From assembly GCA_017649565.1 (NCBI GenBank), contig JAGCGO010000020.1:1-64000 (forward strand): DNA of 64,000 bases, written 5' to 3'. This document shows, in pieces, positions 1 to 64,000 of this stretch; positions within the stretch are counted from its first letter, which is position 1, and the number at the start of each line of letters is the position of its first letter. A program made the position numbers and the translations under genes. A model generated the notes under the pieces. That model was not told the DNA's origin, searched no databases, and saw only the letters and a program-made list of their open reading frames with translations. The DNA is from Fibrobacter sp. Its GTDB lineage: Bacteria > Fibrobacterota > Fibrobacteria > Fibrobacterales > Fibrobacteraceae.

Positions 1-186
1 CGAGAGACGAGAGACGAGAGACGAGAGGCGAGAGACGAGAGACGAGAGGCGAGAGACGAGAGGCGAGAGACGAGAGGCGAGAGACGAGAGAGTAGGAAGT
101 AGGAAGTAGGAAGTTGGAAGTTGGAAGTAGGAAGTTGGAAGTTGGATGTGGGAAGTGGTTAGGGATTAGGATCTAGGGGCTAGGGT
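1..186. repeat. Degenerate low-complexity word repeats
   Basis: No gene is seen here. Positions 1-90 are a run of CGAGAGA / GAGGCGAGA units. Positions 91-160 are TAGGAAG / TTGGAAG units. Positions 160-186 read as variations on TTAGGGATTAGGATCTAGGGG. Unit length is not fixed and there are no spacers, so this is neither a CRISPR nor a clean tandem repeat. The same words recur at 2408-2441 and 58430-58896, partly in inverted orientation. Confidence 0.85.
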
Positions 187-200
187 TCACCCCTCATCGC

Positions 201-2387
201 TCACTGCCGGCGCCTCGCAATTACCAATATGGCCAGGGTGTCGACGGCGACGAAACCGATAAGCCACGCGGCCGTGCCGCCCTGGAATCCGTAGCTGTGC
301 AGCCCGACCCCGAGCAAGTTTATCCCGAACCAGCAGAGGAAAGTGACAATGGAGCTGAACGCATTCAAAAGCGCAACCCCGCGCGGAGAGACAAGCCGAC
401 CGGCCCGCAAATGCAACAGCAGCATCGCCCAGAGAATCACGAACAGCGCTCCGCATTCCTTCGGGTCAAAGCCCCAGAAACGCCCCCACGCAAAGTCGGC
501 CCACACGCCGCCGAGCAGCGTCCCGAGAATCGTAAATGCACCACCGAATGCAAGCGTCCCGTACATCAGCGCATACAGGGGCGAGCCCTTCGGCTGCTCA
601 GGCGACGGAAGCGCGGCATTCCCGCGGAAGAGTACCAGGTGCGACACCACCCCCGACAATATCATGCCGGCAAAGCCAAGCGCAATCGTGAACACATGCA
701 GCGTGAGAAACACCGAGGAATTCAGCACTTCGGGAATCGGACGGAACGTGTCGCCGGGTTCCAGTACGAACTTCGCAAAGAACAGCAGTACCGCGGTCAT
801 CAAGGTCACTGGAAGAATCAGGGCATAAGTCCGATTCTTGCAACGGAAAAATGCACCGGACTCAAACGCCATCAGGAGCAGCGCCACCAACAATACAATT
901 TCGTACAAACTAGACATCGGTGGACGGGCGGCCACATAGGTGCGCACAGCAAACAATACCGTGAGCATCACCGCCGTCGCGACACACAGTACATTCGCGG
1001 CAACATCCAGCTTCCTTGACCGGAAAATCACATTCAATGCCGAAAGCAAGCACGCGAGGAATGCAGCGGCAAAGCCCCACAGAGCAAGATTCGCATGGTG
1101 GTACAGAACCTCAAGCGAAAGCAGGAATTTTGAGTCCTCATTGACGACCGAAAATGCTGAGCGGTTCACCACCGACTCGTACAGGCGTACATTCCCGTAC
1201 AGTCGTTTCATCTCGGCAGTCGCTGGATGGTCGTCGTTACGGCTAGCGTAAAAATCCAGCAAGTCACGCGACAGTGCCAGATCCACGTAGCTCACGTATC
1301 GCGAATCCGGCGGCAAGTGCAACGCCTCGGAAACATCCCCGCGGAGCACCTTGAACATGGCGTAGGCATGCGTCTTTTCGGGAGTCAGCACGGCCTGGCG
1401 AACAATTTCTACGGCAGGAATTTTTCCCGTACAAGAGTCGCCTTCCTGGCACTTGTACGTCACGCGACCGCTCAGGTCATCCAGGAAACCCCGCGCAAAG
1501 GAATCAAAAGGACGCATAACGCCATCCACCAAGACAGGCGTATCGGAATGCAGGGCCTCCCAGAGCGGAACCGGAACTGCCGTGGCATGAGCATCCATCG
1601 GCAAGGCGGAAAGCAGCAATGCCAGCAACGGCATGGCCTTTGCGGCAGACACAACCGAGCCAGCACCGGCATCATGCGCCTTGTTTCCGCGCACCTTCAC
1701 AAAATAATGGAGCGCCGCCCCCAGCAGGAACATCACCATGAACACATACGGAACAAAATGGAACGGGTCGTAAAGCACCTTGTACATGGCCACGTTCTTC
1801 CCCGGCGCCATTTCCACATAGCCGCGGTATTGGACAAAGTAAGGCCAGCCACCCTTGAGTTCCTGCTCGTCAATTTCGACAGGGGCAAGGCCGAGGCTAT
1901 CGTCATCACGGAAAAGCCGCAAGTCGCGCGCTCCGGAAAGCGGAGCAGCCTCCGCCTGCAACGGCGAAACAGCGCCAGCAACTTCGGCAGGCACGACCGC
2001 GTAGCCGTTATATTCCTGCTTGAATCCGCTCCCGACGAGACTCCCGAGCAAAAGGACAATCAGGGCGACATGCATCAGCCAAAGTCCGGAATAGCGCCAA
2101 CCACGCGGCATGCGGAAAACAAAACACAGAATCAAGTGCAGCACGCTGAACGCGGCAACCGCCTTGAACGCGGGCAGGGGCACATAGCCCATGGCCCACA
2201 CGAAATAGCTTCCGAAAAAGCGGTCGCTCGCCACAGCAACCGAGGCGCCGAGACTTTCGGCATTCGCCTGCGCCAGCACGCCCCAGAACGTCAGCAGCAA
2301 GAACGCCACCAGCAGAATCGCGGAAATTTTTAGCGAGGCCATCATTTTCATACACGCAATCAACTTTGTTGTTTTCGACTGCGTCAT
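201..2387 (-). CDS. ccsA: Cytochrome c biogenesis protein, ResB/CcsA (CcsBA-like) fusion
   Basis: This is a heme-handling integral membrane protein of system II cytochrome c maturation, moving heme to the outside and helping attach it to apocytochrome. The N-terminal third has a hydrophobic segment after MMASLKIS and further helices like a shortened ResB. The C-terminal third is a CcsA domain with the tryptophan-rich WGRFWGFDPKE motif and candidate heme-ligand histidines in LHVFTIALG, LLHLRAGR and GLHSYGF. At 728 residues it is shorter than many epsilonproteobacterial CcsBA fusions. The frame is open 14 codons further upstream to an ATG at 2429, but that extension is encoded by GAGACGAGAG repeat words, so I prefer the ATG at 2387, which has a weak GAGCGGA ribosome site. 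No cytochrome or thioredoxin partner is visible in the window. The family is clear; the exact start is not. Confidence 0.85.
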   Translation of the reverse strand: MTQSKTTKLIACMKMMASLKISAILLVAFLLLTFWGVLAQANAESLGASVAVASDRFFGSYFVWAMGYVPLPAFKAVAAFSVLHLILCFVFRMPRGWRYSGLWLMHVALIVLLLGSLVGSGFKQEYNGYAVVPAEVAGAVSPLQAEAAPLSGARDLRLFRDDDSLGLAPVEIDEQELKGGWPYFVQYRGYVEMAPGKNVAMYKVLYDPFHFVPYVFMVMFLLGAALHYFVKVRGNKAHDAGAGSVVSAAKAMPLLALLLSALPMDAHATAVPVPLWEALHSDTPVLVDGVMRPFDSFARGFLDDLSGRVTYKCQEGDSCTGKIPAVEIVRQAVLTPEKTHAYAMFKVLRGDVSEALHLPPDSRYVSYVDLALSRDLLDFYASRNDDHPATAEMKRLYGNVRLYESVVNRSAFSVVNEDSKFLLSLEVLYHHANLALWGFAAAFLACLLSALNVIFRSRKLDVAANVLCVATAVMLTVLFAVRTYVAARPPMSSLYEIVLLVALLLMAFESGAFFRCKNRTYALILPVTLMTAVLLFFAKFVLEPGDTFRPIPEVLNSSVFLTLHVFTIALGFAGMILSGVVSHLVLFRGNAALPSPEQPKGSPLYALMYGTLAFGGAFTILGTLLGGVWADFAWGRFWGFDPKECGALFVILWAMLLLHLRAGRLVSPRGVALLNAFSSIVTFLCWFGINLLGVGLHSYGFQGGTAAWLIGFVAVDTLAILVIARRRQ

Positions 2388-2407
2388 CGTTCCGCTCAGG
2401 ACAATTC

Positions 2408-2441
2408 CCTCTCTCGTCTCTCGTCTCATGTCTCTCGTCTA
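2408..2441. repeat. CTCTCGTCT word repeat
   Basis: This tract of CTCTCGTCTCTCGTCTC units is the reverse complement of the words at 1-90. It sits between the phosphatase stop codon and the cytochrome c assembly gene and supplies the first codons of the spurious upstream extension of that gene. Confidence 0.8.
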
Positions 2442-3431
2442 AACAGCCTCCACCCACACGAACTTGCTTTCGTCCAGTTGTTGCTCGCCATCGAAACGGT
2501 AAGCGACAAGCCGCCCGTCCCCGCGATAACCGGCAACGCTATAATCCAGGCAACAGACATTCTCGCGAATCAAGTGCGGAAGCCCCGTCAGCCAGTAATG
2601 CCCGAAGAACACGGGCCGTTCCGCCTCGCCGTAAAATCCGCTGCTACGGATTTCCGGGACTACGTCACATTCGGGCAGTTCCACGCCAGGCTGGAAAACG
2701 ATGTCGCGAAGGGAGGCGTCCTTCGGGTCGACCCACCAGCGGAGCCGAGCGCGCTTGCGCAGCACCCCTTCCCCGTCACGGAACGTAATCCCGTTCGGCA
2801 AATCCATCTCCGGGCCCTTCAAGAAAATGTTCACCGGGTGGAACAGGGAATCGTCGTATTCGTTGTACTGGTCGTTTACACGCGCGATGAGCTCGTCGAA
2901 ATTGCCGTCGGCAAAGGAGCGGATCCCAAGCGAGTCCAGTTCTTTGGCGCATTGCAAATCAAAGCAGGCGTGCTGTGCCCGGAACGTTTCTGCTTCAACA
3001 AAGAACGGCAGCGTTTTCAAGAAGTCAAGCATCTCCAGAAATTCCTGCTTGCGGCCCTTGTAACTTTCGACCGTCCGCATATGAATGGCCACCTTGTTGA
3101 AGGAATGCTCGCGCAAGTACCCGCCGGGGATGCTCTTGATGACATGCGCACCGCCTTGACCGTTCAGCTGCCAGAAACTCAGCGCATTGAATTCGTGATT
3201 CCCCATCAGGGCAACGGCACTCCCGGCATCGCGCATCGCACGCACCAGGTTGATTGCCTCGCGCACCTCGGGTCCGCGGTCGATATAGTCGCCAAGGAAA
3301 ACGACGGAACGACCACCGCCGGGATAGCGGTAGGCGCCGGACGTTTCCACGTAGCCGAGCTTTGCAAGCAGCGCACGGAGTTCGGTGCAATGCCCGTGGA
3401 TATCGCCGATGAAGTCGATGGAGGAATTCAT
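2439..3431 (-). CDS. Calcineurin-like metallophosphatase (PPP/ApaH type)
   Basis: This 330-residue protein has the three metal-binding blocks of the PPP-type metallophosphoesterases near its N-terminus: GDIHGH (residues 9-14), GDYIDRG (47-53) and GNHE (77-80). A later histidine lies in FFGHYWLTG. The family hydrolyses phosphoproteins, or diadenosine polyphosphates in ApaH/PrpE relatives; the substrate cannot be read from sequence. No signal peptide is seen, so it is probably cytoplasmic. It is divergent from cvfB. The ATG has no Shine-Dalgarno sequence but lies 4 nt after TATCTTTA (3443-3436), which suggests a leaderless transcript. A second, unrelated-looking phosphatase of the same superfamily is at 42393-43214. 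Confidence 0.82.
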   Translation of the reverse strand: MNSSIDFIGDIHGHCTELRALLAKLGYVETSGAYRYPGGGRSVVFLGDYIDRGPEVREAINLVRAMRDAGSAVALMGNHEFNALSFWQLNGQGGAHVIKSIPGGYLREHSFNKVAIHMRTVESYKGRKQEFLEMLDFLKTLPFFVEAETFRAQHACFDLQCAKELDSLGIRSFADGNFDELIARVNDQYNEYDDSLFHPVNIFLKGPEMDLPNGITFRDGEGVLRKRARLRWWVDPKDASLRDIVFQPGVELPECDVVPEIRSSGFYGEAERPVFFGHYWLTGLPHLIRENVCCLDYSVAGYRGDGRLVAYRFDGEQQLDESKFVWVEAV

Positions 3432-3435
3432 GACT

Positions 3436-3443
3436 TAAAGATA
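3436..3443 (-). promoter_or_regulatory. TAnnTTTG-like promoter box, 4 nt before ATG
   Basis: TATCTTTA on the minus strand ends 4 nt before the ATG at 3431. There is no ribosome-binding site between them. This is one of the best examples of the leaderless-promoter pattern in this window. Confidence 0.55.
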
Positions 3444-3486
3444 TATATTTCTATATTTTTGATACACCTGAACGGAACGGCTTATC

Positions 3487-4320
3487 ATGGAAATCGGAAG
3501 ATACAATCGCGCACGCGTCGAAAGCATTACGCCCCAAGGCTACTACCTGGAACTCGAAACCGGCGGAAGGGTTCTGCTCCCCGGAAACAAGAACAGCTTC
3601 CAGCTCGAGGAAGGCGAGATCCTCGACGTGTTCGTTTATATGGACTCCGAGGACCGCCCCATCGCCACCCTCGACAAGCCTTATGCACAGGCGGGCGAAT
3701 TCGCCGTCCTCACCGTCAAGGAAGTCAACCGCGTCGGCGCATTCCTGGACTGGGGCCTGAACAAGGACCTGTTCCTGCCTTACAAGCAACAGCTGGGCGA
3801 CCTGCAGCGTGGCGACAAGTGCGTCGTCTTCATTCTGGAAGACGAAAAGAGCGGGCGACTCGTGGCAACCGAAAAGATCAAGAGTTTCCTCGACCTGGAC
3901 ACGAGCGAACTGCATATCGGGCAGAGAGTACAGCTCGCGGCCTACGAAGTGACCCAGGATTACGTTGACTTCCTGGTGGACTACCGTTACACGGGCAGGC
4001 TCATGCTTAGCCGCGGAATGCAGCGCATCTACATCGGCGACACGATGCCCGGATTCATCCAGCGCTTCACCAGCGACGGGAAGATTACGCTCAACCTCAC
4101 CCCCGTGGGTTACAAGGGCCTCATGAACAGCGAGAGCCCGGACGCCATCATGCAGAAACTGGCCGAAGCCGGTGGATTCCTCCCCTACGGCGACCACACC
4201 GACCCGGACACCATCCGCGAGGTGTTCGGCATGTCGAAAAAGACTTTCAAGAAAATTATCGGGACGCTTTTCCGCGAAGGGAAAATCGACCTGGGCGACG
4301 ACGGCTTCCGCGCCGTCTAA
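3487..4320 (+). CDS. cvfB: S1 RNA-binding domain protein, CvfB family
   Basis: This protein matches the CvfB/YitL family in length (277 residues) and layout: S1-like beta-barrel repeats in roughly residues 1-65, 70-130 and 145-215, followed by a C-terminal winged-helix part ending in KKTFKKIIGTLFREGKIDL. Family members bind RNA and influence expression of virulence or stress genes; a specific target cannot be inferred. The typical phrase RVGAFLDWGLNKDLFLP is present in the second S1 repeat. A TATTTTTG box lies at 3454-3461, 25 nt before the ATG. The gene converges on the OmpA-like gene with 31 bp between stop codons. Confidence 0.85.
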   Translation: MEIGRYNRARVESITPQGYYLELETGGRVLLPGNKNSFQLEEGEILDVFVYMDSEDRPIATLDKPYAQAGEFAVLTVKEVNRVGAFLDWGLNKDLFLPYKQQLGDLQRGDKCVVFILEDEKSGRLVATEKIKSFLDLDTSELHIGQRVQLAAYEVTQDYVDFLVDYRYTGRLMLSRGMQRIYIGDTMPGFIQRFTSDGKITLNLTPVGYKGLMNSESPDAIMQKLAEAGGFLPYGDHTDPDTIREVFGMSKKTFKKIIGTLFREGKIDLGDDGFRAV

Positions 4321-4351
4321 GGCACTCTAAGGCGAGCCAGTCTCGCTTAAC

Positions 4352-5053
4352 TTATTCCTCGTGGGCGTTGACTTCGTCCGGGTTCAGGACTCGGATTTCA
4401 ATTCGCCTGTTGGCCATGCGGCCAGCTTCGGTGGAGTTGTCCGCCTTGGGACGCGAGTAGCCGTAGCCCGTTGCCGTCACGAGATCCTCGGGGATTCCCT
4501 TGCTAATCATGTAGAGACGCACGCTATAGGCACGTTCCGCCGAGAGCACCTGGTTGAAGTCCTCGCCGCCTTCACTGCTAGTATGTCCCTCGACCTCGAT
4601 TCGAGCCTTGGGATTGCGCTTGAGCCCGGCGATTGCGGCATCGAGCGTCTTGAGCGAACTCGGGACCAGTTCGGCACTGCCCGCCTTGAATGTCACCCCG
4701 GTCAACTCCGCACGCGTATCGTCAAACACGACGGTGATGCCACCTGTACTCGCAGTCAGCGAGACATACGGAGTCTCGCCGCATTCGAACGGGCCGGTCA
4801 GGCTTTCACAAAAAATGGTGTACTTGTCCTCGCGGGGAATCATGAAACTCGCTTCGCCCTCGGCATCCGTTGTCACGGAAATCTTGTTCTTCGGCTGGGC
4901 CTGGCCAACAAAGATCAACTTCTTGCGGGCATGGGGCGAATCGTTGTCATCGACATAGGATACATTCAGGACAGCATGTGTCTTGTTCGGTGCAAGGGCG
5001 TACGACAAATTGAACGCAATCGACACGGCGATAACGAACTTGGGAAAAAACAT
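4352..5053 (-). CDS. OmpA-family peptidoglycan-associated outer membrane protein
   Basis: This secreted 233-residue protein starts with a signal peptide (MFFPKFVIAVSIAFNLSYA). The first half is a carboxypeptidase-regulatory-like beta domain with TTDAEGEASFMIP. The C-terminal OmpA domain (about residues 115-225) carries EVEGHTSSEGG and GYGYSRPKADN, and ends MANRRIEIRV, the region that binds peptidoglycan. The ATG at 5053 is chosen over one 20 codons upstream because ACGGAGC lies 6 nt before it and the hydrophobic leader follows directly. A TATTTTTG promoter box lies at 5110-5103. It probably anchors the outer envelope to the cell wall. No transmembrane barrel was identified. Confidence 0.85.
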   Translation of the reverse strand: MFFPKFVIAVSIAFNLSYALAPNKTHAVLNVSYVDDNDSPHARKKLIFVGQAQPKNKISVTTDAEGEASFMIPREDKYTIFCESLTGPFECGETPYVSLTASTGGITVVFDDTRAELTGVTFKAGSAELVPSSLKTLDAAIAGLKRNPKARIEVEGHTSSEGGEDFNQVLSAERAYSVRLYMISKGIPEDLVTATGYGYSRPKADNSTEAGRMANRRIEIRVLNPDEVNAHEE

Positions 5054-5197
5054 TTTTGCTCCGTTTGTAATGGAACCTCCCCAAATGGAGGATTTCTGGG
5101 CACAAAAATACATTTAGTACTGCGAAAATGGACAAAATGTATTTGCAAAATAAGATGTTTTTTTTAAATTTACGGCACCTTCAAAAAAGGAGATTCC

Positions 5198-6277
5198 ATG
5201 AAGTACGCCAGAATCGCAAGCATGCTCCTGGTTATGGGCATGGTCAGCGCAGCAACTGCCGCCGACGACAATTTCAGCCTCAAAGGAAACGTCCAGACGC
5301 AGGTCACCAAATCCATCGCCGACGACGAAAACAACTTCAGCAGCGGCTGGATCCGCGCCAACGTGGGCGGCCAGTACAAGAGCGAAAGCCTCGACGGACT
5401 TATCATGCTCCGCATCTTCGCCCCGGAATTCGGCAACAAGAACGTAACGGACATAACTACCGACAAAGATGGCAGCACCAAGGTGATCAAGTCCTCACAG
5501 GACAAGATTCTCGCCGACCTCTACTGGGCCAACTACAAGTGGAATCTCGGAGAAAAGGACAAGCTGAACCTGAAGATCGGTCGCTGGAAGACCGACTGGT
5601 CGCAGTCCACCCACTTCGGTACATACCTGGACAAGGACCTCACCGTACGTGGTCTCTGGATGCGCGACTACAGCCACAATGCCATTGAGCTTGGCTGGAT
5701 CCACGGTCTCAGCAACCTGAACGCCATGGTTGCCACAAAGGACGGCAAGGCCAACAGGGGATACGTCCGCGTCGAAGAAGACATGAAGTTCACCTTCCCG
5801 CTCGAAGTCAAGGTCGGCTACCGCGCAAACCTCATAGACCCGATACAGTACACGGCCTTCACCACACACAGAGTCGCCACCTACGCAAGCTATAACATCA
5901 TTCCCGCCTTCCGCATCTACGGCGAATACGCCTGCATCTATACGCAAGACGATGACATCAAGCAGGATGCATCGAACTACCTCGAAACCGAGTCTTCCTA
6001 CTACAAGCCGGGCATCTATTTCCAGCCGTTCTATCTAGGTATGGATTTCGCCCCGCAGAGTGGCATCCTGAACACGCTCATGAGCAACCTCATGGTGGAA
6101 TGGGAATACATCAACAAGCGCAGCAACCTTTACCGCTATGGCAGCTACGACGAATGGGCATGGACTGTCGCCTACGTGAAGAAGATTGCCTCTTCCAAGC
6201 TCCAGTTCAGCGTCTACAGCGAAAGGGAACTGAGCGATGTCGGCCTGGCATTCCGCCTCACGACGACGTTCAAGTAA
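5198..6277 (+). CDS. Putative outer-membrane porin-like beta-barrel protein
   Basis: This is a 359-residue secreted protein with a signal peptide (MKYARIASMLLVMGMVSAATAA) and long alternating polar/aromatic segments typical of transmembrane beta strands, such as LNLKIGRWKTDWSQS and IRIYGEYACIY-like stretches. It ends AFRLTTTFK. No named family was recognised. A strong ribosome site (AAGGAG) lies 6 nt before the ATG, and TAAATTTA lies about 27 nt upstream. It stands alone, followed by a strong terminator. An outer-membrane channel or structural protein is the best guess; the substrate is unknown. Confidence 0.6.
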   Translation: MKYARIASMLLVMGMVSAATAADDNFSLKGNVQTQVTKSIADDENNFSSGWIRANVGGQYKSESLDGLIMLRIFAPEFGNKNVTDITTDKDGSTKVIKSSQDKILADLYWANYKWNLGEKDKLNLKIGRWKTDWSQSTHFGTYLDKDLTVRGLWMRDYSHNAIELGWIHGLSNLNAMVATKDGKANRGYVRVEEDMKFTFPLEVKVGYRANLIDPIQYTAFTTHRVATYASYNIIPAFRIYGEYACIYTQDDDIKQDASNYLETESSYYKPGIYFQPFYLGMDFAPQSGILNTLMSNLMVEWEYINKRSNLYRYGSYDEWAWTVAYVKKIASSKLQFSVYSERELSDVGLAFRLTTTFK

Positions 6278-6315
6278 TCTAGACAGCCGATTTAAACAAG
6301 AATTTCCATAACGCA

Positions 6316-6345
6316 ACAGCCCTGTCCAGAAGACAGGGCTGTTTG
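6316..6345 (+). terminator. Rho-independent terminator after porin-like gene
   Basis: An 11-bp perfect stem, ACAGCCCTGTC (6316-6326) with GACAGGGCTGT (6332-6342), has a 5-nt loop. The T-run after it is short. Confidence 0.75.
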
Positions 6346-6366
6346 CAATAAAAACCTGAGACTACG

Positions 6367-7368
6367 TCATTTCAAGTCGGCGACGCAGCGTACGTAGAGG
6401 CCTTTATGCACGCTCTCGTCGGTACGGTTGATGCTGCGCGCCTGGCGACGGAATTCCCAGCCGCGGCCGGTGTCCTTCTCCACCGAGGTACTTGACCAGT
6501 AGTGCCCCGTGTAAGTCTCGTCGCAGTATTCGTCCCAGTCGCGACACCCGCCACGTCCCAGGTTGTCCCAGTCGAGCTTGGACTGGTCTCTCTGATAGTC
6601 TCGCCACTCTCCGTCGTTCGGGAGATGCCAGCCCGTCGGGCAGGCTTTCAGCGCCTCGTTGTAGGTGTAGAAACGTCCGTGACGCTTGCAGAAGACGGAA
6701 TCCTCCAGGAAACACTGCTTCGCACTCGTGAGGTTGTACCTGAGATTCTGCTTCATCCAGAGCTTGGTGCTGTCGCGGAGTTCCACGCGGTATTTTTTCC
6801 CGTCACGCGGATCCGTGAACACCATCTTCTCGCGGGACACGTTCATCTCTTCGAGAGGGTCGTAGTCGCCGACGCAGCGCACGGGCAAAGCCATGCTGTC
6901 GGTGACGGCAATCTCGCTGAACATTCCGCGGTTGAGGTCGAGCATGATGCCCCTCTTCGATTCGCCGGCCACGGCAAAGTAGCCCACTTCCGGGCCGACC
7001 TGCTTGCTATCGCCGGCACCGATTTCGTAAAATCCCGACGGTGCACCGACGAACGTCCGCATATTCTGCTTCTTGCGAGCGCCAATAAACTGATCCTTGA
7101 TCAGCACTTCCCAGTCTTGCCACGACGGGACGCGCGTATTTTCGGGACAAGCCTTGTCCCATGCCTTCGGAGCGTAGAACGCCCTGTTCCTTACAACGAG
7201 CGAAGCCCCTTCTTTGTATGAAAGATTTCCTGTAAACCAGTTAAGCGGTCCTGTACGGACTACTCTATAAACACGATTGTCCCGCGAATCGCTATAATCG
7301 TTCGCGGCAAACGATACTCCCGCCACCACAGATAAGGCCACAACCAAACGGCCTAAATAACCTAACAT
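6367..7368 (-). CDS. FISUMP-domain (TIGR02145-type) secreted protein
   Basis: This 333-residue exported protein has a signal peptide (MLGYLGRLVVALSVVAGVSFA). Its C-terminal half, about residues 170-333, matches the Fibrobacter succinogenes major paralogous domain: DPRDGKKYRVELRDSTKLWM, LRYN, FYTYNEALKACPTGWHLP, HYWSSTS and a final YVRCV. This domain is related to the formylglycine-enzyme/lectin-like fold, is hugely expanded in Fibrobacter, and its function is not established. The N-terminal half contains a degenerate second copy (ENTRVPSWQDWEVL, IMLDLNRGMFSE, LPVRCVGDY), so it may be a two-domain protein. It is preceded by a 5' hairpin and a TATATTCA box. Confidence 0.85.
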   Translation of the reverse strand: MLGYLGRLVVALSVVAGVSFAANDYSDSRDNRVYRVVRTGPLNWFTGNLSYKEGASLVVRNRAFYAPKAWDKACPENTRVPSWQDWEVLIKDQFIGARKKQNMRTFVGAPSGFYEIGAGDSKQVGPEVGYFAVAGESKRGIMLDLNRGMFSEIAVTDSMALPVRCVGDYDPLEEMNVSREKMVFTDPRDGKKYRVELRDSTKLWMKQNLRYNLTSAKQCFLEDSVFCKRHGRFYTYNEALKACPTGWHLPNDGEWRDYQRDQSKLDWDNLGRGGCRDWDEYCDETYTGHYWSSTSVEKDTGRGWEFRRQARSINRTDESVHKGLYVRCVADLK

Positions 7369-7399
7369 TTTTCACCTCTACAAAACAGGTACAAACTAT

Positions 7400-7446
7400 G
7401 GTCTCTCTAAAAGAGCACTTTCAGGGGAGACCCTATCCTGAATATA
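7400..7446 (-). promoter_or_regulatory. Promoter box and 5' hairpin of the FISUMP gene
   Basis: On the minus strand, TATATTCA (7446-7439) is followed within 7 nt by a hairpin: GGTCTC/GAGACC outer stem at 7432-7400 with an inner CTGAAAG/CTTTTAG stem. The hairpin would form the first 33 nt of the mRNA leader. The T-run needed for a terminator is absent, so a leader or stability element is more likely. Confidence 0.45.
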
Positions 7447-7514
7447 CCGGATTTGCAGAGGAAAACACGTAAAAAAATTTTTAGGGTAAACAATCTCACA
7501 CCCGCAAATTTTGC

Positions 7515-8309
7515 CTAGAACGAAAAAACGGCACCAAAGTTCCCGGGTCCGACCCAAAGCGAGACATTCTTCGCAGATTCCCGATGGGATTCCAGGACCA
7601 GAAGGCTCACTCCCGTGCCCACCAGGGCACCAACGACCACATCCGACGGGTAGTGCTTGCCGGCGGCAATCCGGAGCGCTCCGACAAATCCGGCAAGCGA
7701 AAGTGAGCTAGCCCACACCACACTCCTGTACGGGGACGACGGATACATTTCCGAGAAATACGATGCCGTGAACACGGCTGCCGTAAAAGCGGCAGAACTG
7801 TGACCGCTGAAAAAGCTGCCGTAGGCCTCGCCCTCGGCCTTTTCCGCCGCCGCCCTGCCCTCCCCTTCCTCGGCATACATGTAGGGGCGCGGCCAAATTT
7901 TCAGGGAGCGTGTAGCAAGGTTCAGCCCGCTCTGGATGGCAAGAGCCTGCGCATACATGAGCGTGTGTCCCCAAAAAACGGAGGCGGTCCCGCCGCTATA
8001 CCAGGAATACCCGGCAAGCGCAAGAGGTGCTACGGCAATAGGTGCCGCCCAGTCGCTCCACTTGTCCGGCCACTCCTCATAACGTCCGGCGACAGGCCTG
8101 TCCCAAGGCAGCAGTTCCGACCGGGGCTTCACGTCGCTGTCGGTTTCCATGTTGGCATAACGCACGCTGCCGAAAACGGAAACCGCAGTAGCGCCGACAG
8201 TCAGCGGGATGTCGTAGAACGACAGCGTATACTCCGCCAACACGGGAGAAAGGCATCCCGAGCAAAGAAACCATAAAAAAAACACCGCTTTCGGCAAAAA
8301 GGCCTTCAT
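7515..8309 (-). CDS. PAP2-family phosphatase
   Basis: This protein of about 264 residues has a signal peptide or first membrane segment (MKAFLPKAVFFLWFLC) and the phosphatidic-acid-phosphatase type 2 triad: KIWPRPYMY, then FFSGHSSAAFTAAV, then LRIAAGKHYPSDVVVGALVG, where the two histidines are the expected catalytic residues. PAP2 enzymes dephosphorylate lipid phosphates such as undecaprenyl pyrophosphate or phosphatidic acid in the membrane or periplasm. The frame is open 66 codons further upstream, but that part would run into the opposite-strand gene at 8362, so the ATG at 8309 is preferred. Which lipid is used cannot be told. Confidence 0.82.
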   Translation of the reverse strand: MKAFLPKAVFFLWFLCSGCLSPVLAEYTLSFYDIPLTVGATAVSVFGSVRYANMETDSDVKPRSELLPWDRPVAGRYEEWPDKWSDWAAPIAVAPLALAGYSWYSGGTASVFWGHTLMYAQALAIQSGLNLATRSLKIWPRPYMYAEEGEGRAAAEKAEGEAYGSFFSGHSSAAFTAAVFTASYFSEMYPSSPYRSVVWASSLSLAGFVGALRIAAGKHYPSDVVVGALVGTGVSLLVLESHRESAKNVSLWVGPGNFGAVFSF

Positions 8310-8361
8310 TGGCCTACAAACTAAAAAATTATATTCAACTTGTAGATAATCAGGAGCTTCC

Positions 8362-9309
8362 GTGTCCAAACAAGAAAACGCCAAAGAACCGATTTGCCCC
8401 GACATGGGCTTGTTCTCGGCCATTTCCGACGAAATGCGCCTCAAAATCCTGCTGCTTCTCGACCAGGCCGAGTTCACGGTCAACGAGATCAAGGACATCC
8501 TGGACATTCACCAGAGCAATGCGAGCCGTCACCTGGCCAAGCTTTCGGCATGCAACCTGCTGAAGGACCGCCGCGACGGCATCAAGGCCTACTACGGCCT
8601 AAGCGACGACCTCTACCTGAGCCGCAGGATGCTCTCTGTCATCCGCGACGCCTACGAGGCCCTGCCCGACAAGGACATCGTCAAGTGCCGCGCAGCCCAG
8701 ATTCTGGAAGACCGCAACGACAAGACCAAGGGACAGATCCACAAGCTCGACCAGGCGGGCGGAAGCCTCAAGGCGCAGATAAGCCTGTTCGCCAAGCTCA
8801 TGTACCCCTTCGAAAACGTCGTGGACATCGGCTGCGGCGAAGGCGGCGACCTCACGCTCATGATGTCCGGACGCTGCAAGAGCGTGACCGCCATCGACTG
8901 CGACCCCAAGGTCATCAGCGGACTGCAGAAGACGCTCGCCCAGAAAGGCATCACCAACGTGAGCCCGAAGGTCGCCGAGATGACCCAGACCGGACTCCCC
9001 GAGAACTTTGCCGACCTCGTGCTGATGAGCCAGGTGCTGCACCACGCAAGCGACCCGCACCTCGCGCTCAAGGAAGCCGTCCGCATCCTGAAGCCGCACG
9101 GCACCCTCGCCCTCCTGGACCTGGCGCAGCACAAGGAAGAATCCTTCCGCACGACGCACGGGCACATCTGGCTCGGATTCGACAAGAACCAGATCGAATT
9201 CCTGCTCAAGGAGCTGAACTGCCGTACCCTCGTCTCCGAGATCATCCCCAGCGAGAACGAGGTCGACAAGAAGCTCCCCGTCATCTGCATGATTCTCGAG
9301 AAGCAATAG
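8362..9309 (+). CDS. ArsR-type HTH regulator fused to SAM methyltransferase
   Basis: This 315-residue protein has two parts. Residues 15-90 form an ArsR-like winged helix (SDEMRLKILLLL, then HQSNASRHLAKL as recognition helix). Residues about 150-270 form a class I methyltransferase with the SAM motif VVDIGCGEGG (153-162) and the later VLHHASDPHLALKEAVRILKPHG. Such fusions are known in bacteria and often sit in arsenic or methionine-related loci; the substrate is not clear here. The start is GTG, supported by AGGAG 6 nt upstream. It is divergent from the PAP2 gene with a 52-bp shared promoter region. Codon use is strongly GC-ending, like its neighbours. Confidence 0.82.
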   Translation: MSKQENAKEPICPDMGLFSAISDEMRLKILLLLDQAEFTVNEIKDILDIHQSNASRHLAKLSACNLLKDRRDGIKAYYGLSDDLYLSRRMLSVIRDAYEALPDKDIVKCRAAQILEDRNDKTKGQIHKLDQAGGSLKAQISLFAKLMYPFENVVDIGCGEGGDLTLMMSGRCKSVTAIDCDPKVISGLQKTLAQKGITNVSPKVAEMTQTGLPENFADLVLMSQVLHHASDPHLALKEAVRILKPHGTLALLDLAQHKEESFRTTHGHIWLGFDKNQIEFLLKELNCRTLVSEIIPSENEVDKKLPVICMILEKQ

Positions 9310-9388
9310 AATCCCATTTTTTTCGCTACCCCCTTGCTTTTTCAAAAAAAATCGAATAGATTAAAAGCAACAAGCTAAGGAGTCCCGC

Positions 9389-9499
9389 ATGGCTAAACTG
9401 ATCAAGTACATCGTATTCGCCGCAGTTTGCATCATTACGGCATTCGGAATCTACAACCTCATCAAGACCGCGAAGATTGACGAGAACACCATAGACTAG
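9389..9499 (+). CDS. 36-residue single-pass membrane peptide
   Basis: This short open frame begins MAKLIKYIVFAAVCIITAFG and ends KTAKIDENTID. It is a one-helix membrane peptide with a positive N-terminus and a charged C-terminus. A clear ribosome site, TAAGGAG, lies 6 nt before the ATG, and a rho-independent terminator follows 45 nt after the stop, so it looks like a complete small gene of its own. Upstream is an AT-rich stretch (9310-9380) that could hold its promoter. No homologue was recognised and the function is unknown. Confidence 0.65.
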   Translation: MAKLIKYIVFAAVCIITAFGIYNLIKTAKIDENTID

Positions 9500-9543
9500 C
9501 CCGGCGCACCCTGCGCTTTTCAGGCACAACCCTTTACGTCGCG

Positions 9544-9578
9544 AAGCCCGTTCCTTGGCGGGCTTTTCTTTTTTTTAT
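9544..9578 (+). terminator. Rho-independent terminator
   Basis: A 7-bp stem, AAGCCCG (9544-9550) with CGGGCTT (9559-9565), is followed by a long T-rich run. It separates the 36-residue gene from the YfhO gene, whose ATG lies only 11 nt after this element. Confidence 0.8.
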
Positions 9579-9588
9579 TTTATATTCC

Positions 9589-12378
9589 ATGAACTTTTTG
9601 CAAAAGAAACCCGTATTCTTCACGGCAGCAGCCGTGCTTTTCCTCGTAGTCCTCATGATTATCTTCAGGGACTTCGCGTTCGATCCGAACAAGCTCATGC
9701 TCAACAGCGACCAGCTGAACGGCATCGGCAGCCGCATCCTCCGCGCCGAGAACGTCGTGCTCACGGAATGGGACGACAGCCGCCTGGGCGGTGTCCCCAC
9801 CATTGACGCCCTGTTCGGCGATGCCTACCACCCGCTGGTCTGGGTGCAGTTCCTCACGGACCCGGCCCGCGCCGTCGGCATCAAGTTCATCCTGACAGTC
9901 TGGGTCGCCTTCATGAGCGCCATGCTCCTCGCCTGGAACCTGACCGGCAACCGCTGGTGGGGCGCCCTGCTCGGATTCCTCTACGCGCTTTCGCCCGAAT
10001 TCTTCACCTACCTTTACGGCGGACATGACGGCAAGATGATGGTGTTCGCCATCGCGCCGCTTGCGCTACTCGCCATCCGCAAGGTCGTCCGCGACGGGAG
10101 CCTCCCCTACATCGTAGTGCTCGCGCTTTCCATTACCTGGATGATTCTCGGCAGCCACCTGCAGCTCACCTACCTGTTCCTGTGGGGCGCAGGCCTCTAC
10201 ACCCTTTACGAAGTGGCGTTCCACTGCGACGGTCTCTCTACCCGCGGCAAGCGCCTGGGACTCGCCGCAGTCGGCCTTGCATTCGGCCTTGCGCTCAGCT
10301 GCTTCCAGCTTGTTCCGCCATACATGTACACCACCACGCAGTCTGTACGTGGCGAAGGCGACCATACCAACTACGGCCATGCAGTCAGCTGGTCTCTGCA
10401 CCAGGAAGAAATGGCCCAGATGCTCCTGCCCGGCTTCATAGGCGTCGACGTCTACGAGCAGGACCCCAACACGAACGACCTGAACGGCAGTTCCTTCGTG
10501 AACATCACCATGCAGGAATACCGCCAGATGGCCGAATCCGGCAGCCAGGGTTCGCCGTTCTACTGGGGACACAACAGCTTCAAGCTCGACCACAACAATG
10601 CGGGCGCGCTCCTCACGTTCCTCGGATTCCTCTGCCTGTTCCTCCCGGGCAAACGCCGCTGGGCTGCCTTCTGGGGACTCGGCGCGGTCGTGGCCCTCAG
10701 CTACGGCATGGGCGACCACTCCCCGTTCTTCAAGCTTTGGTATAACGTCCTCCCGGGCGTCAAGAACTTCCGCGCACCGGGCATGGCCCTGTTCTGGTTG
10801 CCGCTTTTGCTCGTGATGATGGCAGGTCCGGTCCTCAAGGCCCTCGCCGGCAACGACGAAACATCCTCCAACGACCGCCGCGCCCTCCTGCACGGCACGG
10901 CCATGTATGTCGTCCTCCTCACGCTCGCCGTGATCGCCCGCTTCTACTGGACAACGTTCATCGGCCCGGTGGGCTTCGCCGTGCTCCTCGTCTACGCATT
11001 CGCATGCCTCGGCGTCATGAGCCTCGACGACCAGGGCAAGGCATTTACCGTCAACAATTTTACCGACGCGTTCAAGTCCGGACTCCCGGGCACGCACCGC
11101 GCAGTCCAGGCCTGCGTCCTCGTCGGATTCGCCGTCATCGGCGTGTTCATGATGAGCGCACAGAACCTGCTGAACGATCCCGTCACGGCCCCCTACTTCA
11201 AGCCGCTGAACGAGACCGTGATGAACATGACCGCCGGCAAGGTGATTCCCGGCTTCATCCTGATCCTCGTCATCATCGCCGTCACGTGGGCGCTGACGAA
11301 GTGGAAGGGCACGACCCCTGCCAAGGCAGCCATCCTCGCCGTCGCCGCCGGCATCGAACTGTTCTTTATCGACGGTGCGTTCATACAGAACATCCCGGCA
11401 AACGAGTACCTGCAACCGGACAACGGAATCGTCAAGGCCATCAAGGCCCCGTTCGCCGCCGACACGCTCAACACGCCGCGCGTCCTCTCGCTTTCGCGCA
11501 GCAAGGCACTGGGTGCGAACGCCTTCCCGCAATACCACATGCGCAACGCCGACGGTTTCCACGATAACGAGCTCGCCACCTACCGCGCCTTCCGCGGTGG
11601 ACAGGGCAACTCGAACTACATGCTGAACATCAACGATCCTGAAGCGGCCCACCCGTTCATCGACCTCATGAACATCGGTGCGATCATCTTCGACAGCCGC
11701 CAGGGAACCACGTACATGCCTATCACGACCGCGATGGGCGAAGCCTACCTTTACGGTGAAGCCGTCACGATGAGCGACGAAGACGCCATCAAGACGTTGC
11801 AGACCCAGGCCGCCATCCGCAAGCCGAAAGCAGCGCAGAAAGAAGTAGCGGAACAGCCGGCCGAAAATACGGACGAAGCCGCCGCGGCCGTGACCGCGGA
11901 CAGCGCGGCCACGGACAGTTCCGTCGTGAAGACGGAACCGGACGCGCCCGAATTCGCCGACGAAGCCGGGAAGTTCTTCTACCGCGAAAAAGTCATCCTC
12001 TCCGAGAAGCCCGAGTTCGACGGCAAGGGCAGCGTCGCGGCGGCCGGCCCCATCCAGGGCAGCGCCAAGCTGGTCGAAAGCCCCAAGATGGACACGCAGG
12101 TGTTCAAGGTCAACGCGAGCCGCAAGGGCTTCATGGTTGTCGCAGGCAACTATCACCCCTACTGGAAGGCCTACGTGAACGGAAAGGAGACCAAGGTCTA
12201 CAAGGCATTCGGCACGCTCCGCGCCGTGGAAATTCCCGAAGGCGCCTCCGAAGTGCGCATGGAATACCGCAGCACGCCGTTCCACGCCTGCCTCAAGGTA
12301 AGCCTCGTCTTCGCCATCCTCCTCGTGGCTCTCGCCGCAGGCGTCATCGTGAAGGCGAAGGTCCTCGCCAAAAAATAG
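9589..12378 (+). CDS. YfhO-family multi-pass membrane protein (putative glycosyltransferase)
   Basis: This 929-residue protein has about a dozen hydrophobic helices and the YfhO layout: an N-terminal membrane helix, a loop with an early acidic pair (EWDDSRLGG), and helices including GGHDGKMMVFAIAPLALLAIRK. A large periplasmic part ends in the YfhO hallmark GNYHPYWKAYVNGKETKV before a last helix. The family is thought to use lipid-linked sugars in decorating the cell envelope; direct evidence for this member is lacking. Residues about 745-790 are an Ala/Glu-rich low-complexity insert (EVAEQPAENTDEAAAAV) in the soluble part. The ATG follows directly after the previous terminator, so promoter placement is tight. 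Confidence 0.8.
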   Translation: MNFLQKKPVFFTAAAVLFLVVLMIIFRDFAFDPNKLMLNSDQLNGIGSRILRAENVVLTEWDDSRLGGVPTIDALFGDAYHPLVWVQFLTDPARAVGIKFILTVWVAFMSAMLLAWNLTGNRWWGALLGFLYALSPEFFTYLYGGHDGKMMVFAIAPLALLAIRKVVRDGSLPYIVVLALSITWMILGSHLQLTYLFLWGAGLYTLYEVAFHCDGLSTRGKRLGLAAVGLAFGLALSCFQLVPPYMYTTTQSVRGEGDHTNYGHAVSWSLHQEEMAQMLLPGFIGVDVYEQDPNTNDLNGSSFVNITMQEYRQMAESGSQGSPFYWGHNSFKLDHNNAGALLTFLGFLCLFLPGKRRWAAFWGLGAVVALSYGMGDHSPFFKLWYNVLPGVKNFRAPGMALFWLPLLLVMMAGPVLKALAGNDETSSNDRRALLHGTAMYVVLLTLAVIARFYWTTFIGPVGFAVLLVYAFACLGVMSLDDQGKAFTVNNFTDAFKSGLPGTHRAVQACVLVGFAVIGVFMMSAQNLLNDPVTAPYFKPLNETVMNMTAGKVIPGFILILVIIAVTWALTKWKGTTPAKAAILAVAAGIELFFIDGAFIQNIPANEYLQPDNGIVKAIKAPFAADTLNTPRVLSLSRSKALGANAFPQYHMRNADGFHDNELATYRAFRGGQGNSNYMLNINDPEAAHPFIDLMNIGAIIFDSRQGTTYMPITTAMGEAYLYGEAVTMSDEDAIKTLQTQAAIRKPKAAQKEVAEQPAENTDEAAAAVTADSAATDSSVVKTEPDAPEFADEAGKFFYREKVILSEKPEFDGKGSVAAAGPIQGSAKLVESPKMDTQVFKVNASRKGFMVVAGNYHPYWKAYVNGKETKVYKAFGTLRAVEIPEGASEVRMEYRSTPFHACLKVSLVFAILLVALAAGVIVKAKVLAKK

Positions 12379-12380
12379 GA

Positions 12381-12470
12381 GCCAGGAATTTCTTCCTGGC
12401 CACTATCTAAAAATATTTTTTGAATCTTTTTAGATCATATGAACTGCCGCTCAGCGACAGTTCTTTTTTT
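12381..12470 (+). terminator. Two hairpins between convergent genes
   Basis: The first is GCCAGGAA/TTCCTGGC (12381-12400) without an immediate T-run. The second is GAACTG...CAGTTC (12441-12463) with an inner CGC/GCG stem, followed by seven T. The second is the likelier terminator for the YfhO gene. Confidence 0.7.
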
Positions 12471-13455
12471 ACAGGGACTTCATGCCGTTTACAATGACCT
12501 TGACAGCGGAACGAACCAGTTCGTCGGCCATGGCATTGTCTTCTTCTTCGGAACCGCTTCTCCTGGGGAGGATCTTCTTTTCTTCCTGCATGTCAAGAAT
12601 CATCCGCTTGATGCAGTAGATGTCGTAATCGACCGCTTCGGAATACTTGTTGAAATCGAACGTACGGTCGGCATTCTTGTCGTCCTGGTAATCAGCGAAC
12701 GCATCATGGCAGTCATCCTCGTCGTAAGCGAGACGGAGCGTAAACTTGATGTTGCAGGAGCTGTCGTCGTAGCCGAGCGTAATCGTGCCCGAGCTCTTGG
12801 TGAAGTTGTTCATGCCGATAGAGACATCCCCGTTATACATGGTCAGCTTGTTGCACTTGGGAGCGCGCAGGTCGTCAAGCATCTGCTTCTCGTCGAAATG
12901 CCTGTCGTTTTCGGGCTGGAACATCATGTAGAACTTGGCCAAGGCAGAGTCGGCCTGTTCAATGGACTTGTTCTTTTTCATCAGCTGGTGCAACAGGGAC
13001 GTGGCAAAGCAGCTGCCCTCGTAGCGGAACACCTCTTCGACGACTCCGCTCTTGAGGAAGCGCTTGGCATTCAAGATGTTCTGGTCAACAGCCTTGGGTT
13101 CGGACCACAAACCGGCAGGGAAAGACTTGCCGCCGTCGTAGTCGTACTTGCTCCAGTTATACTCGCGCAGGGGGCGGATCGAGGCGATATCGCCATTGCG
13201 GTAGGCCTTCATCGAGTCGGCCTCCTCGCCTTCCTCGTTCCACGCGACATAGCCGAGCGTACTCGCCTTGCATTCCGGCGGCGTAATCACGAGCAAGGAA
13301 TCCTTGGAATGGTAGTAGTAGTTCGCCTTGCTCAGCACCATTTCGAAGTCATCATCGAAATCGATGTGCGACGTAGAGTCGTCTCCGCAGGCGGATAGAG
13401 TAGACAATCCGGCAGCGCATGCCGAAATGGTCAAGATTTTTATGAACGTTTTCAT
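12469..13455 (-). CDS. Secreted lipoprotein of unknown function
   Basis: This 328-residue lipoprotein has a signal peptide with the lipobox LSAC followed by GDDSTSH. No known domain was recognised. The body is rich in Asp, Lys and Tyr and has four to six cysteines (PPECKAS, GSCFATS, APKCNKL, SSCNIKF, YCIKRM) that may pair after export. The ATG at 13455 is chosen because GAGGTGA lies 6 nt upstream; a GTG three codons earlier overlaps that ribosome site. It lies just downstream of the ZnuA-like gene (23 nt) on the same strand and is probably cotranscribed with it. Confidence 0.75.
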   Translation of the reverse strand: MKTFIKILTISACAAGLSTLSACGDDSTSHIDFDDDFEMVLSKANYYYHSKDSLLVITPPECKASTLGYVAWNEEGEEADSMKAYRNGDIASIRPLREYNWSKYDYDGGKSFPAGLWSEPKAVDQNILNAKRFLKSGVVEEVFRYEGSCFATSLLHQLMKKNKSIEQADSALAKFYMMFQPENDRHFDEKQMLDDLRAPKCNKLTMYNGDVSIGMNNFTKSSGTITLGYDDSSCNIKFTLRLAYDEDDCHDAFADYQDDKNADRTFDFNKYSEAVDYDIYCIKRMILDMQEEKKILPRRSGSEEEDNAMADELVRSAVKVIVNGMKSL

Positions 13456-13478
13456 CGGATTCACCTCGGCAAAAATGA

Positions 13479-14405
13479 TTACTTCTTCTTGAGTCTCGGA
13501 TTCATCGTCGGATCAGAAAGGGCCTTCTTCAACCTTTCTTCCGCAATTTCATTGAAAGCCGCCGTAATGGCCTTCGCGTTTTCATTGAAGTTATAGCAGA
13601 GGAGTTCCTGGACCACAACCTTCGCATCCAGTTCCTTCTTGATCTTCGCGATAGCCTCTTGACTGAACTGGGGCGTCACGATAACCACGCGGGCTCCGTT
13701 CTTGCGTCCCGTTTCGATAATGCTTTCCACATCCTTCGCTGTCGGTGCATTCCAGGAGATGTTCACGGGCAGCTGCTTCACGCCATAGTCTTGCGCAAAA
13801 TAACCATACCGCGGATAGGGCACGACAACCGCCCTGAGATTTTCCGGCAACTTCAACACGGTTTTCTTCAGATTCTCATCGGAACGGTTGAGGCGTTGCA
13901 ATATGCGGGAAAGTTTCACCACAAAGAAGTCGGTATGCTCAGGCATGATTTCGGACAGGGCCACGCGCACGCTCGAAGCGAGCTTGGCCATCTGCTTTGG
14001 CGATGTCCATATATTGGGATCGAAAGCGGGAGCCCCGAAATTACGCCAGACAACGCCCGAAGAAATGTCGACAACACGAATCGATTTCTTAAGTTCCTTG
14101 AAACGCGGGAACCAGGCGGCATCCCTACCGGAGCCATCCGTAAAGTAGACGTCGGCCCTGGAAAATTCCTTGAGTTCATCGGCCTTGGGAACATACTTGT
14201 CCAGGTCTGTCCCGGAAGGAAGCAGGGTCACCACCTCGACCTTGTCACCACCGATCGCATCGACGATATATGCATACGGGGCATACGAAACCGCGATGAC
14301 CATCTTGTTGCTGGCAGCAACAGAGACGGCGGCCACAAGAGAAAAGACTAAAGCGACCTTGGCAAAAACAGCTATACTGAATGCTTTTTTAAAAATAGAC
14401 GGCAT
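13479..14405 (-). CDS. ZnuA/TroA-like periplasmic binding protein lacking metal ligands
   Basis: This 308-residue exported protein has the fold signature of metal-binding cluster 9 proteins: VIAVSYAPYAYIVDAIGGD, GTDLDKYVP, FDPNIWTSP, YGYFAQDYGV and VTPQFSQEAIAKI. In true zinc or manganese binders these positions read DPH, DPHxW and HDAxGYF. Here the three histidines are replaced by Asp69, Asn131 and Tyr197. No permease or ATPase gene is adjacent. The ATG overlaps the TGA of the upstream HAD gene (TGATG), so the two are translationally coupled, and a lipoprotein follows. It may bind something other than zinc, or act in sensing or adhesion. The family is clear; the ligand is unknown. Confidence 0.75.
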   Translation of the reverse strand: MPSIFKKAFSIAVFAKVALVFSLVAAVSVAASNKMVIAVSYAPYAYIVDAIGGDKVEVVTLLPSGTDLDKYVPKADELKEFSRADVYFTDGSGRDAAWFPRFKELKKSIRVVDISSGVVWRNFGAPAFDPNIWTSPKQMAKLASSVRVALSEIMPEHTDFFVVKLSRILQRLNRSDENLKKTVLKLPENLRAVVVPYPRYGYFAQDYGVKQLPVNISWNAPTAKDVESIIETGRKNGARVVIVTPQFSQEAIAKIKKELDAKVVVQELLCYNFNENAKAITAAFNEIAEERLKKALSDPTMNPRLKKK

Positions 14406-15202
14406 CAAATGTTTCCTTTAAAGAAGGCGTCAAAATCAATTTCACTGACATTGTCCACGACAAATTCGGGCTTTTGCGCAAGGGCATCGACGTCGGCACG
14501 CTTGGTCTCGCCGCATAACGGCAGTACAAAACGGCAACCGGCACGCTTGGCCAGTTCAAAGTCCGTGTACAGGCGGTCTCCGACAAAAAGGACCTCTTCC
14601 GGTTCATAACGGCCCAGTACGCCAGCAAGCATTGCCGGGTTCGGCTTTCCGAAGCAGCGCTGCGGTTCCTTGCCGTAGGCCGCCTTGAGCAGAGCCATGA
14701 AGCTTCCGATATCCGGGACCGGTCCCCTCTCGTCGGGGCAGACAAAGTCCGAATGCGTCACCCAGAACGGAACGCCGCGCTGCACCCTGAAAGACAGTTC
14801 GCAAAGTTCGCGGTAGTCAAAAGAATTGTGATAGGCAATCAGGACAAGCTCGGTATCTTCGACAGACGGGTTCAGGTTAAGGGACGGATCCTGGGCAGCG
14901 AACCATTCGAAGACTTCCGGATTCGCAAAGAAGAACACGTTCTTTATGCCTTTCGCATGGATGGCGTCAAGGGAAAGATACAGGGCCGAAATGATAGCTC
15001 CGTCACGCAGCGGGAGTCCCATGCAATTCAAGCGGTTCTCGTAAAATACGGGGGACTTGCTGGTATTGTTGCTCAAGTAATAGACCGGCACCGAACGGGC
15101 AACGCGACAAACCGTCTCGACCGCTCCGGGATAGGGACGCCCGCTCAAGTAGAGCGTTCCGTCCAAGTCAAAAACAACGGTCTTAACAGGCTTGTGCAAC
15201 AT
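14405..15202 (-). CDS. HAD-superfamily phosphatase (NagD/p-nitrophenylphosphatase-like)
   Basis: This 265-residue enzyme shows the HAD motifs in order: VFDLDGTLYLSG (motif I, nucleophile and acid Asp), YLSNNTSK (motif II), FGKPNPAML (motif III Lys) and VGDRLYTDFELAKRAG (motif IV). The large cap between motifs II and III places it with NagD-like class IIA enzymes that dephosphorylate small sugar or nucleotide phosphates. The start could be ATG at 15202 or GTG at 15238; neither has a good ribosome site. It is divergent from rsmE and coupled to the ZnuA-like gene downstream. Confidence 0.8.
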   Translation of the reverse strand: MLHKPVKTVVFDLDGTLYLSGRPYPGAVETVCRVARSVPVYYLSNNTSKSPVFYENRLNCMGLPLRDGAIISALYLSLDAIHAKGIKNVFFFANPEVFEWFAAQDPSLNLNPSVEDTELVLIAYHNSFDYRELCELSFRVQRGVPFWVTHSDFVCPDERGPVPDIGSFMALLKAAYGKEPQRCFGKPNPAMLAGVLGRYEPEEVLFVGDRLYTDFELAKRAGCRFVLPLCGETKRADVDALAQKPEFVVDNVSEIDFDAFFKGNI

Positions 15203-15260
15203 ACGTAAAAAATAACTAATTTCACGATTCGAGACCACAAAGTTTTTCTACCTTAGGGGC

Positions 15261-15965
15261 ATGAAGTCCCCCGATAGCCATTTCTACCTTTCCCCCATCG
15301 CAGTCGGCCGCAACACGCTCGACGAGAACGAAAGCAGTCACGCCGTCCGCGTGTGCCGCGCCACCGAAGGCGACACGCTGCAACTCTGCGACGGGCTCGG
15401 GCATTTCGCCGATGCGACGATCGTCCGCGCCGACCCCAAGGCATGCGAGGTGGAGGTATCCGAAATCGTCACGGCATCGGATGAGCGGCCCAAGGTATCG
15501 CTGGGCATCGCCTGCCTCAAGGACGACGCGCTGGAAGAGGTGGTTTTCCATGCAGCACAGACAGAAATTGACAGAATTGTTTTCCTCCGCACGGACTTTT
15601 CGCAAGAACCCAAGAACTCCGACCTCCACAAGACCGTCCACAGGGCGGAATTGAAGAGTCTGGTCAGCCTGAAGCAGTCCAAGAAGCCCTGGCTCACGCA
15701 AATCGAAGGTCCGATTTCGCTCGACGAATGGCTCAAAGGCTACAAAGGCGACATCATCCTCTGCGACGAGAACGGATCCCCGTTCCCCGAGGAAATCGAG
15801 AACGAGACCACGCTGCTTGTCGGCCCCGAAGGCGGGTTCTCCCCCCGCGAAATCGAGCTGCTCAAGGCCCTGGGAAACAGGACACGACTACTCGGCCTCG
15901 GCAAGACGAGACTGCGTGCACGCACCGCCGCGATAGTCGCTCTCGGCAAGGTCGCCTGCATCTAA
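15261..15965 (+). CDS. rsmE: 16S rRNA m3U1498 methyltransferase
   Basis: This 234-residue SPOUT-class enzyme methylates N3 of U1498 of 16S rRNA. The N-terminal PUA-like barrel contains SHAVRVCRATEGDTLQLCDG. The C-terminal knotted domain has LLVGPEGGFSPREIE and LGKTRLRARTAAIVALGKV, which form the SAM-binding trefoil knot. Length is slightly below the usual 240-250. The ATG is 4 nt after TACCTTAG, which could be part of a short-leader promoter, although AGGGG could also serve as a weak ribosome site. Confidence 0.9.
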   Translation: MKSPDSHFYLSPIAVGRNTLDENESSHAVRVCRATEGDTLQLCDGLGHFADATIVRADPKACEVEVSEIVTASDERPKVSLGIACLKDDALEEVVFHAAQTEIDRIVFLRTDFSQEPKNSDLHKTVHRAELKSLVSLKQSKKPWLTQIEGPISLDEWLKGYKGDIILCDENGSPFPEEIENETTLLVGPEGGFSPREIELLKALGNRTRLLGLGKTRLRARTAAIVALGKVACI

Positions 15966-16111
15966 AAACTGCCCTTTTTCTGCGAAAATTAGCTTTATAT
16001 CCCAATTTTCCTATTTTTTTCGTACTTTTGTAAAAAAGTGGTTACATTTTGGAATATTATATATAGATTCAAAATGTACCCCCAATAAAGTGGTGTGAAA
16101 GGGATAGAAAA

Positions 16112-17818
16112 TTGACAAATCCGCTGATTATTTACATTGTAATTACTGTTGCTCTTTCCTTGCTGAACACGATTATCCTGATGCGTGTCCAGCCTAAGAG
16201 CGTTAATGCATTTTACCCGTCGACATTCTACGCCATAATGATAACCAACTTCGGGTTCCTTTTCCAGGCGATGTCGACAAACCTGCAAGAAGCACTACTC
16301 GCAAACAAGATTGTCTTTGTCGGAGGCACCTACCTGCCGATATTCGTTTTCATGGCCCTGGCGAGCCTCTGCCACTTCAAGGTTCCCAATGCACTGCGGA
16401 TACTCCTGTTCTCCATCAGCGGAATCATCTTCCTGACCGTCATCAGCAGCGGCTATACCAACATACTATACCGCTCCACCGAACTCGTCTCGGTCAACGG
16501 CATCAGCCGCATCAAGGCGGAATACGGGATTGGCTACTTCCTGTTCGGCCTGCAGCTCATCGGGTACGGGGTAGCCTACCTCAGCATCATCCTTTACTCG
16601 CTGTTCCACAAGAAGAACGTTTCCATCCACAGCCTGTGCAGCCTCGCCTTCATCGCGTCCATCACGCTCGTATCCTTCGCCATCTCCAAGAGGATGGGTA
16701 TAGAATACCTGGTAATGCCCGGCGTTTTCCTGCTCGATGAATATATCCTGCTCATCCTGATACACCGCATGGGAAAATACGATATCGAGACAACTATCCT
16801 GAGTTCGCTCATCCAGACAAACACCAGCGCCTACGTCACCTTCTCCAAGAGCAAACGCTATATCGGCTGCAACGACATCGCTCTCAAGTTTTTCCCGCAA
16901 ATGAAGGATTTCCGGGTGGACCACCCCCTCGATAACAAGAGCGAGACCGAAAAGACCTTCTCCAAGCTTATCGACCAGTTCAATCCCGAAAGTTCGAGCA
17001 AGGTCGTGTACTTCCAGCTCGGCAAGAACCACTACAAGGGACTCATCAAGCACCTGTTCCACGGCAACAGCGACTGCGGCTACATGATGCGCATCGAGGA
17101 CGATACCAAGATGCAGCGCTATATCAAGTTCCTCGACAAGTACAACAACGAACTCGTGAACGACGTGCAGAGCAAGGATTCACATATCCACGACATGCAG
17201 GAACAGATGATCGTGGGCATGGCGAACATGGTCGAAAACCGAGACAGCAACACGGGCGGACACATCAAGCGCACGAGCCAGGTCATCCGCATCCTCATTT
17301 CGGAGATGCGCAAGGACAAGAGCCTGGGCCTTACGAACAAGTTCTGCCGCGCCGTCGTCAAGGCGGCCCCGATGCACGACCTCGGCAAGATTGCAGTCGA
17401 CGACATGATCCTGCGCAAGCCGGGCAAGTTCACCAGCGAAGAATACACCATCATGAAGACCCACGCCGAAAAGGGCGCGGCCATCGTGGAAAACCTGCTG
17501 CAGGGCATCGAGGACCCGGAACTCGTGACCATCGCGAAAAACATCGCGAACTACCATCACGAACTCTGGAACGGCGACGGTTACCCCAAGCACCTCAAGG
17601 GCACGGAAATCCCGCTGGAAGCACGCATCATGGCCATCGCCGACGTGTACGACGCCCTGGTGAGCCAGCGCTGCTACAAGGAAAAGATCTCCTGCGAAGA
17701 CGCCTACGAGATCATCATCAATTCCATGGGCACGCATTTCGACCCGGCGCTCAAGCCGTACTTCGTCAACTGCCGCGAAGAACTGGAAGCCTACTACAGC
17801 ACGGCGCTCGCAAGCTAG
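16112..17818 (+). CDS. Membrane HD-GYP phosphodiesterase with 7TM sensor
   Basis: This 568-residue signalling protein has seven hydrophobic helices in residues 1-225, resembling the 7TM domain of some histidine kinases. A PAS-sized linker covers about 230-350, and an HD-GYP domain covers 365-560. Catalytic signatures are HDLGK (His422-Asp423) and GDGYP (488-492), with the HHELWNGDGYP block intact, so cyclic-di-GMP hydrolysis is expected. The start is TTG with AAAGGGA upstream; starting later would lose the first helix. It ends at a strong bidirectional terminator. The input signal is unknown. Confidence 0.82.
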   Translation: MTNPLIIYIVITVALSLLNTIILMRVQPKSVNAFYPSTFYAIMITNFGFLFQAMSTNLQEALLANKIVFVGGTYLPIFVFMALASLCHFKVPNALRILLFSISGIIFLTVISSGYTNILYRSTELVSVNGISRIKAEYGIGYFLFGLQLIGYGVAYLSIILYSLFHKKNVSIHSLCSLAFIASITLVSFAISKRMGIEYLVMPGVFLLDEYILLILIHRMGKYDIETTILSSLIQTNTSAYVTFSKSKRYIGCNDIALKFFPQMKDFRVDHPLDNKSETEKTFSKLIDQFNPESSSKVVYFQLGKNHYKGLIKHLFHGNSDCGYMMRIEDDTKMQRYIKFLDKYNNELVNDVQSKDSHIHDMQEQMIVGMANMVENRDSNTGGHIKRTSQVIRILISEMRKDKSLGLTNKFCRAVVKAAPMHDLGKIAVDDMILRKPGKFTSEEYTIMKTHAEKGAAIVENLLQGIEDPELVTIAKNIANYHHELWNGDGYPKHLKGTEIPLEARIMAIADVYDALVSQRCYKEKISCEDAYEIIINSMGTHFDPALKPYFVNCREELEAYYSTALAS

Positions 17819-17840
17819 GCCAAAAGACTCCCGCATTTCA

Positions 17841-17883
17841 CGAGAAACGAAAAACCCGGGCCTCAAAGCCCGGGTTTTTCTCG
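17841..17883. terminator. Strong bidirectional terminator
   Basis: A 12-bp stem, AAAAACCCGGGC (17850-17861) with GCCCGGGTTTTT (17868-17879), has a 6-nt loop and A/T tails on both sides. It can serve both the HD-GYP gene (plus) and pflB (minus), which converge here. Confidence 0.88.
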
Positions 17884-17921
17884 CGCATGGAATGCGCGGC
17901 GGGAGATGTCCCGCCTGGCGG

Positions 17922-20171
17922 TTATGCCATCTTGCTGTGGAACGTACGGTTGATGACGTCCATCTGCTGTTCGCGGGTGAGCTTCACGAAGTTCACCGCA
18001 TAGCCGGACACGCGGATGGTGAGCGTCGGGTACTTCTCGGGATGCTCCATCGCGTCAATCAGCATCTCGCGGTGCAGCACGTTCACGTTCACGTGGTAAC
18101 CCGTGGCGTGGACGAATCCGTCGAGGCAGTTCGCGAGGTTCGTGATGCGGTCGTCGAGCGTATTGCCCAGAGCTTCCGGCGTTGCCGTTGCCGTCCAGGA
18201 AATACCGTCGAGGGAGGAATCGTAGTCAATCTTGGCCACAGAAGCGCCCGCAGCGACAAAGCCGCTCACGTCGCGGCCGTTCATCGGGTTCGCGCCCGGA
18301 GCGAAGGGTTCGCCAGCACGGCGGCCGTCCGGGGTGTTGCCCGTGTTCTTGCCGTAGACCACGTTGCTCGTAATCGTGAGCACGGACTGCGTCGGGACGC
18401 TGTTGCGGTAGGTCTTCTGCTTCTTGAGCTTGCCCATGAAACGGTCGACCAAGTCCTTTGCGATGCTGTCGGCACGGTCGTCGTTGTTGCCGTACTTCGG
18501 GAAGTCGCCTTCCACCTTGAAGTCCACGGCAACGCCGTTTTCGTTACGGATCGGCGTCACCTTGGCATACTTGATAGCGCTCAGGGAGTCCGCCGCCACG
18601 GAGAGGCCGGCAATGCCGCAAGCCATCGTGCGGTAGATGTCGCGGTCGTGCAGGGCCATCTCGATACGTTCGTAGTAGTACTTGTCGTGCATGTAATGGA
18701 TGATGTTCAGCGCCTTCACGTAGGTCTTGGCGAGCCATTCCATCATGGCGTCGAACTTTTCCATCACGGTATCGTAATTCAGGACTTCGTCCTTGATGGG
18801 TTCGAAACCCGGGGCCACCTTGGCCTGGCTGATCTCGTCGACACCGCCGTTGATGGCGTAAAGGAGCGTCTTCGCGAGGTTCGCGCGGGCGCCGAAGAAC
18901 TGCATCTGCTTGCCGACGCGCATGGCCGACACGCAGCAGGCGATAGCGTAGTCGTCGCCCCACTTCGGGCGCATCAGGTCGTCGGATTCGTACTGGATGG
19001 CACTCGTCTCGATGGAAGTCTTCGCGCAGAAGCGCTTCCAGGCGACCGGCAGCTTTTCGGACCAGAGCACGGTCAGGTTCGGCTCCGGAGCGGTTCCCAG
19101 GTTATAAAGCGTATGCAAGAAGCGGAAGCTGTTCTTGGTCACCATCGGGCGGCCGTCGAGACCGATACCGCCGAGAGATTCCGTCACCCACGTCGGGTCG
19201 CCGCTGAACAGGGCATCGTATTCCGGCGTGCGGAGGAAGCGCACCAGGCGCAGCTTGATGACGAGATCGTCGATCAGTTCCTGGGCCTCGCTCTCGGTGA
19301 TCTTGCCTTCGGCGAGGTCACGGGCGATATAGATGTCGAGGAACGTGGAGGTACGGCCAAACGACATGGCGGCACCGTTCTGCTCCTTCACGGTGGCGAG
19401 GTAACCGAAATAGGTCCACTGCACGGCTTCCTGCGCAGTCTCTGCCGGGCGGGAAATGTCGAAGCCGTAGTTTTTGGCCATCTGCACCAGTTCGCCGAGG
19501 GCGTTCAGCTGCTCGGAAAGTTCTTCGCGGAGGCGGATGATTTCCTCGGTGAATTCGACGTCGTTGAGCTCTTCCTTCTCGAGCTTCTTCTGCTGGATAA
19601 GGAAGTCCACGCCGTAAAGCGCGATACGGCGATAGTCACCGATAATACGGCCACGGCCGTAGGCATCCGGCAGGCCCGTAATCACGTGGGACTTGCGGCA
19701 GGCGCGGATTTCCGGGGAATACACGTCAAAGACGCCCTGGTTGTGGGTCTTGCGGTAGCTGGAATAGATTTCCGCAATCTTCGGGTCCATCTTGTAGTTG
19801 TAGGCATCCAGGCTGTTCTGCACCATGCGAAGGCCGCCGTTCGGGGCAATGGCCCTCTTGAGCGGAGCATCCGTCTGCAGGCCGACAATCTTCTCGAGGG
19901 ACTTGTCGATATAGCCCGGGGCGTGTGCCAGGATGGACGTGCCCACTTCCGTGGAAATGTCAAGGACGACCTTCTCGCGTTCCTGCTTCAAAAGGTCGCG
20001 CACCTTGTCCATGATCTTGTTCGTACGTTCCGTCGCCGGGGCAAGGAACGCACCGTCACCCTCGTAGGGAGTGTAGTTGTCTTGTATAAAGTCGCGTACG
20101 TTTACGCTGTTGCGCCAGGATTCACCCTTGAATCCGCGCCATGCAACACTGTTGCCTTCTGTGCCACTCAT
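17922..20171 (-). CDS. pflB: Formate C-acetyltransferase (pyruvate formate-lyase)
   Basis: This 749-residue glycyl-radical enzyme converts pyruvate and CoA to acetyl-CoA and formate in anaerobic fermentation. The catalytic cysteine pair is Cys412-Cys413 ([13 protein letters not shown]). The radical glycine is Gly723 in RVSGYAV, 26 residues from the C-terminus as in the Escherichia coli enzyme. The ATG is preceded by GAGAGGTG. It follows purT by 22 nt on the same strand, so the two form an operon. No activase gene (pflA) is present in the window. It is very GC3-rich, consistent with high expression. Confidence 0.96.
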
Positions 20172-20193
20172 AACACCTCTCTTAAAAAAATCC

Positions 20194-21378
20194 TTAAAGT
20201 TTAACCTGTATCTTTTCGCGCATGGCCATGACCGCGGCCTTCGCGTCCTCTACGGAATCGCGGCGCGCAAGGAGCACGCCCATACGGCGGTGCCCGTTAA
20301 GTTGCGGTTTGCCGAACAGCCTCAGTCCCGTATCCGGTTCCGCAAGGACCTCGGCCAGGTTGCCGAACTGCACGTGGTCAGACTGTCCCTCGACGACAAT
20401 CGCCTTGGATGCGCTCGGACCGTGGAAAGCGATGTTCGGGATCGGAAGCCCGAGGACTGCACGCGCATGGAGCGCGAACTCGGAAAGGTCCTGGCTGATA
20501 AGCGTCACCATGCCAGTATCGTGCGGGCGCGGGGAAACTTCGCTGAACAGCACGTCGTCCTTGCAGACGAACAGTTCCACGCCAAAGATGCCGCGGCCGC
20601 CCAGGGCGTCCGTTACCTTCTTCGCAATGTCCTTCGCCTTTTCCAGAAGTTCGGGCTTCATCGGCTGCGGCTGCCAAGATTCCTGGTAGTCGCCGCCCAC
20701 CTGGTGGTGTCCGACCGGCTCGAGGAAGCTGGTACCGCCCACATGGCGCACCGTAAGCAACGTAATCTCGTAGTCGAACGGCACAAAGCCCTCGACAATC
20801 ACGCGGCTCGCCTGTCCCGTGCGGCCACCCGTCTGGGAAATGTTCCAGGAGTTCTCGACATCGGCTTCCGTCTTGATGACGCTCTGGCCGTGGCCGGAAG
20901 AGCTCATCACCGGCTTCACGACACACGGGATGCCGATTTCGGCGACGGCGGACTTGAATTCTTCAAAGTTGTCTGCAAAACGGTACGGACTCGTCTTGAG
21001 GCCCAGTTCCTCGGCCGCGAGACGGCGGATGCCTTCGCGGTTCATGGTGAGCTTGGTCGCCTTGGCCGTCGGGATGACGTTGAAGCCTTCCTTCTCAAGT
21101 TCCACGAGCGTATCGGTTGCAATCGCCTCGACCTCGGGAACAATATAGTCGGGCTTCTCGCGCTCGATAACCTCGCGAAGGGCCAGGCCGTCGAGCATGT
21201 TGATGACATAAGAACGATGTGCAACCTGCATGCCCGGAGCGTTGGCGTAGCGATCGACAGCCACGACCTCCACCCCCAGTCGCATCATCTCGATGATGAC
21301 TTCCTTGCCCAGTTCGCCGGCACCACAAAAAAGCACCTTGGTGGCCGTTGTGCTGAGCGGGGTTCCGATTTCAAACAT
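20194..21378 (-). CDS. purT: Formate-dependent GAR transformylase
   Basis: This 394-residue ATP-grasp enzyme uses formate and ATP to formylate glycinamide ribonucleotide in the third step of purine synthesis. Visible features are the N-terminal nucleotide-fold [31 protein letters not shown], the ATP-grasp core [14 protein letters not shown], and [14 protein letters not shown] near the Mg site. The ATG at 21378 has AGGAG 7 nt upstream; an extra 35 codons upstream are intergenic. It lies immediately upstream of pflB, whose product makes formate, the substrate of PurT. The promoter region has a perfect inverted repeat (21427-21465). Confidence 0.95.
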
Positions 21379-21426
21379 ACCTAGACTCCTTCTCGAAAAA
21401 TACAGTACAATTTTACTAAAAAAACT

Positions 21427-21465
21427 ATATCTTGTGTAGGGGACGTAGTTAAATATACAAGATAT
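21427..21465 (-). promoter_or_regulatory. Inverted repeat at the purT-pflB promoter
   Basis: ATATCTTGT (21427-21435) and ACAAGATAT (21457-21465) are perfect 9-bp arms with 21 bp between them, so their centres are 30 bp apart, about three helical turns. A TATATTTA box on the minus strand (21457-21450) lies inside. This would suit a dimeric repressor bridging the transcription start. A 19-bp AT-rich palindrome also lies upstream at 21490-21508. Confidence 0.45.
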
Positions 21466-21522
21466 TGGGGTGCACTGCAGCAAGAAAAGGAAAATTTACA
21501 AAATTTTCGGTACATTTCCAAC

Positions 21523-21555
21523 CCTATGAGGAACAATAAGTTACACACTCATAGG
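21523..21555. repeat. Inverted repeat downstream of the large barrel gene
   Basis: CCTATGAG (21523-21530) and CTCATAGG (21548-21555) form an 8-bp stem with a 17-nt loop, about 18 nt after the stop of the minus-strand gene. There is no T-run, so it may be a 3' stability hairpin or a weak terminator. Confidence 0.4.
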
Positions 21556-21572
21556 CATGTTCAGGGATGTTT

Positions 21573-23147
21573 TTAGAACTTCGTATCGACCGGATTGAAG
21601 GTCATCTTTATGCCGGAACGGATCCAGCCGTCCACGCCGTCCTTACCCAAGATATGGGCCAGGTTGTCGTAACGGCGGACTCCCCCACCCAGGTAGATGG
21701 AGACATTGCTGTTGTAGCGGACCTGATACAAAGCGTCCAATATATATTGGGCTTCCTCGTGACTCGACGGAGACGCTTCCGTCGCCACGGCACGGTCGTA
21801 GCTCGTGTACAGTTCGTTGTCGCCCTGGCGCAGCCACGCCAGTTCGAGCCGCGCGGAATGGCGTCCCCATTGCCAGCCCAGGTCAAGCCAGAGGTCCAGC
21901 GCATCGGAACCTCGGCGGTAGCCGATGGGATAGTCCACAAAATACATGTCGGCGTAGTCGGAGTCATCCTGCTCGCGGTAGTTGCTGCGGTAGAGACGAC
22001 GGCTGGAATACTCGAGAAGCGGCAGGCGCCCGTTGTTATGTACGGGATCGGTGTGCACCACGTCGAAGCGCCAGGAGAACTTGCCGTAGCGGGCCGTCGA
22101 AATCTCGTGGTAGTAGCCAGCCATGTAGCTGATCATGCTGCGGTTCGTGCCCTTGTCGTCATCCTCGCCCACGGGACTGTTGATGTCCTCCAGGTTCACC
22201 TGTCCATAGAACTTCGCTCCCTTGACAGGCGTGAGCCCCAGTTCGAAAGTCGTCACCGCCTTGGTGTAGCCGCCGCCGAAGTTGTTGTGCAGGAACATGA
22301 ACGGGTTCAGCGAGCGGAACTCCAGTTCCTTGCCGCCCACCATGCTTTCTTCGATAACGTAGGTCCAGAAATGCTTCGTCTCCACGCCCACGCGGTGGTA
22401 CACGAGGTTCTTCTCGTTCGCGTCGTACTTGCGGTTACGCTGGTTACTCGCCTGCTTGTTCGACGGCGTACACTTTTGCTCGTAAGCTTCGGTACCTTCG
22501 GGAGGGCAGCCCGTCGCAGGGTCCACCACGTCACCGAAAAGCCATGCGTTCAGCGAGCTCACCAGGAAGTCGTAGCGGAAGATGCCCGGCTCGAATTTCC
22601 AGAGGAGACCGTCATGGAACGGAGTGCCGCCCAGGGCAAGGTCATTCGGGGAAACCTTCAAGTCGTCGGGACTGAAGCGGCCCAACTGAACGTAGCCTAC
22701 ACCGTTGTCCCACTTCGCATAGGCGTTTATGGGCACGGCAATGTCGAGTTCGCTCGGCTTATACGTAAAGTTCGTCTTGAGGTCGGAATCGTACCACGCC
22801 TCGATATCCTTGCGCAGCGGGGCCTCTATCAAAAAGTGAAAATCCCTGTAGCCCGCGCGGAAGCTGAGCATGAAGAACGGATCCACGTGGTCTTCGTAAC
22901 TGCGGGCGGTCTCCAGCGGGATACGGAGCCCACGCCAGTTGTTGCCATAACGTTCCACCGTGTCCACGGCAAATGTCGGGTCGGTAGGGCCGCCGTTGAG
23001 ACCGAAGTTGAAATCAGTGCCGATCTGGAAATAACCCTTGTGCGTCACGGAGTCCGCAGACGGTGCTGCGGTCGAATCCGCCGGGGCGGAAAACGCAAGC
23101 CCTGCAAAAGCAGCAAGAACGGGAAGGACATGACGCAATCTCAGCAT
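21573..23147 (-). CDS. Large putative outer-membrane beta-barrel protein
   Basis: This 524-residue secreted protein has a signal peptide (MLRLRHVLPVLAAFAGLAFSAPA) and many amphipathic aromatic-rich strands (NFGLNGGP, GVGYVQLGRFSPDDLKVS, KFSWRFDVVHTDP). It ends TFNPVDTKF, a terminal aromatic residue as in outer-membrane barrels. No named family was recognised. The ATG has AGAGGT immediately upstream and TAGATTAG 4 nt before. It is separated from ftsZ by a 223-bp region with several hairpins. A surface attachment or transport role is possible but not shown. Confidence 0.62.
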   Translation of the reverse strand: MLRLRHVLPVLAAFAGLAFSAPADSTAAPSADSVTHKGYFQIGTDFNFGLNGGPTDPTFAVDTVERYGNNWRGLRIPLETARSYEDHVDPFFMLSFRAGYRDFHFLIEAPLRKDIEAWYDSDLKTNFTYKPSELDIAVPINAYAKWDNGVGYVQLGRFSPDDLKVSPNDLALGGTPFHDGLLWKFEPGIFRYDFLVSSLNAWLFGDVVDPATGCPPEGTEAYEQKCTPSNKQASNQRNRKYDANEKNLVYHRVGVETKHFWTYVIEESMVGGKELEFRSLNPFMFLHNNFGGGYTKAVTTFELGLTPVKGAKFYGQVNLEDINSPVGEDDDKGTNRSMISYMAGYYHEISTARYGKFSWRFDVVHTDPVHNNGRLPLLEYSSRRLYRSNYREQDDSDYADMYFVDYPIGYRRGSDALDLWLDLGWQWGRHSARLELAWLRQGDNELYTSYDRAVATEASPSSHEEAQYILDALYQVRYNSNVSIYLGGGVRRYDNLAHILGKDGVDGWIRSGIKMTFNPVDTKF

Positions 23148-23198
23148 ACCTCTAATCTAGCAATATCCGCGAAGTTTTTGAAACCAGCGGAAGCCAAG

Positions 23199-23346
23199 CC
23201 TGCCTCAGGACACGAAAAAGGACCGCCCAGGCAGGGAGTACCCAGACGATCCCTTGTGTTGTGGAGGATGCGCACTCACGCATCCCTGTGTGTGTGAAAC
23301 CCTAGGGCGATACCGACGGATCAGTATCGTCTTGTATTTTCACAGG
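23199..23346. other. Structured non-coding region, candidate RNA
   Basis: There is no gene between ftsZ and the barrel gene, but four stems pack into 150 nt. These are CCTGCCT/AGGCAGG (23199-23205 with 23229-23235), GGATGCG/CGCATCC (23266-23272 with 23279-23285), and TGTGAAA/TTTCACA (23293-23299 with 23338-23344), which encloses CGATAC/GTATCG (23308-23313 with 23324-23329). The strand is uncertain. No match to SRP, tmRNA, 6S or RNase P signatures was seen. Confidence 0.4.
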
Positions 23347-23370
23347 ACGTGATGATTTTTTAGCCGATGT

Positions 23371-25023
23371 CTAGAAGGCATCGGAATTCATGTTCATACG
23401 GCACCAAGCGGGCAGGCTATAGTCGACACCGCTATCCTTGAACGGGTCGGCTTCCTGGCTTTCGGAAGCCCTGGAAGACCCTTCCGAGGACATCGTGCGC
23501 GTGTAGGCAGGGGCCTGCAGGCCAGCCGTATTCAGAATGCCGGACTGTCCGAGGGGATCCGTCTCGCTTGCGCTCGGGATTTCCTCTTCGGCAACAGCGG
23601 TAGCTGTCATCTGTTCGACGGGGCTCAGCACAAGTTCTTCTTCGGCAGCGCGGGTGGTGTCAAAGGAGGACTGGGCGTAAGCCGATTCGGCGGCAGAGGT
23701 GACTGTCGGCATTTCGACCGTATTCGCATCCGGGAAGACTCTCGGAAGCGGCTGCGTCGCATGGGCAAGCGCAACAAAGTTCATGTCCGTCGGGCGCGGG
23801 GTCGCGGGAATCGGGTGGGCACCCAAGGCAGGCTGTTCCACCTGAACCGGCTGGGGTGCGGGCTGGACAGGCTGTGCGGCCATCGGCTGCTGGACAGGGG
23901 CTGCAGCAGGAGCGGTATACGTCTGCATGACCGGAGATGCCATGGTGGCGGCAGCGGCGGAAGCCCTCAGGGCATTCACCGTGGCGGCCTGCTGCTGGGC
24001 GATTTCCTTGTTGGAGCCGCCGCAGCCGGTAGCGATGATGGTGATGCAAACCTTGTCGCCGAGTTCCGGGAGCAGGATGTCGCCGATGATGATGTTCGGG
24101 TCGTTCCTGTCGCTCACGGCTTCGTGGATGTGTTCCATGGCCTCTTCGTATTCGAGCATGGAGAAGTTTTCGCCATGGGAAACGTTCACGAGCACGCCGG
24201 TGGCTCCGTCGACGTTGATGTCTTCAAGGAGCGGAGAAGAAAGCGCGAGGTCGGTAGCCTTGACGCCGCGGCCTTCGCCTTCGGCGATGCCGGTGCCCAT
24301 CAGGGCGCTGCCGCCATTCTGCATGACGGTCTTGATATCGGCAAAGTCGACGTGGATGAGACCATGACGGAACATGATGTCGCAGATGCTGCGGACAGCG
24401 TTGCCGAGGATTTCGTCGGTGAGCTTGAAGGCCCCATCGAGAGTCAGGTTCTTGTCGGTGCTCTGCACGACGCCGAGAATCTTCTTGTTGTCGACGACGA
24501 TCATGGTGTCGACATTGGCACGCAGTTCCTTGATACCGTCGGCAGCGAGCTGGCCACGGCGCTTGCCTTCGAAGCCAAAGGGCTTGGTCACGACGGCGAC
24601 CGTCAGGATGCCGAGTTCACGGGCGATAGCGCCCACGACCGGGGATGCACCCGTACCCGTACCACCGCCCATACCGGCGGTGATGAAGATCATGTCGGCT
24701 CCCTTCATAGCTTCCTTCAGATCTTCCACGTTCTCTTCGGCAGCCTTGCGACCGATTTCAGGCTTCATGCCTGCACCGAGAGTCTTCGTGGTCTTCTGCC
24801 CGATGGCGATCTTGTGGTCTGCGCTGCTCAGGTCAAGAGCCTTCGCATCCGTATTGACGGCATAGTATTCCACGCCCTCAATATTCATCTTCACCATGCG
24901 GTTCACAGTATTGCCGCCGGCACCGCCGACGCCAAACACCTTCACCTTGGCATTGTTTGTATCTGTTTCGTCCACCGCTATGCGGGACCTTGTCTCGAAG
25001 TCGAGGTTGTTGATTTCACTCAT
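23371..25023 (-). CDS. ftsZ: Cell division GTPase FtsZ
   Basis: This 550-residue tubulin homologue polymerises into the Z-ring at midcell. GTP-binding features are GVGGAGGNTVNRM, NTDAKAL and the tubulin signature GGGTGTG, with the T7 loop NVDTMIVVDN and later DFADIKTVM. The globular core ends near residue 325 (GCGGSNKE). A long Pro/Ala/Gln-rich linker of about 200 residues follows, longer than the usual 50-100. It ends in SLPAWCRMNMNSDAF, which contains the conserved C-terminal peptide that binds FtsA. It is the last gene of the dcw operon, 36 nt after ftsA. Confidence 0.97.
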   Translation of the reverse strand: MSEINNLDFETRSRIAVDETDTNNAKVKVFGVGGAGGNTVNRMVKMNIEGVEYYAVNTDAKALDLSSADHKIAIGQKTTKTLGAGMKPEIGRKAAEENVEDLKEAMKGADMIFITAGMGGGTGTGASPVVGAIARELGILTVAVVTKPFGFEGKRRGQLAADGIKELRANVDTMIVVDNKKILGVVQSTDKNLTLDGAFKLTDEILGNAVRSICDIMFRHGLIHVDFADIKTVMQNGGSALMGTGIAEGEGRGVKATDLALSSPLLEDINVDGATGVLVNVSHGENFSMLEYEEAMEHIHEAVSDRNDPNIIIGDILLPELGDKVCITIIATGCGGSNKEIAQQQAATVNALRASAAAATMASPVMQTYTAPAAAPVQQPMAAQPVQPAPQPVQVEQPALGAHPIPATPRPTDMNFVALAHATQPLPRVFPDANTVEMPTVTSAAESAYAQSSFDTTRAAEEELVLSPVEQMTATAVAEEEIPSASETDPLGQSGILNTAGLQAPAYTRTMSSEGSSRASESQEADPFKDSGVDYSLPAWCRMNMNSDAF

Positions 25024-25059
25024 TGATTATTTCTCCCTGATGTGAGTGGTTGGTTGTTG

Positions 25060-26304
25060 TTAGAAATACGTTTTCACGAAATCCTTGAAGCGCTGCAAGC
25101 CTTTCTTGACGGATACAGAAATCTGCGTACCCGTTTCGCGCTTCTTGTTTTCGCGATGTTGTTTGGCCGCGTAGTACAAGAGGCCAATGCCCGTTGCATA
25201 CGACGGTTTCTGGAAAGCATCCTGGATCCCGCTCATGCCGGTCGGGTGACCGATGCGAACGGGTTTACCGAAAGCCTGCTCGGCGACAGCGTCGATTCCC
25301 TCGAGGGCACAGCAGCCACCCGTAAGGACAATCCCGCCGTTGATAAGCACATCCAGCTGGCGTTTCTGGAGGTCCTTCGCGAGCATCTTGAAAATTTCCT
25401 TGACACGTGCCGTAATGACGTTCGCAAGGAGCTTGCGGGAGCACTGCACGTCGCCGCGCCCGCCCACAGCCGGCACCGGGAACGTCTCGTCCTCGATGAG
25501 GTTGCTTATCCTGCACGTACCATACTTCTTCTTGATTTCTTCGGCCTTGGCCAGCGATATAGGCACCTTGAGGCACTTGCTGATGTCGCTCGTGACCGTA
25601 TTGCCTGCAAGGTCGAGCGAGGCCGTGTAGCGTACGGAGTCACCGACGAACACGGCAATGTCGGCAGAACCCGCGCCAAAGTCAATCAGCGCGACACCGA
25701 GTTCCCTTTCGTCGTCGGTCAGCACGGCGCTTGCCGCTGCGAGGGGTTCCAGCACAAAGTCGGCAATGGAAAGTCCGGCGGACTCCACGCACTTGGTAAT
25801 GTCCATGAGGGCGTTCTGGCGGGAGGTGACCACCTGTACGTCCACACCGAGGCGGCATCCCGTCTTGCCCTTCGGATTCTTGATGCCGCGTTCCTCGTCG
25901 AGCGTGAAATCGCCCGGGAACACGTGGATAATCTGGCCCGCAGAAGACGGCACGGTACTCGCCTGCTTGACCACCGCCTCAATGTCCACATCGCGGACTT
26001 CGCTAGTCGGGAGCGTGACCAGACCCTTATAGTTTATCGAGGAGACATGCTTGCCCGCAATACCCACATAGACGTCGTGGACATCGATGCTTGTCGAGGA
26101 TTCAAGCATGTGGACAGCCTTCCCGAGCGTTTCGACTACGGAATCGAACGCATCCGGGTTAGCCAGCGGGAAGTCCCCGCATTCCAGGACACGGACGGAA
26201 CTCCCTTCGATAGCCCCCACGAAGAGGTTTATCTTCGAAGTTCCGATATCAAGGCCGAATATGTAATCGTCCTTCTTGATCATGTTTTGTTTGTTGTCAT
26301 CCAT
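25060..26304 (-). CDS. ftsA: Cell division protein FtsA
   Basis: This 414-residue actin-like ATPase tethers FtsZ to the membrane. The phosphate-1 motif FGLDIGTSKINL, the phosphate-2 region GVALIDFGAGSADIAVF and the adenosine motif GGIVLTGGCCALEG are clear. The C-terminal amphipathic end GLQRFKDFVKTYF is the membrane-targeting helix. The start at 26304 is supported by AGAGGTG 5 nt upstream; it overlaps the end of ftsQ by 8 nt, indicating translational coupling. Confidence 0.95.
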   Translation of the reverse strand: MDDNKQNMIKKDDYIFGLDIGTSKINLFVGAIEGSSVRVLECGDFPLANPDAFDSVVETLGKAVHMLESSTSIDVHDVYVGIAGKHVSSINYKGLVTLPTSEVRDVDIEAVVKQASTVPSSAGQIIHVFPGDFTLDEERGIKNPKGKTGCRLGVDVQVVTSRQNALMDITKCVESAGLSIADFVLEPLAAASAVLTDDERELGVALIDFGAGSADIAVFVGDSVRYTASLDLAGNTVTSDISKCLKVPISLAKAEEIKKKYGTCRISNLIEDETFPVPAVGGRGDVQCSRKLLANVITARVKEIFKMLAKDLQKRQLDVLINGGIVLTGGCCALEGIDAVAEQAFGKPVRIGHPTGMSGIQDAFQKPSYATGIGLLYYAAKQHRENKKRETGTQISVSVKKGLQRFKDFVKTYF

Positions 26305-27145
26305 TGACACACCTCTTATCAAAGTCCCTTATGTAGGCAAAGCCGTCAAAACGCAAATCAACTTCGCCCGCGCAGCGCAAGTCCCCGGAAAATCCCTTCC
26401 GGAGCGAATCATACAACCTAAACTGACTATCGTTCCATTCCGACGCCGGAAACAGTGTACGATAGGCAGCATCACTAAAGAACACCTCTATCGCGGAATC
26501 GGTCTCGTCCCAGGCCACCTGCGACACCTTGCCGTAGAGCAGCGGAGCGCTTTTCCGCATCGTCGCAAGAAATTCCGTGACCGATGTAATCTTGTCCATC
26601 GACTCGGGAGCCACGATAGGCAAATGGAGCGCAAGCGTGAGCGCCATCGGGAGCACGAGCCCGCGTTCGGTATAGACCGTCGCCTTGCCTTCCTCGATAA
26701 CCGACGCCACGGGGGTCGCTTCCTGCACGTGAATCTTCAAGAACGAGGGGAAACGCTTTTCCACTTCGACCGAATGGATCAGCGGAATCTGCAGGAGCGA
26801 GGCCTTCACTGAATCCGCGTTCAGTTCGGACATCGGCATGCCCGTTTCCACCTGGGCTCCTTGCATAATATCTTCCCAGGTCAGCATGCGGTTACCGTCG
26901 ATCTCGACATACTGCAAGTAGCGGAACTCGAGCGGGTTAAAATGCTGCACGTAAAAGCGGAAATGCCAGAGTGTTGCACCCAGAGCCAAAAGCAACAGAC
27001 AGAAAATCCAGCCACGACGCTTAAACCAGGAGCAGGCATGGCCCACGCCGGACTTCATCTTCTTAGCCCGGGCGCGCTTGCGCTGTTCCTCGTTCAAGCC
27101 GATTCGACGGCCTAGAAATGTCGTCTTGTTCTGGTTCAAATACAT
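26297..27145 (-). CDS. ftsQ: Cell division protein FtsQ (POTRA domain)
   Basis: This 282-residue bitopic protein has a basic cytoplasmic tail (QRKRARAKKMKSG), one helix (WIFCLLLLALGATLWHF) and a periplasmic POTRA domain starting near VEIDGNRMLTWEDIM, with LLQIPLIHSVEVEKRFP as the conserved strand. It links early and late divisome proteins. It overlaps murC by 10 nt and ftsA by 8 nt. Sequence conservation in this family is low, so the call rests on layout and position between murC and ftsA. Confidence 0.88.
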   Translation of the reverse strand: MYLNQNKTTFLGRRIGLNEEQRKRARAKKMKSGVGHACSWFKRRGWIFCLLLLALGATLWHFRFYVQHFNPLEFRYLQYVEIDGNRMLTWEDIMQGAQVETGMPMSELNADSVKASLLQIPLIHSVEVEKRFPSFLKIHVQEATPVASVIEEGKATVYTERGLVLPMALTLALHLPIVAPESMDKITSVTEFLATMRKSAPLLYGKVSQVAWDETDSAIEVFFSDAAYRTLFPASEWNDSQFRLYDSLRKGFSGDLRCAGEVDLRFDGFAYIRDFDKRCVNG

Positions 27146-28518
27146 TCCTCCAGAATCTTCGTACCGAGTTTCCAGACGTTGCCGGCACCCATGAGGACCA
27201 CCACGTCGTTGGGGCGGAGTTCCTTCTTGAGAATCGGAATCAGGTTCATCTGGTCACCCACAAAGCGGGCATCGCGATGGCCACGCACGGTCGCGCTGTC
27301 GGCAACGAGAGCGCCGGTAATGCCCTCAATGGGCTTTTCGCGCGACGGATAGATGTCGGTCACCAGGAGCACGTCGCAGTTCGCAAACGCGCTGCCGAAG
27401 GATTCGTGCTGGTCGCGGGTACGCGAGAACAGATGCGGCTGGAAAGCGACAATCACGCGCTTGTCCGGGAATGCCTCGCGGAATCCTAGAAGCGTCGCGG
27501 TGGCTTCTGTCGGGTGGTGGGCGTAATCGTCGAACACCATGACACCGTTCTTTTCGCCGATAAACTCGAAGCGACGCTTGACGCCTTCAAAGGCGGCGGC
27601 AGCGTGGCGGGCAATCTCGATGTCAATACCTTCCTCGACAGCAAGGGCAATAGCCGCCGTCGCATTGAGCACATTGTGACGTCCCGGAATCTTCAGCTGG
27701 AACTGTCCCAGGCTTACGCCGTCGTTGAAAATCTCGAAATGCGGATAACCGTGGTCAAAGCGCAGGTTGTCGATGCGGTACTTGGCCTGGCGAGTAAAAC
27801 CGTAGGTAATCACGGGCTTCTTGAGCTTGGAGAGAATCTGCTGCACGTTCGGATCGTCGAGGCAGACAATCACCTGGCCGTAGAACGGCACCTTGTTCGC
27901 AAATTCCACGAACGCGGCCTTGATTTCTTCAATATTACCGTAAGTATCCAAATGGTCCGAATCGATGTTGGTGATGATGGCGGAACTCGGCATCATCGAA
28001 AGGAAACTGCGGTCGAACTCGTCGCTTTCGGCAATCAGGTAATCACCGCGGCCCACCTTGGCGCCGCTGCCCTTGCCCTTCACCACGCCGCCCACGATAA
28101 TCGTCGGGTCGCGCTTGGCCTCTTCCCAAATCTGGCCCACGATAGAGGTGGTCGTCGTCTTGCCGTGCGTACCGGCAATAGCGAGCGTGTACTTGAGGCG
28201 CATCAGTTCGCCGAGCATTTCGGCACGGCGGATAATGGGGATGCGGCGGTTGCGCGCTTCGACCAGTTCCACGTTATCGTAAGGAATCGCAGAAGAATAC
28301 ACCACCAAGTCGGCGTTTTCCACATTTTTTGCTTCGTGCTTAGGAGCAATGCTTATGCCCAGGCCCTTCAGGTAATCGATGACCTGGCCCTCACCCATGT
28401 CGGAGCCGGTGACCTCGAAGCCGTTTTCCTTGACGACCTCGGCAATGCCCGACATACCGGCACCACCGATACCCACAAAATGCAGGCGACGGACACGCTT
28501 GCTGTACATAATCGGCAT
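27136..28518 (-). CDS. murC: UDP-N-acetylmuramate--L-alanine ligase
   Basis: This 460-residue cytoplasmic ligase adds L-Ala to UDP-MurNAc in peptidoglycan precursor synthesis. The N-terminal Rossmann motif is HFVGIGGAGMSGIAE, the Mur ligase P-loop is AIAGTHGKTTTTS, and later motifs include SDEFDRSFL and FDDYAHHPTEATATL. The ATG at 28518 overlaps the murG stop in TAATG and has AGGAGA upstream. The 44 codons open upstream of it are inside murG and are not used. Confidence 0.96.
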   Translation of the reverse strand: MPIMYSKRVRRLHFVGIGGAGMSGIAEVVKENGFEVTGSDMGEGQVIDYLKGLGISIAPKHEAKNVENADLVVYSSAIPYDNVELVEARNRRIPIIRRAEMLGELMRLKYTLAIAGTHGKTTTTSIVGQIWEEAKRDPTIIVGGVVKGKGSGAKVGRGDYLIAESDEFDRSFLSMMPSSAIITNIDSDHLDTYGNIEEIKAAFVEFANKVPFYGQVIVCLDDPNVQQILSKLKKPVITYGFTRQAKYRIDNLRFDHGYPHFEIFNDGVSLGQFQLKIPGRHNVLNATAAIALAVEEGIDIEIARHAAAAFEGVKRRFEFIGEKNGVMVFDDYAHHPTEATATLLGFREAFPDKRVIVAFQPHLFSRTRDQHESFGSAFANCDVLLVTDIYPSREKPIEGITGALVADSATVRGHRDARFVGDQMNLIPILKKELRPNDVVVLMGAGNVWKLGTKILEECI

Positions 28519-29588
28519 TATAAGCTCTCCTTGTCCAAAATAATTTTCGCAATCTGGTCGGCAGCATCGGGCATTCCGAGGCCCTTCGCTGCGGCAGCCA
28601 TCTTCGCAAGCTTGGCATCGTCGAACAGAAGTCCCTCGACCTTGTTCCACAAGTCATTCGGTTCGTTGTCCAGTTCCACGAGGCAGGCTCCCGCCTTCTC
28701 GACCACGCGGGCATTGAATTCCTGGTGGTTCGCCGTCGCATGCGGATACGGCAACAGAATGGAAGGCTTGCCAAAGGCAAGAATCTCGGCCAAGGCGGAT
28801 GCACCCGCACGGCTGATGACCAAGTCGGCATGCTTCATGTAGGCATAGATATTGTCGAGGAACCCACGCACGGCCACGTTGGGCAAGATTCCCAGGCGCC
28901 TGTTGATGTCGTCGACATTCTTCACGCCCACCTGCCACACAACGGACACGTCGCCATTGGCGGTAATCTTCTCGATACTTTCCTCAATCTTGGTATTGAT
29001 GCCCACGGCACCCTGGGACCCGCCCACGATGAACACGGCCTTCTTCCCTTCGCGGAATTCCACGGGGCGCGGCAGATCGTTTTCGTTGGGCAGTTCACGG
29101 ACCGGGTTGCCGAGGATACGGGTCTTTTCGATGGGGAAACCCTTCGCCGCCTCTTCCGAGGTCACAAAGATGGTCTTCGCATAACGGGCACCCACCTTGT
29201 TCGCAATTCCCGCGACGGCGTTCTGTTCCTGCAAATACACAGGCAGGCCGAGGCTACCGGCAGCCAGCACGATGGGGAGAGACACGTAGCCACCCGTCGC
29301 CACGACAACGTCGGGTTTCACCTTCTTGATGACGCTCTTCGCGCGGACCAGAGACTTACTCAAATTGAAGGGCAGCGTAAGGTTCTTGAGGAACGGGCCA
29401 CGGTGCAGCGGCACAGCCGTAATGAATTCGTACGGCCAGTTCTTCGAAACAAGGCGTTCCTCCATGGAATCCTTGCGACCGGCAAACACGATGTCTTGCA
29501 CGCCCATCTTCTTTAGGCTTTCAGCAATCGCCACGGCCGGGAAAATATGGCCACCGGTACCACCACATACAAAAAGGAACTTTTTCAT
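28518..29588 (-). CDS. murG: Lipid II synthase MurG (GlcNAc transferase)
   Basis: This 356-residue peripheral membrane glycosyltransferase makes lipid II from lipid I. It has the first glycine-rich loop CGGTGGHIFPAVAIAE, the second GGSQGAVGIN and the donor-site segment ISRAGASALAEILAFGKPSILLPYP. The ATG at 29588 follows GGAGAGG. It overlaps ftsW by 4 nt (ATGA) and murC by 1 nt. Confidence 0.96.
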   Translation of the reverse strand: MKKFLFVCGGTGGHIFPAVAIAESLKKMGVQDIVFAGRKDSMEERLVSKNWPYEFITAVPLHRGPFLKNLTLPFNLSKSLVRAKSVIKKVKPDVVVATGGYVSLPIVLAAGSLGLPVYLQEQNAVAGIANKVGARYAKTIFVTSEEAAKGFPIEKTRILGNPVRELPNENDLPRPVEFREGKKAVFIVGGSQGAVGINTKIEESIEKITANGDVSVVWQVGVKNVDDINRRLGILPNVAVRGFLDNIYAYMKHADLVISRAGASALAEILAFGKPSILLPYPHATANHQEFNARVVEKAGACLVELDNEPNDLWNKVEGLLFDDAKLAKMAAAAKGLGMPDAADQIAKIILDKESL

Positions 29589-30754
29589 GCGCCTCTCCTT
29601 GTATTTTCATTTTTTGTCATAAAGTTGACATTCAAGGGCGTCGAGTTATTCATGAACGGTTCACGGATATTGCGCCCCGATGTCGGTTTCGAGATGTTCA
29701 GCATGACACCGATCATCGCCGAAGAGAAAATCAGGTTCGTTCCGCCAAAGCTGAGGAACGGCAGCGGCTGACCGGTCGTCGGGAAAAGCCCGGTACAGAC
29801 GCAAGTATGAATCATAAAGTTACAGAACAGCGAGAACGTAATCGCTACCGCCATGTACTTCCCGAATCGCGAAGAAGACATCCTCGCGACATTGAATCCC
29901 TGCCAGAACAGGGTCGCAAAAAGTATCATCACGATAAACGTACCCATAAATCCAAATTCTTCACCTATCACAGAAAAGACCACGTCCTTGTGGGCCTCGG
30001 GCAGATAGCCGAGCTTCTGCATGCCCATGCCCACGCCCGTACCGAACAGGCCTCCATTGCCGAGAGCCTGCTGGGAATGCATCAGCTGGAACGCCGACTC
30101 CGCATGTTCCTCGGGATGCAAGAAAGCAAGCAGGCGTTTGGAACTGTGCGCCTTGTACATAAGCCCCCCGATTCCAACAGGGATGGCAGAACAAATACAG
30201 ATCAGCAAGTACTTGCCCCGCGCACCGGCAGCAAAAAGCACGGCAAGCAGCACAAGTGCAAAAAGGATCAACATGGACATGTTCGGCTGCAGAACCAGCA
30301 GCACTGCAGAAATCACAAACGGGATCGCCGGCTGGATAATGCTGCAACGGAGCGTCTTTATCTCGTCGCCCGCATCGGAAAGTTTCGCACAGACCATCGT
30401 GATAAAGCCGAGCTTCAAAATCTCGGAAGGTTGAATACCCCAGATCCAACGCGATGCGCCTTTCACGGATGTGCCCGAGACAAGGGCGGCAATCGTGAGC
30501 ACCACGCCCACGGCAAAGAACACGCGCGCAAATTTTTTCCAGACGCTGTAATCCAGCAAATAGCAGAACACCAGGGCAGCAACCGCGAGAAGGACCTTCT
30601 TCAGATGAGCAAGCAGGTAATACTCGGTCGAAAGGCCAAGACGCTCCGCCAGCGGTGCCGACGCAGTGTACACAATAACAATCCCAGTCACCATCAGCAA
30701 TACCGCCGGTAGCAACAGGAGCTTGTTAGAGCCTTTGTTCTGAGTAATGACCAT
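29585..30754 (-). CDS. ftsW: Lipid II polymerase / divisome protein FtsW
   Basis: This 389-residue SEDS-family membrane protein has about ten helices and the family motifs GASRWIWGIQPSEILKLG, GNGGLFGTGVGMGMQKLGYLPEAHKDVVF-type loop and TTGQPLPFLSFGGTNLIFS. SEDS proteins polymerise lipid II with a cognate class B PBP, here FtsI from the same operon. Its ATG lies 8 nt after the murF stop, with AAGGAGTAG overlapping that stop. mraY and murD, which usually stand between murF and ftsW, are missing. Confidence 0.95.
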   Translation of the reverse strand: MVITQNKGSNKLLLLPAVLLMVTGIVIVYTASAPLAERLGLSTEYYLLAHLKKVLLAVAALVFCYLLDYSVWKKFARVFFAVGVVLTIAALVSGTSVKGASRWIWGIQPSEILKLGFITMVCAKLSDAGDEIKTLRCSIIQPAIPFVISAVLLVLQPNMSMLILFALVLLAVLFAAGARGKYLLICICSAIPVGIGGLMYKAHSSKRLLAFLHPEEHAESAFQLMHSQQALGNGGLFGTGVGMGMQKLGYLPEAHKDVVFSVIGEEFGFMGTFIVMILFATLFWQGFNVARMSSSRFGKYMAVAITFSLFCNFMIHTCVCTGLFPTTGQPLPFLSFGGTNLIFSSAMIGVMLNISKPTSGRNIREPFMNNSTPLNVNFMTKNENTRRGA

Positions 30755-30762
30755 TCCTTAAA

Positions 30763-32151
30763 CTACTCCTTGAAAATCGGGGTGGCGTGGAGCAGAGCGT
30801 CTACGACCTGTTCCATCTTCATGCCGCGAGAACCCTTCACCAGCAGTACGTCACCTTCGGACACCGTATCGATCAGGAAATCAATCACTTCCTGAACACT
30901 GGAGAAATGGAACACGGAGCGCATGCCACGACTCTTGGCGCCCTTCACGAAAAACTTTGCCATTTCGCCCACGGTCACGAGGATATCGAAATTCGCCTCG
31001 GGAACCATGGTGCCAATCTGTTCGTGCAGATTGCGGCTTTCCTTGCCGAGTTCGAGCATGTCGCCAAGCACGGCAATACGGCGATTCACCTTGCTCATGT
31101 TGCCAATCGTCAAGAGGGCCATCTTCGTAGAAGACGGGTTGGCATTGTAGCAGTCGGAAACAATCTTGAACCCGTTTGCGCTCTTCACGTCCATGCGCAT
31201 GTTCGTTCCGCGGAAAGCGGCAAGCGCAGACGCAATTTTTGTCTTGGAAATCTTGAAAGCAAGCCCGACAGCGATTGCCGCCAGCGCATTGTACAAATTG
31301 TGGATGCCGGGGACGTTCAGCTGGAACTTCGTCCGGCCAATGTAAAAGCAGGCGCAGGAATTTTCGTCCCACGTGAGGCCTTCGGGCTTGATCACGCCAC
31401 GGCGCATGCCGAACGTGACGACCTTGTAGTTCTTGTTGCTGCGGGCCTTGCAGAGGTGTTCATCGTCGGCGTTCACGATCAGGGTGCCGCCCTTCTTGAG
31501 GCCGGCGGTAATCGTCATCTTTTCCTTGAACACGCCGTCCAGATCCCCAAGGCGTTCCAGGTGGCTCGCGCCCACGTTGGTAATCACGGCCACGTCGGGT
31601 TCCGTCGCAAGCGAAAGCGGACGGATTTCGTCCGGACCGCTCGTGCCCATCTCGACAACCGCAGCCTCGTGACAGCGCTTGAGCTGGAAAAGTGTCATCG
31701 GGACGCCGATATGGTTGTTGAAGTTGCCCTGCGTGGCATGGGTATTGTAGCATGTCGAAAGGACGGCCTTCACCATTTCCTTGGTCGTCGTCTTGCCATT
31801 GCTGCCAGTAATGCCAACCTTCTTGACCTTGAAGCGACGCTGGTAACCCTTGGCCAGCTTAAGCAAGGCCTTGGTAGTATCGTCTACAGGGGCATACATT
31901 TCGAATGCACCCTGCTCCACGGCATCCTGATTAACAATGCTCATCAATGCACCGTCCTTTTGCATTTGGTTAACAAACTGGTGGGCGTCAAAACGGACAC
32001 CCTTGATTGGCCAAAAAACCACGCCCTTCGCAGGTTCACGCGAATCCATGCAAAGGTTCACCTTTCGCGACAGCGTACGGGCAGGAACGCCCACGGCATC
32101 CGTCTCGAGGATGTCGAGCATTTCGCGAACTGTCAAATCCAACTTCAGCAT
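30763..32151 (-). CDS. murF: UDP-MurNAc-tripeptide--D-Ala-D-Ala ligase
   Basis: This 462-residue cytoplasmic ligase adds D-Ala-D-Ala to the UDP-MurNAc tripeptide. The ATP loop is VGITGSNGKTTTKEMV, followed by NFNNHIGVP, EMGTSGPDEIRPL and the C-terminal DCYNANPSSTKMAL and LGDMLELG motifs. It overlaps murE by 7 nt. All key Mur ligase motifs look intact. Confidence 0.96.
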   Translation of the reverse strand: MLKLDLTVREMLDILETDAVGVPARTLSRKVNLCMDSREPAKGVVFWPIKGVRFDAHQFVNQMQKDGALMSIVNQDAVEQGAFEMYAPVDDTTKALLKLAKGYQRRFKVKKVGITGSNGKTTTKEMVKAVLSTCYNTHATQGNFNNHIGVPMTLFQLKRCHEAAVVEMGTSGPDEIRPLSLATEPDVAVITNVGASHLERLGDLDGVFKEKMTITAGLKKGGTLIVNADDEHLCKARSNKNYKVVTFGMRRGVIKPEGLTWDENSCACFYIGRTKFQLNVPGIHNLYNALAAIAVGLAFKISKTKIASALAAFRGTNMRMDVKSANGFKIVSDCYNANPSSTKMALLTIGNMSKVNRRIAVLGDMLELGKESRNLHEQIGTMVPEANFDILVTVGEMAKFFVKGAKSRGMRSVFHFSSVQEVIDFLIDTVSEGDVLLVKGSRGMKMEQVVDALLHATPIFKE

Positions 32152-33563
32152 TTCTCCATAGCCTTCACCGCTTCTTCGCGGTCGTCAAAATGGTGTTTCG
32201 TCTTGCCGACGATCTGGTAATCTTCGTGACCCTTGCCGGCAATCACAAGCCAGTCGCCCGGTTCCATGGCAGCGCAGGCCTTCGCAATCGCCTCGGCGCG
32301 GTCTTCCACCACGACAAACTTGTCGGTCACCATGCCGGCGCGCACGTCGGCGATGATGGCGGAGGGATTTTCCGTGCGCGGGTTGTCGGACGTGAGCCAA
32401 GCCCTGTCGGCCATGCGTTCGGCAATCGAGCCCATGATGGGGCGCTTCGTCCTGTCGCGGTCGCCACCACAGCCGAACACCGTGCTGAGGCGTCCGCGAC
32501 AAAGGGCGCGGGCAGTCGCAAGGACACGCTCCAGCGCGTCCGGGGTGTGGGCATAGTCAACCACCACGTGTTTCCCGTCCTTGTTCCAGACTTTTTCAAA
32601 ACGTCCCGGGACGCGCACCGTCGCAAGAGCCTTGCGCATGGCGGCTTCGGGCAAACCAAGGGCAAACGCCCAGGAAAGCACGAGCAAAACGTTGTCCGCG
32701 TTGAAATCGCCGCAGAGCGGCGTGGAGAACTTCTCCGCAGAAATCTTCGGCACGGTAAACTCGAGGCCATCTTCCGTGCTCTTCACGGCACCCTCGGGAC
32801 AAATGTCCGCACCGGGCTTGCCGAGCCTCGAAACAGAAACTTTCTTGAAAACGTCGATGCTCTCAAAGAGCTTCGCGCCATATTCGTCGTCCACGTTGAT
32901 TACGGCGACACCGTCGTCGGCCAGGTAACGGGTAAACAGCAGTTTCTTCGCCTCGAAATAGGCATCCATCGTCTTGTGATAATCGAGGTGGTCCTGCGTC
33001 AGGTTACTGAACAGCCCGCTCCTAAAACGGACACCCGCAACGCGGCCCTGGTGCAGCGAGTGCGAAGAAGCCTCCATCACGAGGTCAGTGCAACCCGCCT
33101 CCACCGCACGCGCAGCAAAGGCGAACAGGTCGAGCTGTCCCGGGGTCGTGAGCGACGCCGGGACGGAATCGTCGCCAATCTTGTTCTTGATAGTGCCGAG
33201 AAGCGCCACCTTGTGGCCAGCGGCAGTCAGCATCGAATCCATCAGGAAGGCGCTCGTCGTCTTCCCGTTCGTACCCGTGACGGCATGCACGGCAATCTTT
33301 GCGAAAGGATCCTTGTAGAAAATCTGAGCGGCTTCCAGGCGGGCGGCACGAACGTCCTTCACCTGGATCCATTTCGAAGCCATTCCCTCCGGCGCAGCCG
33401 TCTCGCCAACCACGGCAACGGCCCCCTTCGCAACGGCATCACGCGCAAACGTCTCGAACCCGTCCACCGGGAACGAGAAGAACAGGTCGCCATCCTTCAC
33501 ACGGCGGGAATCATCGCACAAGCCGCGGACAGACAGATTCTGCAACAAAGCGTCCGAAAGCAT
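32145..33563 (-). CDS. murE: UDP-MurNAc-tripeptide ligase, meso-DAP type
   Basis: This 472-residue ligase adds the third amino acid of the stem peptide. The ATP loop is AVTGTNGKTTSAFLMD. The specificity motif DNPRTE is the DNPR form associated with meso-diaminopimelate rather than lysine. The substrate-binding segments DSRRVKDGDLFFS and EASSHSLHQGRV are present. The ATG at 33563 shares its A with the ftsI stop (TGATG) and has AAAGGAG upstream; the earlier in-frame codons belong to ftsI. Confidence 0.95.
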   Translation of the reverse strand: MLSDALLQNLSVRGLCDDSRRVKDGDLFFSFPVDGFETFARDAVAKGAVAVVGETAAPEGMASKWIQVKDVRAARLEAAQIFYKDPFAKIAVHAVTGTNGKTTSAFLMDSMLTAAGHKVALLGTIKNKIGDDSVPASLTTPGQLDLFAFAARAVEAGCTDLVMEASSHSLHQGRVAGVRFRSGLFSNLTQDHLDYHKTMDAYFEAKKLLFTRYLADDGVAVINVDDEYGAKLFESIDVFKKVSVSRLGKPGADICPEGAVKSTEDGLEFTVPKISAEKFSTPLCGDFNADNVLLVLSWAFALGLPEAAMRKALATVRVPGRFEKVWNKDGKHVVVDYAHTPDALERVLATARALCRGRLSTVFGCGGDRDRTKRPIMGSIAERMADRAWLTSDNPRTENPSAIIADVRAGMVTDKFVVVEDRAEAIAKACAAMEPGDWLVIAGKGHEDYQIVGKTKHHFDDREEAVKAMEKC

Positions 33564-35452
33564 CAGCCCTTCTCCTTTAAAGTCAACTTGCAAGTCAGTC
33601 CCTTGTGAATTTCCTCGTCGGCCTTGGGGCTCTGGGACACGACGCGGCCCTTTCCGGTATACTCAACATTCATGCGGATATTACCCATGATCTCTAAAGC
33701 TTCTTTCAGCGAAAGCCCGTCAAGATTCGGCATCTTCGTCGCAGAAACTTCGCCCAGCATAAGCGACACCTTGCCAGCATCGCTCATGTCGCTGCGTTGC
33801 GACACTACACGATTTCCCTTTCCACTGAAGCCTACAGGGCAACCCTTCTTGCGGGCAAGTTCCTTCGCGTCGCGCGAAGAAAGGCCGACAAAATCCACGT
33901 CGCAACGATGGTCCAGCCTTACATGCTGCAAGTTGTGCGAAGCCGGCGAAAGTTCGGGATGGTAGTAGACGCCTTCCATGATGCGGCGGAAAATCGGGCC
34001 TGCCGTAAGGCCACCCACGTGCATGCCTTGCGGATCGTCCACCAGCACCAGGCACACGTAGCGCGTGTCCTCGACCGGGGCCAGTCCAATAAACGATGCC
34101 ACCTGTGAATTGCGGTCGTAACGGCCCGTCTCCTGGTTGAACTTTTCGGCAGTACCTGTCTTGCCGCCGAACAGCACGTCGGGCAACTTCTTGCTCGCGA
34201 CACGCTTAGCGGTACCGCTATTCACGACATTGTTCAGCATCCTGCGGATCTTGGCAGCCGTCTTCTCCGAAATCACGCGGCGCACCTCGACAGGTTCCTT
34301 CTTCTCGACCAGGTTGCCGTCGGCATCGCGCCATTCCTTCACGATCATCGGTTCCATGAGTTTGCCGCCGTTGGCCACCGCGGCATAGGCCATCACCATC
34401 TGGATTGGCGTCACAGAAACCGCATGGCCAAAGCCCATCGTCTTGAGCGTACGGTCATCTCTTGTCAATTCGTACGGCTGCAGCAGCTTGCCGGATTCCT
34501 CGCCCTCGAAGTCCTCGGAGGTACGCATACCGAAACCGAAGTTGCGCGCCATTCTATATAGGCGTTCCGCCCCCACCTCGGAGGCAATCTTTGCAAACAC
34601 GATGTTGGAAGACTGGACCATCGCCTCGCCCATGTTCATGTCGCCATACACGTGCGTATCGCAAATCTGTTCGGAGCGAACGTTCCAGCGCCAGCAACGT
34701 CCCTCGTCCTTGTACACCTTGGCCGTGTCGACCACGCCATTTTCCAGGGCGGCCGCAGCAGTAATCACCTTGAACGTAGAGCCCGGTTCGTAGGACATGC
34801 TCACGATATCGTTCTTGGACATGCGCCCGACACCCTGCGTCTTGGAGTTCGGATCGAATGTCGGATAGCTCGCCATGGCAAGGATTTCGCCAGTGAACGG
34901 GTCCACTACCACGGCGCTCGCGCTGGCCGCGCTGAATTCCATCACACCGTCCTTCAGGGCCTTCTCGACAATTTCCTGCATGTTGCGGTCGATAGTCAGC
35001 ACCAGGTTCTTCCCCGGCTCCGCTTCGGCCACCTTCTCGGAGCGACCATAGATTTCGCGCTGGTGCGCATCCTTTACGCTCAGGCGGAACCCACCGTTGC
35101 CGCGCAGCCTGGAATCGAAACGGCGTTCCATGCCCATGCTGCCGGTACCATTATAGCCCACCTTGCCCACGATCTGTGCGGCAAGCTTGCCCTGCAAGAA
35201 AATGCGGCTGTAGTCCAGGTTCCTGTTCGCCGTATCGCGGTAGTTATCGGCAAAGACAATACCGTTCCTGTCCATGATGCGCCCGCGGTCGGCATACACG
35301 TTCTTGGTGTCCATCACCATGCTCTTCGTCTTTGCCTTGTACACATCCTGGTTCAGCACCTGGATATTGAAAGTCTGCCAAAGGAGAACGCCGACACAGC
35401 CAAGCGTGATAAACTTGATGATTCCGAGCGGTTCTATATAGAAGTTGTTCAC
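33563..35452 (-). CDS. ftsI: Division transpeptidase FtsI (PBP3) with PASTA domain
   Basis: This 629-residue class B penicillin-binding protein cross-links septal peptidoglycan. It has one N-terminal helix (FITLGCVGVLLWQTFNI), a dimerisation domain, and the transpeptidase motifs YEPGSTFKV (active serine), QSSNIVF and FGGKTGTAE. One PASTA-like domain closes the protein (MPNLDGLSLKEALEIMGNI to the end), as in Gram-positive and Bacteroidetes FtsI but not in enterobacteria. It overlaps ftsL by 4 nt and murE by the TGATG junction. Confidence 0.95.
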   Translation of the reverse strand: MNNFYIEPLGIIKFITLGCVGVLLWQTFNIQVLNQDVYKAKTKSMVMDTKNVYADRGRIMDRNGIVFADNYRDTANRNLDYSRIFLQGKLAAQIVGKVGYNGTGSMGMERRFDSRLRGNGGFRLSVKDAHQREIYGRSEKVAEAEPGKNLVLTIDRNMQEIVEKALKDGVMEFSAASASAVVVDPFTGEILAMASYPTFDPNSKTQGVGRMSKNDIVSMSYEPGSTFKVITAAAALENGVVDTAKVYKDEGRCWRWNVRSEQICDTHVYGDMNMGEAMVQSSNIVFAKIASEVGAERLYRMARNFGFGMRTSEDFEGEESGKLLQPYELTRDDRTLKTMGFGHAVSVTPIQMVMAYAAVANGGKLMEPMIVKEWRDADGNLVEKKEPVEVRRVISEKTAAKIRRMLNNVVNSGTAKRVASKKLPDVLFGGKTGTAEKFNQETGRYDRNSQVASFIGLAPVEDTRYVCLVLVDDPQGMHVGGLTAGPIFRRIMEGVYYHPELSPASHNLQHVRLDHRCDVDFVGLSSRDAKELARKKGCPVGFSGKGNRVVSQRSDMSDAGKVSLMLGEVSATKMPNLDGLSLKEALEIMGNIRMNVEYTGKGRVVSQSPKADEEIHKGLTCKLTLKEKG

Positions 35453-35763
35453 TGAACACCTCCTATCGGCATCACCTTTTGCGGCAGGCCGTTCAGGCCC
35501 AGGCCAACGGAATCGGCAAACTTCGAAAGTTTCTCGAGAGACGAGAGCTGATTGATACGCAGCTCCAAGGCAAGCGCATCGTGCTTGAGGAAAGATATTT
35601 CCACCTGGAGCCCGTGAGCAGTCTCGTACAGGCCATTCAGACGGTTCTGCATATAGAGCGGGAGCATGCAGAGCAGAGCAAGCACAATAACGGCCCCAAC
35701 CACGATCAACGTGACCGAGCGATTGGAGGCCCCGATGGCCTTTATCTTATCCGTCTTGCTCAT
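35449..35763 (-). CDS. ftsL: Cell division protein FtsL-like
   Basis: This 104-residue bitopic protein has a short cytoplasmic start (MSKTDKIKAIGASNRS), one helix (VTLIVVGAVIVLALLCMLPLY) and a periplasmic coiled-coil with leucine heptads (LQVEISFLKHDALALELRINQL). FtsL sequences are poorly conserved; the call rests on this layout and on its place between rsmH and ftsI. ATGA overlaps join it to both neighbours. The reading frame extends 51 codons upstream inside rsmH, which is not considered real. Confidence 0.85.
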   Translation of the reverse strand: MSKTDKIKAIGASNRSVTLIVVGAVIVLALLCMLPLYMQNRLNGLYETAHGLQVEISFLKHDALALELRINQLSSLEKLSKFADSVGLGLNGLPQKVMPIGGVQ

Positions 35764-36776
35764 ACCCGTTCGTAAATCCTGAGTTTCGCAGAGCGTGCCC
35801 TGCTGTTCGTTGCAATTTCCTTGTCCGTCGGCAGAATCGGCTTGCGATTCACCTTTTTCAGTCGCTGGTGGTTGCCTCCGCACATGCACACGGGCATGTG
35901 TTCGGGGCATATACATGCCCTCTCGAACTCCGCGGCGGTTTCCTTGACGCAGCGGTCTTCCACGGAATGGTAGCTCATCACCACCAGGCGCCCGCCCACC
36001 TTGAGGCAGTCCACCGCGGCGCGGAGGCTGTCCTCGATTTCCTTGAGTTCCCCGTTGACTTCCATGCGGATGGCCTGGAAAACGCGGGCCAGAAGCCCGT
36101 TCACTTCGCGGCGCTTGTCGGGGAAAACCGATTCCACTACGACCTTCATGTCGGACGGGAGAATTTCGCGGCCTTCGTCGGAAACGCCCGCCACCATCTC
36201 GACAATACGTGTCGCAAGTTTATACGCACGGTCCATGTCTGCATTCTTGCGGAGGGCAGCGGCAATCGTATCCGCGTCGGCCGTCTTGAGCCATTCCTGC
36301 GCCGAGATTCCTTCGCGGCGGTCCATACGCAAGTCGAGCGGATTGTCACCCACGAAGGTGAACCCGCGCTCGGAAGCGTCCACCTGATGGCTGCTGATGC
36401 CCAGGTCGTAGAGGATTCCGTCCAAAGTATCGGGAGCGATCTCGTTCTTCAGTTCACCGAAGCGCACCGGGTGCACAACAAACTTGGGCTTCACGCCGGC
36501 AAGACGCTTGGTCGCAAAGGCGACTGCTTCTTCGTCACGGTCGAATGCGTGGAGCGTTCCCTGTTCGTTCAGGCGAGTCGCGATCGCGTAGGAATGTCCG
36601 CCACCGCCCAGCGTGCAGTCGGCATAGGTACCGTCGGCCTTAAGATTCAGGCCTTCCAGGCATTCCGCGAGCATGACCGGATCATGGTAGAACACACCGT
36701 CCGTCACCCCGGCAACCGCTGCCTGGGAAAATTCCTTTGTACGCAATACCTGCTGGGATAAACTACTTTGCGGCAC
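35760..36776 (-). CDS. rsmH: 16S rRNA m4C1402 methyltransferase
   Basis: This 338-residue enzyme (MraW) methylates N4 of C1402 in 16S rRNA. It shows FYHDPVMLAECLEGL, the SAM motif YADCTLGGGGHSYAIA, FDRDEEAVAFATKRL, YDLGISSHQVD and VVMSYHSVEDR. The start is GTG with GGAGGG 6 nt upstream and overlaps the end of mraZ by 14 nt. It is the second gene of the dcw operon. Confidence 0.95.
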   Translation of the reverse strand: MPQSSLSQQVLRTKEFSQAAVAGVTDGVFYHDPVMLAECLEGLNLKADGTYADCTLGGGGHSYAIATRLNEQGTLHAFDRDEEAVAFATKRLAGVKPKFVVHPVRFGELKNEIAPDTLDGILYDLGISSHQVDASERGFTFVGDNPLDLRMDRREGISAQEWLKTADADTIAAALRKNADMDRAYKLATRIVEMVAGVSDEGREILPSDMKVVVESVFPDKRREVNGLLARVFQAIRMEVNGELKEIEDSLRAAVDCLKVGGRLVVMSYHSVEDRCVKETAAEFERACICPEHMPVCMCGGNHQRLKKVNRKPILPTDKEIATNSRARSAKLRIYERV

Positions 36777-37239
36777 TCGGACCCTCCGTCAAACCTTCTC
36801 CATAGAACGCAGCGTCGAATGCAGCAACAGATTCGTTTGTCCGTAATCCATATTCAGCATTGAAGCGTTCCGGGTTCCATAGTTCAAGAGTCTTACCGCT
36901 AGCCTGCACATAAAGGACTTCGCCCTTAAGGCCTGCGTACTCCAGCAAAATCTTTGGGAGTAAAATGCGATTCTGGCCATCGAGCTCCACGAATGCGGGG
37001 CAGAGGCCTCTCCGAACTAGGTCGGCTTGACGGCGGTCGGACCGGCAGTCCAGGTCCGCCATGAACTTTTCGTACTCGGGCAAGGTAAACAACCGGAGGG
37101 TGCGGTCCGGGCCACGCGTGACCACGAATTCACTCCCTTCGGCAGCCGTGAGCTGACGACGGAATTCCCTAGGGAAGGAAGACCTCCCCTTTCCATCGAT
37201 AGCCGTTTGGGCTTGACCTATGAAAGACGTAAAGTTCAT
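36763..37239 (-). CDS. mraZ: Transcriptional regulator MraZ
   Basis: This 158-residue protein has two SpoVT-AbrB-like halves: SFIGQAQTAIDGKGRSSFP near residue 4 and LDGQNRILLPKILLEYAG near residue 80, each with the conserved DGKGR / DGQNRI strand. MraZ rings bind repeats in their own promoter and repress the dcw operon. The ATG at 37239 puts the family start MNFTSFIGQ in place; an in-frame ATG at 37254 is an alternative. It is the first gene of the operon, directly downstream of the repeat-bearing promoter at 37257-37302. Confidence 0.92.
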   Translation of the reverse strand: MNFTSFIGQAQTAIDGKGRSSFPREFRRQLTAAEGSEFVVTRGPDRTLRLFTLPEYEKFMADLDCRSDRRQADLVRRGLCPAFVELDGQNRILLPKILLEYAGLKGEVLYVQASGKTLELWNPERFNAEYGLRTNESVAAFDAAFYGEGLTEGPSAAK

Positions 37240-37256
37240 ACTAGTTTGACACATTT

Positions 37257-37302
37257 TACCACAACACGTGATAAATATACCACTTTCTACCACCACCGGC
37301 AA
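37257..37302 (-). promoter_or_regulatory. dcw operon promoter with candidate MraZ operator
   Basis: On the minus strand a promoter reads TTGCCG (37302-37297), 17 bp, TATATTTA (37279-37272). Three GTGGTA repeats lie at 37293-37288, 37283-37278 and 37262-37257, so they are 10 and 21 bp apart, on one helix face. MraZ is known to bind such short phased repeats, such as TGGGN in enterobacteria. One copy overlaps the -10 box, which fits autorepression. Confidence 0.65.
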
Positions 37303-37402
37303 CGGAACCGGAGCAAATTCTTATAAAAAGCATACCTGCACCTGAAGTCCCGGGAAAACAACATGCTCTTTTGAGCACTGCAACTATTTTCGCTTTGAGT
37401 AC

Positions 37403-37426
37403 AAAAAAAAGCCCCCGGACGGGGGC
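37403..37426 (-). terminator. Orphan minus-strand terminator
   Basis: GCCCCC (37411-37416) and GGGGGC (37421-37426) form a tight stem followed, on the minus strand, by eight T. No minus-strand gene lies just upstream of it, so it would stop antisense transcription of the HIT gene before it reaches the dcw promoter. Confidence 0.7.
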
Positions 37427-37474
37427 AACACACGCGAAAAACAAAATCATATTTTTTCTACTATTATATATACT

Positions 37475-37831
37475 ATGAGTGAAAACTGTCTTTTCTGCAA
37501 AATCATCAAGGGAGAAATCCCCTCCAAGAAAATCTACGAGGACGATGACGTCTTCGCATTCTACGATATCGCCCCGCAGGCGCCCGTACACTTCCTCGTC
37601 GTGCCCAAGCGTCACATCTCGACGATCATGGACATGAAACCGGAAGATTGCGAACTCGTGGGCAAGATGCTCTACCGCGCCCAAATTATCGCGAAGGAGC
37701 TCGGCCTCGAAGAAAGCGGCGCACGTTTCGTGTTCAACTGCAAGGCCGACGCCGGACAGACCGTGTTCCACATCCACCTGCATGTCGTGGGCGGACAAGT
37801 CATGGGCTGGCCCCCGTTCCCGAAGGAGTAG
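37475..37831 (+). CDS. HIT-family nucleotide hydrolase/transferase
   Basis: This 118-residue HinT-like protein shows CLFCKIIKGEIPSKKIYEDDD at the start (cysteines that may bind zinc) and the histidine triad HIHLHVVGG near the C-terminus, which catalyses hydrolysis of purine phosphoramidates. Length is typical. There is no ribosome site; an AT-rich TATTATATATACT precedes the ATG. It is followed after 28 nt of repeat words by recO on the same strand. Confidence 0.92.
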   Translation: MSENCLFCKIIKGEIPSKKIYEDDDVFAFYDIAPQAPVHFLVVPKRHISTIMDMKPEDCELVGKMLYRAQIIAKELGLEESGARFVFNCKADAGQTVFHIHLHVVGGQVMGWPPFPKE

Positions 37832-37859
37832 GTTCGAGGCTCGAGGCTCGAGGTTCGAG
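37832..37859. repeat. GAGGCTCGAGGTTCGAGG word repeat between two genes
   Basis: The whole HIT-recO gap is a run of GGTTCGAGGCTCGAGG words. The same words occur at 58440-58535, 52007-52036 and 47988-48006. The last GAGG copies are the only possible ribosome site for recO. Confidence 0.75.
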
Positions 37860-38657
37860 GTGATCAAGTCACGTGCCATAGTCCTGCACCGTTACGCCTA
37901 CAGCGATTCAAGCTGGATCGTGAAGGCCCTCACGGAAGAATGCGGCATCGTGTCCTTCATCGTGAAGGGCGGTAAGCGCAAGGAGTCCCCCTTCAAAGGC
38001 GCGCTCGATCCGCTCGCCCTGAGCGAAGTCGTATTCCGGCAAAACCCGAATACCGAACTGCAGTTCATCAAGGAAGCGACGCTCATCGAATGGAGAAAAA
38101 ATCTTCGCGAAGACCTGCTCGCCCTCGCGAAAGCACAAGTCATGGCAGAAATTGTCCTGCGTTACGCCCCCCAGGGGGTTCCGCTGCAGGCAGAGTTCCA
38201 GTTGCTGGAACAGGCGACAGGTACACTTGACCATACGAGGCCAGGTTCTCTCCACGACAATCAGGATTGCTACGATGCATCCACGGACTTAACGCAGGCG
38301 CCAATTCCGAAAGCAAACATTTTTGCCCGCTGGCTGCTCGACACCTGCGATGCGTGGGGATACTCCCTCGACCTTGCCACATGCAGCCGCTGCGGAAAGA
38401 TTCTCGACGCGCCGCCGGCAGACTTCATTCCCGAAACAGGCGCCATCATCTGCAAGGAATGCTTGGGCGTCGGAAGCCCGCACATGCGCGAAGAAACATC
38501 GCACGGAATTTGGAACTTGTTGACCAACAACGAGATAACGCACCCGCAGTACGTCGAGAACGCACTGCTTTCCTACCTGCGCAAGCATATCGGATTCCTC
38601 AAGGAAATCAAATCGCTCCAGTTCCTGAACGAAACCCGCAAACTCTTCAGCAACTAA
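37860..38657 (+). CDS. recO: DNA repair protein RecO
   Basis: This 265-residue protein loads RecA onto SSB-coated single strands with RecR in the RecF pathway. The N-terminal OB-fold runs from VIKSRAIVLHRYAYSDSSW with ECGIVSFIVKGGKRKES. A C-terminal zinc finger has CSRCGKIL and IICKECL. The start is GTG inside GAGGTGATC; the frame is open further back but only through the repeat words and the end of the HIT gene. A stretch around residues 125-155 (DHTRPGSLHDNQDCYDAS) is longer than usual. Confidence 0.88.
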   Translation: MIKSRAIVLHRYAYSDSSWIVKALTEECGIVSFIVKGGKRKESPFKGALDPLALSEVVFRQNPNTELQFIKEATLIEWRKNLREDLLALAKAQVMAEIVLRYAPQGVPLQAEFQLLEQATGTLDHTRPGSLHDNQDCYDASTDLTQAPIPKANIFARWLLDTCDAWGYSLDLATCSRCGKILDAPPADFIPETGAIICKECLGVGSPHMREETSHGIWNLLTNNEITHPQYVENALLSYLRKHIGFLKEIKSLQFLNETRKLFSN

Positions 38658-38754
38658 TTATACCACTATATTATATATAGTCATCATCATCCAAAGCATC
38701 ACAACATCTCAGCATTCCCTAGGTAAATGCGAGAATATACTCTAGTCAAAAAGA

Positions 38755-38865
38755 TATTTTTGAAACGTTGTGAGAATGAAAGCGTCGGCCAAGGAAGGGG
38801 AGGGTGCAGGGAGAGGACCGTGCGGCCTTCGCAACTCCGAGCTGGGTCCCCTCCCGCATTTTTTT
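38755..38865 (+). ncRNA. Structured leader or small RNA upstream of panB
   Basis: A TATTTTTG box (38755-38762) is followed about 100 nt later by a strong terminator. Its stem is TGC-A-GGGAG (38805-38813) continuing into GGACC, paired with GGGTCCCCTCCCGCA (38844-38858), then seven T. The stem carries one bulged A and one A-C mismatch. The start of the transcript (GTTGTGAG near 38768) can instead pair with CTTCGCAAC in the terminator loop region. It could be an sRNA or an attenuator. A second TATTTTTG box (38868-38875) lies after the terminator and could drive panB alone. Confidence 0.5.
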
Positions 38866-38897
38866 ACTATTTTTGTAAAACAAAAAAGGAACCCCTC

Positions 38898-39644
38898 ATG
38901 TTAACTCCAGAAAATCTCAAGGCAAAAAAGTCTCAGGGTGAAAAAATCGCGATGGTCACCGCATACGACTTTGCCTTCGCCCAGATGGCGGAAGCAGCCG
39001 GAGTGGACCAGATTCTCGTAGGCGACAGTCTCGCCAACACCATGCTCGGCTACAAGAGCACACGCGAAATCGGCATGAACGAAATGCTCATCTTCGTCGC
39101 AGCAGTCTGCCGTGGCGCACCCAACACGCACGTGGTCGCCGACATGCCCTACTTAAGCGACAAGGATCCGCAAACAGCATATGATAACGCTATGCGCTTC
39201 ATGGACTTAGGCGCAGCAAGCATCAAGCTCGAAGGCACTCCCGAAGGCGTCATCGAATTCTTGCGCAGCAAGGACATTCCCGTATGCGCGCACCTCGGGC
39301 TTCTCCCGCAGACAGCAGCGAACTTCAAGCAGAAAGGCAACACCGAAGAAGAAGCGCGCGCCATCGAAGAAGCCGCCAAGTTCGTAGACAGTCTCGGTTG
39401 CTTTGAAACAGTGCTCGAGCACATCCCCGAAGAACTCGGAAAGAAGATCACCAACGAAGTCAAAAACGTAACTATTGGTATCGGTGGTGGAAAGTTTACG
39501 GACGGTCAAGTGCTCGTCATGCACGATGCACTCGGTATGCACCAGCGCAAGCTTCCTCCGTTCGCGACGAAGTTCGTGGACATGTTTGCACTCGGAACAG
39601 AAGGTTTCAAGAAGTATGTCGACAGCGTCAAAGTCAAGCCGTAG
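38898..39644 (+). CDS. panB: 3-methyl-2-oxobutanoate hydroxymethyltransferase
   Basis: This 248-residue enzyme makes ketopantoate, the first step of pantothenate and CoA synthesis. Signatures are KIAMVTAYDFAFAQMAEAAGVDQILVGDS near the start (Mg-binding Asp), VVADMPYLS, IKLEGTPEGV and the C-terminal GIGGGKFTDGQVLVMHDALG. AAGGA lies 7 nt before the ATG. The frame is open 57 codons upstream, but through the leader hairpin. panC is not in this window. Confidence 0.95.
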   Translation: MLTPENLKAKKSQGEKIAMVTAYDFAFAQMAEAAGVDQILVGDSLANTMLGYKSTREIGMNEMLIFVAAVCRGAPNTHVVADMPYLSDKDPQTAYDNAMRFMDLGAASIKLEGTPEGVIEFLRSKDIPVCAHLGLLPQTAANFKQKGNTEEEARAIEEAAKFVDSLGCFETVLEHIPEELGKKITNEVKNVTIGIGGGKFTDGQVLVMHDALGMHQRKLPPFATKFVDMFALGTEGFKKYVDSVKVKP

Positions 39645-39705
39645 GCGGTTTCCAGGCGATTGCATTCTGCATTCATTTCATTGAGCATCATTGAGTTACA
39701 ATCAG

Positions 39706-39737
39706 CCATCGGCATCTACGCCGATGGTTTTTTCTTT
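39706..39737 (+). terminator. Terminator after panB
   Basis: CCATCGGC (39706-39713) and GCCGATGG (39720-39727) form an 8-bp stem with a 6-nt loop, followed by TTTTTTCTTTT. The 60 nt between panB and this stem include the words ATTCATTTCATTGAGCATCA, similar to other word-like intergenic tracts. Confidence 0.88.
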
Positions 39738-39854
39738 TCCAAAATTACAGACAAACTAGAAAATTTCACAATCTGAAGGAAAATTTTTTCGAATGGCAAA
39801 AAATGTCTTGTCAATACCCTTATAAAAAAAAAATGAAAAAATTTTAAAAAAATG

Positions 39855-39883
39855 TTGATTATTTGTGAAAATAAAGTTATTTT
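39855..39883 (+). promoter_or_regulatory. Sigma-70-like promoter of the Lys/Ala/Pro protein
   Basis: TTGATT (39855-39860), a 17-bp spacer and TATTTT (39878-39883) lie in a very AT-rich 190-bp region. No other gene is seen in 39738-39924. Confidence 0.5.
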
Positions 39884-39924
39884 ATAGTCATCAAACAACA
39901 AACCCTCAAAAAAAGGAAGATAAA

Positions 39925-40242
39925 ATGGCTACAACAAAGAAACCCGCTAAGAAACCCGCTGCTGCTAAGAAGCCCGCTGCTGCTAAGAAGCCGGCCGCCG
40001 CTAAGAAGCCGGCTGCTGCTAAGAAGCCCGCTGCTGCTAAGAAGCCGGCCGCTGCTAAGAAGCCCGCTGCTGCCAAGAAGCCGTCTGCTGCCAAGAAGCC
40101 GGCCGCTGCCAAGAAGCCGTCTGCTGCTAAGAAGCCGGCTGCCGCTAAGAAGCCGGCCGCTGCCAAGAAGCCGTCTGCTGCTAAGAAGCCGGCTGCCGCT
40201 AAGAAGCCCGCTGCTGCTAAGAAGCCGGCCGCCAAGAAGTAA
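39925..40242 (+). CDS. Histone H1-like Lys/Pro/Ala repeat protein
   Basis: This 105-residue protein is almost entirely repeats of KKPAAA, with KKPSAA variants, after the start MATTKKPAKKPAAA. It has no acidic residue after the start, no hydrophobic core and no signal peptide. It resembles the C-terminal tails of eukaryotic H1 and bacterial H1-like proteins that bind and compact DNA non-specifically. A nucleoid role is an inference. The ATG has AAGGAAG upstream and a promoter and terminator of its own, so it is a single-gene unit, probably well expressed. Confidence 0.78.
   Translation: MATTKKPAKKPAAAKKPAAAKKPAAAKKPAAAKKPAAAKKPAAAKKPAAAKKPSAAKKPAAAKKPSAAKKPAAAKKPAAAKKPSAAKKPAAAKKPAAAKKPAAKK
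39940..40235 (+). repeat. 15-bp coding tandem repeat (AAG AAG CCN GCN GCN)
   Basis: The coding DNA is built of about twenty 15-bp units that differ mainly at third codon positions (CCC/CCG, GCT/GCC) and by TCT for Ser. Such arrays can change copy number by slippage, so length may vary between strains. Confidence 0.85.
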
Positions 40243-40262
40243 TTCTTCCAAGGCTATTTATG

Positions 40263-40290
40263 AAAAGGCTCCGCTCTTGCGGGGCCTTTT
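40263..40290 (+). terminator. Terminator after the Lys/Ala/Pro gene
   Basis: AAAAGGCTCCGC (40263-40274) and GCGGGGCCTTTT (40279-40290) form a 12-bp stem with one G-T pair and a 4-nt loop. Confidence 0.85.
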
Positions 40291-40314
40291 CCTATTTCAC
40301 GTTCCCGCAAATAC

Positions 40315-40322
40315 TATCTTTA
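40315..40322 (+). promoter_or_regulatory. TAnnTTTG-like box, 5 nt before ATG
   Basis: TATCTTTA ends 5 nt before the ATG at 40328. There is no Shine-Dalgarno sequence between them. Confidence 0.5.
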
Positions 40323-40327
40323 TAGTC

Positions 40328-40678
40328 ATGATTTCAGAAGAAGACTTGACCAAGCAGCAGAACGTTCCCTACGAGGAACGCATTTCCCGAATCGAAAAAC
40401 TCCTCGAAGGCAAGGAAAACCCGAGAGCGTTCGAGCTCGGCTTGCTACTCGCCCTCAAGATGGGCCAGGAAATCCGCGACAAGAAACCGCTCGGAAGCAC
40501 TACAGCAAGCCTTGTCGCCAGCTGGAACAAGACTTACCCCACCTCGATTGTCGAAGAGGCAATCGCGAGCGCGAAGGAATTCCTCACGAACCCCGCCAAG
40601 CTCGCCGAAAAGATCAAGGCCACAATGCTCAAGGCCAACGAAAGCCAGAAAAAGGAAGAGGCCGAAGATGCAGAATAA
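40328..40678 (+). CDS. Small acidic/charged protein of unknown function
   Basis: This 116-residue protein begins MISEEDLTKQQN and ends KKEEAEDAE. It is helix-rich and charged, without signal peptide or membrane segment, so probably cytoplasmic. No family was recognised. The ATG lacks a ribosome site but is 5 nt after TATCTTTA. Its last 11 nt overlap the start of the ppx/gppA-like gene, so it is the first gene of an operon with that gene, rluB-like and a phosphatase. Confidence 0.7.
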   Translation: MISEEDLTKQQNVPYEERISRIEKLLEGKENPRAFELGLLLALKMGQEIRDKKPLGSTTASLVASWNKTYPTSIVEEAIASAKEFLTNPAKLAEKIKATMLKANESQKKEEAEDAE

Positions 40679-41657
40679 GCTACAGGCCACCGTGGACATC
40701 GGAAGCCACAGTTGCATCCTGCTAATCGCCGCCTTCGAGGACAAGGGGGACAATCCGGATTCTCCGCACATGGTCCTCGTGCCGAAACTCCAGAAGGTGG
40801 AAGTCTGCCGCCTCGGCGAAGACATCTACGAATGCGGCAAGATCACGGAAGCGCGAATCCAGGAACTCACGCAGATCATGACGAAGTTCCGCATGGACCT
40901 GCACGCCCTCGGTGCCGACCTCAAGGCGGTCGCCATGACCGAGGCCATGCGCCGCGCCAGCAATCCCGACGAAGTCATCGAGGCTGTCGAAAAGGCCATC
41001 TGGGTAAAACCCCGCATCATATCCGGCGAAGAAGAAGGACGTCTCACCTTCCGTTCTGTCAAGGAATGGCACGGCTCCGACATCGTCACCATCGACATCG
41101 GCGGCGGTTCCACGGAACTCTGCAACGGCGAGACGTCGCTTTCGATTCCCGTCGGCGCACTCAAGATGTTCAAGGCGATGGGCCCCATCCCCGGTCCCGA
41201 ATACAAGAAGTTCGTCAAGGAAACTTTCAAGGAAGTCAGTTTCAAGGGCATGACCAAGAAACCCGTCTACCTTATCGGCGGAACGGGTACGGCACTTGCG
41301 ATGGTGTTCCTCGACAAGCAGAAGTTCGACTACAAGGCCATCGAAGGCCTGGAGATGAGCATTACCGACCTGGAAAATGTCACCACGCGAATCACGAACC
41401 TCTCGAAGGAACTCCGCGCCATGCTCCCCGGGCTGGAAAACGGACGACACGAAGTCATCATCTGCGGACTGTTCTGGCTGCGTTCCCTCCTGGAAAAGCT
41501 GCGCGTCGAGACGTTCAAGATCAGCACGGCAGGACTCCGCTTCGGTCTGCTCTACCCGCCCGAGCCGGAACCGGAAGAAAAGCCGAAGCCCAAGCGCGTC
41601 CCGCCCTGGATGAAAAAGAAAGAAGAGACTGAAAAAACGGAAGACGACGCCCAATAA
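40668..41657 (+). CDS. Ppx/GppA-family phosphatase
   Basis: This 329-residue protein belongs to the exopolyphosphatase / pppGpp phosphohydrolase family of the actin-like ATPase fold. It shows ATVDIGSHSCILLI (phosphate 1), AMTEAMRRASN, IISGEEEGRLTF, VTIDIGGGSTELC (phosphate 2) and YLIGGTGTALAM. The C-terminal tail is Pro/Lys/Glu-rich (PEPEEKPKPKRVPPW). Length matches the single-domain, shorter members rather than full Ppx. The ATG overlaps the upstream gene by 11 nt and GGAAGAGG precedes it. It either degrades polyphosphate or pppGpp; sequence alone does not decide. Confidence 0.88.
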   Translation: MQNKLQATVDIGSHSCILLIAAFEDKGDNPDSPHMVLVPKLQKVEVCRLGEDIYECGKITEARIQELTQIMTKFRMDLHALGADLKAVAMTEAMRRASNPDEVIEAVEKAIWVKPRIISGEEEGRLTFRSVKEWHGSDIVTIDIGGGSTELCNGETSLSIPVGALKMFKAMGPIPGPEYKKFVKETFKEVSFKGMTKKPVYLIGGTGTALAMVFLDKQKFDYKAIEGLEMSITDLENVTTRITNLSKELRAMLPGLENGRHEVIICGLFWLRSLLEKLRVETFKISTAGLRFGLLYPPEPEPEEKPKPKRVPPWMKKKEETEKTEDDAQ

Positions 41658-41670
41658 CTGAGGAAGCCAC

Positions 41671-42396
41671 ATGCGCATCAACAAGTATATATCCCTTTGC
41701 GGCCTTGCGAGCCGCCGCGCGGCCGACGCCTTGATTGCCGACGGACGCGTCGAGGTCAACGGCGAAGTCATTACCGATCTCGGGCACCAGGTGGACGAGA
41801 CCCAGGACAAGGTCGTCGTCGACGGGAAACCGGCAAAGCTTCCCAGCAAGACAATGACCATCCTGTTCCACAAGCCGCCCGGATGCATCTGCACCAAAGT
41901 CGACCCGCAAGGCCGCCGCACCGTGTACGACTACCTGCCCCCCGGATTCCAGCACCTCAAATATGTCGGAAGGCTCGACCTGCAGAGCCGCGGGCTGTTA
42001 CTGTTCACCGACGACGGTGAACTGTTGCACAGGCTCACCCACCCGAGCTACGAAATCCCGCGCAGCTACTACGTCTGGACGACGCGACCGCTCAGCGATT
42101 CCGCTGCCCAGAAACTGGTGGACGGTGTCGACATCCGCGACGAGAACGACCCCGACGCCAAGGAAGAAATCGCCTTCGCCACCGATGTCTACCTCGAAAA
42201 CGGGTTCGCCGAACTCGTGCTCACCGAGGGCAAGAACCGTGAAATCCGCCGCATGATGCGTGCTGTCGGCTACGAAATCCGCGACCTCAAGCGCATCAGC
42301 TACTGCAAGATACAGCTGGGCGACCTCCCCGCGGGCGAATACAGGGAGCTGACCGCCGACGAAATGAACAAGTTGCGACAAGCGGTAAGGCTGTGA
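41671..42396 (+). CDS. rluB: rRNA pseudouridine synthase, RsuA/RluB/RluF type
   Basis: This 241-residue enzyme has an N-terminal S4 RNA-binding domain (MRINKYISLCGLASRRAADALI) and an RsuA-type catalytic domain. GRLDLQSRGLLLFTDDG holds the catalytic Asp, and EGKNREIRRMMRAVGY is conserved. These enzymes convert a specific uridine in 23S or 16S rRNA; RluB (U2605) is the likelier role, but RluF/RsuA cannot be excluded. It is 13 nt after the ppx/gppA-like gene and overlaps the next gene by 4 nt (GTGA). Confidence 0.88.
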   Translation: MRINKYISLCGLASRRAADALIADGRVEVNGEVITDLGHQVDETQDKVVVDGKPAKLPSKTMTILFHKPPGCICTKVDPQGRRTVYDYLPPGFQHLKYVGRLDLQSRGLLLFTDDGELLHRLTHPSYEIPRSYYVWTTRPLSDSAAQKLVDGVDIRDENDPDAKEEIAFATDVYLENGFAELVLTEGKNREIRRMMRAVGYEIRDLKRISYCKIQLGDLPAGEYRELTADEMNKLRQAVRL

Positions 42397-43214
42397 GAAC
42401 ACTTTACATAGGCGATGTACACGGCTGTGCCGACGAGCTCGAAGCTATCGTGGAGAAATTCGGGTTTGTCCGCGGGAGCGATACGCTCTACCAGACCGGG
42501 GACATCATAAACAAGGGCCCCGACATGATGCGGGCGCTGAAGTTCGTCGTCGACAATGGAATCCTGACCGTGCGCGGGAACCACGAGGAGCATCTCATCC
42601 GCTCGATGGAAACGCCGCCTTCGCAGTGGAGCGAGAAGCAGAAAAAACGTTTCGCGCGCCTCCCCTTCGAAGACTGGATCTACATCCGTGATGTCGTCAA
42701 GGAGTGGCCGCTCTGGCGCGACACCCCACACGCGCTGCTTGTACATGCCGGCCTGGAACCCGGCAAGACTCGTCTCGAGGACATGAGCCCCGAAGTGCTG
42801 CTCTCCATACGCAAGTGGAATGGCGAGCCGTGGTACAAGCAAGTCACCTGGTCCAAGACAGTCGTGTTCGGTCACTGGGCCAAGAAAGGTTTCGTCCACC
42901 GCCCCGGATTCATCGGGCTCGACTCGGGTTGCGTCTACGGGAAATGCCTTACCGCATGGTGTCCCGAAGAAGACAAGTTCTACGAAATCCCGGCAAGGCG
43001 CGAATACACCCCAGTAAAGGACAAGACGAAGGAATCCGAAGTTTCCCCGTGCAAGGTCGCAGGCGATGCAAACAAAAGCATAGTCACCTTCGACAACATC
43101 CGGGAAAAAATCATGAACGGAGAAATCGTTCCCGCAAACGAGACTCCCGAAGAAGCCAACATCCGCAAGGCAAGCCCGTCCATTTCGGCGGAATGGGCCG
43201 GGTACAGGATATAG
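42393..43214 (+). CDS. Calcineurin-like metallophosphatase
   Basis: This 273-residue protein shows LYIGDVHGC, QTGDIINKGPD and VRGNHEEHLI, the metal-binding blocks of PPP-type phosphatases, and LVHAGLEPGK and FGHWAKKG further on. It resembles ApaH/PrpE or serine/threonine phosphatases. It starts with GTG overlapping the rluB-like stop (GTGA), so it is the last gene of a four-gene operon. The C-terminal 60 residues (ESEVSPCKVAGDANKS onward) are not part of the core fold. Confidence 0.82.
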   Translation: MRTLYIGDVHGCADELEAIVEKFGFVRGSDTLYQTGDIINKGPDMMRALKFVVDNGILTVRGNHEEHLIRSMETPPSQWSEKQKKRFARLPFEDWIYIRDVVKEWPLWRDTPHALLVHAGLEPGKTRLEDMSPEVLLSIRKWNGEPWYKQVTWSKTVVFGHWAKKGFVHRPGFIGLDSGCVYGKCLTAWCPEEDKFYEIPARREYTPVKDKTKESEVSPCKVAGDANKSIVTFDNIREKIMNGEIVPANETPEEANIRKASPSISAEWAGYRI

Positions 43215-43271
43215 GAACCGCCATTCTACTTTATTTTAGTATCTTTGTGAAAAAAAAACGGATCAAGCATA

Positions 43272-43958
43272 ATGAAGAAACTTCTCGCAGTACTTTTACT
43301 TCTTTCTTTTTTCAGCGTCAACGCCTTTGCAGAAGAAGATGAGGGCTTTTGGCCACGTTCCTACTTCGCAGGAGTCGGATTCTCCGGTGTCGCCACGCGT
43401 GGCGACATAGGTAAATACACGTTGAACACCAAGACAGAGGACGGAGACAAGGAACAGGTCCACCTGCCCTCGGTAAACCTTCTCGTATGGCCCGATTTCA
43501 TGCTGGGTGTCAACATCGGACAGTTCTCGCTTTACGCGAATTACAACTACTGGTACTTTACCGACGACCTGGGCGGCTTTGGCGACGCTACCGTCCAGGA
43601 GCAAATTCGAGTCTGGCGATTCGGCGTAGAATTCATCTACAACTTTTTCTGGCCGGAATTCTTCCAGCCCGGATTCGGTCTCGGCTACGCATACACGAAC
43701 ATCAAGGCCGACAACAGCGTCTATCCAGTCGACGAATCCAAGGACAGGACCTATTCCGAGCTGTCGGGTTCCTCACTCGCCCTGATTTTTGACATCCGCT
43801 ATTTCCTGACCGAGCATATCGTCCTTGTCCCGACAATCAAGTTTTACGAATCCTGGTTCGGCAACCTCTATACGGAAAATAGCGGAGCCAACAAGCTCAA
43901 GCACAAGCAGTGGCAGACATTCGCAGTCATTGAGCTGGCTATTCTATACCAGTTCTAA
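43272..43958 (+). CDS. Putative outer-membrane beta-barrel protein
   Basis: This 228-residue exported protein has a signal peptide (MKKLLAVLLLLSFFSVNAFA), then short amphipathic aromatic strands such as QFSLYANYNYWYF and GFGLGYAYTNIKAD, and ends FAVIELAILYQF with a terminal Phe, the usual end of outer-membrane barrels. No named family was recognised. TATCTTTG (43240-43247) lies 24 nt before the ATG. It precedes another barrel-like gene, but each has its own promoter box. Confidence 0.65.
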   Translation: MKKLLAVLLLLSFFSVNAFAEEDEGFWPRSYFAGVGFSGVATRGDIGKYTLNTKTEDGDKEQVHLPSVNLLVWPDFMLGVNIGQFSLYANYNYWYFTDDLGGFGDATVQEQIRVWRFGVEFIYNFFWPEFFQPGFGLGYAYTNIKADNSVYPVDESKDRTYSELSGSSLALIFDIRYFLTEHIVLVPTIKFYESWFGNLYTENSGANKLKHKQWQTFAVIELAILYQF

Positions 43959-43991
43959 GGAAAAGCAGGATGCCGCCAAGATATAAAATTC

Positions 43992-43999
43992 TATCTTTG
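43992..43999 (+). promoter_or_regulatory. TAnnTTTG box, 5 nt before ATG
   Basis: TATCTTTG is a full match to the Bacteroidetes -7 consensus. GCGCC separates it from the ATG at 44005, with no ribosome site. Confidence 0.6.
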
Positions 44000-44004
44000 G
44001 CGCC

Positions 44005-45045
44005 ATGAAAACGATATCAAGATTTGCTCTTTTCCTTTCCATTGTCATTGTCCCCTCCGTCTTGGCCATGGACGAGGACGGATGGGCCTCCACATACGAA
44101 TCCCTCTCGGCTTTCGACAAGTCAAACGTGTTTTACGGCAACCGCCCCGGATACGTAAAGCCCATCATCACGAACCTGAGCACAATCCTTAACAGCAACT
44201 GGGTTTCCAGTGCGGGTGTCCCGCAGGAATTCACCTTCGAAGCAGGCCTGCCCTTCGCCATCGTCCCCATCACGGACGACGACAGGAAATACGGTGACGG
44301 CCACCCCACCATCTTCGGCGACAACGACAAGAACAACGACCTCAAGTTGGCAACGGACATCTGCTCGCCGGAAGCGATTGACCAATTCGGCGCATGTCCC
44401 GTCGTCAACGGAAACGAGAACCTGCACGGGTTGGGCGTATTCACCTACCCCTATCTCCAGTTAGCCGCCAGCTACTACCACGCAAGGCTCGTACTCCGCG
44501 GGATGTTCCTCCCCAGCATCAGCGAACTGCGCAAGTTCAACCTGCTCGGTTTCGGACTCCAGTACAGCTTCGGTCACTTTTTCCAGCACAAGCTCCCCAA
44601 GGCGGCGCAGCCCCTCGACGTGAGCCTCATGTTCGGCTACAGCACCAGCGGTATCGGCTACCGTCCGGATGACTACAAGGGACAAATGGACCTCGATATC
44701 GACGCGTTCACGATAAACATGGTCGTCGGCTACAGGCCCATCAAGGCGGTGGAAGTGCTGATGTCGCTCGGCTACCAGTACGCCAGCATGGAATCCAGCG
44801 GCAAGCTGACAAGTACCGAAGACCCGATGGAAGAAATCCGCCCGAGCATCACCGTCAAGGGTGACAACGGGTTCCGTTTCGGCCTCGAAGTCGCCTTCCA
44901 GATCGGTTCGCTCCATCCTGTGCTGGGTTACGATTACGTCGGCAAGTCCGCCTTCACCACCAACATACTATATTTCAAGCAAACTTCGGAAAGTTCGGCT
45001 AAGTCCGACAAGAAGGACTCCGCCGACTCCGGCAAAAGTGAATAG
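44005..45045 (+). CDS. Secreted envelope protein, possibly DUF6588-like
   Basis: This 346-residue exported protein has a signal peptide (MKTISRFALFLSIVIVPSVLA) and barrel-like strands. Phrases such as EFTFEAGLPFAIVPITDDDRKYGDG, PYLQLAASYYHARLVLRGMFLP and FGLQYSFGHFF-type strands recall a Bacteroidetes/Fibrobacter family of uncharacterised outer-membrane proteins; I am not sure of the match. The C-terminus is a charged tail (SAKSDKKDSADSGKSE). TATCTTTG (43992-43999) ends 5 nt before the ATG with no ribosome site. cstA follows after 33 nt. Confidence 0.65.
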   Translation: MKTISRFALFLSIVIVPSVLAMDEDGWASTYESLSAFDKSNVFYGNRPGYVKPIITNLSTILNSNWVSSAGVPQEFTFEAGLPFAIVPITDDDRKYGDGHPTIFGDNDKNNDLKLATDICSPEAIDQFGACPVVNGNENLHGLGVFTYPYLQLAASYYHARLVLRGMFLPSISELRKFNLLGFGLQYSFGHFFQHKLPKAAQPLDVSLMFGYSTSGIGYRPDDYKGQMDLDIDAFTINMVVGYRPIKAVEVLMSLGYQYASMESSGKLTSTEDPMEEIRPSITVKGDNGFRFGLEVAFQIGSLHPVLGYDYVGKSAFTTNILYFKQTSESSAKSDKKDSADSGKSE

Positions 45046-45078
45046 TGAATTCAACACAATGCTAAAGAAGGCAATACT

Positions 45079-46578
45079 ATGATAACATTCCTAATTGGCA
45101 TCGCCATCCTCATCGGAGGCTACTTCACATACGGCAAGTTCGTGGAACGGGTGTTCGGACCCGACAACAGGAACACCCCCGCAGTACAGAACCCCGACGG
45201 AGTCGACCGCATGGTCCTCCCCCACTGGAAAAACGTTCTCATCCAGCTCCTGAACATCGCGGGCATCGGCCCTGTCATCGGCGTGATTCTCGGAATCAAG
45301 TTCGGTGCCATCGTGTTCATTCTGCTCCCCATCGGCAACGTGTTCGGCGGTGCGGTGCACGACTACTTCTCGGGCATGATCAGCATGCGCAACAACGGCG
45401 TGAACGTTCCCGCCCTCTCGCGCAAGTTCCTGGGCAACGGCCCGTCCAAGGCGGTCATCGCCCTCATCTCCGTGGCACTCATCCTCGTGGGCGCCGTGTT
45501 CACCAACACGCCGGCCGCCCTCATCAACACGCCGATTCTCGCCGGTTCCGCCGTCTCCCCGACTTTGTTCTGGATCGCGGTCGCCGTCATCTTCGCCTAC
45601 TACTTCGCGAGCACCTTCTTCCCCATCGACAAGATCATCGGGCGCATCTACCCCGTGTTCGGCGGGCTCCTGATCCTTGCCTCCCTCGGCATCATGATCG
45701 GCATCGCGCCGCAGCTCGGCACCCTCGACGAAATCTGCCTCTCCGACATTGCATCCAACTTCACGCAGCACCCGGCACACCAGCCTATCATCCCCATGCT
45801 GTTCGTGACCATCGCCTGCGGCATCATCAGCGGCTTCCACAGCACGCAGAGCCCGCTTGTCGCCCGCACCGAAAAGACTGAGCACACCGGACGCCAGACC
45901 TTCTACGGCATGATGATTGTCGAAGGCCTCATCGGCATGATCTGGGCCGCCGGCGGCATGTTCATCTACCACCAGATGCCCGAACTCATCACGGGTGCAA
46001 GCGGCGTGAAGGTGCTGAGCACTCTCGTCTCGACGGTCATCCCGTTCGCCCCGATTTCCATCCTCGTCGTCGTGGGCGTCATCGTGCTTGCCGTCACCAG
46101 TGGCGACACGAGCCTCCGCAGCCTCCGCCTCACGATTGCCGAGCTCACCGGAATGGACCAGACCTCCGTCAAGAACCGCCTTATCCTGACAGTCCCGATG
46201 TTTGCCATCTGCGCCGCCATCATCTTCTGGAGCAACCTGAACCCCGAAGGCTTCAACATCCTCTGGAACTACTTCAGCTGGAGCAACCAGCTCATGGCCG
46301 TGTGCAGCCTGAGTGTCGCCGTGGTCTACCTCCGCTGCAAGAAGAAGAACTTCTGGATAGCTCTCATCCCCTGCCTGTTCATGGCATTCATCACCAGCGA
46401 CTACATCCTGTGGGTGAGCCCCGAAAACCTGAAGGGCGCACCGGTCGGATTCGGCCTCAGCTATGGCGTCGCCATCGTGCTCGCCGCCGTGGCCGCGGTC
46501 GTCCTCGTCACGCTGCTCTGGCTGCGCGGCAAGAAGCTCTCCAAGAAACCGGAATTCAACCCGGACCACTGGGAATAA
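45079..46578 (+). CDS. cstA: Carbon starvation protein CstA family transporter
   Basis: This 499-residue membrane protein has about 14 helices. Family motifs are GYFTYGKFVERVFGPD, HWKNVLIQLLNIAGIGPVIG, GNVFGGAVHDYFSGMISMR, GFHSTQSPLVAR and AVTSGDTSLRSLR. CstA proteins import peptides or pyruvate and are induced by carbon limitation in enterobacteria. The length is that of the short CstA branch (about 480-560 residues), not the 700-residue enterobacterial form. It is followed by a strong terminator. Confidence 0.9.
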   Translation: MITFLIGIAILIGGYFTYGKFVERVFGPDNRNTPAVQNPDGVDRMVLPHWKNVLIQLLNIAGIGPVIGVILGIKFGAIVFILLPIGNVFGGAVHDYFSGMISMRNNGVNVPALSRKFLGNGPSKAVIALISVALILVGAVFTNTPAALINTPILAGSAVSPTLFWIAVAVIFAYYFASTFFPIDKIIGRIYPVFGGLLILASLGIMIGIAPQLGTLDEICLSDIASNFTQHPAHQPIIPMLFVTIACGIISGFHSTQSPLVARTEKTEHTGRQTFYGMMIVEGLIGMIWAAGGMFIYHQMPELITGASGVKVLSTLVSTVIPFAPISILVVVGVIVLAVTSGDTSLRSLRLTIAELTGMDQTSVKNRLILTVPMFAICAAIIFWSNLNPEGFNILWNYFSWSNQLMAVCSLSVAVVYLRCKKKNFWIALIPCLFMAFITSDYILWVSPENLKGAPVGFGLSYGVAIVLAAVAAVVLVTLLWLRGKKLSKKPEFNPDHWE

Positions 46579-46605
46579 ACGAGCTCCCGGCACCGAAATC
46601 TTACG

Positions 46606-46633
46606 ACAGGGCGGCTTTCGCCCTGTTTTTTTT
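46606..46633 (+). terminator. Terminator after cstA
   Basis: ACAGGGCG (46606-46613) and CGCCCTGT (46619-46626) form an 8-bp stem with a 5-nt loop and a run of eight T. Confidence 0.88.
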
Positions 46634-46664
46634 CGTACATTGCACCTTTTCTTGTAAAATTTCC

Positions 46665-46733
46665 TATATTTAGACTTTCTTTCCAAGATTATCGGCCGTT
46701 CGAAGCACGGATTGCCGTTTTTTATTTTTTTTT
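46665..46733 (+). promoter_or_regulatory. argF promoter box and leader attenuator-like hairpin
   Basis: TATATTTA (46665-46672) is followed 20 nt later by a hairpin, CGGCCGT...ACGGATTGCCG (46693-46717), and then by a long T-rich run to 46733, just 23 nt before argF. Any transcript from this box must pass the hairpin before reaching argF. No leader peptide or ARG box was recognised. Confidence 0.5.
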
Positions 46734-46756
46734 GGCATAGCCTAAAGGGTAAAAAG

Positions 46757-47713
46757 ATGATCGATCGCAACAAGCATTTCCTCCGCCTCATGGACTGGAG
46801 CGAAGAAAAGATTCTGGAAACCGTCGAGATTGCCTCGCGCCTCAAGAAAGAGGTCCACGCCGGCAAGGTTTCTGACCGTCTGCACGGCCAGAACATCGGC
46901 ATGTTCTTCGAGAAGCCCTCGCTGCGAACCATCACTACCTTCCAGGTGGGCATGAACCAGCTCGGCGGCCACGCCGTGCTCCTCTCCCCCGATTCCATCG
47001 GTCTGGGCAAGCGAGAAAGCGTCAAGGACGTCGCCCGCTGCCTTTCCCGCTGGGTGAACGCCATCGTGGTCCGCTGCTTCAAGCAGGACCTGGTCGAACA
47101 GCTCGCCGAATACGGTTCCATCCCGGTCGTGAACGCCCTGACCGACGACTATCACCCGTGCCAGGCCATCGCCTTCGCGCAGATGATTTGCGAAAACCTC
47201 GGCGGTTTCAAGAACGCCGATGGAAAGCCCAAGACGGTCGCCTTCATCGGTGACGGCAACAACGTCGCCAACTCCTTCCTCGCCCTCGCCGCGAAGGTGG
47301 GCATGAACTTCACGCTCGCCTGCCCCAAGGGTTTCGAACAGCCCGTCAAGGTGGTGGAAGAAGCCAAGGAACTCATGGACAAGCGCGGCTGCCAGTACCG
47401 CGTGTTCAACGACCCGAAGGACGCCGTCAAGGACGCCGACATCCTCTATAGCGACGTGTGGGTTTCCATGGGTCAGGAAGGCGAGAAGGCCACGAAGCAG
47501 TCTCACTTCTTGCCGTTCCAGATCAACGACGAACTCCTGAAGCTCGCCCCGGCACACTGCAAGGTCAGTCACTGCCTCCCGGCTCACCGCGGCGAAGAAA
47601 TCACGGACTCCGTGATGGACAACCTCGATGTGAACATGAGCTTCGAAGAAGCGGAAAACAGGCTGCACGCGCATAAGGCAGTGCTGTGGCAGGTCATCCC
47701 TCCCTTTGCATAA
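46757..47713 (+). CDS. argF: Ornithine carbamoyltransferase
   Basis: This 318-residue enzyme makes citrulline from ornithine and carbamoyl phosphate in arginine synthesis. The carbamoyl-phosphate loop reads EKPSLRTITTF (residues 52-62), where most OTCs have STRTR; Arg57 is kept, but position 59 is Ile. LTDDYHPCQA, DVWVSMG and HCLPAHRGEEI are the usual OTC motifs, which distinguishes it from acetyl- or succinylornithine and aspartate transcarbamylases. AAAGGG precedes the ATG at 46757. Confidence 0.9.
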   Translation: MIDRNKHFLRLMDWSEEKILETVEIASRLKKEVHAGKVSDRLHGQNIGMFFEKPSLRTITTFQVGMNQLGGHAVLLSPDSIGLGKRESVKDVARCLSRWVNAIVVRCFKQDLVEQLAEYGSIPVVNALTDDYHPCQAIAFAQMICENLGGFKNADGKPKTVAFIGDGNNVANSFLALAAKVGMNFTLACPKGFEQPVKVVEEAKELMDKRGCQYRVFNDPKDAVKDADILYSDVWVSMGQEGEKATKQSHFLPFQINDELLKLAPAHCKVSHCLPAHRGEEITDSVMDNLDVNMSFEEAENRLHAHKAVLWQVIPPFA

Positions 47714-47818
47714 TTTTGTTCCATAAACTTCGTGATACTTCGTTGCGCTCGCACCTCACGTACGATTTGTACGCTACGGGCGAGCGACGCCTCGTCTCAC
47801 TCGTTTCTCGAACAAAAT
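47713..47818. repeat. 106-bp imperfect inverted repeat after argF
   Basis: ATTTTGTTC (47713-47721) pairs with GAACAAAAT (47810-47818). Inside are GCTCGC/GCGAGC and CGTAC/GTACG stems. It starts at the last base of the argF stop codon. It may act as a 3' end structure or be a REP-like element. The rest of 47819-48036 is AT-rich and holds a terminator and word-like repeats, with no gene seen. Confidence 0.55.
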
Positions 47819-47913
47819 AAGTTTTAGAGCCTTGTCTAGCTCGCTTCTCAGAAAAAAAACATTTTGGCTTTTTTGACAAAATGATTTAATAAACTTTCAT
47901 CATTATTTGTGTC

Positions 47914-47946
47914 ATGCCCGCCACCGAGCGGGCATTTCCTTTTTTA
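47914..47946 (+). terminator. Terminator upstream of the 48049 gene
   Basis: ATGCCCGC (47914-47921) and GCGGGCAT (47928-47935) form an 8-bp stem with a 6-nt loop, followed by TTCCTTTTTT. It is about 200 bp after argF. Confidence 0.8.
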
Positions 47947-48036
47947 TCACAAACCTCATCGCTCATTGCTGATCCCTCTCCCCTTGTGCCTGGAGCCTCG
48001 AGCATCGTACCTATTGCACTTTGTTCAAAGCGAGCG

Positions 48037-48044
48037 TATATTTA
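48037..48044 (+). promoter_or_regulatory. TAnnTTTG-like box, 4 nt before ATG
   Basis: TATATTTA ends 4 nt before the ATG at 48049. There is no ribosome site. Confidence 0.5.
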
Positions 48045-48048
48045 TGAT

Positions 48049-48690
48049 ATGCGGTTATTTTTCTTTGCATTGATTCTGTTGTGGTACACGGGGGCTTTTG
48101 CCGCTGGATGCGGATCCACTGTTTCAAATCCGACAGTTGGAATGCAACGCGTAACAGAAGGTTCATCTATAACTCCAAGTTTAACCAACACCATAAACAT
48201 TTCAGGCATTGTTGTTGAACCAAATGTTGACTACGATTTTAGTCCTGCGTGCATAATAAGTGCTATGCCTCATTGCAAAATTACCATACGCACAAACGAC
48301 TCATCATCAAATAATGGACTTACCTCTGGTAAAAAAGGGCAAGTTGCCGCATTAAAAAATTTTCAAATGAGTTTTGACAACGAATCTCCCATGTCAAAAG
48401 TTGCCGATTCATCTTGGATAATCTACCCTAGCGACCTCAATCTGCAAGTCGGAGATTCCCTTTATATAAAAGACTATTCTGCGGTGTATGCCTTTTTATT
48501 TAACGAAAGAACCCATTGTGATGGACCTGCCGAAATGTACGCCACTGGCGAATACTTCGTCACCCCTACAGACGAAACACTGTCAGCATCAAATGTACGT
48601 GTGTTAATAGTTGAAAAGCCCAAAATTCACAACCGCGATGCCGGCGGCCGCTGCGTGAACGACAAGAAAAGGAATGTCATCAAGTACTAG
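48049..48690 (+). CDS. AT-rich secreted protein of unknown function
   Basis: This 213-residue exported protein has a signal peptide (MRLFFFALILLWYTGAFA) followed by AGCGSTVSNP. It contains five cysteines (GCGSTV, ACIISAM, HCKITI, THCDGP, GRCVND) and is rich in Ser, Thr and Asn. No family was recognised. Its codons are visibly AT-rich (TTA, AAA, GAT, AAT) compared with the GC3-rich argF and bioB around it, which suggests recent acquisition or relaxed selection. It ends 36 nt before bioB. Confidence 0.65.
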   Translation: MRLFFFALILLWYTGAFAAGCGSTVSNPTVGMQRVTEGSSITPSLTNTINISGIVVEPNVDYDFSPACIISAMPHCKITIRTNDSSSNNGLTSGKKGQVAALKNFQMSFDNESPMSKVADSSWIIYPSDLNLQVGDSLYIKDYSAVYAFLFNERTHCDGPAEMYATGEYFVTPTDETLSASNVRVLIVEKPKIHNRDAGGRCVNDKKRNVIKY

Positions 48691-48726
48691 TTTTTCTAAA
48701 TTTGCTCCCGGAAAAAAGGAGTAAAG

Positions 48727-49698
48727 ATGTCTTTTATCCAGGAACTTAAAGAAAAAGTGTTGGGCGGTTACGAGATCAACCGCGAAGAGGCGGTAAAGCT
48801 GCTCGATGAAGACCTCGAAGAACTTTGCAACGCGGCGAACGAAATCCGCGAGAAATTCCACGGCGACGATTTTGACTTCTGCTCCATCGTGAACGCCCGC
48901 AGCGGCCGCTGCTCCGAAAACTGCAAGTACTGCGCCCAGAGCAGCTACTACCATACCGGCGCCCCGGAATACAAGCTTCTCAGCGCCGACGAAATCGTGG
49001 AAGACGCAAAGAAGAAAGAAGCCGCCGGCATTCCTCGCTACTCCATCGTCACTTCGGGCCGTACGCTATCGAACCGCGACGTGGAACAGATCGGCGAGGC
49101 CATCCGCCGCCTCAAAAAAGAGACGAAACTTTCCGTGTGCCTCTCGGCGGGGCTTTTGAACCGCGAGCAGTTCGACAAGCTGAAAGAGGCAGGCCTCACC
49201 CGCTTCCACAACAACCTGGAAACCTACCGCAGGCACTTCCCCGACGTGTGTACCACGCACACCTACGACGACAAGATTGGCGCACTCCAGAATGCACTCG
49301 CCGCGGGGCTCGAAATCTGCAGCGGAGGCATCATGGGACTCGGCGAGACGATGGAAGACCGCATCGACATGTGTCTCGACCTGCGTAAACTCGGCGTGAA
49401 ATCCACCCCGGTGAACGTATTGAACGCGATTCCCGGCACCCCCTACGAGAACCTCCCGAAGCTCACGAACGACGAGTTCTGCCGCATCGTGGCCATCTAC
49501 CGCTTTATCAACCCGAAGGCGTTCATCCGCCTCGCAGGCGGGCGCGGCGTGCTGGGCGACGACGGCAAGCGGGCCTTCAAGAGCGGCGCCAACGCGGCCA
49601 TCACCGACGACATGCTCACCACGGCAGGCGTCAACAGCTGCAAGGATTTCGAGCTCGTGAAGGGTCTCGGCTTCCACCCGCACGGATTTTTAAACTAG
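48727..49698 (+). CDS. bioB: Biotin synthase
   Basis: This 323-residue radical-SAM enzyme inserts sulfur into dethiobiotin. The [4Fe-4S] cysteines are Cys62, Cys66 and Cys69 (RCSENCKYCAQSSYY). Later motifs are HNLET-like FHNNLETYRRHFPDVC, CSGGIMGLGET, PVNVLNAIPGTPYEN and RLAGGRG. A TAAATTTG box (48697-48704) and AAGGAG precede the ATG. No other bio genes lie in the window. Confidence 0.95.
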   Translation: MSFIQELKEKVLGGYEINREEAVKLLDEDLEELCNAANEIREKFHGDDFDFCSIVNARSGRCSENCKYCAQSSYYHTGAPEYKLLSADEIVEDAKKKEAAGIPRYSIVTSGRTLSNRDVEQIGEAIRRLKKETKLSVCLSAGLLNREQFDKLKEAGLTRFHNNLETYRRHFPDVCTTHTYDDKIGALQNALAAGLEICSGGIMGLGETMEDRIDMCLDLRKLGVKSTPVNVLNAIPGTPYENLPKLTNDEFCRIVAIYRFINPKAFIRLAGGRGVLGDDGKRAFKSGANAAITDDMLTTAGVNSCKDFELVKGLGFHPHGFLN

Positions 49699-49907
49699 CA
49701 ACACGTTCTTGGGGCCAGCAAAATGGCCTATACGAAACGTACCCCGAAAAGATTACATTTTTATATAACATAACGCACTATTTTTTGCAAAAAAGAATAG
49801 GCGATATTCCGTGTTGTTCAAAAAACATATATTCATAACAGATAAATTCATTTGGGGTAAAATCTGCAAATAATCGCAGATTTCGCAATTTTTAGGAGAA
49901 CTTGACA

Positions 49908-50378
49908 ATGAATAAAGTATATCTCTATCTGTTATTTTTTTCTTTGTTTTTTATAGCCTGTTCCGGCGACAGGTCCACCACCATGCAAAGTAGCGACGAG
50001 GGTCCCGTTCCCGGGAGCTGGCCCGCGATGGAAATCAGCAAAACCGAAGTCCACTTTAACCAAGATGGGGGCTCGGATACGATTTCCGTGAAAAACTACG
50101 AAAAATGGTGGATCAACTCGGGATGCAACGGGGAATGCGCCGCCGGACAATACCTTTACACAGGCACCACCGAAACTGGAGAAACAGACTTCAACTACAT
50201 CGATGGGGGCTGGTGGTCCGCCAAGGTCTTGAAGAACACGCCGAGCAAGGTCGTAATTACGGTAAATGCTACAGTAGAATGTCTATCCGAAGACTGCGTC
50301 AAGGAGTTTCCGAGAAAGGCATCCATCGGCATGACCGCGGGAGACGTTTTCGCCCAGATTAAAATCTACCAGGAATAA
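49908..50378 (+). CDS. Small lipoprotein, possibly BACON-like
   Basis: This 156-residue lipoprotein has a signal peptide and lipobox (LFFIACS). The body begins EISKTEVHFNQDGGSDTISV and has WWINSG, which weakly recalls BACON domains of gut Bacteroidetes; I would not assign it. Four cysteines could pair. AGGAGA lies 8 nt before the ATG. The 210-bp AT-rich gap upstream holds no gene. It converges on the tyrosine phosphatase gene with only 3 bp between stop codons. Confidence 0.7.
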   Translation: MNKVYLYLLFFSLFFIACSGDRSTTMQSSDEGPVPGSWPAMEISKTEVHFNQDGGSDTISVKNYEKWWINSGCNGECAAGQYLYTGTTETGETDFNYIDGGWWSAKVLKNTPSKVVITVNATVECLSEDCVKEFPRKASIGMTAGDVFAQIKIYQE

Positions 50379-50381
50379 ACG

Positions 50382-50843
50382 CTAACGGGCCGCCAGCTTA
50401 TCCAGCATGGCGTCGCAGCCCTCATTGACATCGTCCCAGGTCGCCTGGAAATTCCCGGTGTACCAGGGATCGGCGACATCGCGGGATTTTCCGGTCCAGT
50501 CCATCAGCAGCGATATTTTCGACATGTCGTGGCCGTCACCCAGAATCCAGCGCAAGTTCCGCAGGTTATTCCTGTCCATCAGCACGATATAGTCATAATA
50601 CTCGTAGTCGCGCGGCGTCATCTGGCGGGCATGTTTGCCGCTACAGTCGATGCCGTGGGAATTCAGCATGCGCCTTGCCGGCGGATACACGGGATTCCCG
50701 ATTTCTTCGGTACTCGTCGCGGCACTGGCGACTTCAAAGCCTTCGATTCCAGCACTCGCAAGCTTATGCTTCATGACGAATTCCGCCATGGGGCTTCGAC
50801 AGATGTTGCCGTGGCAAACGAAGAGAATTTTCACCTTTTCCAT
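50382..50843 (-). CDS. Low-molecular-weight protein tyrosine phosphatase
   Basis: This 153-residue phosphatase has the P-loop FVCHGNICRSPMAEF (Cys10 nucleophile, Arg16) near its N-terminus and the general-acid loop VADPWYTGNF. Relatives regulate exopolysaccharide kinases or act as arsenate reductases; the DPW(Y) loop fits tyrosine phosphatase. The ATG at 50843 lacks a ribosome site and lies 5 nt after a perfect TATATTTG box. Longer in-frame extensions upstream cross the opposite lipoprotein gene and are rejected. Confidence 0.92.
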   Translation of the reverse strand: MEKVKILFVCHGNICRSPMAEFVMKHKLASAGIEGFEVASAATSTEEIGNPVYPPARRMLNSHGIDCSGKHARQMTPRDYEYYDYIVLMDRNNLRNLRWILGDGHDMSKISLLMDWTGKSRDVADPWYTGNFQATWDDVNEGCDAMLDKLAAR

Positions 50844-50848
50844 GGAGC

Positions 50849-50856
50849 CAAATATA
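50849..50856 (-). promoter_or_regulatory. TAnnTTTG box, 5 nt before ATG
   Basis: TATATTTG on the minus strand is a full consensus match. GCTCC separates it from the ATG at 50843. A TAAATTTC box for the divergent gene is at 50880-50887. Confidence 0.6.
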
Positions 50857-50904
50857 GCCAAACCAGCTTGACGTTTTATTAAATTTCGTAAAAAAGGAGT
50901 TCCC

Positions 50905-51300
50905 ATGAAAAAAATCATTTGGATGACGGCCCTTGCAGCATTTTTCTCTTTGACCGCCTGCAGCGACGACAGCTCCAGCGGCAGCGATCCAACATTTAAC
51001 GTCATCAACTCCGGCGACAATGGGAACGGCGGAAACAGTACAAACAAAAAAGACAACGGGATAGAACCGGGTTGCAACTTTTCCAAGGAAGACAACACCT
51101 GGAAATACCTTATGGACGAGGGCTGGGGATACATCGAGGTCTACATCTGGACCGACGAAACCACAGTCAGGCACGAGACCCATGTAAATTCCTTCCACGA
51201 CGAAGATAGGGACGAAATCCTCACCGATTTGAACCGCGACGAATTCTACGACAAGATCATGGCGGAATGCCAACTCATGACAGCCCCTGACGAAGAGTAA
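50905..51300 (+). CDS. Small secreted lipoprotein of unknown function
   Basis: This 131-residue lipoprotein has lipobox LTACSDDS and then a Ser/Gly/Asn-rich linker (SSSGSDPTFNVINSGDNG). A compact acidic domain follows, with two cysteines (EPGCNFS, AECQLM) and paired aromatic and acidic residues (GWGYIEVYIWTDE). No family was recognised. AAAGGAG lies 6 nt before the ATG. The NlpC/P60 gene starts 31 nt after its stop and may be cotranscribed. Confidence 0.7.
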   Translation: MKKIIWMTALAAFFSLTACSDDSSSGSDPTFNVINSGDNGNGGNSTNKKDNGIEPGCNFSKEDNTWKYLMDEGWGYIEVYIWTDETTVRHETHVNSFHDEDRDEILTDLNRDEFYDKIMAECQLMTAPDEE

Positions 51301-51331
51301 TTCACCCCCCTACCTTAATTAGTCTCATTCG

Positions 51332-52006
51332 ATGGCCGCTTTTACCAAACCAATCTGCTTCCTTGTTCTCGCGGGTCTTTGCCTGTGGAACATAGGATGT
51401 GGCGTCCCGGTACGAACCGGTTACGACAGAAAGATTGGCGGATACAAGCCCGTGCCCACCAGCGAACCAGCCGAAGAAGCTTCCCAGGAACAAGCCGCAA
51501 CTACGGACAACTCGGCCGCGGCGGCTCCAGACCAGAATGTCGCAAAAGCAGATTCAACCAAGCACGAAAATTCCGCCAGCAGGGTACGCCAGGCGGCAAC
51601 ACGGAAAGAAGCGGCCAGGGCAGCACAACGGCCCGAGCCCCGCGGCAGCCTAGAAAACTACGCCCGTGGATGGATGGGTGCCAAGTACGCCTACGGACAA
51701 GCGACCAAGAAAAAGACGGACTGTTCCGGTTTCGTGATGCAGGTATACAAGGGATACTACAACATCGCCCTGGACCACAGTTCATCGGCAATGTACAAAG
51801 ACAGCCGCGGTCTGAAAGTCAACCGGGGAAGCCTTCGCGAAGGGGACCTCGTGTTCTTCGGTAGCTTCTGGAAAATCGACCACGTAGGCATTTACCTGAA
51901 GGGAGACCGGTTCATCCACGCCAGCACCAGCAAGGGTGTCATCATCTCCCCCATGAGCGACAAGTACTGGAGCCACAAGTACCAAGGCGGCAGAAGGTTT
52001 AGGTGA
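51332..52006 (+). CDS. NlpC/P60-family peptidoglycan hydrolase lipoprotein
   Basis: This 224-residue lipoprotein (leader ending WNIGCG) has an Ala/Gln/Glu-rich linker (about residues 40-105) and a C-terminal NlpC/P60 domain. Catalytic residues are the Cys in KKTDCSGFVMQ, His in IDHVGIYL and His in FIHAST. It cleaves cell-wall stem peptides, probably at D-Glu-meso-DAP bonds, from the outer membrane. The 25 bp before the ATG have no good ribosome site. It converges on the GH9 gene, and the 30-bp gap between them is made of AGGCCCGG / CGAGGCTCCAGG words. Confidence 0.88.
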   Translation: MAAFTKPICFLVLAGLCLWNIGCGVPVRTGYDRKIGGYKPVPTSEPAEEASQEQAATTDNSAAAAPDQNVAKADSTKHENSASRVRQAATRKEAARAAQRPEPRGSLENYARGWMGAKYAYGQATKKKTDCSGFVMQVYKGYYNIALDHSSSAMYKDSRGLKVNRGSLREGDLVFFGSFWKIDHVGIYLKGDRFIHASTSKGVIISPMSDKYWSHKYQGGRRFR

Positions 52007-52036
52007 GGCCCGGGGCACGAGGCTCCAGGCCCGGAG

Positions 52037-55000
52037 TTACTTTCGTCTTGAACGTTTGAAGCCGAAGGTCTTTGTCGCATCGTCGGTAGTCTTGGAGACA
52101 TCGCCCTGTTTATATACGGAGCCGTCATCCCTGTCGGTCTCGACTGTCGAAACGTACGTGGCCTTCGATTCAAAGTCAATCTTCGCAATGTACGCACCCG
52201 TGCCGATCATTCGTCCGCTATTGCTTCTGGGAGCCCCATCACGAGCCACCCATTCCATGTTCACGCGCAGCACGCCATCTTCCGAAATTTTGTCCAAACC
52301 GACATCCTTCATGTTTATGTGCACATCCTGTTTGGCAATGAACTGTCCGATGTTGTCAAAGACGTTCATAGTGAACTTGATTTCGAAATCAAAAAGCGGG
52401 TTGCCCTGATCGTCAGTCTGCAGAGCCGAGGGCATCGTTATTTCCACGATGAACTGCGGCCCGGCATGCTTGTAGATATCCGTGTTTAGGACAACTCCCG
52501 TTGTCGTGAGTTCGCCTCCATTGAGGTTCATGAGTGATTCCGTCCCGTCCATGTTGACAATAGTCGCTCGGAACATTTCGTCATCTTGGACCGGAGCGCC
52601 TATGTAGGGTTCTTCGTTCGGGAATTTTGTCACCTTGTTCGCCAGCGTCACGCGGAATTTCGTCTTCTCAGTGGAACCGTCTACGATTACCCAGGGATTC
52701 TGCGCTGTGGGGAAATTGCCCGCATTATCCTTGTAACGAGAGAGGGACGCAAGCGGGACGAGCCTGATATAGTCGCCTACACGAACCGCGCCTTCGGAAT
52801 CTTCCGAGTAGCCGTAAGTCGCCTTCACTTCGTTATTCATCTGTACAAACCCGGGTTTCAGGTAGATGTCATCCTGCGAACCGCGCTTTCTTTCGACATA
52901 TTCAAGAGTAGGATTGTCAATGGTAGCAAGCGGTTCGGACATCGTGGCTTCAAGGATTTCCATGTCTCGCAAGGATTTCTTTGACGCCCTCATTATAACA
53001 GGCGGGCACTTGTCGACCACGAAGTAGAACTTGTCGAAAAATCCTCCTTCGGGCCCGAGCCGCGGCGTCACGTGACCATACCCGTCATACGGACCACTGG
53101 TCGCACCATACGGGAACCCGTTCGATGTCGAAAACGGAATGGTGATGATGGATACCGAATCGTTCGCCAGGGTGGAATCGTTGGCGACAGATACCGTATG
53201 TTTCCAGTCGGCCGGGAAGAAACTCTTCACGATGTTCTTCATGCCCCATTCCACGACAAAGCTGTCGAGCATGTCCTGGGGGCGAAGCTTTCTCTCGAAC
53301 TTCAGATAGAGCTCGTCAACATAACCGTCACCTTCGTTGTCGCGCATTTCGGCAAGCGTTATGGGAACTGGCTTCGGGGTCTCCGCAATTTTCACGCCCT
53401 GGGCACAGGGCGATGCCGGGTTGAGTTCGTTGAAAGATTCGTCCGTGATGTTCATGCCGCTCTTGATGCTAGCAATGCCGCCCACGGGAATGTAGCTGCC
53501 GTTGTCGTTCCCGGTCACTACGAACAGCCAGTTCTTGCCGCCGTTGCGGGGAGTCGCCTGGCCCAATACCGAGATGTGCTCGCCGGAGACGCCTTCGATG
53601 GCGAGGGGCCATGATCCCGGAGATGCGAGCAGCACGGGTTCAGTAAAGGCGATCATCAGCGTATCTTCGGGGGAACGCGGAGCGAGATTCTCGAGAATGG
53701 TCACGCTCAGGAGCTGCGGTACGATACCGTCAGTAATCTTGACAATCTCTCGACCCGTTTCGCCCTTGGTCGTGATAAATACGGACGCAGTCCCGCTAGG
53801 TGCTGCCGTAGCGGGCACACCGATTCCCTCAAGCGGAATACTGACTTCGTCGAGGCCCAGAACCGGCTGCGGCACAGAAAGCGTCACGGTATCGCTCATG
53901 CCTTCCAAAAACACGCGGATGCTGTCGAAAGAATAATTCTCATCTAAAATGTTGCTGAATTGTACCGTCAGTTTGTCCGCCACATTATCGCAGTCGCTGT
54001 CCTGCGCGAGCACCTGTTTCGGCATCGGATAGTTGGATTCGGCGTAGAAGGCTGTTATCCTGCTGTAGTCTTCCTCGTCTTCCGGGTCCTGGTACTCGAC
54101 GTAAATAGTATCGCCCGGGAAGAACGAAATCTCGTTCGCCCCGCGTTTGTCCTTTGACGTGGGCACGGCGGTAATCAGTTCGACACTGCGGAACAGCCCA
54201 TCCCCAATAGATTCCATCTTGACATTCAGGGTATCCTGCTTCTTGCCGTTGATGACATTGACCGTAATCGTACCCTTTGTATTCGCCTTGTCCTTGTCGG
54301 TCAGGTAGATATAGAATTTCTGTTTCGAATCCGGATCCACCAAGCCATTCTTGCCGACAACGTTTCCGTCCTTGTCTTTTACCGCCAGGACGCCGTCGGT
54401 CAAGTTCGGGCGATTGAATTCGACATAATAGTTGCGGTTTTCAAAAGCGCAGCCGCCGTTCTCGGTACATTCGTCACATTCGGGATCGGGCCCGGCAAAT
54501 ACCGTAATGTCCACCTTGTTGCTCCCGACTTTCATCTTCACCGGAATATTCAAATCCCACAGATCGGTTGCAATATTGTAGTGGGCAACATTGTAATCCA
54601 GCGGGATGCGCTCGCCGTTCGCCCAAATCTGGGTAATGAAGCCACCCTCGGTAATATGGGCGTTGCCCTTCACGTACATGGTCTTGCTGACTTGATTCAC
54701 CTCCACATGGCTACCGTTAGACACGTTGAAGGGAGCTTCAAAAGCGACATCCAGCTTGTAATTGGCGCGCTTGGTCGCCATTTCCGACTTGGACGGGCTA
54801 TACCCCCACACGAATTCATCCTTGCGGTAAACCGACACGTAAGGATTTATAGGCGCAAGATCGTCGTCACCGAAGTCCTTTTTCTCGCAAGGCAGACCTC
54901 CGAAGTCCGCATATTCCCCGTCAGCCTTGGAATGCACTTGCCAGCTCCAGTCTCCCGGATTCAGCGCCAGCTTGTCCCCCGCCTGCGATTCCCAGGTATC

Positions 55001-58000
55001 TCCGTGGTCCTTGCAATAGAATTTCTTTTTGGGAGTATCGTTCATCAAGTCCAGGTGCGGTTCCCATTCACTTCTTCTATCGAACAGCACGTCAATCCTA
55101 AGCCTGCTCGTGGACTTGATTTCGGTGGAGCCCAACGGGATGGGGAAATACCATTGCCAGGTTCCATCGGTCGGGTCATAGGTGTCATCGATTTTCTTGG
55201 GGAATGTCTTACGGAACAGACCGTCCAACTCCGCATTGGTTTCATCGGAACAGGGCTCGTTGAAAGCCGCTTCACTGTACGCCTGGCAGATATCGCGGCG
55301 GATACCCACGTCATAATAGATATCGTCCGTGCCGCGCATGTAAACGCGTATCGTCAGGCTGTCGAACGGACGCACCTCGTTATTGTAGACATTGATTTCA
55401 AGGCCCGGCATGGGTGACCAAACGTACTGGGACATTCTGACTTCAAAGTCGTACTGCATCACAGGCGTCCTAAACTTTAACGGTTGGCCATTCTCGTTGA
55501 CATTTGTATAGGATCCATTGCTTTCCACGGCGTAATAGTAGGTGGTTCTTTCCTTGAGGCCGCCAATCTTTACATAGTGGAACATGGTCGGGATTCCCGA
55601 AATGTCGGCATTGCCGGCACCGGAATTGAAGGCATAATCCTTTGCATCCGTGTGCGGGATAGTGTCCCAATAGACTTTCGATTCGTATTCCCCGTTCGGG
55701 GTGTACCACATGATTTCCGCGGAATCCGCGGTCACGTTGCAGACGGTCACGTTTTGGATATTCGCGTCTTCGATCATGCCGAGAGTCGTAAACGTGAACG
55801 GAGTCATCGTGCTATCTACGGCCCATTTTTTTGTCGTGTTGCCGCTTCTCGGGTTAGCCGCTGTGACGTAGAAATAATACGTCGTACCGGGCAGAAGGTC
55901 CCGCAGCACAATCTCGTGTTGTTTTTTTCCCGTTTCGGAAGCTACGACAGACGGGTTCTTGACCGATTCCGCCGTATCGAGCGATATGTACACATTGCCG
56001 CCTATATCAAGTTTCACGACATAGATAGCCGAATCCATGCTTACATGGCGCTTTTCCACGGTTATAGAGGGAGCGCGATTCAGGTCCTCGGACTTTGCGA
56101 GAATGACCGTTGCCGGCAGGAAATTGGATACGGCATCGATGCAAGTATTTTCCGTAAGTTGCCAGTTGTTAAAATGAACGGAAAGGTCGTTTTCCGTCGA
56201 TGGCGGCTGCCCAGGGCCGAGTCCCCCAACGGGTGGATGGTACCTGTACGAAGTTACGAGCCCGGCAACATTCTTACCTTCGGGATTAGAGGCACGGTGA
56301 TGCGGATGCGAGTGATTCTTGTCGCCGACACCATAAATGAGCGATACATCCCAGGGGTTCATTCCGAGGAAATAGTTCATGTGCGAAACGGCAAGATCTA
56401 GAATTTCTTCCGATTTCCAATTTTGCGCAACACCGGTCTGTGGCATAGTGACGTTTTCCAAGTCCTTGGTCACGTCGTAATAGGCAAGCAGTTCAAAAAT
56501 ATTGGACGCTTCATATTTGGTCCACCATTGCGTGGTTTTGACAGGATTGGTAAGCCCCCAAACGGGATCGTAGCTAATTGTTGCGCCACCCCAGCTCGCC
56601 TGTCCTGCAGGGAGATCGATTGTCCTTGTTCCTCCGGTCATGACCGTAGCAAGATTTGCGGACATGGTAAAGGCGACATCCTCGATATAGATCATTCTCT
56701 GTTCATTGGAAATTCCGTAGGCATCCGCCTTGGCCTGGGTTTCAAGAATCAACTTATAGAAAGCATAAAGGGTGGTCGTGAATACGCTAGCCCAATCGGA
56801 AGCGGCCATGGCCTTCAGGAAAGAGGCTTCCTCGTGGGCGAACCATCCGCCGTTAAACATTCCAGCACCTTTCTTGTCGCTATTGATGAAATCCTTTTTG
56901 GTCTGCCCCTTGGCCAAAGACGATTCTTCAACAGCATCATTTAAATAGGTCTTGTCTGCCGTCGCATAGAAAAGGCAAATTGCAGCAAGAGCCATTTCGT
57001 CATGGTATCTTGAACCACCACTGTAGGCCGGCGAATTCGTGAGCATTTTCTTGGCCTTGCCATAATCGTAAAGAGCCTTGGCCACAACTAGGCTTTTATT
57101 GGCAAAAGCGGCGTCGTATTTAGCCCAGAGCTTGGATATAATGGCCAATCCTGCGGCAAAGTCCCCAGAAGCGGTACTTCCTAGTTCCGCACCTCCAGCT
57201 TGACCGGGACGATCGTCGCTTCTCAAAATTCTGCTTGTGGGGCCTCCTCGATCTTCCACCGTGTTGTCCTGATATTCCGGCGAGCCCCACCATCCGTGAT
57301 CTTTTCCTATTTCGCCCACAGAAACAGGCATAGCGGAAACGACGCCCTTGGCGGCATCGTAAGCCTTTATAACGTATTCGGCACCGAACTTGGCTTCCCT
57401 GAGCATGTCAGGGACATCGTCGGTATTGTTGATTTCGCTTTGTTTAAACGCATAGTTGTCCTGGTCGCGATCCTCGTAAGCCGCGGCGGTAACGGCAAGT
57501 TGGGCAAAGCTGTAAGAGATTGTCTGACTTTCTTTAAGATGGTCGCCACAGTCGTACCAGCCACCGGTCATATCCACGCTGGCAAGGGAACCGTCTTTTA
57601 GGTGGCTTGGCGGATGGAACCAGGATTCGGAATTACCGCTGCGGTTAATCCCATAGAACTTGAGCACGGCATCGCGAAGCATGGAGTAAACCTTGTCGCT
57701 AATGATAAAAGTGGACGAATATTCATTTCCGACCTTTATACGCAACCTTTCGTTCTCGGGCAGTCCATGGGGAAGCGAACCCCTTTTCAAGGCTCCTGAC
57801 GGCCCCTTTTTCGTTGTCGTGTAACGGGTGTCCCCGCCATCTGTGACCTGGGCATTGTTAGATGCTTTTATTGTCAGCGATGACGATACGGAATTCGAAA
57901 GCGTTTCCGAAAAACTCCCGTTTCCAACGACTTCGCCCTTCTCGTTGACGACTTCAAAATCTGTTGCCGACCCGACATACAGTACGTACTTTTGGGGGTC

Positions 58001-58303
58001 TTGCGGACGATACCCGGCCTGGTTTACACGTATGGGCGACATCTGAATCAACATGGCATCAATGAACGCCTGATTCAAGGAGTCAGGAATTATGTTGTTA
58101 GGAGAATACGCGGCAGGCGTATTGATGTCCGGCAAAGAATTGCGCTTGGGACCCGGCGTAAAATTTGTATTGAATACCGTGGAATCCCATGTCAGCGGCC
58201 AAACAGGCCGAATCAAGTCGTACGGAGTCGGCAAATCAAGATCAGCCGCCACCGACGCCACTGCGAAAAATAAAAAAGCTATAAGTCCTTTTCTAAAAGA
58301 CAT
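52037..58303 (-). CDS. Giant secreted GH9 cellulase with FN3-like and repeat modules
   Basis: This 2088-residue exported protein (signal peptide MSFRKGLIAFLFFAVASVAA) has an Ig-like CelD_N-type domain at about 90-200 (IRVNQAGYRPQDPQKYVLYV) and a GH9 catalytic domain at about 205-735. GH9 features are GGWYDCGDH (247-255, catalytic Asp pair), HSHPHHR (664-670) and a C-terminal NNWQLTENT with Glu718 as the likely acid. Two FN3-like modules follow, then about 1100 residues of beta-rich modules. Two of these share a pattern of the form DxxxDxxxDxLxxxF (DSDCDNVADKLTVQF and DNEGDGYVDELYLKF). The end GTGAYIAKIDFES plus a basic tail (KTFGFKRSRRK) looks like a cell-surface or secretion signal. AGGAG lies 11 nt before the ATG. 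An endoglucanase or cellodextrin hydrolase acting on cellulose is likely. Confidence 0.88.
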   Translation of the reverse strand: MSFRKGLIAFLFFAVASVAADLDLPTPYDLIRPVWPLTWDSTVFNTNFTPGPKRNSLPDINTPAAYSPNNIIPDSLNQAFIDAMLIQMSPIRVNQAGYRPQDPQKYVLYVGSATDFEVVNEKGEVVGNGSFSETLSNSVSSSLTIKASNNAQVTDGGDTRYTTTKKGPSGALKRGSLPHGLPENERLRIKVGNEYSSTFIISDKVYSMLRDAVLKFYGINRSGNSESWFHPPSHLKDGSLASVDMTGGWYDCGDHLKESQTISYSFAQLAVTAAAYEDRDQDNYAFKQSEINNTDDVPDMLREAKFGAEYVIKAYDAAKGVVSAMPVSVGEIGKDHGWWGSPEYQDNTVEDRGGPTSRILRSDDRPGQAGGAELGSTASGDFAAGLAIISKLWAKYDAAFANKSLVVAKALYDYGKAKKMLTNSPAYSGGSRYHDEMALAAICLFYATADKTYLNDAVEESSLAKGQTKKDFINSDKKGAGMFNGGWFAHEEASFLKAMAASDWASVFTTTLYAFYKLILETQAKADAYGISNEQRMIYIEDVAFTMSANLATVMTGGTRTIDLPAGQASWGGATISYDPVWGLTNPVKTTQWWTKYEASNIFELLAYYDVTKDLENVTMPQTGVAQNWKSEEILDLAVSHMNYFLGMNPWDVSLIYGVGDKNHSHPHHRASNPEGKNVAGLVTSYRYHPPVGGLGPGQPPSTENDLSVHFNNWQLTENTCIDAVSNFLPATVILAKSEDLNRAPSITVEKRHVSMDSAIYVVKLDIGGNVYISLDTAESVKNPSVVASETGKKQHEIVLRDLLPGTTYYFYVTAANPRSGNTTKKWAVDSTMTPFTFTTLGMIEDANIQNVTVCNVTADSAEIMWYTPNGEYESKVYWDTIPHTDAKDYAFNSGAGNADISGIPTMFHYVKIGGLKERTTYYYAVESNGSYTNVNENGQPLKFRTPVMQYDFEVRMSQYVWSPMPGLEINVYNNEVRPFDSLTIRVYMRGTDDIYYDVGIRRDICQAYSEAAFNEPCSDETNAELDGLFRKTFPKKIDDTYDPTDGTWQWYFPIPLGSTEIKSTSRLRIDVLFDRRSEWEPHLDLMNDTPKKKFYCKDHGDTWESQAGDKLALNPGDWSWQVHSKADGEYADFGGLPCEKKDFGDDDLAPINPYVSVYRKDEFVWGYSPSKSEMATKRANYKLDVAFEAPFNVSNGSHVEVNQVSKTMYVKGNAHITEGGFITQIWANGERIPLDYNVAHYNIATDLWDLNIPVKMKVGSNKVDITVFAGPDPECDECTENGGCAFENRNYYVEFNRPNLTDGVLAVKDKDGNVVGKNGLVDPDSKQKFYIYLTDKDKANTKGTITVNVINGKKQDTLNVKMESIGDGLFRSVELITAVPTSKDKRGANEISFFPGDTIYVEYQDPEDEEDYSRITAFYAESNYPMPKQVLAQDSDCDNVADKLTVQFSNILDENYSFDSIRVFLEGMSDTVTLSVPQPVLGLDEVSIPLEGIGVPATAAPSGTASVFITTKGETGREIVKITDGIVPQLLSVTILENLAPRSPEDTLMIAFTEPVLLASPGSWPLAIEGVSGEHISVLGQATPRNGGKNWLFVVTGNDNGSYIPVGGIASIKSGMNITDESFNELNPASPCAQGVKIAETPKPVPITLAEMRDNEGDGYVDELYLKFERKLRPQDMLDSFVVEWGMKNIVKSFFPADWKHTVSVANDSTLANDSVSIITIPFSTSNGFPYGATSGPYDGYGHVTPRLGPEGGFFDKFYFVVDKCPPVIMRASKKSLRDMEILEATMSEPLATIDNPTLEYVERKRGSQDDIYLKPGFVQMNNEVKATYGYSEDSEGAVRVGDYIRLVPLASLSRYKDNAGNFPTAQNPWVIVDGSTEKTKFRVTLANKVTKFPNEEPYIGAPVQDDEMFRATIVNMDGTESLMNLNGGELTTTGVVLNTDIYKHAGPQFIVEITMPSALQTDDQGNPLFDFEIKFTMNVFDNIGQFIAKQDVHINMKDVGLDKISEDGVLRVNMEWVARDGAPRSNSGRMIGTGAYIAKIDFESKATYVSTVETDRDDGSVYKQGDVSKTTDDATKTFGFKRSRRK

Positions 58304-58429
58304 AAAGCAACGCTCCTACTAATCCCCAATAAGCTAAAATTTACAGTCAAAATTTTGGACAAGCGCAAAATAACTTTTCCGTAACAAAAAAAATGTTCCC
58401 TAGATGTTCTCCGACACCCCACCCCCTCG

Positions 58430-58896
58430 TACATGATACAGGGGCGCGGGGCTCCAGGCTCGAGGTTCGAGGCACGAGCAACGAGTTATGAGCAGTGAGT
58501 AATGAGCGATGAGGCTCTAGGCTCGAGGCGCGAGCAGTGAGGTATGAGGCTTCGAGAGAATAGAGAATAGAGACTAGAGAATAGTGAAAAGAATCACGCA
58601 CTTCGTGCGTCAATAACAGACGGCGAAGCCATGATATTTCTTCCTAGCCTCTAGACCCTAGCCTCTAGACCCTTATCCTAGAGATTGCTTCAGGGCTATT
58701 CGCCCTTCGCAATGACAAATCCCTAGATTCTAGATCCTGTTCCCTCCTAACCACCAACCACTGTCTACTTTTTCTCTCGTCTTTCGTCTGTAGCCGCGTA
58801 GCGGCGTTCTCCTCATAGAGGATAACTCTACTAAGGCACTAAAGTGCCTAGTATCGTTTATCTCGTCTTTCCCTAGCCCCTAGATCCTATCCCCTC
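58430..58896. repeat. Mosaic of degenerate word repeats in a 610-bp gene-free gap
   Basis: No gene is supported in 58304-58914. The tract is a mosaic of words: GGCTCGAGGTTCGAGGCACG near 58448, GAGCAGTGAGTAATGAGCGA near 58489, AGAGAATAGAGAATAGAG near 58556, CCTAGCCTCTAGACCCTAGC near 58646, CTCTCGTCTTTCGTCTG near 58773, and CCCTAGCCCCTAGATCCTA at 58871. Small hairpins such as CACGCACTTCGTGCGT also occur. The last word is the exact reverse complement of 167-185. Confidence 0.8.
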
Positions 58897-58901
58897 TTTT
58901 C

Positions 58902-58909
58902 TATCTTTC
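58902..58909 (+). promoter_or_regulatory. TAnnTTTG-like box, 5 nt before ATG
   Basis: TATCTTTC is separated from the ATG at 58915 by CCGCT. There is no ribosome site. Confidence 0.5.
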
Positions 58910-58914
58910 CCGCT

Positions 58915-59766
58915 ATGAAGAAGATCGCATTTCAGGGCCGTCGCGGGGCCTACAGCGAAAGCGCCGCCTATCACCTGTTCGGAAACGATATCGAAGTCAT
59001 TCCGATGGATACCTTCGAGCAGATTTTCCAGGGCATCGAGACCGGCGCCGTAGACGGCGGAGCCATTCCCATAGAGAACTCCACCGCGGGTTCCATCTAC
59101 GACAACTACGATTTGCTGTTCAAGTGGCGCCATCCCATCGTGGGCGAAGTCAAGTTGCAGATTTCGCATTCGCTCTGTGCACTCCCCGGGACAAAACTCG
59201 AGGACATCAAGGAAGTGCTGAGCCACCCGCAGGGCCTTGCGCAGTGCAGCCGATTTTTCGGGCGCAACCCGAAAATCAGGAGCACCGCGTTCTACGATAC
59301 CGCAGGCAGTGCCGAGGAGGTCGCAAAGCGTGGCGATAAAACCGTAGGCGCGATTGCGAGCGCCTACGCCGGCAAGTTCTACGGCCTGGATATTCTGGCC
59401 GAAGGCATAGAGAACTTGCCGGGGGTGAACTTCACCCGGTTTTACGCCATCCAGAAGACGGCGAACCCACTCCCCGAAGAAGGCACAATCAAGACGACGC
59501 TCCTCTTTATGCTGAGCGATTCTGGGAAGTCCGGCGCCCTGCACGCAGCACTCGGCTGCTTTGCCAAGCGCGACCTGAACCTCACCCGCATCGAGAGCCG
59601 CCCACACCCCGACCGTCCGTGGGAATACATCTTCCACCTTTCGTTCGAAGGGAGCCCGAAGGACGAAGCCGTCATCGACGCGCTCAAGGAACTGCAGACC
59701 TACTGCGACTTCGTGTACCGTCTCGGGAGTTTCCGCGAAGGCACGACGGAGAAGTTGAGTTATTAA
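58915..59766 (+). CDS. pheA: Prephenate dehydratase
   Basis: This 283-residue enzyme converts prephenate to phenylpyruvate in phenylalanine synthesis. The catalytic domain shows KIAFQGRRGAYSESAA, GAIPIENSTAGSI and the conserved TRF motif (VNFTRFYAI). A C-terminal ACT domain (LLFMLSDSGKSGALHAAL, then LTRIESRPHPDRPWEYIF) is the usual phenylalanine-binding regulatory part. There is no fused chorismate mutase, as in Bacteroidetes and archaea. rph follows 32 nt later. Confidence 0.93.
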   Translation: MKKIAFQGRRGAYSESAAYHLFGNDIEVIPMDTFEQIFQGIETGAVDGGAIPIENSTAGSIYDNYDLLFKWRHPIVGEVKLQISHSLCALPGTKLEDIKEVLSHPQGLAQCSRFFGRNPKIRSTAFYDTAGSAEEVAKRGDKTVGAIASAYAGKFYGLDILAEGIENLPGVNFTRFYAIQKTANPLPEEGTIKTTLLFMLSDSGKSGALHAALGCFAKRDLNLTRIESRPHPDRPWEYIFHLSFEGSPKDEAVIDALKELQTYCDFVYRLGSFREGTTEKLSY

Positions 59767-59798
59767 TTGATGATGGATGATTGATAATTGGAGCAATT

Positions 59799-60524
59799 AT
59801 GGCTTACGAACGCACTGACAGAAAGTTTGACGAATACCGCAACCTCAAGATGACCACCGGCTTTATTTCCAGTGCCGACGGTTCCGTGCTCATCGAGATG
59901 GGGCGCACCCGTGTCATCTGCAACGCAACACTCCTCCCGAAAGTCCCCGACTGGCTCGCCGGCCGCGGTACCGGATGGATTACCGCCGAATACAGCCTGC
60001 TCCCGCAGAGCACGGGCAAGCGCGTGGAACGCGAGCGCAAGGGCGCGAGCGGCCGTACGCAAGAAATCCAGCGCCTGGTAGGCCGCTCGCTTCGCGGCGC
60101 AGCCGACCTTGCTGCCCTCGGCGAGAATGCCATCGTGGTCGACTGCGACGTGATCGAAGCCGACGGTGGCACGCGTACCGCGAGCATCATCGGCGGTTTC
60201 GTGGCGTTAGCGATTGCCCTCAAGAAAATCAAGGAACGCCTCGGCATCACGCAGCAGATATTGAAACACGGCATCACCGCCATCTCGGTAGGCGTCGTCG
60301 ATGGCAAGCCGCTCTGCGACCTCTGCTACGTGGAAGACTCCGCCGCCGACGTGGACATGAACGTCGTTATGCAAGATGCCAAGAACTTCATCGAAGTGCA
60401 AGGTACCGGCGAACACGCAAGCTTTGACCGCAATATGCTAAACACGCTCCTCGACTTGGGCGAGAACGCGTGTAAAGACATATTCAAAAAACAGATGGAA
60501 CTGATCGGCGGCGAACTTCCCTAG
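59799..60524 (+). CDS. rph: Ribonuclease PH
   Basis: This 241-residue phosphorolytic 3'-5' exoribonuclease trims tRNA precursors. It has MTTGFISSADGSVLIEMGRTRVICNA, the phosphate-site RGTGWITAEYSLLP, GRTQEIQRLVGRSLR and DCDVIEADGGTRTASIIGG. All conserved blocks look complete. GGAG lies 6 nt before the ATG at 59799; the linker from pheA is the word-like TGATGATGGATGATTGATAA. Both genes probably share a transcript. Confidence 0.95.
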   Translation: MAYERTDRKFDEYRNLKMTTGFISSADGSVLIEMGRTRVICNATLLPKVPDWLAGRGTGWITAEYSLLPQSTGKRVERERKGASGRTQEIQRLVGRSLRGAADLAALGENAIVVDCDVIEADGGTRTASIIGGFVALAIALKKIKERLGITQQILKHGITAISVGVVDGKPLCDLCYVEDSAADVDMNVVMQDAKNFIEVQGTGEHASFDRNMLNTLLDLGENACKDIFKKQMELIGGELP

Positions 60525-60547
60525 TCCGCCGAAACCAATTCCAGACT

Positions 60548-61966
60548 CTAATTATTTTTCAGGGACCCTAGCCCCACGATTTTGAACTCGCCTTCGGTTC
60601 CCGCAACGCCCTGGAATACAAACAGCAGCGACGCCACATGGGACGCATCGCCTGTTTCAAATTCGTCCCATTCCACGCACCTCGTCGTCAAACTGTCGTT
60701 ACTCGGCAAAGTAACCTTGGGAGATTGAAGAAGGGTGGAAGGATCCTCGAACGCGGCACTGTTCATCACGACATCGACGTTCAACGAAGACAAGTATCTC
60801 ACGCACAAACCGTCCCAGCTCGTGATATCGCCTGTTTTCATCGACCCGCCATTATCGTCCCTGTTGACAATGCTAAAGCCAACGCCGGCAAATCCCTCGC
60901 TTTCGAAATTCAGCGAGCCACAGACTCCACCGCAGTAATCGATAATCGGGCCGAGGGATTTCGTATCATAAGCATCGCCCTTGGGCATGGGCCAAACAAT
61001 CCTTGACGATTCCGAGTCGACCGTATCTTCGATAGAGTACCAGTACCCGCCCGTGGAAGATTCGTCGAACAGTTTCGTCTCAACGCGATACATGTAGCTT
61101 GATCCAAGCCAGAGGTTCTCTGCGGCGGAAGCAGGGTATGTTGTCTCGCCTTTCCCGACAGACGAAGAAGAAGGCGGCGTCTCCTCCACGGACGAAGAAG
61201 AGGATTTCTTTTCGGACGAAGATGACGATTTCTTCATGGACGACGATGACGGCGGATTTTCCTGTTGCCGGACAATATCCGTATAGGAACCAACACCCTT
61301 GATGTTAAAGGAACCATCCTGCTTTTCCTCGCTCCTGAATTCAAAAAGGATAGCACCGAGTTTTTTCACGGCGGGCTCGCTAGCGCCCTTCACGTGAGCT
61401 TGCTTGAAATCTTCCCATTTCGCGCAATGCGTGCTGAACTGCTTCACCTTCGGGAATTCTACATAAGGTTCATCCTCGGTTCCGTCTTCCGTACCGCTCC
61501 TGAATTTCATATTCATGGCCAGTTCAGATTTATAAGTCACGCAGAGTCCGTTCCACGCCGATGCATCCAGCGTCGATTTTCCTTTTCCGAGTGTGAATCC
61601 GATACCTGCGCTCACGGGCTTCGAAGATTTTTCAAACTTCACCGTCCCGCACAAGCCGCCACAAGAATCTATGACCGCCGCCATGTCATCCGCAGAAAGT
61701 TCCGCATTTTCCGTTCCCGAAAATACCACACGTGCGCCCTTGTTTTCCACTGAATCGCCATAGGTGAACCAGTATCCAAGATTTTCATCCCCAACAACCT
61801 GACGAGAGTCGGTAAAAGACCACAAATCGTAGCTATCCGGAGTTTCGACCTCAAATGCAGTTACTGAATTTTCCTCTTCTGTGACACCCGCCGTATTCTC
61901 TTCGGAGCATGCAAGAAAGTAAAACAAAAAAGCAACCATCAAAAGGGAGCAAAGGGGTCTCATCAT
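60548..61966 (-). CDS. Two-domain secreted lipoprotein with poly-Ser linker
   Basis: This 472-residue lipoprotein (leader MMRPLCSLLMVAFLFYFLAC) has two related beta-sandwich-like domains, about residues 40-215 and 290-470, joined by a Ser/Lys-rich linker (SSSSMKKSSSSSEKK). Each domain shows a WYTYGD-like start (GYWFTYGD, GYWYSIED), CGGLCG, WNGLCVTY / WDGLCVRY and a CxxWDEF end, which recalls carbohydrate-binding family 11-like modules; this is an inference. GGAGGAG precedes the ATG, 1 nt after the stop of the TIGR02147-type regulator, so the two form an operon. The second domain is nearly identical to that of the paralogue at 63002. Confidence 0.8.
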   Translation of the reverse strand: MMRPLCSLLMVAFLFYFLACSEENTAGVTEEENSVTAFEVETPDSYDLWSFTDSRQVVGDENLGYWFTYGDSVENKGARVVFSGTENAELSADDMAAVIDSCGGLCGTVKFEKSSKPVSAGIGFTLGKGKSTLDASAWNGLCVTYKSELAMNMKFRSGTEDGTEDEPYVEFPKVKQFSTHCAKWEDFKQAHVKGASEPAVKKLGAILFEFRSEEKQDGSFNIKGVGSYTDIVRQQENPPSSSSMKKSSSSSEKKSSSSSVEETPPSSSSVGKGETTYPASAAENLWLGSSYMYRVETKLFDESSTGGYWYSIEDTVDSESSRIVWPMPKGDAYDTKSLGPIIDYCGGVCGSLNFESEGFAGVGFSIVNRDDNGGSMKTGDITSWDGLCVRYLSSLNVDVVMNSAAFEDPSTLLQSPKVTLPSNDSLTTRCVEWDEFETGDASHVASLLFVFQGVAGTEGEFKIVGLGSLKNN

Positions 61967-61967
61967 T

Positions 61968-62783
61968 TCACTTCTCCTCCCACGTCAGTGGGAACAACTG
62001 TAAATTCAATCTGTAGACTCGTTCAGTACCGCGGCTGTTCAAGGCAATGCGGGCAATCTTCTTTCTACACGCTTCCAGTTCCTGCAAGATTTTCTTATAA
62101 TCCCCATCCGAAATACCCATCGTCAGGCCGGAAAAATTCCTCTCGGAAGGGGGAAACTTGTCAATAGCGTCTTGCGCAAAGGCAGCCATTTTTCGATGCA
62201 TAGAACGCAGGGCCACCGGCATCACCGCCGAGGACCCCTTCACGTGACCGTCCGCCTGAACATACGAATCGCCCACTTTCTTAAGCAGGCCGACTTTTAC
62301 CATAAAGTCTAGCGATTCTCGAACATCGGCCGCCGAGACTTCGTGACAGCAACGTTTTGCAATATCGAGAGGTTTCGCACCGCGCATGGCCGGGGCAAGT
62401 TCTCTCACGACAGGATGGACCCAGGATTCAAAATACCTGAACGCCTCGCCGTCGACAATCTTTACCTTGTTTGTCTTCGCGAGTTCCAGCATGGACTCGA
62501 AAGCCTTTTTCTTTTCCAGGTCGCTTTCAGCATGGCAATACGCGACCATGCTTTTGAAATAATCCAGTTCGAACCCCGCCAGGTGAAGCGCGGCTCCCAC
62601 ATTCTCTGCACCCGCCAGAGATAGGCGGCTTTTGCCCTCACAGACCAACTTCAAGTACGTAGGCGACGTAAACCCCGCAGCACGCGCAAATTCACGCCAT
62701 GAAAACGACGAGACACGCTTGCGCTCGTCATAATAGTCTTGCATATAGCGCCGATAGTCCTGATACTCAGTAATCGGTTTCAT
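61968..62783 (-). CDS. TIGR02147-family regulator-like protein
   Basis: This protein of about 271 residues matches the TIGR02147 (Fsuc_second) family first described from Fibrobacter succinogenes: MKPITEYQDYRRYMQDYYDE, an HTH-like FSWREFARAAGFTSPTYLKLV, then VSAADVRESLDFMVKVGLLKK and LTMGISDGDYKKILQELEA. It is cytoplasmic and probably DNA-binding; its target is unknown. The start at 62783 fits the family; TATATTCA ends 5 nt before it. In-frame alternatives are 62789 and 62807. It is immediately followed by the lipoprotein gene, so it may control or sense it. Confidence 0.85.
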   Translation of the reverse strand: MKPITEYQDYRRYMQDYYDERKRVSSFSWREFARAAGFTSPTYLKLVCEGKSRLSLAGAENVGAALHLAGFELDYFKSMVAYCHAESDLEKKKAFESMLELAKTNKVKIVDGEAFRYFESWVHPVVRELAPAMRGAKPLDIAKRCCHEVSAADVRESLDFMVKVGLLKKVGDSYVQADGHVKGSSAVMPVALRSMHRKMAAFAQDAIDKFPPSERNFSGLTMGISDGDYKKILQELEACRKKIARIALNSRGTERVYRLNLQLFPLTWEEK

Positions 62784-62925
62784 ACCCATGAATATACAAT
62801 TTTCCAAGGAAAAAATTTAATCTGTGATACAATTTGTTTAAAATTTCAAAAATAACACCGGAAAAGTTTATTGATGAAAAATTTTACATCTCCATGATAC
62901 AGGTGTTTAAATTCATCTAAAAGTT

Positions 62926-62962
62926 CAAAAAGAACCGGCAAGGGACAAGGCATCCCCTGCCG
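62926..62962 (-). terminator. Terminator of the 63002 lipoprotein gene
   Basis: On the minus strand, CGGCAGGGGA (62962-62953) and TCCCTTGCCG (62945-62936) form a 10-bp stem with a 7-nt loop, followed by GTTCTTTTTG. The rest of 62784-62925 is AT-rich and holds only the promoter of the regulator gene. Confidence 0.8.
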
Positions 62963-63001
62963 ATTCACCTCCTACCCCCAGCTCTTTTTCAGGAGGGGCA
63001 T

Positions 63002-64000
63002 TTAATTATTCGCCATGGTTCCAAGTCCCACGATATTGAAGTTGCCTTCGGTTCCCACACCGCCCTGGGCAATGAACAGCAGCGATGTCACATGGGTCGG
63101 GGCGCTATCGCCGAATTCATTCCATTCCAAGCACTTCGTCGTCAAGCCAGCGCTACTCGGCAAAGTTGCCGTGGGAGACTGAAGGAGGGTAGAGACATCT
63201 TCATAAGCAGCACTGTTCATCACGACATCAAGATTCAACGAAGACGAGTATTTCACGCACAGGCCGCCCCAACTCGTGATATCGCCCGGATTCATCGATC
63301 CGCCATTATCGTCCCTGTTGACAATGCTAAAGCCAACACCGGCAAATCCCTTGCTTTCGAAATTCAACGTGCCACAGAGTCCACCGCAGTAATCAATAAT
63401 CGGGCCGAGGGATTCCGCATCATAAGCATCGCCCTTGGACACGGGCCAAACAATCCTTGACGGTTCCGAAGCGTCCGTATCTTCGATAGAGTACCAGTAC
63501 CCGCCCGTCTCAGTTGCGTCGAACAGGTTTGTCTCAACGCGATACATGTAGTCCGATCCAAGCCAGAGGTTCTCGGCGACGGCAGCGGAATTTTCCTGAC
63601 CAAGAGAAGACAAACCGGAATTTTCAATGGCGTTCAAGTCAACGATGCACGCTCCATCGGCAGAATTCTTTGCGACAGAAGCTATCCTGAAATTCACGTC
63701 TATGTCCGTAGCGCTTTTCATTACGAACTTTACGACGGAGATTGCTCCAGCAAGCGCACTGTTTGTGGCTCCGACATTCGACGAGACGTTGGCGAATTCA
63801 TCCCAGGCAATACATCTTGTGAACATCTTGTCGCTGCCTTCCAAATCGGCACTAAGGACGGTTTCATTTCCATTGTCCAATTCCAGGGTCATATCATGGT
63901 CAGAAGCATAGGTAACGCAAAGTCCGTTCCAGGCGCTGATATCGGCTGCGATAGGAGCAGCCCCATTGCCGCTGGGCTGTTCCCCGGCAACGTTAAAGCC
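63002..64000 (-). CDS. Two-domain lipoprotein paralogue (5' end outside window)
   Basis: This gene has no start in the window; the frame is open to base 64000. The visible 332 residues hold the end of a first domain (SAWNGLCVTYASDHDM, CIAWDEF) and a complete second domain. The second domain is nearly identical to that of the 60548 gene (AENLWLGSDYMYRVET, IDYCGGLCGTLNFES, SIVNRDDNGGSM). Near residue 140 the poly-Ser linker is replaced by ENSGLSSLGQENSAAV. An ATG at 63892 lies inside the first domain and is not the start. It points to a recent duplication or conversion of the second domain. Confidence 0.78.
   Translation of the reverse strand, partial: GFNVAGEQPSGNGAAPIAADISAWNGLCVTYASDHDMTLELDNGNETVLSADLEGSDKMFTRCIAWDEFANVSSNVGATNSALAGAISVVKFVMKSATDIDVNFRIASVAKNSADGACIVDLNAIENSGLSSLGQENSAAVAENLWLGSDYMYRVETNLFDATETGGYWYSIEDTDASEPSRIVWPVSKGDAYDAESLGPIIDYCGGLCGTLNFESKGFAGVGFSIVNRDDNGGSMNPGDITSWGGLCVKYSSSLNLDVVMNSAAYEDVSTLLQSPTATLPSSAGLTTKCLEWNEFGDSAPTHVTSLLFIAQGGVGTEGNFNIVGLGTMANN

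Follow-up and report, generated by a model that had tools for sequence, protein, structure and literature searches.

Paired TIGR02147 regulator and lipoprotein genes in Fibrobacter: a repeated, probably autoregulated surface-protein cassette

The genes at the end of the 64,000-nucleotide stretch of Fibrobacter sp. DNA analyzed here (the window) raise the question of what links a putative cytoplasmic regulator to the lipoprotein encoded directly behind it. The first-pass annotation had read the two genes as one unit and suggested a substrate-sensing or surface-display switch. The three genes concerned all read along the minus strand: a second lipoprotein gene, of which the window includes the 3′ part, then a TIGR02147 gene and then the paired lipoprotein gene. 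The TIGR02147/DUF4423 regulator gene (61968..62783, minus strand) encodes 271 aa from the ATG of MKPITEY, the start used here; its open frame extends to 62807. Its stop codon ends at 61968 and the ATG of the paired lipoprotein gene (60548..61966, minus strand; 472 aa) lies at 61966, a gap of 1 nt. Within the paired lipoprotein, motif rules identify MMRPLCSLLMVAFLFYFLAC as n-region, hydrophobic core and lipobox cysteine (lipobox FLAC). A post-lipobox motif, AGVTEEENS, spans residues 26–34 (codons at 61865..61891, minus strand), and a Ser-rich linker separates two CGGxCG...WxGLC domains, the first at 61262..61867 (approximate limits) and the second, a predicted, weakly CBM11-like beta-sandwich, at 60551..61129, both on the minus strand. 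The second lipoprotein gene begins outside the window at contig position 64441 and ends at 63002, so that 63002..64000 (minus strand) lies inside. Its product is of the same domain type, as the annotation had stated, and shares 49% identity with the paired lipoprotein over 381 aa; it has no regulator of its own. Rfam gave no match within 58000–64000.

The arrangement recurs throughout this genome, which carries 36 TIGR02147 copies. All 35 complete genes are followed almost directly by a same-strand lipoprotein gene, compared with 12 of 350 control genes drawn from 464 kb of control sequence (Fisher p about 1e-39), with signal peptides called by simple rules and not by a trained predictor. Pairing above chance across the genome, the absence of which was to have refuted the first reading, is present. 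Offsets lie mostly between −20 and +18 nt; in one exception (C80), the longest frame starts at −55 and an internal ATG at −4 yields the lipoprotein (L046). Among relatives, the pairing holds for 28 of 29 regulators in each of two complete-grade genomes (G001 and G055) and for 27 of 30 in G007 and G037 together. Across all loci, an exported partner was found for 164 of 180 distinct regulators, most commonly at an offset of −4, corresponding to an ATGA overlap (71/164). Paired loci include contigs labelled Bacteriovoracaceae, Oligoflexia, Myxococcales, Bdellovibrionales, and Chitinispirillaceae, and on a Bdellovibrio plasmid the regulator gene overlaps a secreted-protein gene by four bases. Pairing strength differs with regulator score (69/73 for regulators of at least 230 bits versus 7/15 below), and the divergent Bdellovibrionota members in which it is weaker fall below this value. 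These relatives in genome contigs were retrieved with a mixed alignment as query; a scan of genome contigs with the Bdellovibrio protein alone found none, and none were found by scans of phages and of viral contigs. Expansion in Fibrobacter, also part of the first reading, is borne out by at least 16 copies in each same-genus genome sampled (range 16 to 39), by 54 positive genomes of 61 in the phylum Fibrobacterota, and by none in 14 control genomes. These counts support treating regulator and lipoprotein as a single unit, both throughout this genome and in more than one phylum.

Turning to the regulator, the window protein is a clear member of TIGR02147 (Fsuc_second) and PF14394 (DUF4423), above both curated cut-offs, with 296.9 bits against the TIGR02147 HMM (cut-off 50; positions 1–270 of 272) and 102 bits against PF14394 (cut-off 30; E 3.6e-29). 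An AlphaFold2 model (pLDDT 89; 85 sequences) begins with five N-terminal helices, continues through a helical middle part into a winged helix and ends in long C-terminal helices; an XRE-like HTH is predicted at about residues 29–67, with recognition helix SPTYLKLVCEG, and the winged helix at about residues 139–180. Foldseek searches with this model returned partial matches only, the HTH matching XRE-type, lambda-repressor-like folds such as 3vk0 (prob 0.9–1.0 on the predicted structure) and the middle part matching MarR winged helices, and searching PDB sequences with a profile of the whole family brought up no convincing match. Among 26 main-clade paralogues, conservation is highest in the recognition helix and in a C-terminal segment, VYRLNLQLFPL; the latter, as VYQLNxQLFP the most conserved segment after the HTH, is predicted to be without secondary structure in the monomer. 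The protein is very probably a DNA-binding autoregulator, judging from its predicted domains and the candidate operator boxes described below, and to this extent "surface-display switch" was a fair name. It resembles XRE- and MarR-type one-component regulators in this autoregulator-like character, but differs from them in having no full-length structural match, two DNA-binding-like domains per chain, and a fixed exported partner. RRNPP regulators such as PrgX and TraA are cytoplasmic and linked to lipoprotein-derived peptide pheromones from secretion signals. Here, in contrast, a full lipoprotein is encoded in cis and its conserved part follows the signal peptide; TPR architecture was not seen in the regulator model, and no RRNPP protein was among the Foldseek matches listed.

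The partners themselves are diverse. Alignment of 36 lipoproteins left only the lipid cysteine and two glycines conserved. Their domains are mixed: Fib_succ_major (FISUMP, TIGR02145), a domain of Fibrobacteres surface proteins, occurs in 11 of the 36 scanned and is absent from the window lipoproteins, carboxypeptidase regulatory-like domains occur in 10, and single partners carry CBM_4_9, laminin G, or pectate lyase domains. The CGGxCG type, for which the first-pass annotation had proposed a genome-wide test of adjacency, fits the window pair and only a few of the 35. Close regulators can have near-unrelated partner bodies (for example, similarity 0.81 versus 0.09). What the partners have in common emerged from Gibbs sampling of 164 sequences as a nine-residue motif, G-[GTA]-[GTA]-[TS]-[ED]-[TV]-[GTE]-N-[GTP], in which one of the two conserved glycines lies. 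This tag starts at a median of 8 residues past the cysteine or cleavage site. Leave-one-out scores have a median of 12 bits, with 85% at 6 bits or above, and separate partners from control lipoproteins with an AUC of 0.97. AGVTEEENS in the window's paired lipoprotein scores 11.8 bits (leave-one-out), the second lipoprotein scores 1.3 bits, a value at which the tag is not detected, and all 37 other lipoproteins scored in this genome stay below 6 bits. Bdellovibrionota and Myxococcota have the versions GTDTGNP, GTSVGNP and GGVDVGNG. An origin of the tag at the DNA level was ruled out, since its codons vary freely; the constraint therefore acts on the protein. The tag also occurs in signal-peptidase-I proteins of Bacteriovoracaceae and thus follows the regulator, not one anchoring route.

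The carbohydrate-binding-like domains proposed for the lipoproteins fared less evenly. The model of the CGGxCG domain is poor (mean pLDDT 58.7, four sequences). With this low-confidence model, the best PDB neighbours in Foldseek were CBM11, typified by the module of Clostridium thermocellum Lic26A-Cel5E, then CBM30, CBM4, and CBM29, at TM scores of about 0.3–0.4 over the CBM matches. The CBM11 matches (1v0a, 6r31) reached prob 0.99–1.00, yet with an E value of 2e-3 at best, TM of 0.33–0.42 and about 12% identity. The comparison with the CBM11 beta-jelly-roll (1v0a) placed CBMs at the top, by weak matches, and suggests a weakly CBM11-like fold; the paired lipoprotein matched no Pfam family up to E 1 and no CBM profile. 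Next to a probable GH5 cellulase gene, a divergently oriented gene encodes a secreted protein with a related domain. Pfam likewise yielded no match for four partners taken from Bdellovibrio- and Myxococcus-like contigs. Carbohydrate binding by the window lipoprotein pair is, from the predicted fold, plausible but weakly supported; as a trait general to the family it does not hold, because the partners carry many different domains.

Candidate operators were recognized by eye as a recurring sequence and afterwards counted against controls; a search of the upstream DNA by Gibbs sampling had picked up mainly promoter elements. Many TIGR02147 genes have TTTGTATCAT in their upstream DNA, directly ahead of a −35 element of sequence TATTGAC. 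The pattern TTGTAT[CT][AC] lies upstream of 12 of 35 TIGR02147 genes and of 1 of 325 other genes (p 1e-12), and of the 12 TTTGTATCAY sites genome-wide, 8 precede a TIGR02147 gene by no more than 160 bp. The promoter of the window regulator contains two copies of TGTATCAY 70 bp apart: a predicted proximal operator box, TGTATCAC (62824..62831, minus strand), which adjoins the −35 region and has its 5′ end about 48 nt upstream of the regulator ATG, and a predicted distal box, TGTATCAT (62894..62901, minus strand). A −10 hexamer, TATATT, is assigned to 62791..62796 (minus strand) by consensus match and conservation only; with a −10 element at this position, transcription would begin near the regulator ATG and the transcript would be almost leaderless. 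GTATCA[TC] occupies the same position in all 13 window-regulator orthologues inspected, in which the footprint around the proximal box is also conserved, and the 70-bp box pair is kept in orthologues L225, L226, L227, L230, L234 and L235.

Across 122 regulators of Fibrobacter, the genus covered by the operator analysis, the box varies with the recognition helix in a nearly diagonal table whose off-diagonal entries are near zero. Helix LKLVC goes with TGTATCA (27 of 54), [MI]KVVC with TGT[TA]GCA (10/11) and LKYVC with a TTCT box (9/9), and LK[MT]VC, [IM]QLVC and YNDIV each have their cognate boxes in 3 of 3, although these classes and boxes were defined on the same data that they describe and the orthologues are not independent. 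In the 85 bp scanned, no box is present for half of the LKLVC class or for any LKYVS regulator. In a small held-out set (30 loci from two genomes not used for defining the code), the cognate box was present for 5 of the 12 regulators that fell into a class, and a non-cognate one for none (p 0.03). Two helices in the held-out genomes that the code had not seen, LQLVC and LQYVC, came with TGTATAGT and ATATTCT, matching the residue-wise prediction. Thirty regulators have two direct copies of their box, with a spacing of 70 bp in 14, 72 bp in 5, and 92 bp in 4.

The same architecture extends to the second lipoprotein. Tandem TGTATCAY boxes 68–93 bp apart occur at 18 sites in five genomes, of which 15 precede TIGR02147 genes, 2 precede the second lipoprotein gene (here and in G086) and 1 lies elsewhere, while the reversed control pattern gave 0 in the same genomes. 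In front of the second lipoprotein gene, outside the window, the boxes lie at contig positions 64566 and 64636, again 70 bp apart. The matching promoters (62824/62894 and 64566/64636) make it probable that the regulator and the second lipoprotein belong to one regulon, with both lipoproteins under the control of the window regulator. The large GH9-like gene is also preceded by a box, at 58433, which was considered as an extra target and set aside because it is one copy and such 8-mers occur at about chance number in 64 kb.

Together, these features make it likely that the locus is one copy of a repeated, parallel, autoregulated surface-protein cassette. Such a cassette would consist of a cytoplasmic regulator (XRE-like HTH plus DUF4423) and a directly downstream exported, tagged lipoprotein, which is probably translationally coupled to the regulator, made in step with it, and then exported. 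We infer that the regulator protein itself binds the box, occupying its own promoter beside the −35 element and, some 70 or 92 bp further upstream, at the second copy. Because paralogues differ in recognition helix and matching box, each cassette, or small group of cassettes, would act as an independent autoregulated unit; that of the window would probably drive the second lipoprotein too. Positive control is favored by analogy, since the proximal box sits at the position of a class II activator and the window promoter has no good −35 element. Positive feedback could then give a bistable on/off choice, the likely output being which surface proteins are displayed, possibly with a role in substrate contact. 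For the C75 group, inverted boxes over the −35/−10 spacer of some promoters point instead to repression in at least some copies.

What the partner contributes to this circuit can be read in several ways. That the two genes adjoin by chance in a lipoprotein-rich genome has a negligible probability: lipoproteins are indeed common, with 38 lipoprotein-like genes among 351 in the control regions, but the pairing counts given above and conservation across several bacterial groups refute it. The tag may be an envelope sorting or processing signal only, next to an ordinary autoregulator that never contacts its partner. Lipoprotein sorting signals (LES, Lol) sit just after the lipid cysteine, and the tag does lie directly behind it; its absence from the other lipoproteins of this genome and its presence in Bacteriovoracaceae signal-peptidase-I proteins, which need no lipoprotein sorting, count against this reading, which we regard as possible but doubtful. 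A substrate-sensing pair, in which the surface lipoprotein binds polysaccharide and the regulator responds, could draw on the weak CBM11-like fold, the related domain opposite the probable GH5 cellulase gene, and the CBM_4_9, laminin-G or pectate-lyase domains of some partners. Yet the regulator has no transmembrane part, no transducer or other route from surface to cytoplasm is visible, and most partners carry no recognizable sugar-binding domain, four of them matching nothing in Pfam; we consider this reading improbable.

A further reading has the regulator recognize the tag, or signal peptide plus tag, of a partner still in the cytoplasm, so that the operon would sense export of its own lipoprotein, with the gene overlap bringing the two proteins together during synthesis. 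An export signal and a short tag are all that the partners have in common, and the tag spans lipoproteins and signal-peptidase-I proteins in several bacterial groups. Over all modules, regulator similarity correlates more closely with the partner N-terminus (partial r 0.32) than with the partner body (0.17), and the conserved, apparently unstructured VYQLNxQLFP segment would suit such recognition. Within this genome, however, the N-terminus gives a partial correlation of 0.15, a weak value that is exceeded by the one for the body, and the C-terminal segment may be a mere dimer interface. We hold this pre-export feedback to be rather unlikely, and its broadest form, a multi-group system in which dozens of cassettes report and set surface display by reading their partners' tags before export, to be unlikely.

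The cassette reading favored here appears not to have been described before with respect to pairing, tag or operator code: no paper on any of these was found in the open-licence literature, in keeping with the annotator's impression of an undescribed function, and none of the three is part of the TIGR02147/DUF4423 family description. No paper mentioning TIGR02147, CHP02147, Fsuc_second or FISUMP was found there either, nor a link between FISUMP and TIGR02147 regulators. The FISUMP domain was earlier suggested to be a cellulose-binding or cohesin-like part (PMC4704652), and the one paper found to mention DUF4423 lists Bd3700 of Bdellovibrio as up-regulated while the bacterium grows in prey. The F. 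succinogenes S85 genome paper left the transcriptional control of cellulases as an open question and remarked that regulators are scarce in their vicinity (PMC3079729); in a proteome study, 40 of 49 lipoproteins were lower on cellulose. These two observations make the family worth testing.

A paralogous family previously without a function gains a probable one, together with a testable code. Each Fibrobacter genome sampled has between 16 and 39 copies, with readable operators and with each regulator tied to a surface lipoprotein, and the code predicts which surface proteins switch together. That the pairing is also present in predatory and in social bacteria suggests a device of general use in controlling the cell surface.

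In the promoters of TIGR02147 regulators of the LKLVC, KVVC and LKYVC classes, named for their recognition-helix residues, the -10 element lies very near the ATG; because of this proximity, many of their mRNAs should be leaderless. A common upstream sequence like CTGGACAACG is kept by regulators of the ISRVM recognition-helix subclass in four Fibrobacter genomes (loci L264, L297, L323 and L329), in which no lipoprotein partner was detected for this subclass. Possibly, these proteins act as stand-alone regulators.

Several Fibrobacterota partners carry Arg, Gln or His immediately preceding the lipobox cysteine, as in FLVRCS and FICQCG (loci L060, L072, L082, L084, L166, L174 and L177), residues that are unusual at this position.

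Turning to the window, two plus-strand genes (58915–60524) converge on the lipoprotein gene of the cassette; by eye, the first resembles a prephenate dehydratase gene and the second an RNase PH gene, both of ordinary housekeeping type. A secreted GH9-like protein of 2088 aa is encoded on the minus strand (52037–58303), and the box sequence TGTATCAT occurs upstream in one copy only (58433–58440, ~130 bp from the gene start), possibly by chance. The CGGxCG domain of the window lipoproteins is also found in a secreted protein (L085:2884–3849) with an apparent type IX secretion tail; the gene for this protein is divergent from an adjoining GH5-like cellulase gene.

Secreted-protein genes lie downstream of divergent TIGR02147 relatives in Bdellovibrionota-type genomes (L109, L122, L144, L202, L203 and L215); in several of the encoded proteins the N-terminal motif is of another, Gly-rich kind (GxGGGGD, GNGG). 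Together, these relatives and their secreted proteins may form a second branch of the regulator–partner system.
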